Shown piece after piece: positions 1 to 64,000 of a DNA stretch of 64,000 bases. The notes under the pieces were generated by a model, which ran no database searches, was not told where the DNA came from, and saw nothing but the letters and a program-made list of their open reading frames with translations. Positions within the stretch are counted from its first letter, which is position 1. Each line of letters begins with the position of its first letter. Both the position numbers and the translations under genes were made by a program. Source of the stretch: Brasilonema angustatum HA4187-MV1 (GTDB taxonomy: Bacteria > Cyanobacteriota > Cyanobacteriia > Cyanobacteriales > Nostocaceae); assembly GCA_019359695.1 (NCBI GenBank), contig JAHHGV010000021.1, positions 62,001-126,000 of the forward strand, given 5' to 3'.

Positions 1-1
1 T

Positions 2-3000
2 GAAGTGCAATTACCAGATGCTTTAATTATTGAAGCAGGAGACTACAAGCTGCACCCAATATTACTTGATGCTTGTTTACAAACTTTAGGAGCAGCTTTT
101 GATAATGACAGCCAAAAACATACATATTTACAAGTAGGGTTAGACAGACTCAAAATTTATGGCAGTCCAGGATTTAGGCTGTATAGTCAAGTGAAAATTC
201 ATCCAATTGTTGACTTCAATCAGCCCCTGCGTAATGCTGATATAGATATTTTTGATCCAGAGGGAAGGTTAGTAGTTAAGATAGAAGGTTTGCAGTTAAT
301 GCGAACCAGTCACCAAGCATTAATGATGCAAATCAAGGAAGATTGGCAAAATTGGATTTATCAATTAGATTGGCGTTCTCAGATCCGATTTACTCAAGCA
401 CAACTCTTACCTAATTATTTACTCACCCCGGCTGAAATCGGTGTGCAAGTAGAATTAACCAAAATCAGCATTCCCAACAATCTAAAAGCTTACCAAAAAG
501 CACTAATTGAATTAGAAGCTTTGGCACTCGAATATTTACTAGATGCCTTTGCGAAAATGGGTTGGTTGTGGCAAATTGGTCAGCAGTTTTCAATAGCAGA
601 AATTGCCCAAAAATTAGGCATAGTTAACCAACATCGCCGTTTGCTAGATCGCCTGTTAGAAATATTGAGTATAGCCGGAGTATTGCAACAACAGGGAGAT
701 GCCTGGAAAGTTGGTCAAATCCCGCCACAATCAAATCCAAAATTTTTACAACAAACTCTATTACAAGAACACCCGATTGCTGAAACTGAGTTAGCTTTTT
801 TGCAGCGTTGTGGGGAGAAATTAGCCGAGGTACTCCAAGGACAAAGTGATCCGTTACAATTATTATTCCCCAACGGCGACTTTTCCGCAGCGACTAAATT
901 TTATCAGCAGTCACCTGGGTCGATGTTAATGAATACCATCGCTCAAAAAGCGATCGCCATAGCTTTAGAAAAGTTACCGAGTTACCGAGGAGTGCGGATA
1001 CTAGAGATTGGGGCTGGTACTGGCGGTACGACGGCTTACATTTTACCCCTACTAAATCCCGCCCAAACTAAATATGTCTTCACCGATGTAGGAGCCGTTT
1101 TTACTTCACAAGCAGCACAAAAATTCCGTGATTATCCTTTCGTAGAATATCACGTATTAGACATCGAAATTGACCCCCAATCTCAAGGATTTATTCCTCA
1201 TCAGTACGACATAATTGTGGCAGCTAATGTCCTCCACGCTACTACCAATTTAACTGAAACTTTACAAAACGTCCACCAATTATTAGCGCCAGGAGGTTTA
1301 CTATTATTAATTGAAGGTAGTCAGCCAATGGGCTGGATCGATCTAACCTTTGGATTAACCGAGGGATGGTGGAAATTTACCGATTTAGATATAAGACCTA
1401 ACTATCCTTTGTTGAGTGCTGATCGCTGGATAGAATTGTTAGATAAAAATGGTTTTGAAGATGCTATTAATATTGTTTCCCAATTAAATGATCGCCAAAT
1501 TATGTCTCAGTCGGCGGTCATTATAGCCCGCTCAGAATCTCTGCCTATCTCCAGTCCTCAGAATTGGCTGATTTTTAGCGATGCAACAGGAGTAGGCGAT
1601 CAATTAGCCGCACAATTACAAGATCGGGGAGAAAAATATAACTTAGTCTTCCCAGGCACCAAATACCAACAAGTAACTGAAACCGCATTTCAGGTAGATC
1701 CAGCGAATCCAGCAGACTTCGAGCGATTGCTAGGAGATTTTAGTCAAAAGTATGGATCTTTAGGTGGAATTATTCACTGTTGGAGTTTAGATACAGCCAA
1801 CCGCCAAGAATTGACGGCGGTAAATATAGACAAAACTTTAGAACTAGGCTGTGGTAGCATTTTACATTTAGTTCAATCTCTGATTAAAGCTAACTTCGCT
1901 CAATCCCCTTCGCTTTGGTTAGTTACTAGAGGCACTCAATTAGTAGATCCCAACCAAACTAATATCGCGTTAACAGAATCGACTTTGTGGGGTTTGGGCA
2001 AAACGATCGCGATGGAACATCCAGAATTTAGCTGTCGCTTAATAGATTTAGATCCCTCAGCAGATCCAGCAGAAATTTCAGTTTTATGGGCTGAAATTTT
2101 ATCGCCCGATCTCCACAGTAAAGAACATTTAGCTATTCGCCAGGGACAAAGATATCTATTGCGGTTAAAGCAAATCGAAGCTATAGAAGCCCCGCCACAG
2201 CAATTTTCATCTGATGCTACCTACTTAATTGCTGGTGGTTTAGGGGGAATTGGTTTAACAGTAGCTAGTTGGATGGTGGTTCAGGGAGCACGATATTTAG
2301 TTTTAATTGGGCGCAGTAGTCCTGACGAAGAAGCTAAAGTAACTATTCAGGAACTAGAGCACGTAGGAGCAACAGTTGTAGTAGCGGAAGCTGATATTTC
2401 TGTTACTGAGCAACTAGAGCGGATTTTGCATGAAATCCAGTCATCTTTACCACCTTTAAAAGGCATTATCCATTCTGCTGGTATCTTTGAAGATCGGCTG
2501 CTGCGAGATCATCAATGGGAACTATTTCGCAAAGTATTTGCACCCAAAGTAGCTGGAACTTGGAATTTACACACCCTCACCCAGAATTTACCTCTAGACT
2601 TTTTCGTATTATTTTCTTCTGGTTCTTCGCTTGTAGGAGCTTCAGGCTTAGGCAACTACGTGGCGGCAAATGCTTTTGTGGATGCCCTATCTCATTATCG
2701 ACACCTGCAAGGTTTACCCGGATTGAGCGTGAATTGGGGAGCTTGGAATAAGTTAGGAATGGCTGCGGCTGTTGGTACTCAGCGCGAGGCGCAATGGCAA
2801 ACTGGAGGGATGAATCAAATGACATCTCCACAAGCATTGAAAGCATTTGAATACTTACTCCAGCAAGATTTGACTCAGGCGGGAGTGATTTCCCTTGATT
2901 GGTCGAAATTTTTAGCCCAACTTCCCCAAGGAGTTAATGCCAAGTTTTTTGAAGATTTTATCTCTGCATCCGAAACATATTTACCTCAGCAATCTGTTAC

Positions 3001-4189
3001 TAAGTTTCAAAAACAACTACAGAAAGCTCCAGTTGGCGATCGCCGTCAATTGTTAATTGCTCACGTGCAAGCTCAAGTAGTTCACTTGATGGGATTAGAT
3101 GCTAACCAAGTGCCAAATTTGCAGCAAACATTTTTCGATCTAGGTATGGATTCGTTAATGTCTGTGGAATTAAGAAATCGCTTGCAGAATAGTTTAGGAT
3201 GTAATTTACCTTCGACTTTAACTTTTAAATATCCCACCTTAGGCGCAGTAGTAGATTATTTAGCCGATCAAGTTTTACAGTTAGAATTCCTATCGCAAGC
3301 TACTAGCCAAACCCTAGTAGTTACCGAACAATTGCCCTCTTGCTTAATCCCGCTTCAACCATTGGGAAGACAATCCCCATTATTTTTGCTCCATCCCTTA
3401 GCTGGAGTCGTTTTTCCCTATTATGAATTATCCTGTGTTTTAGGTGAAAATCACCCAATTTATGGACTGCAATCTATAGGTTTAGAAGTTAATGAAACAC
3501 CTTTAACCAGCATTCCCGAAATGGCTCGTCATTATCTTGGTGCTTTGCGCTTAGTTCAACCTACAGGACCGTATTATTTAGCAGGATGGTCTTTTGGTGC
3601 TAATATCGCTTTTGAAATCGCTCAACAATTACAACAAGAAGGTGAATTCGTGGCGTGGTTAGGTTTAATAGATCAACCAGCACCAGAAATTGTCAAAAAC
3701 TCTCAATTTCAAATGTTCGCTAATTTTTGGAGTTCCATTGTTCCCCGAATTTGGCCTTATGTCTATGAATACTTCTATTCACTAAATTCTGCCAACAATC
3801 AACAACCAATTTCTAATTCGATTGATAGGAGATTAACTATATGGGATTATCTGTTAAAACCACGGCAAATTGTTAGCAGCATCACGCGATCAATAGAACT
3901 AATGAAGTCACGTAAACCTGCTGTTAGCCGTTTATTGCGGATTGTCCAAATCAACAACCAAGCTTTATTAGACTACAGTCCTTCACGCTATTCAGGTCAA
4001 GTTAGTTTGTTTCGCACTGGAGATTTTACCCAATATTCCAGTGAAGATCCGACCTGGGGATGGGGTAAATTAGTTGAGCATCAAATTGATGTTGATCGTA
4101 TTCCGGGTGAGCATCTTAACTTGTTGAGACAACCTCATGTTAGTGTCTTAGCTCAAAAGATAAAAGCTTGTCTTGATCGCTTTCATTAA
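2..4189 (+). CDS. Polyketide synthase, C-terminal module with thioesterase (5'-truncated by window edge)
   Basis: The frame is open from base 2, so the gene begins outside the window; about 1,395 codons are visible. Order: tail of a dehydratase domain (HPILLDACLQ, near residue 17), a C-methyltransferase with the SAM motif LEIGAGTGGTT (about 330), a ketoreductase (GGLGGIG about 740; FSSG and NYVAANAF near 880, the Ser/Tyr region), an acyl carrier protein with the phosphopantetheine site GMDSL (about 1048) and an alpha/beta-hydrolase thioesterase (GWSFGAN about 1194; histidine in GEHLNLL about 1368). This is the final module of a reducing type I PKS: the chain is methylated, beta-ketoreduced, probably dehydrated, then released. 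The KS and AT domains must lie to the left. A carbamoyltransferase gene follows 51 bp downstream. Domain calls are firm; the product is not recognised. Confidence 0.93.
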   Translation, partial: EVQLPDALIIEAGDYKLHPILLDACLQTLGAAFDNDSQKHTYLQVGLDRLKIYGSPGFRLYSQVKIHPIVDFNQPLRNADIDIFDPEGRLVVKIEGLQLMRTSHQALMMQIKEDWQNWIYQLDWRSQIRFTQAQLLPNYLLTPAEIGVQVELTKISIPNNLKAYQKALIELEALALEYLLDAFAKMGWLWQIGQQFSIAEIAQKLGIVNQHRRLLDRLLEILSIAGVLQQQGDAWKVGQIPPQSNPKFLQQTLLQEHPIAETELAFLQRCGEKLAEVLQGQSDPLQLLFPNGDFSAATKFYQQSPGSMLMNTIAQKAIAIALEKLPSYRGVRILEIGAGTGGTTAYILPLLNPAQTKYVFTDVGAVFTSQAAQKFRDYPFVEYHVLDIEIDPQSQGFIPHQYDIIVAANVLHATTNLTETLQNVHQLLAPGGLLLLIEGSQPMGWIDLTFGLTEGWWKFTDLDIRPNYPLLSADRWIELLDKNGFEDAINIVSQLNDRQIMSQSAVIIARSESLPISSPQNWLIFSDATGVGDQLAAQLQDRGEKYNLVFPGTKYQQVTETAFQVDPANPADFERLLGDFSQKYGSLGGIIHCWSLDTANRQELTAVNIDKTLELGCGSILHLVQSLIKANFAQSPSLWLVTRGTQLVDPNQTNIALTESTLWGLGKTIAMEHPEFSCRLIDLDPSADPAEISVLWAEILSPDLHSKEHLAIRQGQRYLLRLKQIEAIEAPPQQFSSDATYLIAGGLGGIGLTVASWMVVQGARYLVLIGRSSPDEEAKVTIQELEHVGATVVVAEADISVTEQLERILHEIQSSLPPLKGIIHSAGIFEDRLLRDHQWELFRKVFAPKVAGTWNLHTLTQNLPLDFFVLFSSGSSLVGASGLGNYVAANAFVDALSHYRHLQGLPGLSVNWGAWNKLGMAAAVGTQREAQWQTGGMNQMTSPQALKAFEYLLQQDLTQAGVISLDWSKFLAQLPQGVNAKFFEDFISASETYLPQQSVTKFQKQLQKAPVGDRRQLLIAHVQAQVVHLMGLDANQVPNLQQTFFDLGMDSLMSVELRNRLQNSLGCNLPSTLTFKYPTLGAVVDYLADQVLQLEFLSQATSQTLVVTEQLPSCLIPLQPLGRQSPLFLLHPLAGVVFPYYELSCVLGENHPIYGLQSIGLEVNETPLTSIPEMARHYLGALRLVQPTGPYYLAGWSFGANIAFEIAQQLQQEGEFVAWLGLIDQPAPEIVKNSQFQMFANFWSSIVPRIWPYVYEYFYSLNSANNQQPISNSIDRRLTIWDYLLKPRQIVSSITRSIELMKSRKPAVSRLLRIVQINNQALLDYSPSRYSGQVSLFRTGDFTQYSSEDPTWGWGKLVEHQIDVDRIPGEHLNLLRQPHVSVLAQKIKACLDRFH

Positions 4190-4240
4190 GAAACTTTTTC
4201 TAAATCTCGATATCGTTACTAATTTCTGCCAATAATTACC

Positions 4241-5977
4241 ATGAGCCAAAACAAATTTTATATCGGATTGTCTGCCTCAGTCCACGATTCAGCTTTAGCT
4301 ATTGTTAATCCGGACGGAGAAGTAGTTTTTGCAGAGGCAACTGAAAGATATATGCAGAACAAGAGGGCATTCAACTGTCCTCCAGACCATTTAATTCGGA
4401 CACCTGAATTAATCCGCGAGTATTGTTCTCCCAAAGCTGAATTAGTTATAGCAATTACCTGGAGCCAGCCCATCGTTGCACTAACTAAAATTATGTCCGA
4501 ATTTTCCAGATTAACTGGCAATTTACCTATTTTTAATGATTTCTATAAAAAACTAAATTGGCCTTGGCCATCTTTGCAAACTACCATGCAGGGACAAGCT
4601 AACAATATGACTTTTGCGGGTCAAAATTTGCTTGGTAATCACGAAATTAAAAATTCTACTCAGGTAAAGTATTACGAACATCACTTAACCCACGCTGCTA
4701 ATGCTTGTTATTCGAGTTCCTTTGATACAGCTGTTTGTGCAATTATTGATGCTTATGGGGGCTGGGGGTCTTATGATTTTTACCAATATAAACACGGTAA
4801 ACTCTCAACGCTTAAAAATCCTTGGGAAGGTTTTGGTAATGGTAATCTTGGACATTTCTATGCTTTAATCTGCGCTTTATGCAGTTTTGATGTCATTAAA
4901 GGTGAAGAATGGAAAGTAATGGGACTAGCCCCCTACGGTAAATACGATGAAAATTTGTATCAATTACTGCGAACACTGATTTCTGTTAAAGGTTTAGATA
5001 TATATTTCAATAACCATCTGTACTTTCCAGTTATAGAAAAACTCCAAAGTATGATGCGAAAGCCAGATGAATCACCTTTGATATCAGCTAATTTAGCTTA
5101 TACAGGGCAGTTAATCTTTATGGAAATTATGGAAGAACTGCTGAATAATTTATATGACCGAGGATTTTCTGATTGTTTAGCTTTGAGTGGTGGGTGTGCT
5201 CTTAATTCTACCTGGAATGGTCAAATTTTAGAAAAGACCAAGTTTCGCAGTCTCTATATCCCTTCTGCACCTGCTGATGATGGTAATGCCGTCGGTGCAG
5301 CCTTACTAGCATATTATGAAGAAAGTCCCCAAGCTCAACCTCCTAAGCGGTTTTTCTCTCCATATTTAGGCTCAACTTTTTCAAAAGAAACTTTAGACAA
5401 TCTATGCAAGTTTAGCAGCATGAAAGATTTGCAATATCTACCTGGTAAAATCCATAAAAAAGCAGCGGATTTACTAGCACAGGGAAAAATCATTGGTTGG
5501 GCGCAGGGTAAGGCTGAATTCGGTCCAAGGGCTTTAGGCAATCGTTCAATATTAGCAGACCCTCGCCCAGAAGATATGATGGATCGAATTAATAGTCGAG
5601 TAAAATTTAGGGAAAAATTTCGTCCTTTAGCCCCATCCATATTACATGAATTTGGAGATGAATATTTCGAGAACTATCAGGAATCACCCTATATGAATAT
5701 AACTTTAAAATTTAAATCAGAAGTACTGGAAAAAGTTCCCGCTGTCGTTCACGTTAACGATACAGGACGCCTGCAAAGCGTTAAAAGAGAATGGTCAGAA
5801 AAATACTACGATCTGATCTACGAATTTTATCAATTAACTGGTATCCCACTAATATTGAATACTAGCTTCAATATTATGGGTAAGCCAATTATTCACTCAG
5901 TTGAAGACGCCATCAGTGTATTTTATACAACAGGATTAGATGCTTTGGTTATTGAAGATTACCTAATCGAAAAATAA
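4241..5977 (+). CDS. O-carbamoyltransferase (NodU/CmcH family)
   Basis: A 578-residue protein with the two-part architecture of NodU/CmcH/TobZ enzymes. The N-terminal Kae1-like half carries the metal-binding HHLTHA motif (about residue 146). The C-terminal YrdC-like-fold half has GPRALGNRSILADPR (about 428-442) and the NTSFN segment near the end. These enzymes transfer a carbamoyl group from carbamoyl phosphate, through carbamoyl-adenylate, to a hydroxyl group. It lies 51 bp after the PKS stop on the same strand, so it probably tailors the polyketide by carbamoylation and is co-transcribed. Length is normal and no residue is obviously lost. Family is certain; the acceptor is inferred from the neighbour. 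Confidence 0.9.
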   Translation: MSQNKFYIGLSASVHDSALAIVNPDGEVVFAEATERYMQNKRAFNCPPDHLIRTPELIREYCSPKAELVIAITWSQPIVALTKIMSEFSRLTGNLPIFNDFYKKLNWPWPSLQTTMQGQANNMTFAGQNLLGNHEIKNSTQVKYYEHHLTHAANACYSSSFDTAVCAIIDAYGGWGSYDFYQYKHGKLSTLKNPWEGFGNGNLGHFYALICALCSFDVIKGEEWKVMGLAPYGKYDENLYQLLRTLISVKGLDIYFNNHLYFPVIEKLQSMMRKPDESPLISANLAYTGQLIFMEIMEELLNNLYDRGFSDCLALSGGCALNSTWNGQILEKTKFRSLYIPSAPADDGNAVGAALLAYYEESPQAQPPKRFFSPYLGSTFSKETLDNLCKFSSMKDLQYLPGKIHKKAADLLAQGKIIGWAQGKAEFGPRALGNRSILADPRPEDMMDRINSRVKFREKFRPLAPSILHEFGDEYFENYQESPYMNITLKFKSEVLEKVPAVVHVNDTGRLQSVKREWSEKYYDLIYEFYQLTGIPLILNTSFNIMGKPIIHSVEDAISVFYTTGLDALVIEDYLIEK

Positions 5978-6493
5978 AAGTTTAGTAACCGTTCACAGGA
6001 TTTGAAACGCTACCGTGAAAAATAGGTACATGCAGCAATACCTTCGCCAAAAAAAAGGATAAGGAACCCCAGGAGAAAAATACTTCTCAGTCAAATGCGC
6101 TACTGCGCCTACGCACAACTTTTACGTCGCGCGTTTTGGTTTACATCGCTTTGGTCAACGTACTCTACTTGGAATGTATCGCTTGCCAGTGGTTGCAACA
6201 GTTACACACCTATGGGTTATTATCTGGCTCTTTTCGCCACCCCACTTGCAACAAGAACGGCACGCCGCCCAACGCAGTGGCTCCAGAAGACCAAATTTGC
6301 GTACTGCGTAGTTATATCCGTCAAACAGACAGTTTAATCAAAAACGTAGTATTTATCATTAAATGTAAACCTGTACTTAAATTTCTCCTCCAGTTGAGAG
6401 CATGATAACACAGGAGCCACAGGTCAAGCAGTGTCTATCACGTCGCACGCGGCTCATGACAGCTATATGCCCGTTAGTCCTAATCCCTTTAAA
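5978..6493. other. Junction between biosynthetic genes and truncated nifK
   Basis: About 500 bases without an intact gene. It holds the IS110-type remnant and short repeat debris. No site-specific recombinase gene and no clear terminator was found. No sequence resembling the missing nifK 3' end was seen on either strand here. Confidence 0.6.
6136..6345 (+). pseudogene. Decayed IS110-family transposase fragment
   Basis: In frame 1 the translation contains CQWLQQLHTYGLLSGSF, then after an interruption EDQICVLRSYIRQTDSLIKN. I recognise both as consecutive parts of the central region of cyanobacterial IS110-type transposases (DCQWIQ-LHTYGLL-SGSFRP followed by I-VLRSYLRQR). The two parts are split by about 50 bases (near 6240-6290) resembling the dispersed repeat found elsewhere in the window (GCCCAACGCAGTGGCTCC). 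Neither the catalytic N-terminus nor the C-terminal Ser domain is present, so it is a dead remnant. It sits between the carbamoyltransferase gene and the broken end of nifK. Confidence 0.6.
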
Positions 6494-7798
6494 TTAGCCT
6501 GATAGAAAGCGCATTGGTGAACGCATATGCCACAGGTCTTTACCAGGCCAAATAGTAGCACTCTTACCATTAGGGTTAGAATCCAGCAACTGTTTGAGTT
6601 CTTTCTCAAAGTTTTCATTGCTGTTGTGAACAAGGATATGCACGGGTTCAGCACCCATTTCCAGCATGAAGCCAACCATGCAGTACACCAGATCAGGCTC
6701 ACCGTAGATAGCGAAGCGCTTACCGTGAACCCATGAATGCGAGTCAGTCATCGCATCGACTGCCCGACCGCGTTCAATTTCCAATTCTTCGGGAATGGGT
6801 TTACCAGTCAGTTCACTGAGTTTCATCAGGAACTCATCAGTACCCTTAATACCCCAAGGACGAGAAACGACAACCTCTTGCTTCCATTCTTTGGCGATGT
6901 ATTCGCGGGTTTTGGGAGTAGAGTGTGCTTGTAGAGCAACTGTTGCTTTCCCATTAATTGAATCTGCAGCTTCTTCCAAGGGAGTACCGCCTGGGTACAT
7001 ATTAAACTCACCTGTGTTGGGTGAATCCAGATAGTCGCTGTTATCTGCCAGTATCGTGTAATCGATACCCATCAAATTACACATCCGCTTGATTTCCCGG
7101 TTGTTACCAACATAGGTGTCAAAACCAGGGATGAAGTTGATTTTGCCATTGCTGGTTTCTTTCTTCTTACCTGCAGTCAGGTTAGAAAGAATACCCTTCA
7201 TCATGTTGTCGTAGCCTGTGATGTGGGAACCAACAAAGCTAGGAGTGTGAGCAAAGGGCACTGGGAAATCTTGAGGAACTGCACCAGCATTTTTGGAGTT
7301 GTTGATGAAAGCCTGCAAGTCATCACCGATAACTTCTGCCATACAGGTGGTGCACACAGCGATCATCTTCGGCTTGTACAGTTGGTAGGAGTTTGTCAAG
7401 CCGTCAATCATGTTTTGCAGTCCACCAAATACCGCTGCGTCTTCTGTCATGGAAGAAGATACGCCAGAAAACGGTTCTTTGTAGTGACGAGTTAAGTGGG
7501 TGCGGAAGTAAGCAACGCAACCTTGGGAACCTTGGACAAAGGGTAGAGTACCTTCAAAACCAACAGCAGCGAAGATTGCGCCCAATGGTTGGCAACCTTT
7601 AGCAGGGTTAACGGTCAATGCTTCACGAGCGAAGTTCTTTTCACGATACTCCCAACTCTTCGTCCATTCTGCAACCCTTTTTACTTCTTCGGGGTCGTGT
7701 CCGTTTTCAAACTCTTTCTTGTTTTTAAATAACTCTTGGTACTCTGGCTGGTGGAATAGCTCCACGTGGTCTTGAATTTTCTCCGGATTCTGAGGCAT
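6494..7798 (-). CDS. nifK: Nitrogenase MoFe protein beta chain, 3'-truncated
   Basis: The beta subunit, with NifD, forms the MoFe protein that reduces N2. P-cluster cysteines are visible in [19 protein letters not shown] and [11 protein letters not shown]. The protein follows the cyanobacterial family closely to KDLWHMRS (about residue 427), where family members continue into a FTEPVDF-type segment and a final block of about 80 residues. Here it instead reads PMRFLSG and stops: 434 residues against about 512 expected. The other two frames do not restore the family sequence, so this is a physical break, not a simple frameshift. Downstream lie an IS110 remnant and biosynthetic genes rather than nifE. 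As it stands the product should be non-functional unless DNA is rearranged in heterocysts or another copy exists. Confidence 0.93.
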
Positions 7799-7844
7799 TT
7801 CTCTATCTCCAAGCGAGCTAGTGGGTTGGTTAATTGTGATTTAG

Positions 7845-7955
7845 TTCCCAGGCTGAGCCTGGGAATGCCTAGGCTGAGGCATAGCCTCACGAATCTTGTT
7901 TGCTAGGGAGGAGGCACAGCCTTCCCTAATCTGTTACCAGGCTTAGCCTGGTAAC
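7845..7955. other. Stem-loop array in the nifD-nifK spacer
   Basis: The 167-bp gap between nifD and nifK holds several hairpins: TTCCCAGGCT/AGCCTGGGAA at 7845-7865, TGCCT/AGGCA at 7866-7881, AGGGAGG/CCTTCCCT at 7905-7927 and GTTACCAGGCT/AGCCTGGTAAC at 7933-7955. They could stabilise or process the nifHDK message, or be a small repeat that landed in the spacer. No T-run follows, so they do not look like terminators. Confidence 0.6.
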
Positions 7956-7965
7956 GAAGTATTCC

Positions 7966-9504
7966 TTAGGCGACAGCCTTAGCTTCAGCCTTAGCCTCAG
8001 CTTTAGCTTCAGCTTTCTTGCTCCAAGGAGCGCCGATTAATCCCCAGGTAGGGCTGTTGAGTGCTAGATCCATGTCGCGAGCAAAGATAGCGAAGCCATC
8101 ATAACCGTGATAAGGACCGGAGTAATCCCAAGAGTGCATTTGACGGAAAGGAAGACCCATCTTTTGGAAGACATACTTCTCTTTCACACCAGAGGCGACG
8201 AGGTCGGGCTTGAGTGCTTTGATAAACTCCTCGAACTCGTAAGCAGTAACGTCATCGAAAACGATGGTGCCGTTTTCAATGTAGTTAGTGGTACGTTTGT
8301 AGTCGTCATTATGAGCAAACTCATAACCTGTACCAATCATTCTCATTCCCAAATCTTGGAAAGCGGGAACAACGTGACGAGGACGCAGACCACCAACCAT
8401 CATAGCTACAGTCTTACCTTCCAACCGTGGACGATACTTGGCAGTGATTTCATCCATCACTGGCTGGTACTTGGCGATGATCTTCTCAGCGTTTTCTTGG
8501 ATCTTCTCGTCAAACTTGGAAGCGATTTCCCGTAAGGATGCAGCAATCTTGGTAGGACCAAAGAAGTTGTATTCCAACCAGGGTATACCGTAAGCTTCTT
8601 CCATGTGACGGCTGATGTAGTTCATCGACCGGTAGCAGTGAATTAGGTTCATCTTCACGTTTGGTGTCTGCATCATCTCGTGGATGGTACCATCACCTGA
8701 CCACTGGGCGACCACGCGCAAGCCGAGTTCTTCTAACAGGATGCGGCTAGCCCAAGCATCACCACCGATGTTGTAGTCACCGATGATTGCGACATCATAA
8801 GGAGTAGACTCGAATTTGAGTGTCCCTTCTTTTCTTTCCTTATCGGATCTGCTGAACACCCAGTCACGAACCATGTCGTTCGCAATGTGGTGACCAAGAG
8901 ACTGAGAAACACCCCGGAAGCCTTCGCAACGTACGGGTACAACAGGCTTGTCAATCTCTTTAGCTGATTTTCTGGCGACGGCTTCAATGTCATCCCCAAT
9001 CAGACCGACAGGACATTCAGATTGAATTGAGACACCACGGTTGAGGGGGAAAAGTTGGTCGAGTTCTTCGATTAGTTTTATGAGTTTTTTGTCACCGCCG
9101 AAGACGATATCCCGTTCTTGGAAGTCAGAAGTGAAGTGCATGGTGCCAAAGGTGTCAACACCTGTGGTGCCGATGTAGTAGTTACGACGACCAGACCAAG
9201 ACCAGTAACCGCAACCGACAGGACCGTGGCTGATGTGGATCATGTCCTTAATGGGACCCCAGACCACACCTTTAGAACCAGCGTAAGCACAACCACGAGC
9301 GGTCATCACACCAGGAAGAGATTTGACGTTGGACTTAACGCCGCAGTCGGACTTGCCTTCTTCGTATACGTTTATATGCTTTTCCCGCTTTTTCTTAGCT
9401 TTGTCGGGGTAAGCGTCTAGAACTTCTTTAACTACTTGTTTTCTTTGTTCTACGAGCGCTTTTGGATCTTGCTCGGAAGATTTTTTGTCATCTGTATATG
9501 TCAT
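7966..9504 (-). CDS. nifD: Nitrogenase MoFe protein alpha chain
   Basis: Complete alpha subunit, 512 residues. P-cluster cysteines occur in [21 protein letters not shown] and [11 protein letters not shown]; FeMo-cofactor ligands are the cysteine in [10 protein letters not shown] and the histidine in [13 protein letters not shown]. It is slightly longer than usual because of a low-complexity alanine/lysine/glutamate tail ([15 protein letters not shown]). The reading frame is continuous across the site where the nifD excision element sits in Anabaena. It lies between nifH (132 bp upstream) and nifK (167 bp downstream) on the minus strand, as in other Nostocales, so heterocyst-specific expression is expected. 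Confidence 0.98.
8118..8128 (-). other. Unoccupied nifD-element core site
   Basis: The minus strand reads GGATTACTCCG inside the codons for DYSG near the nifD 3' end. This is the 11-bp core at which XisA recombines the nifD element of Anabaena PCC 7120, as I recall it. It occurs once and the frame is intact, so no element sits here. Confidence 0.8.
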
Positions 9505-9605
9505 AGCGTTCCTTGCTGGTGAATTACTGGTGAGAAGGAAAGATGAAGAGCGAAGGGTGAAGAGTGAACCATTTATATTTCATTCTTTATTCTTCTGTCT
9601 TCAAA

Positions 9606-9624
9606 GGTGGGCTGCTTGCCCACC
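9606..9624. other. Hairpin in the nifH-nifD spacer
   Basis: GGTGGGC (9606-9612) pairs with GCCCACC (9618-9624) around a 5-nt loop, 12 bases past the nifH stop. nifH messages are usually more abundant than nifDK, and a stem here would suit 3'-end protection of a processed nifH transcript. That role is inferred. Confidence 0.5.
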
Positions 9625-9636
9625 CTAGGGCATTGC

Positions 9637-10877
<1,241 letters not shown>

Positions 10878-11234
10878 TCACTTGTTCAAAATAGCGCCCT
10901 TCAAACTTGAGACGCGAGCAAGTGCAGCGTTTGCGTCCTCTGGCGACACTCCACGCACAGCAACTGCATCACTCAGGTGTTTTGCAATATTATCGAAGTG
11001 TTGTTGTTGTAGATTCATACCTGTGTGTGTTGTTTCCATGGAACGACCCTTATATTGGTCTGGACCATCAAAAATCTTGGCGAAGAAAGCCACTTGTTTT
11101 TGACGCTGCTTATCCAAATCTGTATTAGCGAAAAAGTGATTGAGGGTGTTGTCAGCCATGATGCGTTTGTAGAAATCATCCACTATTTGCTCAATACCCT
11201 GTTGTCCACCAAGTTGGTCGAATAATGTGCTCAT
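10878..11234 (-). CDS. glbN: Truncated haemoglobin (cyanoglobin)
   Basis: A 118-residue group I 2/2 globin starting MSTLFDQLGG. The proximal haem histidine is His70 in ETTHTGMNL, matching GlbN numbering; the FYKRIMADNTLNHFF helix region is typical. In Nostoc commune, glbN is known between nifU and nifH and is made under nitrogen starvation; the position here is the same. It may bind O2 or NO at low oxygen near nitrogenase. An AAGGA ribosome-binding site lies just upstream of the ATG. Family and locus are firm; the precise role is not. Confidence 0.95.
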   Translation of the reverse strand: MSTLFDQLGGQQGIEQIVDDFYKRIMADNTLNHFFANTDLDKQRQKQVAFFAKIFDGPDQYKGRSMETTHTGMNLQQQHFDNIAKHLSDAVAVRGVSPEDANAALARVSSLKGAILNK

Positions 11235-11445
11235 ATCCTTTTCCTTTGAAGCGAGTTGGTTGGATACTGAAATTCGCGCACTTGAGCGCTAAAAACCTTC
11301 ACTCTTGTTGCTCAAAGCGAGTGAATTTAGCTGTCGGTTTTTAGTAGAACTCAAGGGTTGATAAGGAAGACAATGATATGAGTCAAATCCTACTTGGTGT
11401 TTCAGGGTAATGCATATTAGAGTAGACTTGTAAAGTGCGTAAGTC

Positions 11446-12351
11446 TTAAAGCAATGATGGCTCAACTGCTTCTACCACAAGGTCTTTGCTTACGCGATCG
11501 CGCAATCTAGATTCAATTGCAATCTTAAGTGTTGCTGTGCTAGCAGAACACGAACCACATGCACCTTGGAGCAGAACTTTTACAGAATCACCATCTACGT
11601 CGTACAGTTCTACGTCTCCGCCATCGGCCATCAGAACGGGTCTGACTTCTTCATCTAAGACTTTTTGAATTAGTGCAATTTTCTGCACTGGTGTCAGAGG
11701 TTTTTGGGCTTGCTGACTAGCCGTATTCCTTTTCAAGGAAGTACCTGAAGGGGCAGCAGATTCTTGCCGTACAGATTCTATTATATCATCAATCGTTGCC
11801 AAACAAGATCCGCATCCGCCACCTGCTTTGACATAATTTGTGACTTCTTCGGCGGTGGTGAGATTATTTTCTCTAATCGCACGCTTAATTTTTGTATCGC
11901 TAATGCCAAAACAAGTGCAAACTAGCGCTCCTTCATCATCGTCTTCATGAACTTCGGGAGCAATACCTCGGTAATTATAGATAGCTGCTTCTAGCGCTTC
12001 TTGTCCCATCACCGAGCAATGCATCTTTGCTTGTGGTAATCCGCCAAGATAGTTGGCAATATCTTTGTTAGTGACCTTCAGGGCTTCGTCTAGGGTTGAA
12101 CCCTGGATTAAATCTACCAAAGCTTCAGAAGATGCGATCGCACTCGTACAGCCAAAGGTTTGATAACGAGCTTCGAGGATTTTTTCAGTTGTTTCCTCAA
12201 CTTTAAGGTGTAGTCTCAGGGCATCTCCACAAGCAATGCTACCGACTTCTCCAACAGCAATTTTGATTCCAGCTTCTGTAGAGTCTTCTAATTCCCCTTG
12301 ATTTTTGGGATTGTAGAAGAGATCCATCACTTTATCTGTATAGTCCCACAT
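11446..12351 (-). CDS. nifU: Nitrogenase Fe-S scaffold protein NifU
   Basis: Three domains in 301 residues: an N-terminal IscU-like scaffold (starting MWDYTDKVMDLFYNPKN), a central 2Fe-2S domain (CTCFGIS and GGGCGSC) and a C-terminal Nfu-type domain with GACGSCSAST. NifU assembles Fe-S clusters with sulfur from NifS for NifH and for NifB-cofactor synthesis. The frame is open 31 codons further upstream, but homologues begin at MWDYTDK, so 12351 is chosen. It lies downstream of nifS on the same strand. Confidence 0.97.
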   Translation of the reverse strand: MWDYTDKVMDLFYNPKNQGELEDSTEAGIKIAVGEVGSIACGDALRLHLKVEETTEKILEARYQTFGCTSAIASSEALVDLIQGSTLDEALKVTNKDIANYLGGLPQAKMHCSVMGQEALEAAIYNYRGIAPEVHEDDDEGALVCTCFGISDTKIKRAIRENNLTTAEEVTNYVKAGGGCGSCLATIDDIIESVRQESAAPSGTSLKRNTASQQAQKPLTPVQKIALIQKVLDEEVRPVLMADGGDVELYDVDGDSVKVLLQGACGSCSASTATLKIAIESRLRDRVSKDLVVEAVEPSLL

Positions 12352-12510
12352 AGCCGATTTCAGATTTGTTGATTTTGAACTTTGGATTAGATTATTGGAA
12401 AGTTGGGGGGGTAGGGAGCTTTCTCTCGAAAAGGCAGGGGGCAAGGGAGATCAAGAGTTAATGTCCAGCACGTTCTTCCTCTGCCTCTGGTGGGTTCTCC
12501 CTGCTCTTCC

Positions 12511-13725
12511 TCATTTGCCTACACCAAGCACTGATTTTTCTTGTTGTTGCAGCCAACCGACATTATCACTCTTGAAGGGTGAGAGGGCACGTAGACGCTC
12601 TATAATGTTAGGCATGACTGCCAGAACTGCATCAATTTCGGCTTCTGTTGTGTAACGGCAAAGGCTGAAGCGAATGGAACCATGCAAGATGGTGTAGGGT
12701 AAGCCCATTGCTCGCAAAACATGAGAAGGTTCCAAAGAGCCAGAACTGCAAGCAGAACCGGATGAAGCACAAATATTGTGTTTATTTAGATGAAGGAGAA
12801 TTGCTTCACCTTCAATATATTTGAAACCAATGTTGGTGGTGTTTGGTAATCTGTATGCTGGATCACCGTTGACTTCGCAGTTGGGAATTGTGGTGATCAG
12901 AGTTTGCTCAAGGCGATCGCGTAACCGCTTCTCTCTGGCTGTCGCTTCTTCTAGATGTAATAATTCTAGTTCAGCTGCTTTGCCTAAAGCAACAACTCCT
13001 GGAACATTTTCTGTTCCTGCTCTTCTACCGCGCTGTTGTCCTCCGCCGATAATCATAGGACGGAACCGAACTCCGCGTCGTAGATACAATGCACCAATTC
13101 CTTTCGGTGCATGCATTTTATGACCAGATAGAGTGAGCATATCAATGGTGCTCGTCTTCATATTCATGGGAATTTTACCCACAGCTTGCACCGCATCGAC
13201 ATGGAAGAGTGCGCCACTTTCTTTTACGCGCAACCCAATCTGCTCAATTGGGAAAACCGTACCGGTTTCGTTATTGGCATACATAATTGTCACTAGGGCA
13301 GTATTGCCTGTCAATGAGGCTTCCAGTTCATTTAAATCCAACTGCCCTTGACGATTCACTGATAGATAGGTGACAGAATAACCTTGAGTTTCCAGCTGTT
13401 GGCAGACATTCAGCACTGCTGGGTGTTCAACTTGTGTCGTGATGATGTGTCGCTTTTGGGGTTGTGCCAAAAGTGCTGCACGAATAGCGGCGTTATCTCC
13501 CTCAGTTCCTCCACTGGTAAAGATAATTTCTGATTCATCAGCACCCAACAAAGCAGCAACTTGTTCTCGTGCAAGTCTTACTGCTTTACCAACTTGCCCA
13601 CCAAAGGTGTGCATACTGGAGGGATTGCCGTAATAATCGCTGAAGTAGGGCAGCATCGCCTCTACAATTGCTGGGTCTACCTTGGTGGTGGCGTTATTGT
13701 CTAGATATATGCAGTCTTTGTGCAT
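12511..13725 (-). CDS. nifS: Cysteine desulfurase NifS
   Basis: PLP-dependent cysteine desulfurase, about 404 residues, that delivers sulfur to NifU. Visible motifs are YLDNNATT at the N-terminus, the PLP lysine in LSGHKMHAPKG and the catalytic-cysteine loop SSGSACSSGSLEPSHVL. The ATG at 13725 (MHKDCIYLDNN) is preferred over an in-frame TTG three codons upstream. It lies between fdxN and nifU; the spacer to nifU (159 bp) is GC-rich with no gene seen. Confidence 0.97.
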   Translation of the reverse strand: MHKDCIYLDNNATTKVDPAIVEAMLPYFSDYYGNPSSMHTFGGQVGKAVRLAREQVAALLGADESEIIFTSGGTEGDNAAIRAALLAQPQKRHIITTQVEHPAVLNVCQQLETQGYSVTYLSVNRQGQLDLNELEASLTGNTALVTIMYANNETGTVFPIEQIGLRVKESGALFHVDAVQAVGKIPMNMKTSTIDMLTLSGHKMHAPKGIGALYLRRGVRFRPMIIGGGQQRGRRAGTENVPGVVALGKAAELELLHLEEATAREKRLRDRLEQTLITTIPNCEVNGDPAYRLPNTTNIGFKYIEGEAILLHLNKHNICASSGSACSSGSLEPSHVLRAMGLPYTILHGSIRFSLCRYTTEAEIDAVLAVMPNIIERLRALSPFKSDNVGWLQQQEKSVLGVGK

Positions 13726-13928
13726 TGCTTCCAATCTAATTTGATTACAACCAAAAATTTATGAAAATCTGTATAAGATATCGGTTAAACAGTTATCAGT
13801 GAACAATTGATGATTGATGATTGATAACCCTATGCCTAACGCCACACCTTACGGTGAGTCCAGCGCTGGCTCTCCAACGCAATGGCTCCCCTCCTGCAGC
13901 ACTGGCTCACTGATAACTGTTTACTGGT
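13726..13928. repeat. fdxN-nifS spacer with dispersed repeat
   Basis: About 200 bp. It holds heptamer-like TGATGAT repeats (13808-13826) and a GC-rich unit (about 13836-13905: CACCTTACGGTGAGTCCAGC, then ACGCAATGGCTCC and GCACTGGCTC). The unit belongs to the family also seen near 28,700, 32,130, 56,250 and 58,150. Confidence 0.55.
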
Positions 13929-14276
13929 TCAAGCTTTTACTTTTGATGTTTGATGTTTCTGAACTTGTTCAGAGAATTTTTGGGAATAAAAGTTAAACCA
14001 GTTGTCCCAATATTCTTCTTTTTTTGTTAGTTTTGTTATGAGTCTATTGTAAGTATCAAACCAGGATTCCCAGTAATCTCCACGTTCTTTGACGCAACCA
14101 TCGCAGGTGGGACAACCAGCCGCACACTGAGGGACACTATAAGTCGTATTATCACAGTTTGTGCAGAGGTTTGGGTCAATCCAGTGACGACCGTCAACTA
14201 TTTTGACTGCACCAGTGGGACAGGCAGAAAGACATAATTTGCAGGAAATGCACTTGCTGGTAATTTTGTAAGCCAT
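13929..14276 (-). CDS. fdxN: Ferredoxin-like protein FdxN
   Basis: A 115-residue bacterial-type 4Fe-4S ferredoxin. The first cluster motif is CISCKLCLSACP; the second cysteine group is spread through NLCTNCDNTTYSVPQCAAGCP. It ends in an acidic/aromatic extension with two similar YW-(E/D)-(S/N)-WF segments. In heterocystous cyanobacteria fdxN lies between nifB and nifS, and in Anabaena PCC 7120 it is split by the fdxN element; here it is continuous. It probably feeds electrons to NifB or related Fe-S steps. Confidence 0.95.
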   Translation of the reverse strand: MAYKITSKCISCKLCLSACPTGAVKIVDGRHWIDPNLCTNCDNTTYSVPQCAAGCPTCDGCVKERGDYWESWFDTYNRLITKLTKKEEYWDNWFNFYSQKFSEQVQKHQTSKVKA

Positions 14277-14444
14277 GACTATTCCCCTTACTATCTTATA
14301 AATTGTGGATTGGGAATTGGGTAGTGAGTACTAGATATTGGGTAATGGAGAGAAGGAAAAGTGAAAAGTTAAAAGTTAAAAATTCCTCAGATTTCTAACT
14401 TTTGACTTTTGACTCTATCCTTCAAGAAGCCGCCCAAATGGCGT

Positions 14445-15998
14445 CTACACTTCGTTCAAGGGCATGTTTTTGACCTTTTCGTTCCCTTGTTCCTGAAGAT
14501 ATTGCTGATAAAAATCTAAAGCAACCGTCTCAATCACATCGTAGGATTCAACCGTCTGAATTCCGAGTTTTTGCAATTTCTCTTTGGGACTATCACCCAT
14601 TTTCGAGACCAATACTGCTTTGCAATCAGCTATTGTTTGAATGATATTTTCTAAAGTGGCTTTCTCGCCGTATCCACCTTGACAATAATGGTCAACTTTG
14701 CGATGTCCAACAAAAGAAACTTTATTGGCATCAACTTCATAAATCTGAAATTCCTTGGCATGACCAAAGTGCTGGTTAACCAATCCACCACCTTTAGTGG
14801 CGACTGCAACTAAGATTTTTGGACTATTTTCTACCGATGCGCCATTAATCGTCTCTACAGCAGTGAGAGCCTTTTCTTTGGCTACTTTCAGTTCTTCTTT
14901 AAACTTCTCAATTCCTGCATGAACTTCTTGACGTTTTTCCAGATCGTATTCTGAAGTCATTTCCATGAATTTATCCTTAGTAAATTCCTGGCTGCGGTCT
15001 TCACCCAAAAGACCAACTGCATCAGCACGACACTGACGGCAATGACGCATCATCTTCATGTTACCAGCGCAATTATCTTGCACAACCTTCACTTCTTTTG
15101 GTGTGGGACCGCGCTGACCAGTCAATCCAAAGTGGGTGCCGTGTTCTGGTGCAGAAATCAGCGGCATAATATTGTGAAGGAATGCGCCTTTGGAGCGAAT
15201 GACCTGATTCACCTCTGTCAGGTGCTGATCATTAATACCCGGAATCATCACCGAGTTGACTTTGCACAAAATATCAGCTTCTTTGAGGGCTTGCAATCCT
15301 TCCATCTGCTTTTCGTGCAGAATTTTTGCTCCTTCGATGCCTCTATAACGCTTACGGTTGTAGTGAACCCAAGAATAAATTTTTGCCCCGATTTCTGGGT
15401 CTATCATGTTAATAGTCATTGTAACATGATCTATGTTGAGTTGTTTAATGCGATCAACATACTCAGGCAGCATTAAACCGTTAGTTGACAGACAAAGCTT
15501 AATATCTGGCGCTTTTTCTGCAATCAACTCAAAAGTGCGGAAAGTTTTCTCTGGATTTGCTAATGGATCGCCAGGACCTGCAATTCCCAACACCGTTAAT
15601 TGAGGAATCTTGCCTGCAATCACTAAAGCTTTGTGTGCTGCTTCTTCTGGGGTTAGCAGTTCACTCACCACTCCAGGACGACTCTCGTTAGCGCAGTCGT
15701 ATTTACGATTGCAGTAGTTGCATTGAATATTGCAAGCAGGGGCAACTGCAACGTGCAACCTTGCATAGTGGTGATGGGCTTCTTCACTGTAGCAGGGATG
15801 CTGGGCAATCCGTTGTTTCAGCTTTTCGTCCATTTCCACAGTGGCGCTGCTATCATCGTTGCATCCGCCGCAACCGCTGGATTTTGCTTTGGTTGGAGTG
15901 GATTCTGTTACTACTGGGGTAACGAGTCCTGTAAACTGTTGTGTCATTGAATTTCGCAAAAGGTCAGGTACTAACGTTGCCACCGTGGAAGATGCCAT
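14445..15998 (-). CDS. nifB: FeMo-cofactor biosynthesis protein NifB
   Basis: Radical-SAM enzyme, about 517 residues, that builds the NifB-co [8Fe-9S-C] precursor. The radical-SAM triad is in [14 protein letters not shown]; further conserved cysteines occur in [13 protein letters not shown]; the C-terminal NifX-like domain starts near [21 protein letters not shown]. The N-terminus carries GCGGCND, ahead of the SAM core. Start is uncertain: ATG 15998, GTG 16004 or ATG 15947; none has a strong ribosome-binding site. It is the first gene of the minus-strand nif operon. Confidence 0.96.
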
Positions 15999-17267
15999 AG
16001 CCACTCTGTTGAGTTAAGAATCGAAGCCGCGTCTTGTACTTGCGCTGTTTACCCAAAGTTTTTAAGGGCTGGTAGTGTGTCAACGCTTTTTGACTTAAGG
16101 GAAGCGGGTAAAGGCGCGACTTCTGTTCACAGGGGCATGGTGCTATCTCATCCCTCCACTCACTCACTGCGCTGTTTGTGTTTGCGCTTTAAGTGTTGGC
16201 GATATAAGTTTTATATCAGTTGTCTTGAATAAGGGCAGCGCTTGTGGTCTGGATAGAATTTATTGGATTGATTAGAATTGTACTCAATACTAAAAACCTT
16301 TACCCTTTATGCATTTGAGGAGTCACAAAAATTTTTTATGGGTAGGGGAACTAGAATTTTTTGGTTGGGGTTCGAGTATTTATGGAAGTGGGGACAAGTA
16401 TTTCTGTACTCATACAAAAACCAATCCCTGCAAGGACTTGAGCGCAATCTTAGCTTTTTTTTTCGGTTTTTCACCTTGTACTCAAAGGGTGGTGAAATAA
16501 TATCTAGAGCATTGCCTGAAGAGAAAAAAATTCTGATTTTGGAAATCTGGAGCAGATCAAGGAGCGCTACTCCAGAAATTTGCGAAATTCAATTCTGTAT
16601 ACAGAATATCATTCTTTGGGAAGAAAAAATGCCATTCAAGTTTTTTTAATATTTAGTTGGTATTTAGTTGGTATACCGATCTTTGCTAGATATTGATAGG
16701 CTTTCCCTGATAAATTTCGGCTAGCTTTCAGGCGTAATCAAGAAAAATAAGGTTTCTTACCCAGTTGATTTGACCGATTAATAGAATAATATCTCAACTA
16801 ACGGAGTTTGAACAAGTAAAATCTGGAATAAAGATATCTTTGAACATAATTTGGTCTCAAGTCAAGAAAATCATGATTATTGGTTCTGGAGGTGCACGTA
16901 AATCTACCCTTTCTTTCAAGAAACACAGGAGTGTAAGGGTGTAGGGGTGTAGGGGTGTAGGGGAGCCAGTACTTGATGAGGGTCTCCCCACCTAGGTATC
17001 TGGTGAGACCAGCGCGAATGACGGCTTTCCCGACAGAGGCGACTGGCGTATGCGCTTTGCGCACGCCCAGAGGTCTAAAGCGCAGCGAGACCGTTCGGCC
17101 ACCAAAAGCAGTCAGGCAGTTTTTACAAGATATTTCTCGTTCTTTGGCTTCGGCAGAGAATGCCCAATAGATGCAGGGTGAAAAGCTACCAACACCATAC
17201 TCTCGTTACACTGAGAAAAAATATTGTCCTAATTCTGCCCAAAAATCAGGGTACCAAGAGTAAAACT
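15999..17267. other. Spacer upstream of nifB
   Basis: About 1.27 kb with no gene I can support. It must contain the nifB promoter, but no NtcA box (GTA-N8-TAC) was found. The middle (16,270-16,850) is AT-rich. From 16,931 there are GGTGTAG tandem repeats followed by a dispersed GC-rich repeat. Confidence 0.5.
16931..17110. repeat. GGTGTAG tandem repeats plus dispersed repeat unit
   Basis: GGGTGTAG-type units repeat at 16931-16962. They are followed by GGGAGCCAGTACTTGATGAG (16961-16980), GCGAATGACGGCTTTCCCGA and a block through GCGTATGCGC/GCGCACGC. The same phrases recur at 58,021-58,092 and 56,070-56,180, which defines a dispersed repeat family. Confidence 0.7.
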
Positions 17268-18212
17268 ATGAAAGCAGTAGTTATCCGTCGATATGGCTCT
17301 CCTGAGGTGTTTCAGTACGAAGATGTAGAACCTCCAAAAATTAAACCCAATCAGTTACTTGTCAAAGTTCATGCGACTTGCGTTAATCCCGTTGATTGGA
17401 AAATGCGCAAAGGAATGTTGAAATTTATCACGGGTAACAAATTTCCCATGATTATAGGGTTTGATTTGTCGGGAGAAGTTATAGAAGTTGGTTCTCAAGT
17501 TACGCAATTCAAGGTAGGAGACGTTATCTACGGCTCTATTAGTCCATTGGGGGGAGCTTATGCAGAATTTGCAGCCGTTCCAGAAAAGAATGCTGCTCTT
17601 AAACCAACAAACATGACTTATGAAGAAGCAGCCTCTATTCCCGTAGCAGCACTCACTGCACTGCAAGGGCTGCGAGATTTGGGGAACATTCAACCAAATC
17701 AAAAGGTTCTTGTGAATGGCGGTTCTGGTGGTGTGGGTATTTTTGCAGTGCAAATTGCTAAAGCTTTAGGCGCACAAGTAACGGCAGTTTGCAGTACAAA
17801 AAATATTGATTTTGTAAAATCTTTGGGAGCAGACCAGATAATCGACTATACACAACAAGACTTCACCCAAGAATTAGGGCAGTACGACATCATTTTGGAT
17901 GCAGTTGCTAAGCAGTCCTTTTCTGGTTGTAAACAAGCTCTAAAACCAAATGGAATTTACGTGACGACACTCCCTAGCCTTGAAAGCTTTGTCCAGATTA
18001 TCTTGACAGCGCTGATTCCTGGTAAAAAAGCTAAATTTATCCTTGAAAGACCTAATACTCAGGACTTAGTTTACCTCAAAGAGTTGATTTCGGCTGGTAA
18101 AATTCGCTCAGTGATTGATCGCACCTACCCTCTACAAGAACTCGCCGCCGCTCATACATATAGCGAAACAGAGCGAGCAGTAGGTAAAATTGCCATTACC
18201 GTTGCGAATTAA
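17268..18212 (+). CDS. NAD(P)-dependent quinone oxidoreductase / alcohol dehydrogenase-like (MDR superfamily)
   Basis: A 314-residue zinc-independent medium-chain reductase. The GroES-like N-terminal half is followed by a Rossmann half with NGGSGGVGIFAVQIAKALGA, the quinone-oxidoreductase nucleotide-binding motif. No structural-zinc cysteine cluster is visible. ATG 17268 (MKAVVIRRYGSPEVF) matches the family start; the frame stays open further upstream into repeat-derived sequence. It lies between the nifB promoter region and nifP, in divergent orientation to nifB, with its own terminator. No nitrogen-fixation role is evident; the substrate is unknown. Confidence 0.85.
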   Translation: MKAVVIRRYGSPEVFQYEDVEPPKIKPNQLLVKVHATCVNPVDWKMRKGMLKFITGNKFPMIIGFDLSGEVIEVGSQVTQFKVGDVIYGSISPLGGAYAEFAAVPEKNAALKPTNMTYEEAASIPVAALTALQGLRDLGNIQPNQKVLVNGGSGGVGIFAVQIAKALGAQVTAVCSTKNIDFVKSLGADQIIDYTQQDFTQELGQYDIILDAVAKQSFSGCKQALKPNGIYVTTLPSLESFVQIILTALIPGKKAKFILERPNTQDLVYLKELISAGKIRSVIDRTYPLQELAAAHTYSETERAVGKIAITVAN

Positions 18213-18266
18213 TGTGTGGAACTTTTGTGGGAATTCTTAAAATAACAGTCGAAAATTGTACTAGAC

Positions 18267-18289
18267 AAGCCTGCATTTGCAGGCTTTTT
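18267..18289 (+). terminator. Rho-independent terminator after the oxidoreductase gene
   Basis: AAGCCTGCA (18267-18275) pairs with TGCAGGCTT (18278-18286), followed by a short T-run. It ends the oxidoreductase transcript 55 bases after the stop. Confidence 0.75.
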
Positions 18290-18870
18290 CATTTCGAGAA
18301 GATGCAGAAAAAGCATAAAGATATTGCTTTTTCTTATATAAAACACTCAAAATTCTTATCCAAAGGGATAAAATAGATTTAACCGTTAATCAAACTACAA
18401 TTGTAAATACATAAAATAGTATCTGCACTTACAGATAAAAACCATCAGATAAAATAGTAAAACTTGTCTTTTTTCAATTGTAGGAATACTATAATAAATA
18501 GTAATTGCATATACAGAACTTTTGCATATAGCTCTTTCGTCTTATGTCTGAGTACAGATGAAATCTTGTTAATTTATGCGAAAATTTATTGCCTAAACAG
18601 CAGAAAAGTCTTATGGCAAGCCAATTGCTATTGAGTACAAAAATACTTAATCCTCTCCCCCATAAATTCAAGTACCCTGATCCTGGAAATACTAGTACCC
18701 CTACCCCAAGACAAATTTTAAATTTCCATTAAATCAAGGTTCACACACACTTGAGTACAGCTTTAATCAATTCAATAAATTCAATCGGCGTTAGAGACAC
18801 AGCCATCTTTGCAAATACCTGATATAAGCAGAGAATATAGCACACCGCTATTTTCATTCCTGCAAAACCG
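18290..18870. other. AT-rich spacer upstream of nifP
   Basis: About 580 bp of AT-rich sequence with no supported gene. It presumably holds the promoter of the nifP-nifVZT group; no specific box could be assigned. Confidence 0.45.
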
Positions 18871-19635
18871 ATGCAACAGCCCTTCGACTCTATCAGGAAT
18901 TTAAAAATTGCAAAAATGCTGGGCGACAATCCACACTGGCTTTTTGCTATACTTTCTGGTGTTTATTTTGAGCCGCTATTAACTGATTTTCGCATCATAT
19001 TTGAGCGAGATCCAGCAGCACGCAATTGGCTAGAGGTACTGTTTTGTTACCCTGGATTCCACGCACTATGTTTGCACCGGCTTGCTCATTCGTTGCACAG
19101 TCGTGGAGTGGTTTTTATCCCCCGCTTGATTTCTCACTTAGGACGGTTTCTGACAGGAATTGAAATTCATCCGGATGCGGAGATTGGTAAGGGTGTGTTT
19201 ATCGACCACGGTATGGGTATTGTCATTGGCGAAACTGCTATCGTTGGCGACAATACGCTGATTTACCAAGGTGTAACCCTTGGTGGAACTGGAAAACAAA
19301 GTGGTAAGCGCCATCCTACCTTGGGGAAAAACGTTGTTGTAGGGGCGGGTGCAAAAGTTTTGGGCAATATTGAGATAGGCGATCGCGTCCGTGTCGGTGC
19401 AGGTTCCATTGTTTTACGCGATGTTCCACCAGATTCCACTGTTGTGGGAGTTCCAGGACGGATTGTTTCTCGCAAGCAAAATGAACAGCTCTCCCCCCTA
19501 GAACACGCAAAACTACCCGATTTAGAAGCGAGTGTCATTCGCTCTTTGCTGGAACGTATTGAGCAACTCGAACAAAAGCTACAAACTTTTACAAATCAGA
19601 AAACGAAAAAAGAATTGGTGACAAAGGAACGTTAA
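18871..19635 (+). CDS. nifP: Serine O-acetyltransferase (nif-associated)
   Basis: A 254-residue CysE-type enzyme making O-acetylserine from serine and acetyl-CoA, which supports cysteine supply for Fe-S cluster assembly. The left-handed beta-helix hexapeptide repeats are clear ([21 protein letters not shown], then [17 protein letters not shown] and VVGVPGRIV). The catalytic His lies in the [11 protein letters not shown] region. The position next to nifV/nifZ/nifT favours the nifP paralogue over housekeeping cysE. ATG 18871 is used; ATG 18916 is a possible alternative start. Confidence 0.88.
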
Positions 19636-19637
19636 CT

Positions 19638-19883
19638 ATGTTGCAATCGTGTAGTTTCCAAGCCTCAGGCGAGCATATTGTGCAGATCCCCGTGAGCGAT
19701 CGCAGGCAAATCTGTCACCGCTTGCAAGAATTAATGATCAACTGTTGGTGTCATCCTGATGGTTCTTTGCGGGTACAAGTGAATAGTTGTCTGACAGCTA
19801 TTCTTGTCCGCAGTACCGTACTGCAATTTATGGGAAGTCGCCAAGAATTAATCGATTGGCTAGAAAAATGTTGGCAGGTTTAA
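19638..19883 (+). CDS. Conserved small protein downstream of nifP
   Basis: An 81-residue protein starting 2 bp after the nifP stop, so almost surely co-transcribed and translationally coupled. It has three cysteines early on (CSF, ICHR, CWCH) and no membrane segment. I recognise no functional family. Comparable small genes sit between nifP and nifV in other Nostocales, which supports a real gene but gives no role. Confidence 0.7.
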   Translation: MLQSCSFQASGEHIVQIPVSDRRQICHRLQELMINCWCHPDGSLRVQVNSCLTAILVRSTVLQFMGSRQELIDWLEKCWQV

Positions 19884-20102
19884 ATTTTTGAGGATTTTAA
19901 TTTGAGATCAGCAAGCCTGAAAACAGGCGTGAGGTGTGAAAAGAAGTATGAAGGGTTAGGTTGACGTTCAGGTGTTAAAATTTTTCTTTTACCCTACTAG
20001 AAGGGGTACGGGGGTTTCTCCCGCCCTGGGAAAGTATCTGTAGCGTCTACATCCTTTATCCTTATACCTTTATACTTTATAGTTTTGGTAAAACTTTCTC
20101 TT

Positions 20103-20300
20103 ATGGCAAACCATCAAACTCATGTAAAATTTATTGATTTTTTAGAAAAGGAATTTGCACTTTCAACTGTGGACATTTCTGTAGCATTACGTAAACATGA
20201 GTTAGATAATAGTCCTTTATCAATGCTTCTTTGGCAGTATGGCTTAGTTGACATAGAACAGCTTGAACGCATTTTAGATTGGCTAGAAGACCAATGTTAA
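20103..20300 (+). CDS. DUF2949-type small protein
   Basis: A 65-residue acidic helical protein (FIDFLEKEF; LLWQYGLVDIEQLERILDWLE). The pattern resembles the cyanobacterial DUF2949 family. ATG 20103 is preferred over an in-frame TTG at 20085. It lies between the nifP pair and nifV on the same strand. Function unknown. Confidence 0.65.
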   Translation: MANHQTHVKFIDFLEKEFALSTVDISVALRKHELDNSPLSMLLWQYGLVDIEQLERILDWLEDQC

Positions 20301-20434
20301 ACAATTCAAATTTTAGCTGATATAAATCAGCAGCAATCATTAAAATATTCAAGACTTAAGAAGACTGTAGAAATTCCAATTTGCAGTCAAAATGACAATA
20401 GAAAAATCTTGAATAACTTTAGGAGGATATGACG

Positions 20435-20554
20435 ATGATTTCTAGCTTAATAGCCGGATTGGGCATTCTAGTGTTTTCCGGGCTTGCGAATACATATCTC
20501 AGTCATATGCTATTTGGTGAGACAGAATCCCCACCAGATAATAACAATTTGTAG
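20435..20554 (+). CDS. Small membrane protein (39 aa)
   Basis: A 39-codon frame beginning MISSLIAGLGILVF, with one hydrophobic helix (about residues 3-19) and a polar tail ending ESPPDNNNL. A strong AGGAGG at 20421-20426 lies 8 bases before the ATG at 20435; another ATG at 20429 is too close to it. The ideal ribosome-binding site and transmembrane segment argue for a real gene inside the nifP-nifV interval. Homology unknown to me. Confidence 0.6.
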   Translation: MISSLIAGLGILVFSGLANTYLSHMLFGETESPPDNNNL

Positions 20555-20831
20555 TTGATACCAAATTCTTGTTTGATGGCATACAGATAGAGCAAGAATT
20601 ATCAATTATCAATAGTGATATTTGGGTGAAAAGCCAAAATACAACAATCAAAATATTCCTATAATTCATGGAATAGATTTGACAACACAAGAGTGATTCA
20701 TCTCCGTGTAAATTTACTTGCATTAGATTCCAGATAAACCGAAATCACCAAAAAAAGATTCTCGGTTCTGACCCTAATAAGTCTGAGTTCAATGCTTGTC
20801 ATCATTCATCATTTTCTCAGAGGTATTTAAG

Positions 20832-21971
20832 ATGAATCAAGTTCTGGTAAATGACACAACACTACGCGACGGCGAACAAGCAGCAGGAGTAGCCTTTAAC
20901 TTACAAGAGAAAGTCGCGATCGCCAAGTTTCTCGATACCATCGGCGTTCATGAGTTGGAAGTCGGTATTCCGGCGATGGGTGAAGAAGAAACACGAGCGA
21001 TATCAGCAATTACTCAGTTAGATTTGCAAGCCAAACTGCTTGGCTGGAACCGCGCTGTTGTATCTGATATTCAAGCTTCCATAGCTTGCGGTTTGAAGCG
21101 AGTGCATATCGCTATTCCCGTTTCTGGAATCCAAATCGCTGCTAAATTTCATGGTCAGTGGCGAGTCACTCTGCAACAATTGAGAGATAGCATTAACTTT
21201 GCTCTTGATAAAGGTCTTTGGGTGTCGGTAGGAGGAGAAGATTCTTCTAGAGCTGATGAAAACTTCCTTCTCGATGTTGCGCAATATGCCCAGGAATGGG
21301 GTGCATCACGGTTTCGTTTTTGTGACACAGTAGGCATTCTCGACCCCTTCAGCACATACACTAAAGTCAAAAGATTAGTGACGGCTTTAGTCATTCCCGT
21401 AGAAATTCACACTCACAATGATTTTGGCTTGGCAACTGCCAACGCTCTTGCTGGTCTTAAAGCTGGAGCCTTATCAGTCAATACTACAGTCAACGGGTTA
21501 GGCGAAAGAGCCGGAAATGCAGCTTTAGAAGAAGTTGTCATGGGTCTTAAACGCATACACGGCGTTAATATGGGTATTGAAACGCCTCGTTTATTAGAAC
21601 TGTCTCGACTTGTTGCGTCTGCATCAGGATCTCATGTACCACCTTGGAAGGCAATTGTCGGTGAGAATGCCTTTGCCCACGAAGCTGGTATTCATGCTCA
21701 CGGCGTACTGCAAAACCCCATCACTTACGAGCCGTTTGCTCCCCAGGAAGTAGGCTGGGAGCGGCGTTTGGTTGTGGGTAAGCATTCTGGTCGGCATTTA
21801 TTATCTAGTATCCTGCAAGAGCATGGTATTTTTCTGAGTTCACAAGAAACTCAATCTGTTTTAGATGCGGTAAGACAAGAATCAGTAGAGAAAAAACGCA
21901 GTTTAACCGTGCAAGAACTGTTGGATTTAGTACAAGAACAACAGAGGTATTCACATGCGACCATCAGATGA
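20832..21971 (+). CDS. nifV: Homocitrate synthase
   Basis: A 379-residue enzyme of the alpha-isopropylmalate/homocitrate synthase family, condensing acetyl-CoA with 2-oxoglutarate to give homocitrate for FeMo-cofactor. Motifs: [16 protein letters not shown] at the N-terminus, [16 protein letters not shown] (metal-binding HxH) and the [15 protein letters not shown] segment. ATG 20832 is preferred over a TTG 12 codons upstream. Its 3' end overlaps the nifZ start by 17 bases. Confidence 0.96.
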
Positions 21972-22245
21972 AGTAGAACTAGAAGAACCACCAGCTTTTA
22001 ATATTGGTGATAAAGTCCGATTGCGTAAAGTTATTAAGAACGATGGCACTTTTCCTGGTCAAGAGATTGGAGTTATCTTAGCGACAAAAGGAGATACTGG
22101 CTACGTTGCTAGTATAGGCACTTATTTACAAAGGTCCTATATCTATGCAGTCCATTTTTTGGACAAAGGATTTGTCATAGGTTGTCTCAAAAAAGAATTA
22201 GAACTTGTTGAGAAAGGGCAAGAACTGACTGAGGAAGTCTTATAA
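21955..22245 (+). CDS. nifZ: NifZ
   Basis: A 96-residue protein with the NifZ core (FNIGDKVRLRKVIKNDGTFPG; GYVASIGTYLQ). NifZ assists P-cluster maturation of the MoFe protein. It starts inside the end of nifV (17-bp overlap), indicating translational coupling, and is followed by nifT after 75 bp. Confidence 0.94.
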   Translation: MRPSDEVELEEPPAFNIGDKVRLRKVIKNDGTFPGQEIGVILATKGDTGYVASIGTYLQRSYIYAVHFLDKGFVIGCLKKELELVEKGQELTEEVL

Positions 22246-22320
22246 ACTTATTTTTCTGAACAGAAAATCAGACATTTCTCAAATACATTAATCTCAACAC
22301 TAGGAAGCGGTAAAATTCTT

Positions 22321-22524
22321 ATGAAAGTCATGCTGCGTCAAAATGATGCTGGAAACTTGGTCGTCTACGTTGCCAAGAAAGACCTTGAAGAAGAAGTTGT
22401 CAAACAAACTGAAGGACCAGAAGGCAAAATTTTGACCTTAGCAAATGGCTGGGAATTAGCATTTACTAACTTGCCAGAATTGGTAGATTTACCTCAGACT
22501 GTAGAGGCTAAACGCCTTTCTTAG
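22321..22524 (+). CDS. nifT: NifT/FixU
   Basis: A 67-residue protein starting MKVMLRQNDAGNLVVYVAKKDLEE, typical of NifT/FixU. Its role is poorly defined and usually non-essential. It closes the nifV-nifZ-nifT group. Confidence 0.93.
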   Translation: MKVMLRQNDAGNLVVYVAKKDLEEEVVKQTEGPEGKILTLANGWELAFTNLPELVDLPQTVEAKRLS

Positions 22525-22630
22525 TTTAGCATCAAGCCTCTTGCAAAATTAAGAGGGAACAGGGAACAGGCAAGAAGGGAGGTGGTGTTTCTTTCATTTG
22601 TTACCAGCGTGTAACCGCGCACGAGTTTAA

Positions 22631-22910
22631 GGCTGAGATCTTGCACTTGTGCCAACAACCGCCTAGGGTTTAAACCCTAGTCTCATAGTCAAAGTCGTCT
22701 AAAGACGACTGCATAAGCCTTTGAGTCTACTTTAAGAGACTTGAAGTGTAAGCCTCCCAATTGATTCCGAGGCTGAGATCTTGCACTTGTGCCAACAACC
22801 GCCTAGGGTTTAAACCCTAGTCTCATAGTCAAAGTCGTCTAAAGACGACTGCATAAGCCTTTAAGTCTACTTTAAGAGACTTGAAGTGTAAGCCTCCCAA
22901 TTGATTCCGA
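22631..22910. repeat. Two 140-bp tandem direct repeats with internal palindromes
   Basis: Copy 1 is 22631-22770 and copy 2 is 22771-22910; I see one mismatch (TTGAGTCTAC versus TTAAGTCTAC). Each copy carries the perfect palindrome CTAGGGTTTAAACCCTAG (22663-22680; 22803-22820) and the stem AGTCGTCT/AGACGACT (22693-22710). No frame runs through it. The spacer 22525-23179 contains no gene. Confidence 0.92.
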
Positions 22911-23179
22911 GGCGGACGAGGTTGCGTTGTTGAGAATGGTGCAAAATGTCAGTTAAAACGGAACGGCACATGCTACAAGTCGGGCTTTGCGTTTCCCTTC
23001 GCAGTGCCTCCTCAAAGACTAACAAGAGTCCGTTTTAACGGACTTGGACTTTGAGCCAAGAAATTTATTTCTTGGCGTTCTTGGTGGACAAAAATAAGAA
23101 AGCAAGATCTAAGTATTACGATTATTTGTGCCCACTTAAAAAAGACAACCCACACAAAAAATCCACTGATTAAAAAAAC

Positions 23180-23743
23180 ATGGGTCATCATTACTTGAAA
23201 TTATCTGAATTTAACCTTGAAGGACAATTCCTGAGCTTTGTTGGTGATAGCCCAGGCAAATCCAAATACTTACAACTGGCGTTAGAATCTGAGGATGTAC
23301 AAATCAAAATTCCCAAAGAATTACGTAAACACCTCAATTTATCTCTAATTCCTGGCGAGCAAATTCGTGTATTTGGTATCAGTAAGCTAGACACCCAAAC
23401 AGGCGAAGTCAAACTAAAAGCTTTTAGCATAGCACCACTTGGTTTTTGTTCGACTCAAAAAACACCCGTTCAACAACACAAACGTGCTCCTAAGGCAAAG
23501 ATTTTAACCTGCCAAAAATCTGGCTGTGTTAAACGTGGTGCAAAAAATTACTTGTCAGAATTAGAAAAGATTTTGTACACTCGCGGTTTATCAGATCAAG
23601 TCATCATTGAGCGGACTAGTTGTTTAAAATGTTGTAAAAACGCACCGAATTTGATTTTGCAAATTGGGACAAAAGAATATAAGAATCTTCATCCAGAGGC
23701 GATCGTCTCTTTACTGGAAGATTATTTGGTATCAAATCCGTGA
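23180..23743 (+). CDS. Thioredoxin-like 2Fe-2S ferredoxin domain protein
   Basis: A 187-residue protein. The N-terminal half (1-95) is a beta-rich domain; the C-terminal half has the thioredoxin-like ferredoxin pattern, with cysteines in ILTCQKSGCVKRG and TSCLKCCKNAPN. Such proteins carry one 2Fe-2S cluster and often sit near cyanobacterial nif genes. It probably donates or shuttles electrons. A terminator follows. The specific partner is unknown. Confidence 0.82.
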   Translation: MGHHYLKLSEFNLEGQFLSFVGDSPGKSKYLQLALESEDVQIKIPKELRKHLNLSLIPGEQIRVFGISKLDTQTGEVKLKAFSIAPLGFCSTQKTPVQQHKRAPKAKILTCQKSGCVKRGAKNYLSELEKILYTRGLSDQVIIERTSCLKCCKNAPNLILQIGTKEYKNLHPEAIVSLLEDYLVSNP

Positions 23744-23769
23744 GCAACTGAATGATAGCAATCGGTTCA

Positions 23770-23810
23770 GAACCCCGACTTCGTAAGAGTTGTCGGGGTT
23801 CTTGTTTGTT
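23770..23810 (+). terminator. Rho-independent terminator
   Basis: GAACCCCGAC (23770-23779) pairs with GTCGGGGTTC (23792-23801), followed by TTGTTTGTT. It ends the 2Fe-2S ferredoxin gene transcript. Confidence 0.8.
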
Positions 23811-23836
23811 CATGGCAAATGGGATAAAAAAGCTTA

Positions 23837-24095
23837 AACCTCACCCTCGCTTGAATCGGCGCTAAAATCTTTCCCTCTCCTTAATAAGGAGAGGGATGCC
23901 CGACAGGGCAGGGTGAGGTAGAAATCATGAATGCAACCCGCGTATCCCTTTGGCTAACTTTTTCCGTAACCTCACCCTCGCTTGAATCGGTGCTAAAATC
24001 TTTCCCTCTCCTTAAGGAGAGGGATGCCCGACAGGGCAGGGTGAGGTAGAAATCATGAATGCAACCCGCGTATCCCTTTGGCTAACTTTTTCCGT
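23837..24095. repeat. Two ~130-bp tandem direct repeats
   Basis: Copy 1 is 23837-23967 (131 bp) and copy 2 is 23968-24095 (128 bp). They differ by a TAA insertion inside the CCTCTCC/GGAGAGG palindrome and one G/T change. A third copy begins (AACCTCAACC) at 24096 but breaks off. The palindrome CCCTCTCCTT...AGGAGAGGG belongs to a common cyanobacterial repeat and reappears inside the CHAT gene at 26058. Confidence 0.9.
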
Positions 24096-24163
24096 AACCT
24101 CAACCTCCGCCAATGTAATGTATATTTGTTTGTCCCTACAATCTTCAACAACCAAGGTTCAGC

Positions 24164-24613
24164 ATGACTCAACTCTCTACCGCCGAAATCGAGCAATATC
24201 GCGAAGTTTTGCCAAATGATGCATCTTTCCAGTCAGCACTCACTCAGCTCGAACAACACAACGGCGACATTGACTCTTATTTAGATGAGATTTTGTTAGA
24301 TAAATTCGGTGCGACGAGAGACTATCAAAAATCTCTGCGGGAAGTGACACTCAAGCGGTTGCGCAAAGAACTCTGCGGCGCTGATGATAGTTTCCGTACC
24401 AAAGTGCAGGAATACAAAAGAAATCCAGCGAGTGCGCCGTTACTCACAGGGTTGATTGTCTCATTGCTTGGTATGACTGGAGTACCACTCGACCCTAACA
24501 TTGCTACTGTTATTGTGTTGTACATTGTCCATGTCGGCATCGATATTTTTTGTGAGTATACCGAACCAGATGCTGATGCTTCGGGAAACCAACCACCAAA
24601 AAATCAATCCTGA
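24164..24613 (+). CDS. Hypothetical protein with hydrophobic C-terminal region
   Basis: A 149-residue protein. The N-terminal 50 residues look like a small helical bundle (NDASFQSALTQLEQHNGDIDSY), reminiscent of UBA-like folds, but this is only a resemblance. Residues about 88-127 hold two hydrophobic stretches split by GVPLDPN, probably membrane-associated helices. It converges with the CHAT-STAND gene, the stops being 26 bp apart. No family recognised. Confidence 0.65.
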   Translation: MTQLSTAEIEQYREVLPNDASFQSALTQLEQHNGDIDSYLDEILLDKFGATRDYQKSLREVTLKRLRKELCGADDSFRTKVQEYKRNPASAPLLTGLIVSLLGMTGVPLDPNIATVIVLYIVHVGIDIFCEYTEPDADASGNQPPKNQS

Positions 24614-24639
24614 AGCACCTCATCAAGCCTGATTTCCAA

Positions 24640-27600
24640 CTACTCTGGTAATCTCTCTAATATCTCTCGTGCTTGCTCAGCCCTATATTCATCCTTATAC
24701 TCAACATATATCTCCAAAGCTTTCTGCAAATTAGCCCTCGCCTCGGTGTAGTTTTCCTCTGCTTTTGCAAGCAATCCTAATTCCGCGTAGGTGTAAGCAC
24801 TTAAATAACGATCGCCAAAATCGATATAGATTTGCAAAGCTTGTTGGTAATTGCACCTTGCTTCCTCATATTCGTGCAAGTTTTGGGCTACCTTTCCCAA
24901 GTGGTGGTAGGTGCGAGCACTTGAGTAGCGATCGCCAAAATCGATATAGATTTGCAAAGCTTGTTGGTAATTGCGCCTTGCCTCTTCAAATTCTCGCAAA
25001 TCTTGGGCAACATACCCCAAGTTATTGTAGACGATAGCACACCAGTAGCGATCGCCAAAATCGATATAGATTTGCAAAGCTTGTTGGTAATTGCGCCTTG
25101 CCTCATCAAATTCTCGCAAATCTTGGGCTACTGCTCCCAACTGGTGGTAGGTGCCAGCACACCAGTAGCGATCGCCAAAATCGATTTTGATTTGCAAAGC
25201 TTGTTGGTAATTGCGTCTTGCCTCATCAAATTCTCGCAAATCTTGGGCGACTATTCCCAAGTTGTGGTAAGTGCCTGCACTTGAGTAGCGATCGCCAAAA
25301 TCGATTTTGATTTGCAAAGCTTGTTGGTAATTGCGCCTTGCTTCTTCAAATTCTCGCAACTCTTGGGCTACTGCTCCCAAGTTGTGGTAAGTGCCTGCAC
25401 TTGAGTAGCGATCGCCAAAATCGATTTTGATTTGCAAAGCTTGTTGGTAATTGCGCCTTGCCTCATCAAATTCTCGCAATTGTTGGGCTACTGCTCCCAA
25501 CTGGTGGTAGGTGTCAGCTTTCCAAAGTTGTTTTTCTCTTTCTTCTACACCTCCAAGTACATCACAAATTTCCAAAGTCTTTTCGTAGGACTTTCTTGCT
25601 TGCTGGTACTGCTTCGTTTGCAGTTGACAATTACCCAGTCTTGCAATTGCCAATGGTATCTGATAACCTGATTCTCCCTGGATAAATGCTTGTGAATACT
25701 TTTCCAAACGTTGACAAACTATTTCTGCCAACTTCAGGTTACTTTGGTTATCGTTAATCAACTCAAAGTATTTTTTTAAACAAAAATATATGCTGATACT
25801 CTCTTGGTTATCCAAACAGATTTCCAGCGTATTGTAGAGATTTTCATACTCAAATTTGCAGTAGTTTATACCCCCTTGCCGCTCTTGCGCGTTCTTGGAT
25901 TCCATCAATTCATTGTAATAATCTGCCAAATCTTGATAGTGCTTTTTAAATCCCTCTTGCAAAGTTTCACGGGTAGCATCATCAAGAACCTCTAACTTAG
26001 TTTTCAAAAAGTAGGGGAATACAGGTTGAATTGCCAGAAACGGTGAATCCTCTTCCCCCCCTCTCCTTGTAGGAGAGGGGCTGGGGGTGAGGTTCATCGG
26101 TGAAAGCAAACCCCAGTTAATTGCTTCTTGAATCGCCTCATCAAACTTATCAAAATGATAATCTTTGAATGCTTCCTGTGTTTGCAATTTTTTGATATAG
26201 TTTGGAATATCCCTACGGTCGATAAACCCACTAAAAGGAGCCAAGCACAACAGTAACTTTTGCGCCTCTGGTGAGAGATTGCTGTGGGAATATTCTACAC
26301 ATTTGAGAATACTTGTCGTCTTCTCCTCACTCCCCGTATCCAACTTCACATCAGCCGACTGCAACGCCGAAAGAATCTCCTTGGGCGATTGGTTTTTAAA
26401 ATTCGCCAGCACGACTTCCATCGCCAAAGGATACCCCGCCAACAGTTTCATCAACTTCTGAAAATCTTCGTCTTGACGAATAACGGGAATACGTTTTTCT
26501 GTGACGTGGCGTTGGAGAATTGCCTGTGCTAAGTCAGAACGTGCTTCTTTGTCTAGCCCTTGCAATTCATAAATATTGTTTTTAAAAGTCGTTGCTTGCA
26601 ACCAATCTTCACGACTGCGGGAACCCAGAATCACCCGCGTTCTTCCGCCTATCAATCGCGTCAAAAAATCTTTGATTTGGTTGCGTTCTGTTTCTGGTAG
26701 AGTATTTTGAATCGCCAGCGGTTGCCCAGTCACCGATTCCAAATTATCCAGAATCAAAATACAAGATTCAGCGCGGAGTGTTTTTAGTAACTTTTGCTTT
26801 TTGGCTTCTGGCAGCATCCGATGAAAGTTGTCAAACCTATCATAAATCTTGTTGCCAATCTCCCAGATGATTTGCTCTAAATTCCACGCCTTCTCGTCAT
26901 ACCCAAAATAAAAGATATCTTTTGCAAAACACGTCGTCTGCCACCATTGGCGCAAATATCTTAGCAGAGTGCTTTTACCTGTTCCCCCCATTCCCTGCAA
27001 CAGCAAGATATTGTGTCGCAGCAATGACTTTTCAATTTTGAGAATCTCCAAATCTCGCCCGAAAAATCCATATTCTGGCGACGTGAAGCGATATCTTTCA
27101 CCTTCAGTTTGCCAAAATTGCTCTTCTTCTTGTGGCGTGAATTCTCGCAGGTTCAACTTCACCGCTTGATTGCTGTAAACCACAGGTAGCAACCAATCTT
27201 CCAAATCAATGTGCTTGTTGAAATAAGCTTTGCGCTTCTTGTCATTAAAAAGTTCCAACCTGCCGAGGCGTATCGCTTCGCTGATATCCTTGTGATCAAA
27301 AAGATGAGCATAAACTTGCTGCATCATCAGCTTGGCAGCATCCACCATGACGGTATACCCCATCGCCACTACCATCTGCATCCCTGCAGCCATCAACTGA
27401 CTTCCGAGACTGGTTTCTCTGTAATCTCCCCCTTGCCCTGGAGGCAAAGAAGCAGTAGAAGAAACCTGCTTCCCCGACTGACAAGCATTGAGAAGACACA
27501 CAGGAATTTCCTTACCCGTCAGCAGATTCGCCAACTCCGTCGCCTCCACCGGATCTGCATCGCCTTTGGTTTCTCCTTCCAAAAACAGAAACGCCTTCAC

Positions 27601-28362
27601 TCCGTCGTAAGGTTGCAAATCATTACGTCCCCATCTCAACTGATAAGCATAAGGATTTGCGGTTTCTTTTTGGATATCCTTATATTTCATCACCGCACCG
27701 TGGGTGTCAAAGTGGATGATGTGATAAAACCCCGCGCCTTTTTCTTCCAGATGTCTTGCTAGTGCTTCATAAGTACCTGGGCGCAGTAATTCCACATTCA
27801 CCGCCAACTGACTATTCTCTATCGCGTCAATCAGCGATCGCGAAATGGTACGATAACCAACATCATGTTCTTCATTCGGTCGTGCTGTCACCACCAGTAA
27901 ATTAATCACGGGTGACTGTGGAATGTTCGCCTGCTTTGCCCCACGTTTTACATTCCTACGCACCATCACACAGTCTACCGCCAATGGTCGCGGATAGCCA
28001 GGTTCCCACAAAGCTTCCCAGTGCAGTGCTTGAAAGTCCGGAGTTTTCCCGACAATTTCTATCTGTAGGGGATTATGCCCTTTGCGTAGCCGCTGATATT
28101 GACTATAAGCATCTCTATCTCTAAAAACTTGGTTAAATAAATTTTCCCCATACTTTTTAATACTGGCGGCTGCCCTTTCGGCTATGATCGTGTCGCTAAA
28201 GGGAAACTCCAGCCACTCTTCAAAATACCACTCCAGTTCTCTTTCTTCTTTAGAAGTGAATGGGTTAGTGATTGTAAGTGAATATTCTTCCTCTTCAAAT
28301 CTCAGAGTTACCTCAAAGCCGGTGTCGGTTTTCTCTTCTTCCCGAATCGTGATGACTGGCAT
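24640..28362 (-). CDS. CHAT protease - STAND NTPase - TPR protein
   Basis: A 1,240-residue STAND protein. An N-terminal CHAT (caspase-like) domain has the His motif YHIIHFDTHG (about residue 216) and the Cys motif CLLNACQSG (about 292), so the dyad looks intact. The NB-ARC-type NTPase has Walker A LLQGMGGTGKST (about 457) and Walker B ILILDN (about 525). The C-terminus has about seven TPR units of 40 residues. This is the architecture of bacterial sensor/effector proteins linked to regulated proteolysis, cell death or phage defence. The TPRs would sense a ligand, the NTPase oligomerise and the CHAT domain cleave a target. A repeat-derived insert (LTPSPSPTRRGGEEDSPF) interrupts the region between NTPase and TPRs. 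Function is inferred from architecture only. Confidence 0.9.
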   Translation of the reverse strand: MPVITIREEEKTDTGFEVTLRFEEEEYSLTITNPFTSKEERELEWYFEEWLEFPFSDTIIAERAAASIKKYGENLFNQVFRDRDAYSQYQRLRKGHNPLQIEIVGKTPDFQALHWEALWEPGYPRPLAVDCVMVRRNVKRGAKQANIPQSPVINLLVVTARPNEEHDVGYRTISRSLIDAIENSQLAVNVELLRPGTYEALARHLEEKGAGFYHIIHFDTHGAVMKYKDIQKETANPYAYQLRWGRNDLQPYDGVKAFLFLEGETKGDADPVEATELANLLTGKEIPVCLLNACQSGKQVSSTASLPPGQGGDYRETSLGSQLMAAGMQMVVAMGYTVMVDAAKLMMQQVYAHLFDHKDISEAIRLGRLELFNDKKRKAYFNKHIDLEDWLLPVVYSNQAVKLNLREFTPQEEEQFWQTEGERYRFTSPEYGFFGRDLEILKIEKSLLRHNILLLQGMGGTGKSTLLRYLRQWWQTTCFAKDIFYFGYDEKAWNLEQIIWEIGNKIYDRFDNFHRMLPEAKKQKLLKTLRAESCILILDNLESVTGQPLAIQNTLPETERNQIKDFLTRLIGGRTRVILGSRSREDWLQATTFKNNIYELQGLDKEARSDLAQAILQRHVTEKRIPVIRQDEDFQKLMKLLAGYPLAMEVVLANFKNQSPKEILSALQSADVKLDTGSEEKTTSILKCVEYSHSNLSPEAQKLLLCLAPFSGFIDRRDIPNYIKKLQTQEAFKDYHFDKFDEAIQEAINWGLLSPMNLTPSPSPTRRGGEEDSPFLAIQPVFPYFLKTKLEVLDDATRETLQEGFKKHYQDLADYYNELMESKNAQERQGGINYCKFEYENLYNTLEICLDNQESISIYFCLKKYFELINDNQSNLKLAEIVCQRLEKYSQAFIQGESGYQIPLAIARLGNCQLQTKQYQQARKSYEKTLEICDVLGGVEEREKQLWKADTYHQLGAVAQQLREFDEARRNYQQALQIKIDFGDRYSSAGTYHNLGAVAQELREFEEARRNYQQALQIKIDFGDRYSSAGTYHNLGIVAQDLREFDEARRNYQQALQIKIDFGDRYWCAGTYHQLGAVAQDLREFDEARRNYQQALQIYIDFGDRYWCAIVYNNLGYVAQDLREFEEARRNYQQALQIYIDFGDRYSSARTYHHLGKVAQNLHEYEEARCNYQQALQIYIDFGDRYLSAYTYAELGLLAKAEENYTEARANLQKALEIYVEYKDEYRAEQAREILERLPE
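24781..25510 (-). repeat. 120-bp tandem repeats encoding TPR units
   Basis: The TPR segment of the CHAT gene consists of 120-bp units in exact register: the (G/A)CGATCGCCAAAATCGAT phrase recurs at 24808, 24928, 25048, 25168, 25288 and 25408. The units are nearly identical at DNA level, with a few changes clustered at ligand-facing positions (e.g. WCAGTYHQ versus SSAGTYHN), which points to recent expansion or gene conversion. Confidence 0.92.
26058..26080. repeat. Repeat palindrome inserted in frame in the CHAT gene
   Basis: CCCCTCTCCT (26058-26067) pairs with AGGAGAGGGG (26071-26080) and is followed by CTGGGGGTGAGG. This is the dispersed repeat also present at 23877-23915. It is translated as part of LTPSPSPTRRGGEE without breaking the frame. 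Confidence 0.75.
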
Positions 28363-28920
28363 GGTGTGACACTTTTAACACAAAAAAGAATATTTAGTTA
28401 TAGACTACACATTCGCTGTTTGCGTTTCCGTATAGCTGTATCATCTCCAGGGCAAGGCGGTTGGAAATTCTCTCTACTTACTGTCACTGCTGGTTCGCAC
28501 TATTTATTACACGTACAACGTAGATTTTTTGGGCGTTTTTGAGTATAATTTAAAATAAATTAACTTTTTTATACCGTTTATTTTAGTGAAAACACTAGCA
28601 ATTTTGTCTTTATTAACTTACAAACTGTCAGCAAAGTAGCCATCATGAACTGCGTACACCCTTCGGGGAGAACCTTCGGTTCCGCTTCGCTAACGGCAGT
28701 TGCTACCCTTCGGGAAGCCGCCTCCGGCGTCTACAAGTCGGGAAACCCGAACGCCAGATACCAAGTGAGGGAAACCCTCCTGCAGTACTGGCTCCCCAAC
28801 GCACTGCCTCACCAGAACACATGAAAATACCTCTTAGCCTGTTCCCTGTTCCCTGTTCCCTGTTCCCTGTTCCCTATTTTCAAGTCAGGGTTTTCTACTA
28901 TTAAACATTGGAATCGATTT
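28363..28920. repeat. Spacer with dispersed repeat and heptamer array
   Basis: 558 bp between the divergent CHAT and kinase genes. AT-rich promoter-like DNA (28,500-28,630) is followed by GC-rich repeat debris at about 28640-28815 (CCCTTCGGG stems, CAGTACTGGCTCCCCAACGC). Five TGTTCCC heptamers follow at 28840-28874. No gene. Confidence 0.75.
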
Positions 28921-30681
28921 ATGTCAGATCCCAACATTGGTCGTTTACTCGGCAAACGCTACGAACTCCAGGAGATAATTGGTACTGGAGCAATGGGTAG
29001 AGTCTATCGTGCTAAGGACATTTTGTTGGGTGGCGTACCTGTTGCTGTGAAGTTTCTGGCTCTATCCACCCAAAATCAAAATCTGCGAGTGCAAGAACGC
29101 TTTGAGCAAGAGGCAAAAACCTGTGCCATCCTTGGACAGAAAAGCATCCACATTGTCCGAGTCATGGACTATGGCGTAGACGAGAATGATACTCCGTTCT
29201 ATGTTATGGAATACTTGCAAGGAAGCAGTCTGAGCAATATCATCCGCCACCAACCACTCTCTTTACCAAGATTTTTGAATTTGGTGCGTCAAATTTGCTT
29301 GGGATTACAGTGCGCTCATAATGGTATCTTTGTACAAGGGAAAATATGTCCAATTATTCACCGCGATATTAAGCCCAGTAATATAGTGGTCATTCAAGAC
29401 CATAGTTTCGGCGAATTAGTCAAAGTTCTAGATTTTGGTATTGCCAAGTTACTACATGCCGATAGCAGCTATACTGACTACTATTTAGGCACTCTTGCTT
29501 ATTCTTCTCCCGAACAGATAGACGGTCAGGAATTAGATAACCGTGCTGACATTTATAGTTTGGGAGTCATGATGTTTGAGATGCTTACAAGCAAAATTCC
29601 CCTAGTCGCATCAACCAACTCTTTTGGAGCATGGTACAAAGTACACCACTATCAGCAACCACGTTCCTTTGCTGAAGTTGCACCCAATCTAGAGCTACCA
29701 CAGAGTGTGAAAAATTTGGTTATGAGTTGTTTGGCTAAGACACCAAGCTCACGTCCCCAAAGTATAAACGAAATTCTTCAGGTTCTGCGATCTTTAGAAC
29801 AGGGCGATGCTCCTCTGGAGCCGCCCCTTTGGGGCTCTCGCGCAAGTGAAACTTTGCCAAATATAAATCAAGCTCCAACTGTCTCTGTCTTAATCAAAAC
29901 AGATGTTGATACCAAGTTGCGTTCAGAAATAGCATTTAGAAATGGGGGAGGAACCCAGACTCACACAGTCAGAGAGTCAGGGAGTGTGGAAGTGTGGGAG
30001 TCTGAAAAAATATCCTTTTCTCGCTTTTTTGCTCCTTCCTCATCGTCACCCCACATACTATCTTTGAATTCAACTCAGTATGACGACAACAGCCAAGCAG
30101 TGACGCTATCATCTGGATTGATACAGGAAATTGTACAGCAAGCTTGTTGGCCCTCGAATAAACCGATCGCCGATATCGTCTTTCCTAGTCCTCTGGGTTT
30201 GAATGGTAAGGTACTACCTGCCTTGTGGGTGATGCTACCGCATTTGGAAATTCAAAAGCGTTTGGTTTGTAAGCGCTATAATCAATTTCTTTTTATAACT
30301 TCTCCTCACCCCATGCTGCTATGGATTACCCTCATCTACAACGCTATGCATGGTGCAAAATGGCTAACATACTACATTGATCTCAAAACAACTTTCGGGC
30401 AAAAAATCACTCGCCTACTCAGACAAACAGGTTACTATCCAATACTGTTCTTTACTCGGGAGACACCAAATCGTTGTGTTGATGTATTATTCTCAAGTAT
30501 TGCTTCTACACAACGCCTGTGGTTACATCACTGGGTAACGATGAGCAACAAGCTGGTATCTTCTGCCGAACCACAATTTAGTAAAACTTTACTTAAAACT
30601 GAGTATGAAAAGATCAAACCCCATATTTTGGCAAAGATACAAGCAATGGATACAGATTCATCATTTGACCTTTTCGGCTGA
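28921..30681 (+). CDS. Serine/threonine protein kinase (PknB-like)
   Basis: A 586-residue Hanks-type kinase. The N-terminal kinase domain (about 14-290) has the Gly loop GTGAMGRVYRAKD, the lysine in VAVKFL, the HRDIKPSN catalytic loop, DFGIAK and SPEQ. The C-terminal region (about 400-586) has no transmembrane segment or sensor domain that I recognise. Between them lies a variable linker containing PLEPPLWGSRAS, which looks repeat-derived. It is divergent from the CHAT gene. The substrate is unknown. Confidence 0.9.
   Translation: MSDPNIGRLLGKRYELQEIIGTGAMGRVYRAKDILLGGVPVAVKFLALSTQNQNLRVQERFEQEAKTCAILGQKSIHIVRVMDYGVDENDTPFYVMEYLQGSSLSNIIRHQPLSLPRFLNLVRQICLGLQCAHNGIFVQGKICPIIHRDIKPSNIVVIQDHSFGELVKVLDFGIAKLLHADSSYTDYYLGTLAYSSPEQIDGQELDNRADIYSLGVMMFEMLTSKIPLVASTNSFGAWYKVHHYQQPRSFAEVAPNLELPQSVKNLVMSCLAKTPSSRPQSINEILQVLRSLEQGDAPLEPPLWGSRASETLPNINQAPTVSVLIKTDVDTKLRSEIAFRNGGGTQTHTVRESGSVEVWESEKISFSRFFAPSSSSPHILSLNSTQYDDNSQAVTLSSGLIQEIVQQACWPSNKPIADIVFPSPLGLNGKVLPALWVMLPHLEIQKRLVCKRYNQFLFITSPHPMLLWITLIYNAMHGAKWLTYYIDLKTTFGQKITRLLRQTGYYPILFFTRETPNRCVDVLFSSIASTQRLWLHHWVTMSNKLVSSAEPQFSKTLLKTEYEKIKPHILAKIQAMDTDSSFDLFG
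29801..29850. repeat. Possible repeat-derived insert in kinase linker
   Basis: GAGCC-GCCCC-TTT-GGGG-CTC near 29818-29839 forms a stem and has GC content unlike the flanks. It encodes PLEPPLWGSRAS in frame. It resembles small cyanobacterial repeats that invade linkers; this is tentative. Confidence 0.35.
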
Positions 30682-31138
30682 AAGGAATATACTACTCACC
30701 CGTGTGATTTCTACACCATCGTTCCATCCTTTTGTAAACTTTTTTTAACAAGATATGTATACAATCATGAACTAAGTTATAAGAAATATAAATACAAAGA
30801 GGATGAATAATGGAATTTAGAGTAAACTAATGACTGTGTTTACATGAGCTAGACTAGTTAAACGCTAGTTGATGGAAAACACGTGCAATGGCATTTATCC
30901 TCCAAACCTGCAATTTAGTAGCAGCGGAGTGTCGTAGATGCGTAAAGCGAGTGTGGCCCAATGTTAAGCAAAACGATATACGTCACAAAGTGAAACTCAC
31001 TTGCAAAAGATGAATGATCGTTGGTAAAATCTCTAATCGTAGTTGATCATCTAAGTTGACGCCCCGGCATCCCCAGCTCCTTTCCTTCTTGGAAGTTAGC
31101 AAGAGAAGGAGGTCGCCTACTATGGCGGCGCTACTACT
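30682..31138. other. Spacer between kinase gene and nblA
   Basis: 457 bp without a supported gene. The right part (about 31,060-31,110) has a weak inverted repeat around GGAGCTG/CAGCTCC-like sequence that may end nblA transcription. Nothing else is recognised. Confidence 0.4.
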
Positions 31139-31339
31139 CTATGCTGCCCAGGTCGATCCTTCGTCTATTCCCCATTGGTGCTTAAGAAGCTGTTTATAAG
31201 TCGCTTCCCGAAGTACCATCTGCTCATAGAGCTTGACTAAAAAGTCTTTAGCTTGGTCGTGGCTCATATGCTGCACCTGAGTGGCGAATGAGTGAATGTT
31301 GAATTGCTGTTCGAGGCTCAGTTCGATTGGTTGATTCAT
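31139..31339 (-). CDS. nblA: Phycobilisome degradation protein NblA
   Basis: A 66-residue protein starting MNQPIELSLEQQFNIHSFATQ, with the NblA core helices (HDQAKDFLVKLYEQMVLREATYKQLLKHQWGI). NblA is an adaptor that binds phycobiliproteins and directs Clp-mediated degradation of antenna during nitrogen or sulfur starvation. A canonical NtcA box lies about 300 bp upstream, suggesting a long leader and nitrogen control. nblB is encoded nearby on the same strand. Confidence 0.95.
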   Translation of the reverse strand: MNQPIELSLEQQFNIHSFATQVQHMSHDQAKDFLVKLYEQMVLREATYKQLLKHQWGIDEGSTWAA

Positions 31340-31642
31340 GATGAACTCCTAAAAAGAAAAAGTAAAGGTGATATAGCCGTCGGCTGAACTAATAGGGTAT
31401 ATAGCTAAATTTTTATTTGTCCAAAATATTTTTACCTCCGTATTACGAACGATAACAATAGTTTGACAAATTGCCCATACCCTAATGGGTAATTTTTCGG
31501 TTGTGAGACCTTGTTGGTTAAGCCAACTGATATAGATCCCAAGTTTGTTGAGGCAGATTCCGGGAAAATATGGGTTTTTGAACCCTTTTTTTGGAGAAAC
31601 TCCCTTAGTTTTCCCTAGTTTTAGATTCGGGCTGTTTAAAAA

Positions 31643-31658
31643 TGTAGAAATTGTTACA
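31643..31658 (-). promoter_or_regulatory. NtcA-binding site upstream of nblA
   Basis: TGTAGAAATTGTTACA matches the NtcA consensus GTA-N8-TAC with symmetric outer bases. It lies 304 bp upstream of the nblA ATG and is the only match I noticed around nblA. NtcA activates nblA on nitrogen deprivation in related strains. A matching -10 box was not resolved. Confidence 0.7.
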
Positions 31659-32197
31659 TAACTACACTGATATAGACAGAAGCTATTGCGCTCTTGTCCC
31701 ACAAACCCTGTTTCTTTAGGGTATTTCAGGTAGGTAAGAATGAATTATATTCGCTCTACCTCATTGAGTGCAAGATGTCAATTACACAAAATAAGATAAT
31801 TAGCCTCCTGAGTTAGAAACTTAAGAGGCTATAAGTATATGTATCAAACTGTAAACAGGAAAAAAGCTCAGTATGAACAAATTTTTAATGGTATGGAGCA
31901 ATACGGTTCACTGAGTCACCGAAGAGGCAGAGGGGAAGGGCGCAGGGAGAGGGGGAGAAAACCATTAAGATGAATCCAGAAATCTTAGGCTGTGGATGCC
32001 TTGTTGAATCGGGCTGCGCGTCTGTCTGTCAATCTTTTTTTATTCAAAAAATTAATTTAGGGGCTTGTACCAATATCGCAGGGTAATTCTTTCTCCCTTG
32101 CTCACTGCTCCCTGCTCACGCCAGGTGCTACAACGGGGGGAACCCCCGCAACGCACTGGCTCCCCAGCATGGTTCAGTCATGCTAAAGCCAGATGCT
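31659..32197. other. Spacer between nblA promoter and nblB, with repeat
   Basis: No supported gene. It contains GC-rich repeat debris at about 32113-32172 (CAACGGGGGGAACCCCCGCA, then ACGCACTGGCTCC), part of the dispersed family, adjoining the nblB 3' end. The remainder is AT-rich. Confidence 0.55.
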
Positions 32198-32863
32198 TCA
32201 AGCTTCAGTTAAAGATTTTTTGGCTTCAGTTGCAACAGCTTCTACTTCATCATTCGCCAAAGTTTCCAAGATGGATTTTGCATCTGTACCGCCTAAACGA
32301 TTTAAGGCTTGTACCAGCCTATAGCGCACTTGCCAATCTGGATCTGTTGCATAGGGAGCCAACAAGGGAATAGCCTGCAAGTCTCCCAATTCGCCAAAAG
32401 AACTAATGGCTGCAGTTTTGACTAAATCATTTTCTGAAGAAAGTGCCGTTTTTAGCAACTCAAAACTTCTTGGATCGTTCAACTCTCCGAGTGTAGCGAT
32501 GATGCTGAATTGTACAATCCACTCGTTGCTGGTTTGGTAGAGTTGTTGTAAATCGTCAAAAGCCTCACGCAGCCCAAGAGCACCCAAACAATCTGCTGCG
32601 GCTGCTTGAACATCAGCTTCGGGATCATTGAGCAAGCGATCGCGCAATATGTTTAGAGATAAATCTAAATCTTGTTTACCCAGGGTATCCAACTGACTCA
32701 CAGCTGAGTACCGTACACGGGAATTGCTATCATTTACGGCATTTTGAACCAACTCAAAACCTAGCTTTGGCTCTAATTGACGAATTTGGTTGACTGCTCG
32801 CAAGCGATCGCCTAAATCTTGAGATTCCAGCAGTTGCTTGACAGATTCAGGAGTAATACTCAT
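32198..32863 (-). CDS. nblB: HEAT-repeat phycobilisome degradation protein NblB
   Basis: A 221-residue all-helical HEAT/PBS-lyase-like repeat protein (VRYSAVSQLDTLGK; DVQAAAADCLGALG; WQVRYRLVQALNRLGG; VATEAKKSLTEA). Length and repeat pattern match NblB, which is related to phycocyanobilin lyases and needed for chromophore detachment and antenna breakdown during starvation. Proximity to nblA supports this. A generic HEAT protein or bilin lyase is the alternative. Confidence 0.78.
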   Translation of the reverse strand: MSITPESVKQLLESQDLGDRLRAVNQIRQLEPKLGFELVQNAVNDSNSRVRYSAVSQLDTLGKQDLDLSLNILRDRLLNDPEADVQAAAADCLGALGLREAFDDLQQLYQTSNEWIVQFSIIATLGELNDPRSFELLKTALSSENDLVKTAAISSFGELGDLQAIPLLAPYATDPDWQVRYRLVQALNRLGGTDAKSILETLANDEVEAVATEAKKSLTEA

Positions 32864-32943
32864 TTAATTATCCTAATTTTCAAAAATGTTTTCAAAAAAT
32901 AGTTAACCAGTTATCAGTCATCAGCTCATTTTGGCTTGATAAC

Positions 32944-33020
32944 TGTTCCCTGTTCCCTGTTCCCTGTTCCCTGTTCCCTGTTCCCTGTTCCCTGTTCCCT
33001 GTTCCCTGTTCACTGTTCAC
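32944..33020. repeat. Heptanucleotide tandem repeat (TGTTCCC)9(TGTTCAC)2
   Basis: Nine perfect TGTTCCC units (32944-33006) plus two TGTTCAC units (33007-33020). This is the short tandemly repeated repetitive (STRR) class typical of heterocystous cyanobacteria. The last unit overlaps the stop codon of the CBS gene. Confidence 0.95.
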
Positions 33021-33484
33021 TGATCTTGACTCGCTGCCATTGCTCGAATGATGTCACCACGAGTGAGGATACCAATAACTTGGCTCTCGCTGTCAAGTAC
33101 TGGTAGGCGGTGGATGTTGCGATCGTGCATGAGTTTAGCGGCTTCTGTGACTGTTTTGTCAGGATCAATAGTGATCGGGTTTTTGCTCATGACTTCGCCA
33201 ACAGTTTGCCCAAGTGCTTTGTGCAAGTCACGTTCGTAATCTCCAGGATTTTCCAAATAAATGACGCTATCAAGAAACATAATGTAAGCCGGAGGGGTTA
33301 CACCAGTTTGTTGCCACATTAAGTCCGTTTCTGAGATAATACCGACTAACTTCCCAGCGTCATTCACAACTGGTAGTCCACTAATGCGTCGTTCTGCCAG
33401 GATTTTAATCGCTTCCTGTAGAGGAGTTTCTAGTTGGACGACGATTGGATCACGGCTCATGATGTCGGCAACTGTTTTAGGCAT
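33017..33484 (-). CDS. Tandem CBS-domain protein
   Basis: A 155-residue protein made of two CBS domains: MSRDPIVVQLETPLQEAIKILAE... with SGLPVV and LVGIISETDL, then MSKNPITIDPDKTVTEAAKLM with HRLPVL and VIGILTRGDI. Stand-alone CBS pairs bind adenosine nucleotides and regulate partners such as thioredoxins. The start is placed at MPKTVADIM (33484) because the 23 upstream codons are not conserved-looking. The 3' end merges into the heptamer array. Confidence 0.88.
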   Translation of the reverse strand: MPKTVADIMSRDPIVVQLETPLQEAIKILAERRISGLPVVNDAGKLVGIISETDLMWQQTGVTPPAYIMFLDSVIYLENPGDYERDLHKALGQTVGEVMSKNPITIDPDKTVTEAAKLMHDRNIHRLPVLDSESQVIGILTRGDIIRAMAASQDQ

Positions 33485-33597
33485 TGGCTTGCTGTCACTT
33501 TTTATTAATCTACCTGGTTTATTGTAAAGAATTGTGGGTGTTAAGCTTATCACGTTAATACATTGTTACTTATCGGGAAGTAGAGGAAGAAGAATAA

Positions 33598-34641
33598 TTA
33601 CTCAAATTCCGTCTCACAAAAGACTTGTAACAACTCAACACAGTTAGCAATTGCTCCTAAATGGGCGATTTCGTATCCGTGGGTGTTCTGTGTCGGAAAT
33701 GCCAAACACGCAGCGCGAGCAACATGACCAAATTTCATCGCAATAGAAGCATCACTACCAAAACTACTGATTGTTGCTAGCTGTACTGACATATCTAGTT
33801 GCTTGGCGCAGTGACGCAGTTGTCCATTTAACGTTTCATCGTAAATTCCATACCCATCTTGAGAAAGTATCACAGGGCTTTCCCCGTCTTCAATAGGATA
33901 TTCTGATGAGAGAGGACAAATTTCCAAAGCAATCAAAGCATCTAAGCGCTGGTTTTGAGTAAAGAAAAGTGCTCCAATTGCTCCCACTTCTTCTTTTGCT
34001 GATGCGACTAGATACACATCGACTGGTGGCTGTTTTACCTTTTCGGCAAGTGCTAATAAAATAGCAACAGAAGCTTTGTTATCCAAGGTGTAACTGGCAA
34101 TGTAGTCGTTTAACCGTGTTGGACGTTTTCGATGCTTGCCGACAACCATTCTGGTACCTGGTCGAATACCAGCTGCTTCCAATTCGGTTGTGGTACATTT
34201 TGTTTCTATCCAGGCATTTTCCCATTTAACAGGCGTGTCTTCCTGCTGGACTTTTTGGGGTGATTCGTGGGAAACGTGACGGGAACCAAAACTGAGAATG
34301 CCGCTGAGTGTTGCGTTATCTCCTAGTAAATCTACCACTCCTTCGCCATAAACCCACGGAAATGAGCCGCCTAGCCTGCGAACTTCGACTCGACCTTTTT
34401 CGCCAACTGTTTTCACAATTGCGCCTATTTCATCTTTGTGAGCAGTAATGGCAATCTGTCTAGTGGAATCTAGCCCTTGAATTTTAGCAATGATATTGTC
34501 AGCGCGATCATGCCATACTTCCACTCCTAGTGCCGCAAATTGCTGTATCAAGAATTGGTTAATTTCTGTTTCTGCACCACTGGGAGAATGATGCATGACT
34601 AATTCTTCAATTGTGTGAAATAAGTGGTCGTAGTTGCACAT
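33598..34641 (-). CDS. M42-family metallo-aminopeptidase
   Basis: A 347-residue dinuclear-zinc peptidase of the FrvX/CelM type. Metal and catalytic positions are visible in AITAHKDEIGA, YTLDNKASVA, SAKEEVGAIGA and NTHGYEIAHL. These cytosolic enzymes form large tetrahedral complexes that trim peptides. It is a single-gene unit, convergent with nothing nearby and divergent from a pentapeptide-repeat gene. Confidence 0.9.
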   Translation of the reverse strand: MCNYDHLFHTIEELVMHHSPSGAETEINQFLIQQFAALGVEVWHDRADNIIAKIQGLDSTRQIAITAHKDEIGAIVKTVGEKGRVEVRRLGGSFPWVYGEGVVDLLGDNATLSGILSFGSRHVSHESPQKVQQEDTPVKWENAWIETKCTTTELEAAGIRPGTRMVVGKHRKRPTRLNDYIASYTLDNKASVAILLALAEKVKQPPVDVYLVASAKEEVGAIGALFFTQNQRLDALIALEICPLSSEYPIEDGESPVILSQDGYGIYDETLNGQLRHCAKQLDMSVQLATISSFGSDASIAMKFGHVARAACLAFPTQNTHGYEIAHLGAIANCVELLQVFCETEFE

Positions 34642-34728
34642 CGTTATTTTAACTAGGTACTTTACTCAATTAAGAACTGCTATAAATAGTAGGCAAAAGC
34701 CCAAATTTATACAATTCAACAAGCACAA

Positions 34729-35337
34729 ATGTATCACCAACAACGCCAAAGTTTGCTTTTCACTCTTTCGGCTATACTGACTGGAGCAACTCTTTTAGCT
34801 GGAGTTGGAATCTACGTAGTGCTCAAAGGCGTGGAAAGACCAATAGCAGTACCTAACCAAACAGTTAGCACAGAAGAAGACATAACACAAGCACCTGTCG
34901 ATACATTAACTCCGCCTCCACAAGACACATTGGTTTCATCACCACAAGACACACCAGTCGTAGCAATTCAAGAACAGCGAAACGAACTAGGGAAAAATCT
35001 TGGTGGTGTTGATTGGCAAGGAAAGGACTTACGCACGATGAAGCTGCGTAATGCTAACTTAGGTGGTGCGAATCTTGCAAACACTACCTTGAGTGGTGTT
35101 GACTTGAGTGGAGCTACCTTGAGTGGTGCAAATCTTGCAAATGCTAATTTAAGTGGTGTGAATTTGAGCAGTGCTAATCTTAGTGGTGCAATTCTTGAAA
35201 ATGCGAATCTGAGCAGTGCTAATCTCAGTCGCGCCGACTTGAGGGGTGCCAATCTTGATCATACTAACCTAGAGGGAGCTCTTTTAAGAGGAACTCTTCT
35301 AGAAGGTGTAAACCTGAGCAACACAATTATGCCTTAG
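34729..35337 (+). CDS. Membrane-anchored pentapeptide-repeat protein
   Basis: 202 residues: an N-terminal membrane anchor (LLFTLSAILTGATLLAGVGIYVV), a Pro/Thr-rich linker with repeated DT-L/P-V, then about 20 A(N/D)LxX pentapeptides (LSGANLANANLSGVNLSSANL...) forming a right-handed beta-helix. Topology suggests the helix faces the periplasm or lumen. The family is known; the function of this member is not. Confidence 0.88.
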   Translation: MYHQQRQSLLFTLSAILTGATLLAGVGIYVVLKGVERPIAVPNQTVSTEEDITQAPVDTLTPPPQDTLVSSPQDTPVVAIQEQRNELGKNLGGVDWQGKDLRTMKLRNANLGGANLANTTLSGVDLSGATLSGANLANANLSGVNLSSANLSGAILENANLSSANLSRADLRGANLDHTNLEGALLRGTLLEGVNLSNTIMP

Positions 35338-35523
35338 GGAGTTGGCTCTAGGTAAGCGACTCACGTACATGATACAATATAAGTGACGATCATCACTTCA
35401 ATAATTGATACTTATCACTTTCCCCAAATTTGTTTATCTCTTAGTTTGGGAGGGAAGACAAATCATTCTTGTATTTAGACTACAAGTATTGATTTCTTAC
35501 TTGGCAGTTGTGAGGAATAACTT

Positions 35524-35667
35524 ATGCGAGAAAAACTATTGCTAGCTGTTACTCTGACATTTGCCTTGAGTTTGTTTACAGAACTGAACTGGTTTTCTTC
35601 AGCCCGTACAGCCACAAACAGGACAAATTCTGATTTATCAGCTTTCACTGTTACTTTACGTCAATAA
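35524..35667 (+). CDS. Small putatively secreted protein (47 aa)
   Basis: A 47-codon frame, MREKLLLAVTLTFALSLFTELNWF..., with a Lys/Arg start, hydrophobic core and possible cleavage near SARTA. GTGAGGAATAACTT precedes the ATG, giving a plausible GAGG ribosome-binding site. It lies between two pentapeptide-repeat genes. Homology not recognised. Confidence 0.5.
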   Translation: MREKLLLAVTLTFALSLFTELNWFSSARTATNRTNSDLSAFTVTLRQ

Positions 35668-35778
35668 CAAGAATTATACGCCATAGCAACAGTGATATGA
35701 CTAGGAAAATAAAAAAATATAAAAAGATATGTGTATGGAAACACTGAGCCTTCAGGCAAAGACATTGCGACGCCAATA

Positions 35779-36549
35779 ATGAAAAGCCGAATTTTAGCCA
35801 CCAGCGTATTTTTCACGCTTATCGGCTTAAATCAGACAGTTCTAGCAGCAAATCTGGAACATGTCAGACAGTTACTAGCAAGCAAACAGTGTCAAAACTG
35901 TGATTTAGCCGGGGCTGGTTTGGTGATGGCTGATTTATCAGGAGCGGATTTAACTAAAGCCAATCTTGCAGGTGCGAATCTCAGCCGCGCTAACTTGAGT
36001 GGTGCTAACTTGAGGGGTGCAAACTTGAGTGGTGTTGGTTTATTTGGTGCTAACCTCACGGGAGCCAATCTCAGTGGGGCAAATTTGCAGAATGCTGATT
36101 TGCGACATACCTATTTAGTTAACGCTCAATTAGATGGTGTGAATCTTAATGGGATTAATTTGCAAGGAGCAATCGGCATACCATCGCAAATTGCTACACA
36201 TGAGAAATTTTATGCTTGGGGTGTTACCGAAGCACAAAAAGGCAATCAACAGCAAGCAATTGATTATTTCAATCAGGCTATTGTCATGAACCCTGATTAT
36301 GCAGGTGCTTATCTAGCTCGTGGTGTTGCTCGTTACCAAATACTTGATCGACAAGGTGCATTTCAAGACGCCCAAGTTGCTGAAAAATTATTTATATCCC
36401 AAAACAATAGCAGTGGAATACAAACAGCACAAGCTTTTATCAAAGAACTGCAAACACCTTACGAAACTAAGGTAAAACCTGCCAAACCTGATTTCATTGA
36501 TTTTGTAGGAAGTGTTGGCTCTCTACTACTCCAGTTTTTGCCATTTTAG
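35779..36549 (+). CDS. Secreted pentapeptide-repeat/TPR protein
   Basis: About 256 residues from ATG 35779: a signal peptide ([23 protein letters not shown]), a CQNCDL motif at the start of the repeat block, about 16 pentapeptides, then a TPR-like pair ([28 protein letters not shown]). The frame is open 16 codons upstream but homologous signal peptides start at MKS. Probably periplasmic; function unknown. Confidence 0.85.
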
Positions 36550-36684
36550 TGATTAGTAGTCGGTGGGTAGTAGTATTTTATCAGTTACCAGTTATCAGTT
36601 ATCAGTTACCAGTTACTAGTTTTCACTGTTCACTGTTCACTGTTTATTGTTGACTGTTTGAATGACAACTCATCGTTATTACTC

Positions 36685-37308
36685 ATGACTATTTCTAAAG
36701 AACTATGGCAAGCAAATCACGACATAGCCCAGGCTTGTCTTGAACATCCCTTTGTCCAAGGTATCGGTGATGGTACTCTTGAGCAGAAAAAATTTGCCTA
36801 TTATGTCGGACAAGATGCTTTTTTCTTAGAAGCCTTTGCTCGTGCTTACAGCATAGCTGCAGCTAAAGCACCAGATTTCTCAGTCTTTACGACATTTCAC
36901 TCCTTAGCTGATGGAGTTTTACAAGAACTGAAACTTCATGAGGGTTATGCAGCAAAGTGGGGAGTCAGTTTACATTCTGTGGAACCTGGAGTGACTACCC
37001 GTCGCTATACCGACTTTTTGTTAGCAACAGCTTGGAGTGCTGATGTGGGTTTAACTGCTACAGCTATGTCTCCCTGTATGGGTTTATATGCTTTTTTAGG
37101 AAAACAATTGGCTGGTGACAACATACCCAATCATCAATATGCGGATTGGATTCGTACTTATAGCGGCGCAGATTTTCAACCATTAACGCAACAATTAGAA
37201 GATTTGGTTGATTCGTATACGAGTGGCACAACTTTGGTAGAGTCAACTTATCGTTATGCCATGTTGTGTGAGCGAGACTTTTTTCAAGCAGCATGGGAAT
37301 GTTTATAA
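36685..37308 (+). CDS. tenA: TenA family protein (thiaminase II-like)
   Basis: A 207-residue all-helical protein. TenA signature positions are visible: the aspartate in YYVGQDAFFL, the cysteine in SPCMGLYAFLG and the glutamate in MLCERDFF. TenA hydrolyses aminopyrimidine breakdown products of thiamin for salvage to HMP. ATG 36685 (MTISKELWQ) is preferred over a TTG nine codons upstream. No TPP riboswitch was seen; upstream DNA is heptamer-like repeat sequence. Confidence 0.85.
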   Translation: MTISKELWQANHDIAQACLEHPFVQGIGDGTLEQKKFAYYVGQDAFFLEAFARAYSIAAAKAPDFSVFTTFHSLADGVLQELKLHEGYAAKWGVSLHSVEPGVTTRRYTDFLLATAWSADVGLTATAMSPCMGLYAFLGKQLAGDNIPNHQYADWIRTYSGADFQPLTQQLEDLVDSYTSGTTLVESTYRYAMLCERDFFQAAWECL

Positions 37309-37766
37309 ATCGCCGCTTGTGTTTGCTTCTCTGATTTGTGAAAATTACTTTTTCAGTGAACCGCACCAGGCGCAGAGTAAGCACCACCAGAAGAATAAAG
37401 AGAGATTTTCACGTTCCTTGTAGCGTGCCCGTAGGGCTTATGATTTAAGACTGTTATCTCACATCTCATTTCCTATCTCAAGAATCAAGTCAACTGCGTC
37501 GTGCTTGGAATTCTATATGAAGCGTAAGAGAACTACACTCATTAATTCAAAAAACTTAACAAACAAGAATGAATGCAAATTGTCTAATATACAACTTTAA
37601 TTGCTGGTAGTGTTTACGCCCTAACAAACTATTATTTGTGAGTTGTTTACCAATGACTTAGTTTGGATTGTCATCATGATATTTTGTCTATTAATGACAG
37701 AATTTGTCACAACTCGACTGGATCACACAATTCACCCAACTTAGTCTGTTCTTTGAGGCACACCGC
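37309..37766. other. Spacer after tenA
   Basis: About 460 bp without a supported gene; AT-rich with no clear terminator. Confidence 0.4.
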
Positions 37767-38213
37767 ATGCAAGAAGTATTGTTAAATCGTGCAATGAGCG
37801 TTGATGATTTGTTGAAACGCTATCAGACAGGAGAAAGAAATTTCAAAGGTATAAACTTGATAGGTGGTTGCCTAAATGGAATCAATCTCAGCGGAGCAAG
37901 TTTAAAAGGAGCTTCTTTAAGTGAAGTTGATTTAAGTAAAGCAAATTTGGTTGGGGTTGACTTGACAGAAGCATCTTTAGTGAGAGCTAACCTTACAGGC
38001 GCTAACCTCACAGGAGCGAATCTGAGTGGAGCAAATCTTCATGAAGCAAAGCTCACAGGAGCCATCCTTGATGGAGCAGTTTTGAAAATGGCAGACTTGA
38101 TAGATGCAGATTTCACCGCTGCAAATCTAGAGGGAGCTAATCTGTACGGCGCACACATGATGGGTACTCTGTTGCAGGGTGCGATTATGCCAGATGGTAA
38201 AATCAACAATTAG
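37767..38213 (+). CDS. Pentapeptide-repeat protein (cytosolic)
   Basis: About 148 residues from ATG 37767; a TTG at 37704 would add 21 residues. A short N-terminal segment (MSVDDLLKRYQTGERNF) of the type often preceding repeats is followed by about 20 pentapeptides ([24 protein letters not shown]). No signal or membrane segment, unlike the two neighbouring pentapeptide proteins. Function unknown. Confidence 0.82.
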   Translation: MQEVLLNRAMSVDDLLKRYQTGERNFKGINLIGGCLNGINLSGASLKGASLSEVDLSKANLVGVDLTEASLVRANLTGANLTGANLSGANLHEAKLTGAILDGAVLKMADLIDADFTAANLEGANLYGAHMMGTLLQGAIMPDGKINN

Positions 38214-38431
38214 TTACGGTAGCTATCATAATCAACATTTGTAACCCGTGAACACCGATTCTAAAATGTGCAAGTTAAGAGTTGACGTCAATTGGTAGTG
38301 CTTCTCTGATCTTCCATTGGGGGATGCTTGTTTTAACCACAGGTATCTCCTTTATTTTTTATACCCATTCCTACGGATCGCTAACCCTATGCGATACGCC
38401 CTTGGCGTCTGCGCTCTGCGCAATCGCCTAC

Positions 38432-38569
38432 TTTAGTCTAGTTCCCGGTGCGAAACTCAGAAGGCTGATTCTATCAAGCATAAAAACCAAGGTTTTGGTT
38501 CCTGGAAACATCTTAAATTCGTACCCTTATTTTTTGGAAATTTAGTTTTGCACCGGGAACTAGTCTAAA
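38432..38569. mobile_element. MITE-like inverted-repeat element (~138 bp)
   Basis: TTTAGTCTAGTTCCCGGTGC (38432-38451) is repeated in inverted orientation at 38550-38569 with one mismatch, and the match continues imperfectly for about 10 bases inwards (GAAACT/AAAACT). The 98-bp interior has no gene. Terminal inverted repeats on a short non-coding body fit a non-autonomous transposon. A target-site duplication could not be fixed. It lies in a spacer of about 420 bp with no other gene. Confidence 0.7.
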
Positions 38570-38634
38570 CTCCAGTAATCAAGACATGATATGATATCGT
38601 GTTTGTGATTTTCCCAGCTTAGCAATGACTCAAA

Positions 38635-39822
38635 ATGCAGAGCATCAAAAAAATATTTAAGTTTCCACAAATTCTTCTCTTTTTTATTCCTTTTCTACTT
38701 CTTATCAGCATCTTTATCATTAACATCCCTGCCCCAAATTATCCCATAACTGGAATAGATTTTATTGGTTCTGCGACTTTTCCCACTGGTTACACTTTCA
38801 AAAAAACTCCCATGGGAGGGCTTTCTGGAATAACCTATGATGCCAAAAAACAACTTTATTGCACGATATCTGATGATCGTAGTGAAAAAGCTGCGGCTCG
38901 CTTCTACACATTAAGAATTGACCTAAGCAATCAAAAACTAACAAATGATAAAGTTGTCCCTCTTGGTGTCACGACACTCTTAAATGAAAGTAGTCAAACT
39001 TTCCCGACTGGTACTATCGATTCAGAAGGCATCACCTTAACTAACCACGAAACTGTTTATATTTCTTCTGAAGGTGATAATTTTAAACAAATAACGCCTT
39101 TTCTTAAAGAATTTTCCCTATCTTCTGGAAAAGTTTTGAGAACACTACCAATTCCCAACAAGTTTTTGCCAGATAAAAGTCGTCAACAAGGTATCCGCAA
39201 CAACTTAGCGTTTGAATCTCTGACTATTACACCTAACAACAAATCTTTGTTTACAGCCACAGAAAATGCTCTGATTCAAGATGGTCCAGAAGCCAAACCA
39301 AAAATCAGTAGTCCTTGCCGCATTTTGCAATACAATTTACTCACTCAGCAACCAGAGAAAGAATTTCTTTACCAAACTGAAGCCGTTACGCCAATTTTTA
39401 ATTTTTCTCCTAAATTTGCCAGCGGTTTAAGTGATTTACTTGCTCTGGATAACCAAGGTCATTTCCTAAGTTTAGAGCGGACTTTTTCTGGGTTTGGGTT
39501 TTCTATTGCTCTGTTTCAAGTTTCCTTAGAAGGTGCTGATGACATTCATAAAATTGACAGTCTTTTAGCTGTTGATATTAACAAAATTAAACCCATCAAG
39601 AAAGAGCTACTTTTGGATTTGAGAAAATTAGATGTAGCGCTAGATAATATCGAGGGCTTAACTCTCGGCTCCAAATTATCTGATGGTCAGCTTTCATTAA
39701 TCCTTGTGAGCGATAATAACTTTAATCGTCTTGAGCGAACTCAGATACTCGCCTTTAAACTTAAGATGGAACCACCGCTTATCAGGTTGTTTCGGCGTTT
39801 TATTCCCAATTTAAATCGTTGA
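38635..39822 (+). CDS. Esterase-like phytase-family protein
   Basis: A 395-residue exported or membrane-anchored protein. The hydrophobic N-terminus (about 10-31) is followed by a beta-propeller-like domain with GGLSGITYD, the GTIDSEGITL motif and NLAFESLTITPNNKSLFTATENAL, typical of the phytase-like esterase domain. It may hydrolyse phosphate esters outside the cytoplasm. The SphRS phosphate genes lie 6 kb away, but no Pho box was seen here. Confidence 0.82.
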   Translation: MQSIKKIFKFPQILLFFIPFLLLISIFIINIPAPNYPITGIDFIGSATFPTGYTFKKTPMGGLSGITYDAKKQLYCTISDDRSEKAAARFYTLRIDLSNQKLTNDKVVPLGVTTLLNESSQTFPTGTIDSEGITLTNHETVYISSEGDNFKQITPFLKEFSLSSGKVLRTLPIPNKFLPDKSRQQGIRNNLAFESLTITPNNKSLFTATENALIQDGPEAKPKISSPCRILQYNLLTQQPEKEFLYQTEAVTPIFNFSPKFASGLSDLLALDNQGHFLSLERTFSGFGFSIALFQVSLEGADDIHKIDSLLAVDINKIKPIKKELLLDLRKLDVALDNIEGLTLGSKLSDGQLSLILVSDNNFNRLERTQILAFKLKMEPPLIRLFRRFIPNLNR

Positions 39823-40019
39823 TAATAGGGAGTATAGCAGTCCTAAATCATTTGTGTGAAAGTGCCTGCGCTCTGCGCTTAAAAACCAAGTACACTTGTA
39901 CATCCTTCTTTCCTGTTCCCTGTTCCCTGTAAATCATCACTGAATAACTAATAACGAATTTCAAAAAAAGCTTGACAATGTTCAGGAGAATAGTCATAAT
40001 AAATAAAGTGACCAATTAA

Positions 40020-40093
40020 GGGACTGTAGTTCAATTGGTTAGAGCACCGCCCTGTCACGGCGGAAGTTGCGGGTTCGAGCCCCGTCAGTCCCG
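40020..40093 (+). tRNA. tRNA-Asp (GTC)
   Basis: A 74-nt cloverleaf: acceptor GGGACTG/CAGTCCC, D-arm GTTC...GAGC, anticodon stem CCGCC/GGCGG around CTGTCAC with anticodon GTC, T-arm GCGGG-TTCGAGC-CCCGT, discriminator G. CCA is not encoded. Confidence 0.97.
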
Positions 40094-40225
40094 TTAAAAA
40101 ATTATGAGTGCTGAGTTCTGAGTCGCGACTTGTAAGTTATTCAGAACTCAGCACTTATTGCTGAAAGCTTAATATTAAGCTAGATGAGTCGTGGTTTATA
40201 AACGTAGACAAGAGAGAGAACGCCC

Positions 40226-41668
40226 GTGACTGTTAGAGTCCGTATAGCCCCCAGTCCAACTGGGAATCTACATATTGGAACAGCAAGGACAGCTGTATTT
40301 AACTGGTTGTTTGCCCGCCACCACAGTGGTCAGTTTATCCTGCGCATTGAAGACACAGACTTCGAGCGATCGCGTCCCGAATACACCGAAAATATTTTCC
40401 AAGGACTGCGTTGGCTGGGACTGAACTGGGATGAAGGACCATTTTTCCAAACTAAGCGTCTGGAAATTTACAAAAGCGCGGTTCAAAGCCTTTTTGATAA
40501 AGGACTTGCATATCGCTGCTACACCACGCCAGAAGAATTAGAAGCGCTGCGTGAGGCTCAAAAAGCCAGAAATGAAGCTCCGCGCTATGATAACCGTCAT
40601 CGCAATCTTACACCAGAACAAGAAGCCGCATACAAAGCCGAAGGACGTAACTTTGTCATTCGTTTCAAAATTGATGACGACCGGGAAATTGTCTGGAATG
40701 ACCTGGTACGAGAAAAGATGGTCTGGCGAGGTAGCGATTTAGGCGGTGATATGGTTATTGCTCGCGCCGCAGCAGATGGTATTGGTGTCCCACTGTACAA
40801 TTTTGCGGTTGTCGTGGATGACATAGATATGCAAATTACCCATGTCATTCGCGGAGAAGACCACATCGCCAACACCGCCAAGCAAATTCTGCTATATGAA
40901 GCTTTTGGCGCAAAAGTGCCAGAGTTTGCCCATACACCTTTGATTTTGAATCAGGAAGGACGCAAGCTTTCCAAGCGGGATGGAGTCACATCCATTTTTG
41001 ACTTTAAGCAAATGGGCTTTACTGCTGAAGCTATGGTGAATTATATGACATTACTGGGTTGGTCAGCCCCAGACTCGACTCAGGAAATTTTTACCTTGGA
41101 AGAAGCAGCCAAGCTATTTAGTTTTGAGCGTGTTAATAAAGCCGGGGCAAAATTCGACTGGGCGAAGCTGGATTGGATAAACAGTCAGTATCTTCACAAT
41201 ATGTCAGTAGATAAGCTGACAGATTTGTTGATTCCATTCTGGGAAGAAGCTGGATATCCATTGACAGGAGGACGCGATCGCCCTTGGTTAGAACAGCTTG
41301 TCGCTTTAATTGGTGCGAGTTTGACTCGCCTTGTTGATGCAGTTCCTATGAGCAAACTGTTTTTTATAGAAACAGTTGAATTTAGCGATGAAGCAACTGC
41401 TCAATTAAAACAAGAAGGTTCTGTAGCTACTCTCAACGGTGTGATCGCTGCTTTGGAAAATCATCAACTCACACAAACCAGCGCTCAAGAAATGATTAAA
41501 CAAGTCGTTAAAGAACAAAACGTCAAGAAAGGCGTCGTGATGAAAGCACTTCGCGCTGGTTTAACAGGAGATTTGCATGGTCCTGACTTGATTCAATCCT
41601 GGTTACTTTTGAATCAAATTGGTTTAGACAAGCCGCGTTTGATTGAGGCGGTAAAACAAGTAAGTTAA
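40226..41668 (+). CDS. gltX: Glutamyl-tRNA synthetase
   Basis: 480 residues, class I. The HIGH motif is in [14 protein letters not shown] and the KMSKS-equivalent is KLSKRDG; the anticodon-binding helical domain occupies the C-terminus. It charges tRNA-Glu for translation and for tetrapyrrole synthesis through glutamyl-tRNA. Start is GTG 40226. Immediately downstream of tRNA-Asp. Confidence 0.97.
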
Positions 41669-41846
41669 CAGCAATTATGCTTTGAGAACGTGCTCAATTT
41701 ATACGTATAAGACCCAGTCTTCGGTCAATTTGATGGGTAGTTTTTCCATTTAAACAAGTGTGTCCTCTAGACAGAAGTTACTGGATTTTTACATGGGTTT
41801 TACCCAATCCCAATTGGTTTTACCAATTGAAAACTACTGTAATGGT

Positions 41847-41870
41847 AGAGGTGCATTCATCTGCACCTCT
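41847..41870 (+). terminator. Stem-loop downstream of gltX
   Basis: AGAGGTGCA (41847-41855) pairs with TGCACCTCT (41862-41870). The following sequence is only moderately T-rich, so it is a possible but weak terminator, 180 bases past the stop. Confidence 0.5.
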
Positions 41871-42025
41871 GCTTGTGAATCTCATTTTACTTTAGTCAGC
41901 GAATTGACAATTAATGAGTTATTTGATATTTAAAAAGTAAAAAAATAAGTCAAAAATCCTTGGCTTGGGAACTTCGAGTGTAGTATTCATGTCTCTAAAA
42001 AGACTAAAAAAAGTATGTTCTTGGA

Positions 42026-42523
42026 ATGCTGACAAAAGAGATATCTCGGGGAATAAGATTATCTTTGATGGTAGCGGCGCTGGCGATCGCGTCAGCAATC
42101 AATACAATATCTCGTGCGCAGGAAACATCCTCACCCTTTTTTGAGGATGTCGTTATCGGTCAAAAGTTTTCTCCAGATCCGTTGATTGTTCGTGGTGTGA
42201 GTGGCGGTTCTATACCGGGGAGGGAAATTGCTGGTAGAAGAGAAACTCCTACAGGAACTTGCACTGGATATTTTGATGAAGACCCAGACCATACTATTGA
42301 GCTAACAAGTAAATTTGATTACTTAAAAATAGAAGTCAGAAGCCCTGAGGATACCACCTTAATTATTAGAGGTCCTGGAGGTAGCTGGTGCAATGACGAT
42401 TTTGATGGCAAGAATCCTGGCATGATTGGAGAATGGTTACCAGGAACATACTATGTATGGATTGGTTCGTTTAAAAAAGATAAGTACTTTCCTTATACCC
42501 TACGAATTACAGAAATTAAGTAG
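42026..42523 (+). CDS. Secreted hypothetical protein
   Basis: 165 residues with a signal peptide (LSLMVAALAIASAINTISRAQ, likely cleaved after SRA). The mature part is a beta-rich domain with YLKIEVRSPEDTTLIIRGPGG, an Asp-rich loop WCNDDFDGKNPG and LPGTYYVWIGSF. The pattern resembles pre-peptidase C-terminal-like beta-sandwich domains of secreted proteins, though shorter. Function unknown. Confidence 0.7.
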   Translation: MLTKEISRGIRLSLMVAALAIASAINTISRAQETSSPFFEDVVIGQKFSPDPLIVRGVSGGSIPGREIAGRRETPTGTCTGYFDEDPDHTIELTSKFDYLKIEVRSPEDTTLIIRGPGGSWCNDDFDGKNPGMIGEWLPGTYYVWIGSFKKDKYFPYTLRITEIK

Positions 42524-43214
42524 GCTGCGCTGATAAAAGAAAGGATAATGTGGGGACAATGGTTATCCAAAACTTTGACATTTTGAACTTGGACGTAAAC
42601 GCAAACCCTCACCACAGATATTTATGGGTGCTGTAATTGTACTCGTGGGGGATGTTGTCCTGTGCGTGTCATGCTTTACCCCAACCCCGTCTCTTTTAGC
42701 AGCAGCCGTAGTTTTGCATGAGGAAGTTTCGTGTCCTTCTTGTTATTTCCCCAGATATCAGAAAAGAAGTCTTGCATCAGCGCTTCGGATGCTTAAGCGA
42801 TTTGTGAACTGAGCTTGAAATACCTGTTCCTTCTGAGTTCTATATGGTTCTTAGCCATTTTCCTCCGTCTAGCTACAGGATGAGAAATCGTATTTATTTA
42901 TATAAAATCTCCAATACATTTCTTATCAAACGGCAAATGGCATGATTTTGAGCTATTGACATCAACTTAACAGACAAGCAGCGTTAGCCGCAGGTTTGCA
43001 TATTTACATGAGAGACCCATAGTAAAATGAAGCAAAATTAAGTTAAATTTAATGAAGATTCTTAATAATGTTTTGGCTTGTTAGCTCAGACGCTAACGAA
43101 AAGCTTATCGTGTGTCATAACATTGGATAAAAAATGCAGTTATAGACATCGATTTGAAAAACTCTATCTGTAGACTGTTGATTTGTTGTATATGCATCTA
43201 GAGGCAAAATTAAG
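42524..43214. other. Spacer upstream of ftsH
   Basis: About 690 bp without a supported gene. The part before ftsH is AT-rich and presumably holds its promoter; no specific box is assigned. Confidence 0.4.
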
Positions 43215-45098
43215 ATGAAATTCTCTTGGAGAGTCCTAGTACTCTGGACATTGCCTGCATTGGTGATTGGCTTTTTCTTCTGGCAAGGAGCTTTTTCTGG
43301 TACTCCGGACATGAGTAAGAATACAGCCACCACCCGCATGACTTATGGTCGCTTTTTAGAATACTTGGACGCTGATCGGGTAAGCAACGTTGATTTATAT
43401 GAAGGCGGAAGGACGGCGATTGTGGAAGCCGTCGATCCAGAACTCGAAAACCGCGTACAACGGGTACGGGTGGATTTGCCTTCTAGCTCTCCGGAACTGA
43501 TTAGCAAGCTAAAAGAAAAAGGAGTTAGTTTTGACGCCCATCCTATGCGGAATGATGGGGCAATTTGGGGACTGTTGGGTAATCTGATTTTTCCTATTTT
43601 ATTGATTACCGGGCTGTTCTTTTTGTTCCGTCGTTCTAGCAACATGCCTGGTGGTCCCGGTCAAGCTATGAACTTCGGAAAATCAAAAGCTCGCTTCCAG
43701 ATGGAGGCAAAAACTGGAGTGAAGTTTGACGACGTAGCAGGTATTGAAGAAGCGAAAGAAGAACTGCAAGAAGTTGTCACCTTCCTCAAACTACCAGAAA
43801 AATTCACTGCTGTAGGTGCACGCATTCCCAAAGGAGTTCTGTTAGTTGGACCTCCAGGAACTGGTAAAACACTGCTTGCAAAGGCGATCGCTGGTGAAGC
43901 AGGCGTACCGTTCTTCAGTATTTCTGGTTCGGAATTTGTAGAAATGTTCGTGGGTGTAGGTGCATCCCGCGTCCGCGACCTGTTTAAGAAAGCAAAAGAT
44001 AACGCCCCCTGTATCATCTTTATTGATGAAATCGATGCCGTAGGACGGCAAAGAGGTGCAGGTATCGGTGGTGGAAACGATGAGCGGGAACAAACTCTCA
44101 ACCAACTGCTCACCGAAATGGATGGTTTTGAGGGTAACACTGGTATTATTATCATTGCTGCTACAAACCGTCCTGACGTTTTAGATGCAGCACTGTTACG
44201 TCCCGGACGATTTGACAGACAAGTCACTGTCGATGCACCCGACGTTAAAGGACGTTTGGAAGTTTTAAAAGTTCACGCTCGTAACAAGAAACTAGACTCC
44301 GGCGTTTCTTTAGAAGTCATAGCCCGCCGCACCCCTGGTTTTACAGGTGCAGATTTAGCAAACTTGCTCAATGAAGCTGCTATTCTCACAGCCAGACGGC
44401 GTAAAGAGGCGATCACCAATTTAGAAATCGATAATGCTGTGGATCGGGTTGTTGCTGGTATGGAAGGCACACCTCTGGTCGATAGCAAGAGCAAGCGTTT
44501 GATAGCTTACCACGAAATTGGACACGCGATCGCAGGTACATTACTCAAAGACCACGATCCAGTCCAAAAAGTGACCTTAATTCCAAGAGGACAAGCACAA
44601 GGATTAACCTGGTTTACTCCTAATGAGGAGCAAGGGTTAATCACTCGCGGTCAACTCAAAGCCAGAATTACTGGTGCTTTAGGTGGTCGTGCAGCAGAAG
44701 ACGTGATTTTTGGTTCCGCCGAAGTCACAACTGGTGCTGGAGGTGACTTACAGCAAGTCAGCGGTATGGCACGGCAAATGGTGACAAGGTTTGGGATGTC
44801 TGATTTAGGACCAATATCCTTGGAAAGCCAACAGGGAGAAGTGTTCTTGGGTCGTGATTGGATGACTCGTTCGGAATATTCAGAAGCGATCGCGTCTCGT
44901 GTTGATGCACAAGTCCGCGTCATTGTCGAAGAATGCTACCAAACAGCAAGGCGGTTTATACTGGAAAATCGCATCGTAATGGATCGCTTAGTGGACTTGC
45001 TGATTGAGAAAGAAACTATTGACGGTGAAGAATTCCGTCAAATTGTCGCTGAGTACACTAGCGTACCTGAAAAGCCGCAGTATATGCCCAGTATTTAA
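43215..45098 (+). CDS. ftsH: ATP-dependent membrane metalloprotease FtsH (FtsH2 type)
   Basis: 627 residues: two N-terminal membrane helices ([33 protein letters not shown]), an AAA domain with [17 protein letters not shown] and the second region of homology ([15 protein letters not shown]), and the zinc protease motif HEIGH (His/Glu kept; most bacterial copies read HEAGH). The 3' region ([21 protein letters not shown]) resembles cyanobacterial FtsH2/Slr0228, which degrades damaged photosystem II D1 protein in thylakoids. A terminator follows. Confidence 0.95.
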
Positions 45099-45134
45099 TC
45101 TGAAGTTTGGTAGGGAATAGCTCTACTGTAGTAA

Positions 45135-45168
45135 ATAGGGATGGTTTACACCACCCCTATTTTGTTTT
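45135..45168 (+). terminator. Rho-independent terminator after ftsH
   Basis: ATAGGGATGGT (45135-45145) pairs, with one mismatch, with ACCACCCCTAT (45150-45160), then TTTTGTTTT. Confidence 0.82.
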
Positions 45169-45294
45169 AAGAAACCTTTCTGCTGAGCTGAGTTTTTTAA
45201 CTTTTTGTAGCGCACATTTACAGAATTAAGTAGTGAACTAGCGAGGATCAAAGCAAGAATAGAAACTCCCTCTCCAAACCCCACAGCTTGAGAT

Positions 45295-45981
45295 TCAACC
45301 CCGTTGACCAGTCACAATATATGCCACACGTTGACCGATGTTGGTCGCGTGGTCTGCCATGCGCTCTAAACAACGAATCGCCAGTACCAAGAGCAGAATC
45401 GGCTCAACAACACCTTCGTCGCATCGTTGATGAGCTAGGGTGTGATAAAGCCGTTCATAAGCATTATCTACAGCATCATCGAGTCGCTTTATACTGCGCC
45501 CGTTGACTTCATCTAAATCTGCCAACGCCACTAAACTCGTTGCTAACATTGCTTGTGCATGCTGAGACATGACTGCAATCTCTGGTAAACAGGAATGAGG
45601 CGGATAGGGAAAAATTTTGATTGCAATTTTAGCCAAATCCTTAGCATAGTCGCCAATGCGTTCTAGATCACGCACAAGTTGCATAAAGGCACTTAAACAA
45701 CGCAAATCTTGAGCTGTAGGAGCTTGCTGCGTCATGATTGCCGTACAGTCTAATTCTATTTGTCTATAAAAGCGATCAATCTTTTTATCTAAAACAGGAA
45801 GAGCCTCAGCTGCTGTTAAGTTGCGGGTTAACAAGGCTTGGTGACTTAGACGAAATGATTGTTCTACCAAAGCCCCCATACGCAACACATCTTGCTCTAA
45901 GCGTCTAATCTCACGAGCTAGCTGGGGTCTTTCTGTATTGGGACTATAAAGGGGGACTTTCACTCTTGTAGTCTCAAACAT
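45295..45981 (-). CDS. phoU: PhoU phosphate-signalling protein
   Basis: 228 residues with two PhoU three-helix repeats (RLEQDVLRMGALVEQSF; LMQ-type RDLERIGDYAKDLAK; CLERMADHATNIGQRV). The E/DRIGDxAxDxA-type metal-binding motifs are intact. PhoU restrains the Pho kinase when phosphate is ample. It starts 10 bp after the sphS stop, so it forms an operon sphR-sphS-phoU. Confidence 0.94.
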   Translation of the reverse strand: MFETTRVKVPLYSPNTERPQLAREIRRLEQDVLRMGALVEQSFRLSHQALLTRNLTAAEALPVLDKKIDRFYRQIELDCTAIMTQQAPTAQDLRCLSAFMQLVRDLERIGDYAKDLAKIAIKIFPYPPHSCLPEIAVMSQHAQAMLATSLVALADLDEVNGRSIKRLDDAVDNAYERLYHTLAHQRCDEGVVEPILLLVLAIRCLERMADHATNIGQRVAYIVTGQRG

Positions 45982-45991
45982 GAAGATATTC

Positions 45992-47305
45992 TCAAATATA
46001 ATCTTGGCTCAAAGAAATTGCCACGACGCCAGGGAGTTCAACTTGTAACCATGCTCCTCCAGTATGAGGATGATTCATGGCTTTTATGCAACCGCCGTGG
46101 GCAAGAACAATTTGTCGGACAATTGCCAAACCCAAACCACTGCCAACAATTGCCGTAGTCGAATGACTTTGTGAGTTTGTCACACGAGAGCGTGATTGAT
46201 CCCCTCGATAAAATCTCTCAAATACATGAGGTAAATCTGCTTGAGAAAAACCCGTACCGGAGTCAATAATGTTGATTTGTAGTACTGGTTCTTGGTTATT
46301 GTGTTCGGAAACGATTTTTGCTTCAATGACAATGGTTGTATTTGGTGAGCTGTATTTGATACTATTATCCAGCAGATTGAGAAACACCTGGTAAATGCGA
46401 GACTCATCGGCGTTAATCGAGACAGTTCCAGGACCAGAATAAGCGATTTCAATCTGGTGTTGCTGTGCTAAAGGTGTTAGAGTCTCCCACACAGACAAAA
46501 TCAGCGATCGCGCTTCCACAGGTTGGCGATGCAGTTCAATGGTAGGGTTTGTTTCTAGTTGAGTCAAATCTAGCCAACTTTGTACTAAGTGAATCAATCT
46601 GTCAACCTCCTGCAAGAGGCGGTTAACCCAACGATCCAAAGGTGGTTTGACGCGGTCTTGTAATGTTTCGACAACCAGACGTATTGAGGTGAGTGGAGTT
46701 CTCAGTTCGTGTGCTAGGTCAGAAAAAGCACGTTCACGTGCTTTATTTATATCCACCACAGGCTGATGGTTTTCTATAAAGACTCCTACTTGCCCAAGGG
46801 GCAAAGGTAAGCTTGTTGCTTGTAACATAAGAGATTTCACCTCCGACATAGCTGTCACATCTTCGCAAGAAGGATGAAATACCCACTCTTTGACCTGTGA
46901 CTTTTGGCGATCGCGCGTTTGTCCAATTAATTGGTCAAGTTCGTAGGATCTTATTAACTCTAACAACAAGCGCACTTGTCCAGGTTGCCATCTTTGCAGA
47001 TACAACATTTTTCGTGCCTGCTCATTACACCAAAGCAGTTGATTTTCTTCGTCAACTTGCAAATACCCCACTGGTGCGAACTCTAGCAGGTCTTCGTATG
47101 TTTGAAGCAACTGCTGCAATTGTTGGCGTTGCTGGACAAATAACCTAACTCCGTGGCGCAAGTGAGGAATTAGCAGCGCCACATCAGAAGAATGGGCGGT
47201 TAACGGTCGTAATACTTTCTCTAGGTAACGGTTCAGTTGAACCTGTTGCCACACCCAAAAACTTACGCCTACCGCTAAACCCAGTAAAAATCCTAGTATG
47301 AGCAT
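45992..47305 (-). CDS. sphS: Phosphate sensor histidine kinase (SphS/PhoR type)
   Basis: 437 residues: N-terminal membrane helix (ILGFLLGLAVGVSFWVW), a PAS-like segment (LLEFAPVGYLQVDEENQLLWCNEQA), the dimerisation/H-box DLAHELRTPLTSIRLV and an HATPase with NLLDNSIKYSS and GSGLGLAIVRQIV. Cyanobacterial SphS has this single-helix plus PAS layout and senses phosphate limitation. Encoded between sphR and phoU. Confidence 0.92.
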   Translation of the reverse strand: MLILGFLLGLAVGVSFWVWQQVQLNRYLEKVLRPLTAHSSDVALLIPHLRHGVRLFVQQRQQLQQLLQTYEDLLEFAPVGYLQVDEENQLLWCNEQARKMLYLQRWQPGQVRLLLELIRSYELDQLIGQTRDRQKSQVKEWVFHPSCEDVTAMSEVKSLMLQATSLPLPLGQVGVFIENHQPVVDINKARERAFSDLAHELRTPLTSIRLVVETLQDRVKPPLDRWVNRLLQEVDRLIHLVQSWLDLTQLETNPTIELHRQPVEARSLILSVWETLTPLAQQHQIEIAYSGPGTVSINADESRIYQVFLNLLDNSIKYSSPNTTIVIEAKIVSEHNNQEPVLQINIIDSGTGFSQADLPHVFERFYRGDQSRSRVTNSQSHSTTAIVGSGLGLAIVRQIVLAHGGCIKAMNHPHTGGAWLQVELPGVVAISLSQDYI

Positions 47306-47346
47306 TGCTAGTTGTTAGTTGTTCTCTGACAACTAAAAACTAACAA

Positions 47347-48099
47347 CTATCCAAATCGATAGCCAAAACCTCGTACAGTCACAACATATTCTGGACGACT
47401 GGGGTCGATCTCTAGTTTTTCGCGTAGCCAGCGAATATGCACGTCCACAGTTTTGCTGTCTCCAACAAAATCTGGTCCCCAAACCTGGTCTAGCAATTGC
47501 TCGCGCGACCATACCCTACGGGCGTAGCTCATAAACAATTCCAGCAGCCGGAATTCCTTTGGTGACAAATTCACCTCTTGAGAGCGAACTAACACCCGAC
47601 ATTCTTGGGGATACAAAGTCACATCTTTATACTGAAGAACTGGTAGCTGAGGCAAACAGCTCAAGCGTTGGCGACGCAGCAAAGCACGACAACGAGCCAC
47701 TAACTCCCGCATACTAAAAGGTTTGGTTAAGTAGTCATCTGCTCCCACCTCTAGCCCCAGAACACGGTCTGTTTCACTTCCTTTAGCACTTAGCATTAAA
47801 ATTGGAACTGGGTTTCCTTGAAATCGGATCAAGCGGCAGATGTCTAATCCGTTAATGTGAGGCAGCATCAAATCAAGAATCACCAGGTCAAAGGAAAGCT
47901 CTGGTGAATTGAGTTCATAACTTTTCAGGTATTCTACAGCCACCCGCCCATCAGTGGCACTTACCACTCCATAACCTTCCTCTTCCAAAGCTAGAACAAG
48001 CATTTCCCGGATAAGTTCTTCATCTTCTACTACCAGAATGCGGCTTCTTTGTCCGATTTCTGCTGTGTGGGGATACTTGGTCGATTCGCTGGTATACAT
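47347..48099 (-). CDS. sphR: Phosphate response regulator (SphR/PhoB type)
   Basis: 250 residues: receiver domain with phospho-aspartate in VILDLMLPHINGLD and lysine in DYLTKPFSMREL, then an OmpR/PhoB winged helix (KEFRLLELFMSYARRVWSREQLLDQVWG; TVDVHIRWLREKLE). ATG 48099 (MYTSESTKYP) is preferred over a start 12 codons upstream. First gene of the sphR-sphS-phoU operon. Confidence 0.92.
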   Translation of the reverse strand: MYTSESTKYPHTAEIGQRSRILVVEDEELIREMLVLALEEEGYGVVSATDGRVAVEYLKSYELNSPELSFDLVILDLMLPHINGLDICRLIRFQGNPVPILMLSAKGSETDRVLGLEVGADDYLTKPFSMRELVARCRALLRRQRLSCLPQLPVLQYKDVTLYPQECRVLVRSQEVNLSPKEFRLLELFMSYARRVWSREQLLDQVWGPDFVGDSKTVDVHIRWLREKLEIDPSRPEYVVTVRGFGYRFG

Positions 48100-48135
48100 T
48101 GATATCACAAAATTATTTAGGTGTGATGGTATCAA

Positions 48136-48464
48136 TATTTTTTATTTCAGTTCAGCGTTTATACGCTGATTTTAAAATATTTAACTTTACAATTTACGAA
48201 GTACGTAACAGAACTGATAGTATTATAAACCAATGCAATACAAAGCCAGTCATTGTTTTTTTACAAATTTGCTTTTTGATCCTTAAAGTTAGGAAAAATA
48301 GCTAAACCTGAGTCACAAAGCTAAAGTTTTACTATACAGCAATTAACTTGATAGTTAAAAATATAATTTGAGTAAGCCTGCAAACGCGAGTCCGTGTCGC
48401 AGGCATAAGCTTAAGGCTGTATTTCTCCTCTTACCCAGGTTTCGAGGATCAGACTTAAACCAAA
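48136..48464. other. Spacer between sphR and mntC
   Basis: About 330 bp, AT-rich on the sphR side (sphR promoter). Near 48377-48413 a GCCTGC/GCAGGC imperfect stem may terminate mntC. No Pho box recognised. Confidence 0.4.
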
Positions 48465-49484
48465 TCACTTTGCTTGAAAAGGCGTGTATTTGCCTCCCAG
48501 TCCTTCCACAATCGTTTTTGTATTGGAAATTAACGTTTTTTGATACGTGTCACCCTGACTGCCTTTCTCGCCTAATCCATCAGCAAAGAGTTCTTGTTGT
48601 GCAACTTTCACGTTTGCTTCTTTCGCCACTGTTGAAATCAACTTAGGATTGATGCTTAACTCAGCAAAAATTGTAGACACTTTGCTGTCTTTAATTTTTT
48701 TCACCAATTCTTTGACCCTAGCCGCTGTGGGTTTCTCTTCTGTAGAGATACCTTCTAAAGCTCCTTCAACAGGGATATTATACGCCTTGGAGTAATATCC
48801 CAAAGCATCATGAGTTGTCACCAGCTTGCGGGATTGCTGGGGAATAGTCGCAACCTCTGATTTGATCCAAGTATCGATTTGTCCTAATTGGGTAGTGATT
48901 GCTTGGGCATTTTTGGAGTAAAGTGAAGCATTTTCCGGAGCAACCTTGGCGAAACTTTCTTGAATAGTTTTCACCATAGCAATCCCATTTTGAGCATTGT
49001 GCCAAACGTGAGGATCAACAACCGTCTTACCATCTTCCTCAAATTTCTGGGGAGTGGGAACAGCTATTTCATCAACCGCAACTTTGGGAGCTTTATTAGA
49101 GGTAGATTGAATCAACTTGATCAGACTCGGTTCAAAGTTGTAACCGCCGTATAAAATTAGCTTGCCATCTTCAATTGCCTTACGGTCTTCTGGGGTTGGT
49201 TGGTAAACGTGGGGATCTGTTCCTGGCTTAATCAAGCAAGTCAAATTAATCGTACTCGCTGCAACTTGCTGAGCCATGTCACACAAAACTGTATTGGTTG
49301 CTACAACTTTTAGACCTTTACCTGCGGTCGTAGTAGAAGAAACTTGCGTAGAACTGGCATCTGGTGCTGTTGGGCTGGTTTGATTGTTTTGACTGGTGGA
49401 TGGAGAGGAACTGCAACTTGCTAACAATCCCATACTTAAGGCAAGGACTGCTGATTTCCAGGATTGACGCTGCGGAATATACAT
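48465..49484 (-). CDS. mntC: Manganese/zinc ABC transporter substrate-binding lipoprotein (MntC/ZnuA family)
   Basis: 339 residues with a lipobox LLASC (Cys24), a Ser/Thr-rich linker and the cluster A-I metal-binding fold. Ligand positions are the histidines in DPHVYQPTPED and DPHVWHNAQN plus later Glu/Asp residues. The His-rich loop of zinc-specific ZnuA is absent, which favours manganese, as in Synechocystis MntC. It is divergent from mntA-mntB across a 75-bp regulatory gap. Metal choice is inferred. Confidence 0.88.
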   Translation of the reverse strand: MYIPQRQSWKSAVLALSMGLLASCSSSPSTSQNNQTSPTAPDASSTQVSSTTTAGKGLKVVATNTVLCDMAQQVAASTINLTCLIKPGTDPHVYQPTPEDRKAIEDGKLILYGGYNFEPSLIKLIQSTSNKAPKVAVDEIAVPTPQKFEEDGKTVVDPHVWHNAQNGIAMVKTIQESFAKVAPENASLYSKNAQAITTQLGQIDTWIKSEVATIPQQSRKLVTTHDALGYYSKAYNIPVEGALEGISTEEKPTAARVKELVKKIKDSKVSTIFAELSINPKLISTVAKEANVKVAQQELFADGLGEKGSQGDTYQKTLISNTKTIVEGLGGKYTPFQAK

Positions 49485-49508
49485 GATTTTTTTATTTGCT
49501 CTAGAATT

Positions 49509-49542
49509 TGATAATGAAATCTAGTTTAAAATGATTATCGTT
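49509..49542. promoter_or_regulatory. Fur/Zur-type box in the mntC-mntA spacer
   Basis: AATGATTATCGTT (49530-49542) is a near-perfect palindrome of the AAYGATWATCRTT type; a second half-site TGATAAT lies at 49509-49515. Such GATAAT-type palindromes are bound by Fur-family regulators (Fur, Zur, Mur). Its place in the 75-bp divergent gap suggests coordinate metal control. Which regulator binds is unknown. Confidence 0.6.
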
Positions 49543-49559
49543 CTATTTAAAAATTTTAT

Positions 49560-50306
49560 ATGTTAGAGGTTCAGCGCCTAGCTGTTAATTATCGAGGTGT
49601 CAGTGGTTTAGAGCCTGTGAGCTTTCAAATTAGCAATAGCCAAGTCGTGGGGATTATTGGTCCCAATGGTGCAGGGAAAAGCACGATGATGAAAGCAATG
49701 CTGGGCTTAGTTCCAAAAGTCAGTGGAAGTGTGCAGTATTGTCAGAGTCCACTGCATCAACAGCTACAAAAAGTAGCGTATGTACCGCAGCGATCGCAAA
49801 TAGACTGGGACTATCCCATCACCGTCTGGAATGTAGTCATGATGGCACGTACACGGCAGATTGGCTGGTTTCGCAGTCCAGGGAAAGCAGCAAGAGAAAT
49901 TGTCACATCAGCATTAGATCAAGTCGAAATGCTTGCGCTCAAACACCGTCGTATTGGTGAGCTATCCGGTGGACAGCAACAGCGAGTATTCTTAGCGCGT
50001 GCTTTGGCGCAACAAGCAGAAATTCTGCTGTTTGATGAGCCATTTACGGGAGTGGATAAGAAGACTGAAGCGATTATTTTTGATGTGTTTTCAGAGTTGC
50101 GATCGCTTGGCAAAATTTTACTGGTGAGTAGCCATGAATGGGGACAGGCATTGCACCGATTAGACCGATTACTCTTATTGAATAAATGCTTGATTGCTGA
50201 TGGTTCACCACAACAGGTGATGACTCCAGAGAATTTGCATCGAGCGTATGGCACAAGCTTGCAGAATCCCTTATATCAAGATTGGGATTCATCGTTGTTT
50301 TGTTGA
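49560..50306 (+). CDS. mntA: Mn/Zn ABC transporter ATPase
   Basis: 248 residues with Walker A GPNGAGKST, signature LSGGQQQRVFLARAL, Walker B ILLFDEPF and the H-loop SSHEW. The metal-type ABC ATPase energises uptake with MntB and MntC. First gene of mntA-mntB, divergent from mntC. Confidence 0.9.
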   Translation: MLEVQRLAVNYRGVSGLEPVSFQISNSQVVGIIGPNGAGKSTMMKAMLGLVPKVSGSVQYCQSPLHQQLQKVAYVPQRSQIDWDYPITVWNVVMMARTRQIGWFRSPGKAAREIVTSALDQVEMLALKHRRIGELSGGQQQRVFLARALAQQAEILLFDEPFTGVDKKTEAIIFDVFSELRSLGKILLVSSHEWGQALHRLDRLLLLNKCLIADGSPQQVMTPENLHRAYGTSLQNPLYQDWDSSLFC

Positions 50307-50373
50307 TTGGTCAAAAGTTGACCCTCAAATCCCAATAATATAACGACTAATAACTAATAACTTTTTACTCTCC

Positions 50374-51252
50374 ATGTTGAGCTTGCTGCTGGAACCCCTA
50401 AGTTATGAATTTATGCGGAATGCGCTGGTGATTGGCATTCTGGTTGGTATTCTCTGTCCTGTTGTTGGTAGTTATTTAATTGTCCAACGCATGGCATTAC
50501 TAGGAGATGTGATTGCTCACTGTGTACTGCCTGGACTTTCAATTTCCTTTTTCTTGGGAATTGATATTTTGATTGGGGCTTTTGTATCTGGGATTACGAG
50601 TACATTTCTAATTGCCTGGATTCGCTCGCAATCTCGGGTGAAAGTGGATGCAGCAATGGCACTGACATTTTCCAGCTTCTTTGCGTTAGGAGTGACACTA
50701 ATTACAGTTTTGAAAAATAAGATAGATCTAGATAGTTTTTTATTTGGAGATATTCTTGGCGTTACCTCTAGTGATATTTACCGGACACTCATTATTACGT
50801 TGCTCATTCTGAGTGCAACTAAGCTGTTTTACAAAGAATTGTTATTTTATACTTTCGACCGTACAGGTGCACAGGCAACTGGTTTACCCGTTAATGCTAT
50901 TCACTTCGGCTTTATGGCGGCAACGACCCTGACGATTATTGCTAGTATGCAAGCAGTCGGTGTTATCCTGGTAATTTCGCTGCTAGTAGGACCTGCCCTC
51001 ACGGCTTATCTTTTAGTCAAAGAACTGCATCAGATGATGGCAACAGGAGCATTGATTGGTGCGATCGCCAGCATAACGGGGGTCTACATTAGCTATTACC
51101 GCAATATACCCTCTGGGCCTGCGATTGTGCTGGTTTCATCCATGCTGTTTTTGCTGGCGCTCTTTTTTAGCCCATCTGGTGGTATCCTCACCCGACCGGA
51201 TTTAGCAGCTCATTCACTGAGCATTTTTAACAGGTTCAGGCGAGGTAGATGA
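50374..51252 (+). CDS. mntB: Mn/Zn ABC transporter permease
   Basis: 292 residues, about eight membrane helices, typical of the ABC-3 family (LLGDVIAHCVLPGLSISFFLG; VGVILVISLLVGPALTAYLL). It follows mntA by 67 bp and ends near GGTGTAG repeats (about 51263-51288). Confidence 0.9.
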   Translation: MLSLLLEPLSYEFMRNALVIGILVGILCPVVGSYLIVQRMALLGDVIAHCVLPGLSISFFLGIDILIGAFVSGITSTFLIAWIRSQSRVKVDAAMALTFSSFFALGVTLITVLKNKIDLDSFLFGDILGVTSSDIYRTLIITLLILSATKLFYKELLFYTFDRTGAQATGLPVNAIHFGFMAATTLTIIASMQAVGVILVISLLVGPALTAYLLVKELHQMMATGALIGAIASITGVYISYYRNIPSGPAIVLVSSMLFLLALFFSPSGGILTRPDLAAHSLSIFNRFRRGR

Positions 51253-51374
51253 CCAAAGCTAAGGGTGTAGGGTGTGAGGGTGTAGGGGGGAAGAGGGAAT
51301 TGTATTTTTGTGCAACGCCAGATCCGTTACCCAACTCTGATACTGATAACTGGTAACTGATAACTGTTAAGGTC

Positions 51375-51740
51375 TTATTGCGGAAGAGTTAGCTTACCAC
51401 TTTGCAACATTTGAAGCGCCGAAGCACGACAACCAGGGCAATCACAACCCAATTGGGCACTCGCTACATTCCCAACTGTTTCGCTACTGGGATCAAGGGA
51501 AAACACGCGAGGATTTACTTGCAAAGTATGAGTTTGTGTGGTTTGTGTCGTCCGACTGTTTGTTGGCAAAGCGACAGTACCAGCCACTTGAGGGTTAGAT
51601 TGAGTGTTGTGTTGGTACTGTGGTGTGTTAGTGGTTTTTGGTACAGAAGGTAAATCTTCTGCGACAGCAGCATGACTTATCAAAACTAAGCTGGATAAAA
51701 CATAAGAGCCGCCAAGCAGTGCCAGCATTATTTTATTCAT
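51375..51740 (-). CDS. Secreted protein with C-terminal GCxCxxC motif (member 1)
   Basis: 121 residues from ATG 51740; an upstream ATG at 51785 would lengthen it. Signal peptide MLALLGGSYVLSSLVLISHAAVA, then a Ser/Thr/Gln/Pro-rich low-complexity stretch and a C-terminal motif QLGCDCPGCRASALQMLQSGKLTLPQ-like ending (three cysteines as C-x-C-x-x-C). The same motif ends the divergently encoded neighbour. The triad could bind a metal or an Fe-S cluster, or be modified. Family not recognised. Confidence 0.75.
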   Translation of the reverse strand: MNKIMLALLGGSYVLSSLVLISHAAVAEDLPSVPKTTNTPQYQHNTQSNPQVAGTVALPTNSRTTQTTQTHTLQVNPRVFSLDPSSETVGNVASAQLGCDCPGCRASALQMLQSGKLTLPQ

Positions 51741-51860
51741 CACGGAAATCTCACTTTGAGGCGTACTAAGGTTGGAGTTTAGCATTATTCACAGATACAT
51801 CTTAGTACTGAGCGCAAAAAGTTTCGTTATACTAGCTACATTGAATTAAAATTATGCACC

Positions 51861-52169
51861 ATGAATACTAAAGTTTTAACACTACTCGGCTGCTCTGGCT
51901 CTCTTGCTGCAGTACTTATTGCTGCTCACCCAGCTCAAGCTATTCCAAAGAAAATTCAAGATGAAATAGCACCCCGTTCAGGTGTGACTAGCACCAGCAC
52001 CTCCTCACAGCAGGAATTCCCTCAAACATCCAATATCTCTGAAGCTATAGTTAAACAGTATGCCCAGGCGAAGTATGGCTGCAACTGTGGTAGTTGCATG
52101 AACTTGGCGCGTCAGGCACTCCAGCAAAGCTCTTCATCTCCCACCAATACAATCATGCCAGGATTTTGA
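51861..52169 (+). CDS. Secreted protein with C-terminal GCxCxxC motif (member 2)
   Basis: 102 residues: signal peptide (LTLLGCSGSLAAVLIAAHPAQA), a Ser/Thr-rich linker and the motif KYGCNCGSCMNLARQALQQ, sharing GC-x-C-x-x-C-xxx-A-x-Q-x-LQ spacing with member 1. Divergent from member 1 with about 120 bp between starts, so they probably share a control region. Function unknown. Confidence 0.78.
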   Translation: MNTKVLTLLGCSGSLAAVLIAAHPAQAIPKKIQDEIAPRSGVTSTSTSSQQEFPQTSNISEAIVKQYAQAKYGCNCGSCMNLARQALQQSSSSPTNTIMPGF

Positions 52170-52231
52170 ATTCTCCATTTTGCCAACTAAAGGTGAGAAA
52201 TTAAGCTTTATAGAAAAAATAAGGTAGTCTC

Positions 52232-52387
52232 CTAAACCTTGTCCTGGGATGGGGGGGTTGGATCAAATTTATCAACCTCAACTTTAGTGATGGTTTTTGA
52301 CGATAAGACGATAACAAGTACCACTAAAATTCCAAATGTATTTAAAGAAAAGTTTGTACTTAAGGTTTCAGTTAACTGTTCTAACAT
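52232..52387 (-). CDS. Small single-helix membrane protein (51 aa)
   Basis: A 51-codon frame, MLEQLTETLSTNFSLNTFGILVVLVIVLSS..., with an acidic/polar N-terminus, one membrane helix (about 18-30) and a charged tail KTITKVEVDKFDPTPPSQDKV. A GGAG ribosome-binding site (CAGGAGAAACAGTG before ATG) supports translation. The plus-strand frame over the same DNA has no such signal. Homology unknown. Confidence 0.65.
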   Translation of the reverse strand: MLEQLTETLSTNFSLNTFGILVVLVIVLSSKTITKVEVDKFDPTPPSQDKV

Positions 52388-52552
52388 CACTGTTTCTCCT
52401 GCAGTTGCAAGCCCAAACTATAATTTAGTGAATCAAAAAATTTTTTGAAGAAGGCAGAAGGCGGAATTTAGAACTTAAAAAATTCTTGATAGCCCTCTGC
52501 TATTGATTACCGAAAAATCTCACTCATTGACAAATTATGTCACGATTTTGAT

Positions 52553-53167
52553 TTAATCATTCTCAGCGCTAGTGAGTGTGCTAGGAATGCGGGAATCAAC
52601 AAATGCCTGGGATACATTTGGGATAAACCAGTTCATTTTGTCAGAATCAACGATTTTGGCAGATGGAACATTGAATTCCCATTCAGAAGTTTCTGAATTT
52701 TTCTTCACCAAAAGTTGTGTACCATCTGTGATTTGGACAGATGTAGCACCAGTATTGTCCAATCCTGCTACTTTGACATCACTTGGTAGATAAATACCCT
52801 GACAATCCCATCCATCTGGTGTGGTTTGACCATTTCCTAAAAAGTAAAGTTGATTGTCGTAGGAAGACTTGGACTTTTCACCCAAAGGACCATAAATTGC
52901 CAAAGTTTCACCAGTTTCATTACGACACTGTCCCCAAGTGACTCCTGACTCGATAGCAGCTTTTTGAAACTGTAATTCATCAATTTGGCGTTGCACATCT
53001 TCAGGTATTGCACCTTCTGCATTTTTCTGCAATTTATCAAGAGTCTTTGTCACTTCAATGTAATCAGGGTTTTTGCTAAATTTTGGTCTATCTGCCCAAG
53101 AAGGCTGGGCTAAAGTTAAGTTAACCAACATGACAGCGATAACAAGAGCGATTTTCAAAAGTTTCAT
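52553..53167 (-). CDS. Secreted hypothetical protein (paralogue A)
   Basis: 204 residues from ATG 53167 (MKLLKIALVIAVMLVNLTLAQPSWA signal peptide), preceded by a GGAG site. The mature part has a helical segment (IDELQFQKAAIE), a Cys-containing WGQCRNETGETLAIYG and LYFLGNGQTTPDGWDCQGIYLPS. A second copy of this layout is encoded at 55358-56065. The two conserved cysteines probably form a disulfide. Function unknown. Confidence 0.78.
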   Translation of the reverse strand: MKLLKIALVIAVMLVNLTLAQPSWADRPKFSKNPDYIEVTKTLDKLQKNAEGAIPEDVQRQIDELQFQKAAIESGVTWGQCRNETGETLAIYGPLGEKSKSSYDNQLYFLGNGQTTPDGWDCQGIYLPSDVKVAGLDNTGATSVQITDGTQLLVKKNSETSEWEFNVPSAKIVDSDKMNWFIPNVSQAFVDSRIPSTLTSAEND

Positions 53168-53309
53168 CGTTTTTTCTCCTTTGAGAATGACAGTTTTTTT
53201 GAAAAATTTGCAACACACCAACTAGTTTGCTATGACTTGGTATGATTTTTGCGTTGGAATTACTTTTTTTTATTTTTTTTCTTATTTCCCTCCCTTCATT
53301 GCCAGAATC

Positions 53310-53822
53310 TTAGTAATATGCTCCCATAAAGCTATAAATTAACCCAAAAATTCCAAGCAATGTCATAACTGTGTAGATAAAGTCTCCTTGTCGTACAAAG
53401 GTAAACACCGAAAGTGTAACCCGGATGATAGGAATAGCTATGAGTAGTAGAAGTCCAAATACAATGATACTGTTGTGACTACCTGACAAAATGCCTCTAA
53501 TCATAAGCTTTGGAGAGTCAAACACTGATGGTTGTCCTTGGAAAAATTGGTAGTTCGCAGGTTCCACACCGTAGCGAACTAAATATAAAACTCCACGCAC
53601 TAACACTGTAGATCAAGCAATTAAAACGCCGTATCTTAATAGGTTGCTAATTAACTGTTCTAATTGTTCGTCACTAGATGTTTTCGTGGATTCATGACTA
53701 GCACTGTTGAACTCTACAACTTCATTTAACACAGATTGGGAAATATTTTTTCTATCATTTTCGCCACTGTCAAAGGTAGGTGTAGTAAGAAATCTTTTGT
53801 GGTCAAAATTGAATAGATACAT
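53310..53822 (-). pseudogene. DUF1634 membrane protein split by an in-frame TGA
   Basis: Two abutting frames are in the same register. The upstream part ends LLRYGVLIA at a TGA (53613-53615); the downstream part resumes S-T-V-LVRGVLYLVRYG and carries the rest of a three-helix DUF1634 protein (VFGLLLLIAIPIIRVTLSVF; FIYTVMTLLGIFGLIYSF). The stop lies inside the first membrane helix, so one nonsense change splits an otherwise intact gene of about 171 codons. A GTG at 53606 could allow reinitiation. DUF1634 genes usually accompany TauE/SafE permeases, as here: the stop of tauE and this start are 1 bp apart. Confidence 0.85.
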
Positions 53823-53823
53823 T

Positions 53824-54660
53824 TTAAAATCCCCCAGCTAAACTGTTGTAGATCATCTTTAATGCCATTGCTGCAAGCACGAAACAAAAGATAATTCTTA
53901 AGGTTTGAGTCTTAGCTCCTACCAATACTCTTGCTCCCAATAACGCACCAGGCAAGACACCCAACATTACGGGCATTGTCACTCCTGGCTCGATATAACC
54001 CCACGCTAAGTACACACCTGCCGATGCTGCTGCTGTCACACCAATCATAAAATTGCTGGTGCTTGTGGAAACTTTAAACGGCAAACCCATCGCTTGATCC
54101 ATTGCCAGAACCTTGAATGCTCCTGAACCAATGCCAAGTAAACCAGAAAGTACTCCAGCTATCAACATGATGCAAAACCCAACTGGTACAGAATGAACTT
54201 GGTATGCCATTAGCCCTTCAGGAGTAGGGTAAGTGCTATTGAGTCTGAGATCACTTGCTAAGGGATCAGGTGATTTATCATCAGTGTCTTCTATTCTGGG
54301 TTGTCCTGATAGGTACGCTGAATAGAGTAAGACAAGGGCAAGTATGACTGTAAGCGCTTTAATAGAAATAAAAGATGCAACCAAAGCTCCTATCAAAGCT
54401 CCAGCAATTGTTGCGACTTCTAAAAACATTCCCAGACGCAAATTAGTATAGCCTTTTTTTATATATGTAGATGCAGCCGCACAGGAAGTAGCAATAACAG
54501 ATACCAGTGAAGCACCAATAGCATATCGAATATCAACTCCAAATACTGAGGTTAATAAGGGAACAATGACGACTCCACCCCCTAACCCAGTAAGCGCACC
54601 TAAAAAGCCAGCAATAAATGAACCCATGCAAATTAGCAGAGAAAATTCTAGGATGTTCAC
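53824..54660 (-). CDS. TauE/SafE-family anion exporter
   Basis: 278 residues, eight predicted membrane helices in two related halves (GFLGALTGLGGGVVIVPLLT; GVLSGLLGIGSGAFKVLAM). The family exports sulfite, sulfonates or other organic anions. It abuts the DUF1634 gene downstream. Substrate not known; sulfate-uptake genes lie 2 kb away, but linkage is not operonic. Confidence 0.88.
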   Translation of the reverse strand: MNILEFSLLICMGSFIAGFLGALTGLGGGVVIVPLLTSVFGVDIRYAIGASLVSVIATSCAAASTYIKKGYTNLRLGMFLEVATIAGALIGALVASFISIKALTVILALVLLYSAYLSGQPRIEDTDDKSPDPLASDLRLNSTYPTPEGLMAYQVHSVPVGFCIMLIAGVLSGLLGIGSGAFKVLAMDQAMGLPFKVSTSTSNFMIGVTAAASAGVYLAWGYIEPGVTMPVMLGVLPGALLGARVLVGAKTQTLRIIFCFVLAAMALKMIYNSLAGGF

Positions 54661-55357
54661 AAATCATTCCTCTTGTTGGTAGATGCACAGCAAAACTGCG
54701 ATTTTTTTGTTAGAACTTTTTCTTTATGTAAAGGTAGTTTCAATTGACATTTTATTTGATTAGTTCTACCCTTTGACTTCAGTCTATGTATAAGGCTAGT
54801 TTTACTTTAAGATTCCTAATCGATACAATCAAATACTATTTTTATTGAAAATAATAAATAAAAGTAATTCATGGGAGTAAGCAGAGGACGACTCAAGCTG
54901 ATTAACTATCAATCTGACTCACTCTGACAGAGTGAGTCACTGAAATCTTGTATACCCTCAAACCTGAATCGTTACCAAAAATAAGTCCTGACTTTTACAG
55001 AGTTTACATTTCTTGAAAAACCTTCATCACTTATATTTATTGATTTGAAAATAAATAACGTTTGCTTTTGACAGTAAAGTTCCCTAAAGTGAAAACCAAC
55101 AAACGAGTTGATAACTTATACAACATGACGACAAATAAGTCAGTGAAGAACTCAACTAAAAAGTGTATTTTTTAATACAATTTACTAATCATTGCTGTCT
55201 CCAAATGACTATTATAATTTTGATAAAAAAGAATATTTGATGCCATCAAAGGTGGTTAGATATGATAAAGTCAACAAGTGAATTTTGTCAAAAAATTTTC
55301 AGGCAAAATAACATACTTTTTAGTGAAAAAGACTATTTTCTGTTAAAAAGGAGAAAA
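54661..55357. other. AT-rich divergent spacer with palindrome
   Basis: About 700 bp between tauE and paralogue B, very AT-rich. It contains a perfect palindrome TGACTCACTCT-GAC-AGAGTGAGTCA at 54915-54939, which could be a terminator-like stem or operator. The frame of paralogue B is open back to 55262 but homologues start at the ATG near AAAAGGAG. Confidence 0.5.
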
Positions 55358-56065
55358 ATGGTGAAAATATTCAAGCCAATTTTAGTGTTTATTTTCCTGC
55401 TGCTCAATCTAGTTATCGCTCAGCCTTCATTTGCAGATCCAATCGCAGAAAAGAGTCCTGAGTATGCTCAGATTACTCAACAGCTTAATCAACTCTTACA
55501 GGCAAGGAGTAACCCATCAGCAACTAGTTACAATACTGTAGAGCAACTTCAAAAGAGCATCTCTGATTTACAGTTCCAGAAGTATATTATGGAAACCACA
55601 GAGGACTGGGGCGTCTGTCGCAATGAAACTGGAAGGACATTAGCTGTTTACGCTCATAAACCCAGCAAATATGGCTCTTCTGCCAACAGCCTCTTTTACC
55701 TGGGAAATGGTCGAAAGACAGACGATGAATGGGACTGTGATGGCATTTACCTGCCGAGTGGTGTGAACGTAGCTGGTATAAGCGTTCCTGTTGCAGAAAA
55801 TCCCGTTACAGAAAATCCCGTTGCAGAAAATCCCGTTACAGAAAATCCCGTTGCAGCAAATCAACAGCAACAGCCAAGGCAGCCTCTATATGTCAAGATT
55901 GTGGATGGAACGAACTTAATTGTAAGAAGCAATCCATTAACTGGCGAGATTGAATTGAATGCACCTCCTGCTGGTGTTTTCAGTTTAGGCGAGTTAAACC
56001 CAACAGTTCCTTATTTGTCTCAAGCACAAATAGACGCACAAGTTCCCAACGCACCGATTGATTAG
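55358..56065 (+). CDS. Secreted hypothetical protein (paralogue B)
   Basis: 235 residues from ATG 55358 with an AAAAGGAG site. Signal peptide (VFIFLLLNLVIAQPSFA) and the same core as paralogue A: ISDLQFQKYIMET, WGVCRNETGRTLAVYA, LFYLGNGRKTDDEWDCDGIYLPS. It differs by a repeat insert VAENPVTENP (twice) in the loop after the second cysteine. Both copies flank the tauE/DUF1634 pair, pointing to local duplication. Function unknown. Confidence 0.8.
   Translation: MVKIFKPILVFIFLLLNLVIAQPSFADPIAEKSPEYAQITQQLNQLLQARSNPSATSYNTVEQLQKSISDLQFQKYIMETTEDWGVCRNETGRTLAVYAHKPSKYGSSANSLFYLGNGRKTDDEWDCDGIYLPSGVNVAGISVPVAENPVTENPVAENPVTENPVAANQQQQPRQPLYVKIVDGTNLIVRSNPLTGEIELNAPPAGVFSLGELNPTVPYLSQAQIDAQVPNAPID
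55790..55849 (+). repeat. 15-bp tandem repeat coding VAENP/VTENP
   Basis: Four 15-bp units alternate GTTGCAGAAAATCCC and GTTACAGAAAATCCC, i.e. a doubled 30-bp unit, inside paralogue B. The multiple-of-3 unit keeps the frame, so copy number can vary without gene loss. Confidence 0.93.
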
Positions 56066-56069
56066 GCCA

Positions 56070-56375
56070 GACCAGTGCGAATGACGGCTTTCCCGACCTA
56101 GGCATCTGGCGTATGCGCTTTGCGCACGCCTAGAGGTCTAAAGCGTTTGCGCAGCGCCCCTTTTAGGGGCTAGCGGAACCGTTCGGCACGACGGGGCCGT
56201 GCCCGTTAGGCGCAGCCGTGGCGTTAGCCATAGGGCTCAGGTTCTCCCCGATAGCCCTCCGGGTTCCCCAGTCGCCTGACGCCACATTCTTCAACGGGGG
56301 GAACCCCCGCACAGAAGTGGCTCCGGAGGGAGACCCTCCCGCAGCGCTGGACTCACCGTAAGGCGTGGCGTTAGC
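56070..56375. repeat. Dispersed GC-rich repeat block (copy 1)
   Basis: Mosaic of short stems starting GTGCGAATGACGGCTTTCCC. The part 56239-56369 is repeated almost exactly at 58130-58261 (one 1-bp indel), ending CTCACCGTAAGGCGTGGC. No gene. Fills the 410-bp gap between two convergent genes. Confidence 0.85.
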
Positions 56376-56478
56376 CATAGGGTGAATTATTTTCTCTGAC
56401 ACTCTTACCCAACGAAGCTTTTTTTAGAGCAATACGGTTCAGATAAGCTCACAGCTACTAACTGAACCGTATTATTTT

Positions 56479-57591
56479 TTAGCGTCTTCCTCCCTGAATC
56501 TTGTCAAAAACAGTTCCATCTGCAAAAAACTTCTTCTGAACTGCGTCCCAGCCACCGAAGTTTGAAACTGTGTAGAGTTTGCCAACCTTCGGAAACTGTT
56601 TCTGTGTTTCGCCAGCTACTGTAGAGTTAACAGAGCGAAACCCAACTTTAGTAAATTCCCGTTGTGCTTCTGGTGTGAAGAGGAACTTGACAAAAGCTTC
56701 TGCAACTTGCCGAGTACCGCGTTTATCCACCACCTTGTCTACCACAGCAACTGGGGCGTCAATGGAAACGTTGACTTGAGGAATCACCACAGTATTGTCA
56801 GATTCACCTTTCTGTTTAGCTAGGATCTCCTCATTTTCATAGTTCAACAATACATCGCCTTGATTTCGCTTGTAGAAGGTATCACTGGCTTCCCGCGCAT
56901 CCTTTGGCAGCACAGGGGTATTTTTGTAAACCTTAGAGACATAATCCAGGGCTTTTGTGTCATTTCCTCCAGATTGAGTTACTGAACCCCACAGTCCCAA
57001 GAAGTTCCAACGGGCACCTCCAGAAGTTTTGGGATTGGCAGTTATGACGCTGACTCCTGGTTTAACCAAGTCGTTCCAATCACGAATTTGTTTAGGATTG
57101 CCTTTACGAGTCACCAACGCAACCACCGACTTAGTGACGATCGCATTGTTAGGAGCCTTTTTTTCCCAGCCTGAACCGATTAGCCCTGCCTTCTGGATTT
57201 GGTTCACGTCTTGTCCTAACGCCAGCGCTACTACATCTGCTTCCAAACCATCAATGACTGCTCGTGTTTGGGAACCAGAACCACCGTAACTCTCCCGAAA
57301 AGTGACGTCCTGTTTACGCTCTTGCTTCCACTTTTTAACAAATAGTGGAATGATTTTTGAGTAAGCCTCTTTGGTCACAGCGTAGGAAACCAGAGTTAAT
57401 TCAAGTGGTTTTTGGTTCTGACTGATGAGTTCAGGCTTAGTGCTAGAAGTTGGGTTTTGTAGAGTCGCTCCTGCATAGACGGGTACGATCGCACCAACGC
57501 TTAAACCAGCAGCAATGAACAGGGTACGGGCACGGGTTGAAGACTTTTGCCACGGTTGTGAACAAGACTTCAAAGTTTTGATTAGATCCAT
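56479..57591 (-). CDS. sbpA: Sulfate-binding protein
   Basis: 370 residues from ATG 57591: signal peptide (RTLFIAAGLSVGAIVPVYAG) and the periplasmic sulfate-binding fold, with SYGGSGSQTRAVIDGLEADVV, NPKTSGGARWNFLGLWG, DAREASDTFYKRNQGDVLLNYENE and FTPEAQREF. It captures sulfate for the CysTW permease. Intact, and divergent from the rest of the cluster. The frame is open 42 codons upstream but the signal peptide fixes the start. Confidence 0.94.
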   Translation of the reverse strand: MDLIKTLKSCSQPWQKSSTRARTLFIAAGLSVGAIVPVYAGATLQNPTSSTKPELISQNQKPLELTLVSYAVTKEAYSKIIPLFVKKWKQERKQDVTFRESYGGSGSQTRAVIDGLEADVVALALGQDVNQIQKAGLIGSGWEKKAPNNAIVTKSVVALVTRKGNPKQIRDWNDLVKPGVSVITANPKTSGGARWNFLGLWGSVTQSGGNDTKALDYVSKVYKNTPVLPKDAREASDTFYKRNQGDVLLNYENEEILAKQKGESDNTVVIPQVNVSIDAPVAVVDKVVDKRGTRQVAEAFVKFLFTPEAQREFTKVGFRSVNSTVAGETQKQFPKVGKLYTVSNFGGWDAVQKKFFADGTVFDKIQGGRR

Positions 57592-58624
57592 TATTGAAAA
57601 TTGCTCCAGAAATAAAAATACGGTTATTTGATTGGGAAAAGTGTTTCTTGATATAATACAATTCCATAGACTGATTAAAAAATCAAGTACCTGTGCTAGC
57701 CATAACTCGCGATTCACAGAAATCAGTTTTTAAGACCAAGTGTGAGCAACTCAGTACTACAGGCTAGTTCCCTGACTAACAGCGTTTTTCAATTGATTTC
57801 ACTCCCGTTTCACCAAACCCTGAAAAACTGCAGTGCTGTATTACAAGTAACGGGTTTAGAGCTAACGTTTAAGCGGAAAAATCGCCCCAATGGTCAAGTG
57901 GTATACAAAAAGAATAACTTTTTATCGCTTCGCTCCTGGGTGTAGGGGTGTAGGGGAAAGACTTGAAAATGTACACCCCGCCCTCTTGCGCAATGGGGTT
58001 TAAAACCCCACCGTCTTTTACGGGAGCCAGTACTTGATGAGGGTCTCCCTCACGCTTGTTCTGGTGAGACAGCGCGAATGACGGCTCTCCCGCTCTCGGG
58101 CGTGACTGCGCTCTTCGCAGCGGAACCGGAGGTTCTCCCCGATAGCCCTCCGGGTTCCCCAGTCGCCTAGACGCCACATTCTTCAACGGGGGGAACCCCC
58201 GCACAGAAGTGGCTCCGGAGGGAGACCCTCCCGCAGCGCTGGACTCACCGTAAGGCGTGGCCGTTCCCACTAGGGGGTTGTCAACAAGACGGTTGGGGTC
58301 TAAAACCCCAACCGATTGCTCCCCCCCTACACCCTTACAGCCTTACACCCCTTCTTCTTTATGGGGCATCTTACGGAGGCACCGCAGTTTTTCGCGCTTT
58401 ATTAGCCCAACCCTCCTTCCCTCTTTCCCAGCCTACGGCGGGCGACCTACGCTAACACTCCTTCAAGAGTGATTCGTAACGGGTTGCAATCGCTGCCCGT
58501 GAAGCGTTCCTATAGAACTGAAGAGTGAATTTTTGTGGAATGAAACATTCGTACCAGATCAATTGAGCGATTCTGGATTATCTTGATCCCAGCCACTAGT
58601 CTAAAATTCAGAGTTTCAACATCC
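57592..58624. repeat. Spacer with dispersed repeats (copy 2)
   Basis: About 1 kb with no supported gene. The left part (to about 57,900) is AT-rich and holds the sbpA promoter. From 57,937 there are GGTGTAG units, TGGGGTTT/AAAACCCCA (57994-58010), a repeat block 58021-58261 matching 16,961 and 56,239, and CGGTTGGGGT/ACCCCAACCG (58290-58314). Confidence 0.8.
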
Positions 58625-59398
58625 ATGTGCCAACTGCTGGGAATGAATTGTAATGTACCAACTGATATTTGCTTTTCTTTTGAGGGCTTTTCGACGCGGG
58701 GAGGCAAAACTGACGACCATCGTGATGGTTGGGGCATTGCTTTCTTTGAAGGGAAAGGATGCCGATTTTTTTTAGATGCCAAACCCTCTGTTTTCTCTCC
58801 CGTAGCTGAGTTTGTGCGACACTACCCTATCCACTCCACTCACGTGATTGCCCATATCCGCAAAGCGACTCAAGGCAAAGTTGCTTTGGAAAACTGCCAT
58901 CCCTTCCGTCGTGAACTGTGGGGAAAATACTGGGTGTTTGCCCACAATGGAGATTTGCCAGGTTTTGATCCTAAGGACTTTAATTTTTTTCAACCTGTAG
59001 GCAACACCGATAGTGAAAAAGCTTTTTGTCTGATACTGGAAAGATTACGAGAATGTTTCCCTCAACACAAGCCTCCCTTGGAGAAACTAACGTCAGTCCT
59101 CACGGAAATCACTCAGGATATATCAGAAAAAGGTATTTTTAACTACTTACTTTCGGATGGCGAACACTTTTTTGCTCACTGCTCAACAAAACTCAGCTAC
59201 ATCGTACGTCAAGCGCCCTTTGCGGCTGCTCATTTAATTGACCAAGACGTAACTGTTGATTTTAGTGAATTGACCAGTCCGAGCGATCGCGTTGCTGTCA
59301 TCGCCACCACTCCTCTGACTGACAACGAAGTCTGGACGCAAATCCTCCCCGGAGAACTGCTAATCTTTGAAGATGGGTTACCCCATAAGTTTCCATAG
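58625..59398 (+). CDS. Class II glutamine amidotransferase (YafJ-like)
   Basis: 257 residues starting MCQLLGMNCN, so after Met removal Cys2 is the N-terminal nucleophile. Ntn-hydrolase features follow: HRDGWGIAFF, HVIAHIRKATQG, ENCHPF and WVFAHNGDL, plus GNTDSEKAF. These enzymes release ammonia from glutamine or hydrolyse related amides; the acceptor is unknown. ATG 58625 is required for the Cys2 nucleophile. Lies between the two sbpA copies with no obvious functional link. Confidence 0.9.
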   Translation: MCQLLGMNCNVPTDICFSFEGFSTRGGKTDDHRDGWGIAFFEGKGCRFFLDAKPSVFSPVAEFVRHYPIHSTHVIAHIRKATQGKVALENCHPFRRELWGKYWVFAHNGDLPGFDPKDFNFFQPVGNTDSEKAFCLILERLRECFPQHKPPLEKLTSVLTEITQDISEKGIFNYLLSDGEHFFAHCSTKLSYIVRQAPFAAAHLIDQDVTVDFSELTSPSDRVAVIATTPLTDNEVWTQILPGELLIFEDGLPHKFP

Positions 59399-59570
59399 CT
59401 GGTTTCTACAACAGTTTCTATAGCAATAGCTCCCAAAAACTTCCACTTTTCTTATCAAGAAGTGATGAATTTCTCTTGCATTTTCGGCAAATTCTATGTA
59501 TTATCTCTCACAATGAGCTATAAATACGGTTAAGTTAGCGCTATGCCGTAAAATGTCAGGGAAAAACAAT

Positions 59571-60730
59571 ATGAGTTTTTGGCAGCAGATCTTAGAATCA
59601 AAGCAAATATTCTTAAAAATAGTTAATAAATTTAGGTTTAATTCTATAAAAGGCTTTCTATCGCTGTTTTTGGTGGGAGTCAGTTTGAGTGTAGCGATCG
59701 CTGCTTGCTCTGGTAATGGTGCAAGTAATTCCTCCACTAGCACTGATGCAGGTGGTTCCACTGCAACTCCTGTAGCAGCCAACAAGCAAGATGTGAGATT
59801 AACTCTTGTTTCTTTTGCCGTCACAAAAGCAGCTCACGACGCTATTATTCCAAAATTTGTCGAACAGTGGAAGAAAGAACATAATCAAAATGTCTCTTTT
59901 GACCAAAGCTATGGGGGTTCTGGTTCTCAAACTCGTGCTGTGATTGATGGTTTAGAAGCAGATGTTGTTCACCTAGCACTTGGGTTAGACGTAGACAAAA
60001 TTCAGAAGGCTAAGTTAATTGAGCCAGGATGGGAGAAAGAATTTCCCAATAATGGCATTGTCTCCAAATCTGTTGCTGCATTAGTCACTCGCTCAGGCAA
60101 TCCAAAAGGTATCAAAACTTGGGCAGATTTGGCAAAGGATAATGTAAAGTTAATTACCGCTGACCCCAAAACCTCTGGTATCGCTCGTTGGAACTTCCTC
60201 GCGCTTTGGAATTCAGTCGCGAAAACAGGAGGAGGAGATCAAAAAGCGCTAGAATTTGTGACCAAGGTTTACAAAAATGTGCCTATTTTAACAAAAGATG
60301 CTCGTGAAGCAACTGATATCTTTGCTAAGCGGGGTCAAGGGGGCGGGGTCAAGGGGATGCGCTAATCAACTACGAAAACGAGATTATTCTTGCGCAACAA
60401 AAGGGCGAAAAAGTAGATTACGTCATTCCTGATGTAAACGTCTCCATCGACAATCCAATCGCAATTGTAGATCAGAACGTCGATAAACACCGAAATCGGG
60501 AAGTTGCTGAAGCTTTTGTCAAATACCTGTACACTCCAGAAGCACAGCAGGAATTTGCCAAAGTGGGATTCCGACCTATAGAAGAAACTCCACAGACCAA
60601 GGAACTTGCAAGCAAATATCCCAAGGTCAAAAGTCTAGGTACAGTTCAAGATTATGGCGGTTGGGATCAAATCCAAAAGAAATTCTTCGACGATGGAGCT
60701 GTTTTTGACCAAATTCAAGCAAAAAAATAA
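59571..60730 (+). pseudogene. sbpA: Second sulfate-binding protein, frameshifted by a 14-bp duplication
   Basis: A lipoprotein signal (LSLFLVGVSLSVAIAACSG) is followed by the sulfate-binding core (YGGSGSQTRAVIDGLEADVV, DPKTSGIARWNFLALWN, DAREATDIFAKRGQG). The frame then shifts and stops at 60365 (VKGMR). In the next frame the family sequence resumes as GDALINYENEIILAQQKGE and runs to YGGWDQIQKKFFDDGAVFDQIQAKK, stop 60728-60730. Removing one 14-bp unit at 60329-60356 restores one continuous gene. Head of the cysT-cysW unit. Start chosen at ATG 59571 with an AGGG site; ATG 59553 is possible. Confidence 0.93.
60329..60356 (+). repeat. 14-bp tandem duplication (GCGGGGTCAAGGGG x2)
   Basis: Two exact adjacent copies, 60329-60342 and 60343-60356, inside sbpA2. 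14 is not a multiple of 3, so the extra copy causes the frameshift. Confidence 0.95.
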
Positions 60731-60731
60731 A

Positions 60732-60759
60732 TAGTCATTAGTCATTAGTCATTAGTCAC
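60732..60759. repeat. Heptamer repeat (TAGTCAT)3 TAGTCAC
   Basis: Short tandem heptamers directly after the sbpA2 stop; an inverted ACTAATGACT follows at about 60768-60777, making a possible stem. STRR-type repeat. Confidence 0.85.
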
Positions 60760-60847
60760 TACTAACGACTAATGACTCCCTCATCTTCCCCCACTTCCCC
60801 TGCTCCCCTATCTCCCCCAAGTTCCCCTACTTTCTCACTCACTGCTT

Positions 60848-61735
60848 ATGACTATATCTTCACCTCCATCATCTTCACAGGAAAAACAGGTTCGTCGAAA
60901 ACCTCCAGGTTGGAAGAGCTACCTGGTTGGTTTGGCTAAGCTTCCCTGGACATGGCGAATTACTTTCTTGTACTTAGCTGTAATGTTGTTTTTACCAGTG
61001 ACTGCGATGTTACTGAAAGCAGGTACCGAACCTCCGGCTAAGTTTTGGGAAATTGCCACCAGTGAAATTGCGATCTCGACATACCAAGTCACTTTTTTAA
61101 CAGCGCTAGCAGCAGGTCTCATCAATGGTGTCTTTGGCACACTTATTGCTTGGGTGTTTGTCCGCTATGATTTTCCTTTTAAGCGTTTGCTTGATGCCAC
61201 TGTGGATTTACCGTTTGCGTTACCAACTGCGGTGGCAGGGCTAACTTTAGCGACAGTTTACAGCGACAATGGCTGGATTGGCTCAATACTTGCACCATTT
61301 GGGATTAAGGTTGCTTTCACTCGCTTAGGTGTAGCAGTGGCAATGATATTTATATCCTTACCTTTTATAGTTAGAACAGTGCAACCTGTACTGCTAGAAA
61401 TGGAAAAGGAAACTGAAGAAGCAGCTTGGAGCTTGGGTGCATCTGAGTCGCAAACTTTCTGGAAGGTTATTCTACCACCGTTATTTCCCTCGATATTGAC
61501 AGGTGTTGCCTTGGGTTTCTCGCGTGCAGTCGGGGAGTATGGCTCGACTGTCATTGTAGCCTCCAACACTCCCTTCAATGACTTAATTGCACCTGTGCTT
61601 ATTTTCCAGCGGTTAGAGCAGTATGACTATTCTGGAGCCACCGTTATCGGCGTGGTGTTACTAGCAATTTCGTTGGTAATGCTGCTGGGAATTAATCTTT
61701 TACAAGCTTGGGGACGAAGATATGACGCAAAGTGA
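60848..61735 (+). CDS. cysT: Sulfate ABC transporter permease CysT
   Basis: 295 residues, six membrane helices, with the ATPase-docking EAA loop [21 protein letters not shown]. Forms the sulfate/thiosulfate channel with CysW. Its 3' end overlaps cysW by 14 bases. The sbpA2 stop is 117 bp upstream. Confidence 0.94.
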
Positions 61736-62618
61736 TGATTTTCCACAACCACATTTTCATTCAACGACAGGAGCAGAACCAGATACTCAAAAGCGTGTCA
61801 AACCAAGAAATATTGCGCCAGTCATTTTGATTGCGATCGCAGTGTTGTATTTAGCTTTGGTGATATATATTCCTGCCCTCAATGTCTTCGTCCAAGCTTT
61901 TAAAGGTGGGATTGGTGCATTCTTTTCTAACCTCAGCGCACCCAATTTTCTTCATGCAGCTTGGTTGACACTAGTTTTGGCTGTGATCACAGTACCTATA
62001 AATACAGTATTTGGTTTGTGCGCAGCTTGGGCGATCGCCCGCCGCCAGTTCCCAGGTCGTGCTCTTCTTTTAAGCATTATTGACCTGCCATTTTCCATCT
62101 CACCTGTGGTTGCAGGGTTGATGGTTGTGCTACTCTATGGGCGTAATGGCTGGTTCGGTTCGCTCTTAGGAGCACTGGATTTCAAAGTCATATTCGCTTT
62201 TCCGGGCATGGTGCTGGCGACAGCTTTCGTGAGTATGCCCTTTGTCGCGCGTGAAGTTATTCCCGTTCTAGAGGAGTTAGGTAGTGACCAAGAAGAAGCA
62301 GCCAGAACACTAGGTGCAAAAGATTGGCAGATATTTTGGCGCATCACCTTGCCAAATATCCGTTGGGGTTTACTTTACGGCTTACTGTTAACCAACGCCA
62401 GAGCAATGGGTGAATTTGGTGCTGTTTCGGTAGTCTCTGGAAACATTGCAGGCAAAACTCAGAGCTTACCTTTATTTATAGAGGATTCCTACAAACAGTA
62501 TCAAACTGAAGCAGCGTTCTCTGCTGCTGTCTTGTTAGGGCTGCTTGCAGTCGTGACTTTGGTGGTGAAGGAGATTGTGGAACGGAATACAGGTAAGAAA
62601 ACAAATGTGAAACATTAA
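61722..62618 (+). CDS. cysW: Sulfate ABC transporter permease CysW
   Basis: 298 residues with about six helices and EAA loop [21 protein letters not shown], and the CysW-type [29 protein letters not shown]. Overlaps cysT, so translation is coupled. No cysA ATPase gene follows within the window. Confidence 0.95.
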
Positions 62619-62623
62619 AGCAG

Positions 62624-62917
62624 ATGTCTAGTAAGGCGGTAAATTCAGCTATGGTTGCAGACAATCAACTCACCCACAAACGAATTCGGATCAGAATTCC
62701 AAAAGACTATCACCAAGAACCTGTCATTTCTCGCTTGGTCTCAGACTATGGTCTCATTGTGAATATCACCGCTGCTATGTTGGGTTCCAATGGTATTGGA
62801 GATGGTTGGTTTGACCTAGATTTACAAGGAACTTCTGCACAAATTGATAGTGCCTTGACTTACATCAATGACTTGAATCTAGAAATTTGGCATGACATCG
62901 ATACGGGGAGTTGGTAA
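62624..62917 (+). CDS. NIL-domain protein 1
   Basis: 97 residues starting 5 bp after cysW, so co-transcribed. NIL domain: RIRIPKDYHQEPVISRLVSDYGLIVNITAAMLG...GWFDLDLQGT. NIL domains usually sit at the end of methionine ABC ATPases as ligand-sensing regulatory units; stand-alone copies occur beside cyanobacterial sulfate permeases. It may regulate the transporter. ATG 62651 is an alternative start. Confidence 0.85.
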   Translation: MSSKAVNSAMVADNQLTHKRIRIRIPKDYHQEPVISRLVSDYGLIVNITAAMLGSNGIGDGWFDLDLQGTSAQIDSALTYINDLNLEIWHDIDTGSW

Positions 62918-62988
62918 TGACTCATTCGTAATTTGTAATGACTAAGTTAATAGACCTCATTAAGTCTCTTACAAAAGTCAACTTTTTC

Positions 62989-63069
62989 TGAAACCACAGA
63001 GCAATACAGATACACATAGATAATTTCTCTGTATTGCTCTGCGTACATCTGGGCAGAGCTATGGTTTCA
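62989..63069. repeat. Nested inverted repeat between the two NIL genes
   Basis: Inner stem AGAGCAATACAGA (62998-63010) pairs perfectly with TCTGTATTGCTCT (63028-63040). Outer arms TGAAACCA (62989-62996) and TGGTTTCA (63062-63069) also pair. Weaker complementarity extends outwards (TTACAAAA/TTTTTGTAA). Fits a MITE-type element or a structured RNA. Confidence 0.65.
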
Positions 63070-63144
63070 AATATCCTTAAATCAGATTTTTGTAATAAAT
63101 CTCATGATGAACTAAAAGTTATTAATTACGAATTATGAATAACT

Positions 63145-63435
63145 ATGATTGGATCAACCTTTCAAAGCAGTAAGATCACAAAAATTCGCTTACGCCTGCA
63201 TATTCCCGGACATTACCAACAAGAACCTGTGATTTCTCGGCTGATTGCTATTCATGGTTTAATCGTTAATATTACGGGCGCAATGCTAGAAAAACAAACC
63301 AATGGAGAAGGACGCTTTGACCTGGAACTTCGTGGGACAATACCACAAATTAGACATGGTTTAGCTTACCTGGAATCTTTAAATATAAAAATTGTAGGTA
63401 AGCCAAACACTGAAGAAGATGGCTGGTCTTGCTGA
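63145..63435 (+). CDS. NIL-domain protein 2
   Basis: 96 residues, a paralogue of NIL-domain protein 1: RLRLHIPGHYQQEPVISRLIAIHGLIVNITGAMLE...GRFDLELRGTIPQ. Same strand, 227 bp further on, separated by the inverted repeat. Converges with the Crp-family gene. Confidence 0.85.
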   Translation: MIGSTFQSSKITKIRLRLHIPGHYQQEPVISRLIAIHGLIVNITGAMLEKQTNGEGRFDLELRGTIPQIRHGLAYLESLNIKIVGKPNTEEDGWSC

Positions 63436-63446
63436 CGCGTGCGCAG

Positions 63447-64000
63447 CTATATTTCATAGTGCCAAAGTTCTTCTTCTTTCAAGACAATCCGATGCAGGGG
63501 AAGACGATGAATCAACCCCTGTTCCTCTAATTGAGTGAGGACGCGAGTGATTGTCACGCGAGTTGAATTAAGCATATCAGCAATATCTTGATGAGTTAGG
63601 CGCAAGTCAATGAGATGTCCACTTTTTACTTCTCGACCAAATTTTTTTGCTAACCAACCTAAGAGTTTAATAAGCATGACTTCCACTGTTTTATGGCTAC
63701 GAATAACCATCAATTCTTCTGCCTGTTGAATGTGAGCAAGCATAACATCCGTGAATGGAAACCACCCTTCTAAAGGTATTATTGTTACCTCTACTTTTGT
63801 CAGACACTCAATCTGATATGGTTCAATTTTAGAAAACGCTTGACCAACAATATCTCTAGGTCCCCAAATACCCAAAGTCACAAGCGTACCATCTTCATGC
63901 CAAGTGACAATTCGCACAACTCCTGTTTCAATTTTCAACAAACTATTGTGCTTCAGGGGTAAGAATGAACGGGCCTTAAAGCTAAGTTTGATGTTTTGTT
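63447..64000 (-). CDS. cysR: Crp/Fnr-family regulator, probably CysR (N-terminus beyond window)
   Basis: Open to the right edge without a stop (…ARSFLPLKHNSLLKIETGVVR...), so the start is outside; about 184 codons are visible. It contains the end of the cNMP-type beta-roll, the long dimer helix and a C-terminal helix-turn-helix LTHQDIADMLNSTRVTITRVLTQLEEQGLI. Position next to cysTW and NIL genes suggests CysR, the Crp-family activator of sulfate uptake in Synechococcus. The symbol is inferred from context; NtcA is less likely here. Confidence 0.75.
   Translation of the reverse strand, partial: QNIKLSFKARSFLPLKHNSLLKIETGVVRIVTWHEDGTLVTLGIWGPRDIVGQAFSKIEPYQIECLTKVEVTIIPLEGWFPFTDVMLAHIQQAEELMVIRSHKTVEVMLIKLLGWLAKKFGREVKSGHLIDLRLTHQDIADMLNSTRVTITRVLTQLEEQGLIHRLPLHRIVLKEEELWHYEI

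Follow-up and report, generated by a model that had tools for sequence, protein, structure and literature searches.

A nifK gene split by a probable heterocyst-type interruption element carrying a type I polyketide cluster in Brasilonema angustatum

The window, meaning the whole 64,000-nucleotide stretch that was analysed, comprises bases 62001-126000 of a 142,662-bp contig (C83) in the draft genome of Brasilonema angustatum HA4187-MV1 (G000; 8.5 Mb in 98 contigs). It begins inside a polyketide (PKS) gene and runs into a broken nifK. The features on which the analysis depends, in the window and elsewhere on the contig, are:

window 1-6518: right end of the nifK element, the remainder lying left of the window (defined by a 4-bp repeat and the restored NifK frame)
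window 2-4189, + strand: 3' part of the last PKS gene, with the end of DH, then MT, KR, ACP and TE (domain search)
window 4241-5977, + strand: carbamoyltransferase, last gene of the PKS cluster (PF02543, PF16861)
window 5986-6497: unassigned stretch that separates the PKS block from the border
window 6498-6518: right attachment arm, ACCAATGCGCTTTCTATCAGG reading inward from the border, repeated in inverted form as the left arm (C83:15059-15077)
window 6519-6522: 4-bp core GAAC (GTTC in nifK sense), repeated at C83:15055-15058
window 6494-7798, - strand: nifK 5' part, codons 1-427, with seven residues and a stop contributed by the element (TIGR01286, translation)
window 7966-9504, - strand: nifD, uninterrupted (TIGR01282)
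window 9637-10527, - strand: nifH, uninterrupted (TIGR01287)
C83:11408-12751: nifN, after nifE (profile search)
C83:12748-14172: nifE, next after the nifK 3' part (profile search)
C83:14799-15050, - strand: nifK 3' part (TIGR01286 positions 433-516)
C83:15099-16661, + strand: XisF-family large serine recombinase, 520 residues (NF041201 equivalog)
C83:58669-66189, + strand: whole gene of the last PKS protein, 2506 aa, with a thioesterase at its end

In a profile search, the frame at window 6494-7798 matched positions 1-431 of the 516 in the NifK profile TIGR01286 (748.6 bits). Past codon 427 its translation reads PMRFLSG and a stop, seven residues foreign to NifK. A preliminary description of the sequence had noted that nifK is cut at about this codon and fused to DNA with a carbamoyltransferase and a PKS gene, and that observation is confirmed. 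It had also reported about 80 C-terminal residues as gone, together with nifE and nifN. The residues (about 84) are indeed absent from the 5' frame, but they are displaced rather than lost, since the missing segment is present on the same contig and strand, 53.5 kb away. Both nifE and nifN are beside it. The nifU, nifS and nifB genes in the window are likewise whole by profile, and the position of fdxN is occupied by an uninterrupted ferredoxin gene.

The interval separating the two parts of nifK spans C83:15055-68518, or 53,464 bp. Removing it in silico yielded one open NifK frame that starts with MPQNPEK and is 511 residues long, and the joined protein is 98% identical to the intact NifK of a congener (G004). 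The short direct repeat that had been anticipated at the borders exists as GTTC in nifK sense, at C83:15055 and 68519. The right border departs from most relatives just past the core, which limits the sequence common to both borders to 4 bp. Immediately inside the borders are inverted arms of the form AATGCGCTT-nnn-ATCAGG, which match at 16 of 20 positions, a score reached by 8 of 200,000 random 30-mer pairs drawn from C83. The arms make up an imperfect palindrome centred on TC; they were found again, with variants, in relatives. This is the arm layout expected of a serine-integrase attachment site. By itself the 4-bp repeat would be weak, but the arms that enclose it, which recur in relatives, add support.

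The recombinase frame starts about 40 bp inside the left border, at the end adjoining the nifK 3' part, and reads inward in the direction opposite to nifK. It scored 536 bits against an equivalog cut-off of 375 for XisF (NCBIfam NF041201), and Resolvase, Recombinase and Zn-ribbon domains were all matched. The stretch YARVST is kept, and its serine is presumably the nucleophile. The far border therefore carries an intact gene of the kind that the preliminary description had envisaged there.

Scanning public named genomes recovered 33 loci with a recombinase at 72-89% identity. Residues 427-511 of nifK lie near the recombinase, within about 4.4 kb, in 32 of the 33, and the nifK 3' end is at most 75 bp from it in 28. 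Larger distances were seen at L031 (about 0.2 kb), L045 (0.26 kb), L042 (1.6 kb) and L019 (4.3 kb), and the 33rd locus (L050) starts inside the recombinase. Such consistent adjacency points to a single lineage of nifK elements that all sit at the same codon, and the repeated layout argues against an error at 6.5 kb in a single assembly. The loci include Calothrix PCC 7103 (L034) and C. desertica PCC 7102 (L033), for which nifK elements are described in PMC4874684 and are here placed at the same codon. Across the seven genomes of the genus, nifK is split in our strain, G001 and G002, and intact in G003-G006. The xisF of our strain clusters with Nostoc, Tolypothrix and C. brevissima copies and not with those of its congeners (support 82/98, weak), a placement that hints at separate acquisition of the element.

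Fourteen listed frames span 50,151 of the 53,464 bp. The xisF gene is followed by genes for a rubrerythrin-like protein, a 497-residue protein, a pair of methyltransferases and a further pair of rubrerythrin-like proteins. Beyond these lie six co-oriented PKS proteins of 3025, 2158, 1969, 2561, 1550 and 2506 residues that occupy 41,325 bp. The first of the six begins with an AprA-type loading region (AprA_N, WH_AprA, AprA MT2-like), all six have a methyltransferase domain, and the last has CurL as its best sequence match among solved structures. Profile searches placed KS, AT and ACP modules, a loading unit and a release domain in co-oriented frames; they gave no KR match in the fifth protein and only a partial AT match (1-122 of 319) in the second. 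The cargo looks like a complete biosynthetic pathway. All PKS frames lie between the halves of nifK, in keeping with the earlier suggestion that these genes may be cargo of a large nifK element.

Two further segments of the element deserve mention. The DNA between the PKS block and the border (window 5986-6497) had been called an IS110 remnant, an identification that was not confirmed, as two frames tested there gave no Pfam match even at E<=10; searching the genome with this segment returned only short partial matches beyond its own place. Between xisF and the PKS block, a MITE-like segment at C83:17598-17713 (L014) has inverted ends CATGTCCGGTT / AACCGGACATG and partial copies elsewhere in the genome.

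The history of the PKS block was traced among genomes of the family. The carbamoyltransferase found a match at E<=1e-100 in 9 of 217 genomes (our strain counted in both numbers), and only G004 (98%) and G028 (71% over residues 1-252, truncated at a contig end) exceeded 60% identity. G028, Calothrix rhizosoleniae SC01, has a related cluster whose placement relative to the nifK element is masked by contig ends. G004 has the whole block at C211:28485-77995 with about 97% nucleotide identity, and its intact nifK is on a different contig. Between our strain and G004, the PKS genes are 96.3-98.2% identical, compared with 97.3% for nifK and 96.1% for nifD, while the 497-residue cargo protein is lower at 93.8%. 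Because the PKS genes diverge like nifK and nifD, recent horizontal gain of the block is not supported for this pair. The right flank in G004 is syntenic with C56:96185-117106 of our strain, where the block is absent, and the left flank has no close match. Most likely, both strains inherited the block and it moved in one of them. The congener has the block at another locus, and its divergence is that of ordinary vertical descent; a relocation in one lineage would thus have joined the nifK element and the PKS block.

To gauge how common such cargo is, we searched the 31 genomes behind the loci, leaving out L019 and L042. Both nifK halves were on one contig and strand in 16 of the 31, which together with our strain gives 17 bounded elements of 4.2-115.8 kb (634 kb in total); these sizes assume that nothing else is nested, and the count leaves out loci with halves on different contigs or opposite strands. 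Scanning all 17 for KS, AT, condensation (C) and adenylation (A) domains (tblastn E<=1e-15) revealed multidomain PKS/NRPS clusters in three: our own (6 KS and 6 AT matches), that of Nostoc JL34, a MAG (6 KS, 6 AT, 9 C and 6 A, plus FecCD and TonB-receptor genes), and that of Calothrix brevissima NIES-22 (9 C and 9 A). The NIES-515 element had a single A match, and the other 13 had no KS, AT, C or A match at this threshold. The L019 element (about 14.8 kb), considered by its frames only, has no large ones. When the three cluster-bearing elements were compared as DNA (matches of >=300 bp at >=80% identity), our element and that of JL34 shared 1.6 kb at 88%, and those of JL34 and NIES-22 shared 1.8 kb at 80%, in each case at the att-xisF end only; our element and that of NIES-22 shared no such match.

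Elements interrupting nifH can carry such genes as well. Two of these were met by following nearby matches and not by survey. In Calothrix NIES-4105, nifH is split by a 60.8-kb element (G253 C1:3777677-3850725), and in Calothrix PCC 7103 by one of about 120 kb (G256 C7:2257244-2378223), both with NRPS/PKS genes and with an XisF-family recombinase at a border. Profiles confirmed a FecCD gene in the former and a TonB receptor in the latter.

The remaining nitrogenase and heterocyst genes bear on whether the nifK element is functional. The genome has 13 PF00148 matches, namely nifD, the two parts of nifK, nifE, nifN, vnfK, the vnfDG end, chlB, chlN, two further nifE-type proteins and two neighbours of vnfK. 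No NCBIfam model matched these neighbours at E<=1e-100, and from their position we take them to be vnfE and vnfN. None of the 13 is a second Mo-nifK, which counts against the earlier alternative of a complete copy elsewhere. The vanadium nitrogenase genes (vnfDG end, vnfK and the two neighbours; L001, L008, L010, L013) are on contig C78. A strain with the vanadium enzyme might fix nitrogen without mending nifK, and its presence in the gene complement means that selection for excision would be softer. The stranded nifK 3' exon has a pN of 0.023 and a pS of 0.135 relative to G004, and xisF has a pN of 0.054 and a pS of 0.361 relative to the JL34 copy, although part of this divergence may predate insertion. 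Low ratios in both would support a live element, short of proving one. The C-terminal domain of HetR was matched at 167.7 bits. XisH has 10 matches in the genome, none of them on C83, and it is required for the fdxN element according to Hilton 2016 (PMC4874684).

These results make it highly probable that nifK harbours a heterocyst-type interruption element, 53,464 bp in length, with a type I polyketide cluster as its cargo. By analogy with the fdxN element, we infer that it is excised in heterocysts. XisF would recombine the two border sites during heterocyst development, the element would leave as a circle, and nifK would be restored in line with nifE and nifN; vegetative cells would retain the element and its PKS genes. 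A different origin of the junction, either an assembly artefact or a permanent rearrangement that put nifK beside a PKS cluster by chance, seems extremely unlikely. The genome is a draft in 98 contigs, yet both borders are inside a single contig and coincide with attachment arms and with the xisF neighbour observed at 32 of the 33 public loci, and joining exactly at the borders gives back NifK. The permanent rearrangement raised in the preliminary description is thereby disfavoured. It is also quite unlikely, though less so, that a former excision element has ceased to excise, leaving nifK dead and the PKS genes in a fossil, in a strain that either relies on the vanadium enzyme for nitrogen fixation or fixes none. 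The deviation of the right border just past the core and the vnfK gene and vnfDG end would fit such a fossil, whereas the intact state of xisF, both arms, both nifK exons, nifE and nifN, and the low pN/pS of the stranded exon, would not.

Accepting a nifK element with PKS cargo leaves the question of why the cargo is there. We think it rather probable, and compatible with the nifK-element reading, that nif elements are neutral landing pads at which clusters arrive at their genomic density. Our 8.5-Mb genome has at least 11 contigs with PKS or NRPS matches among the matches listed, from which roughly 0.7-0.8 clusters would be expected per 634 kb; three were observed, an excess that is not firm, and one of the three was picked because it was seen first. 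Incidental arrival also agrees with the presence of our cluster at an ordinary locus in G004. On the other hand, all three cluster-bearing elements belong to one weakly supported xisF clade of six (82/98), and the two nifH elements carry NRPS/PKS genes too. Recurrence of clusters in nifK elements beyond chance is thus suggestive at best and not clearly above expectation. A broader proposal, which we regard as doubtful, is that programmed DNA elimination partitions specialised metabolism among cell types, with heterocystous cyanobacteria maintaining entire PKS or NRPS clusters on nif excision elements, such that a PKS/NRPS pathway is confined to vegetative cells or dosed differently in them, with xisF elements as a recurrent vehicle or safe harbour, including for NRPS clusters with iron-uptake genes.

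Interruption elements in nifK with XisF-like recombinases are already known from Hilton, Meeks and Zehr 2016 (PMC4874684), and what seems to be new here is a PKS/NRPS cluster as their cargo. The main text of that paper describes no PKS/NRPS cargo, and "polyketide" appears in it only in an hglE table row and a reference title. We recognised no report of a PKS/NRPS cluster on a nif excision element in the open literature, subscription papers and supplements being outside the search. The fdxN element of Nostoc/Anabaena PCC 7120 (XisF, XisH, XisI), as presented in PMC4874684, has a recombinase of the same family (NF041201) and likewise splits a nif-operon gene; it differs in the gene concerned and in that C83, the contig of our element, is without an XisH match. 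For natural-product genes on a developmentally excised element, one precedent was found: the SP-beta prophage in spsM of Bacillus subtilis, as described in PMC4191935, bears a recombinase, is removed from the gene that it splits when a terminal cell type forms, and carries sunA (sublancin). SP-beta is an active prophage, whereas the cargo recognised in the nifK element is a PKS cluster of 41 kb. A nif element with metabolic cargo is known in the 11-kb nifD element with the cytochrome P450 gene cyp110, although the cargo there, as given in PMC1079853, is a P450 gene and not a PKS/NRPS cluster.

Together, the findings suggest that a natural-product pathway may be discarded when the nitrogen-fixing cell forms, and they make testable the old question of whether nif excision elements are junk or functional. 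A sister species has a close copy of the cluster (96-98% per PKS gene) at an ordinary locus, so the two settings, one with presumed developmental excision and one without it, allow a comparison of product, expression and distribution over cell types. For genome annotation, a nif gene that is scored as truncated may in fact be complete in heterocysts, and clusters on excision elements may be absent from nitrogen-fixing cells.

Other interruptions were seen in relatives. The nifH of NIES-4105 is interrupted again at codon ~139, by an element of about 11 kb. The nifD of PCC 7103 is in several pieces. The halves of nifK are in opposite orientation at L022, L020 and G009:C1:1416903-1423113, which may be a misassembly or else an arrangement that inversion, and not deletion, would restore. 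The 5' part of nifK itself has a break near codon 93 in four genomes, the gaps measuring about 1.7-3.8 kb (G259:C1:6901638-6904759; G260:C161:14463-17643; G261:C250:58245-61295; G271:C755:3357-8453), possibly a second nifK insertion variant. The nifE gene is apparently interrupted near codon 188-196 and adjoins a second, distant serine recombinase (L022:7017-9046; L026:6982-9008; L043:7664-8985, frames judged by eye; G245:C1:7780003-7787457), which looks like a nifE element next to the nifK element. An elongation factor G-like frame was recognised by eye in two nifK elements (G253:C1:3770253-3772343; G256:C7:2211488-2213578), and elongation factor G is described in the elements of some strains in Hilton 2016 (PMC4874684). 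Finally, at L019:5384-10026 the attachment-site end occurs twice, its second copy lying about 4.2 kb away from the nifK 3' part, and the frames between the two ends resemble iron-transport permeases by eye; this locus possibly holds two elements in tandem.
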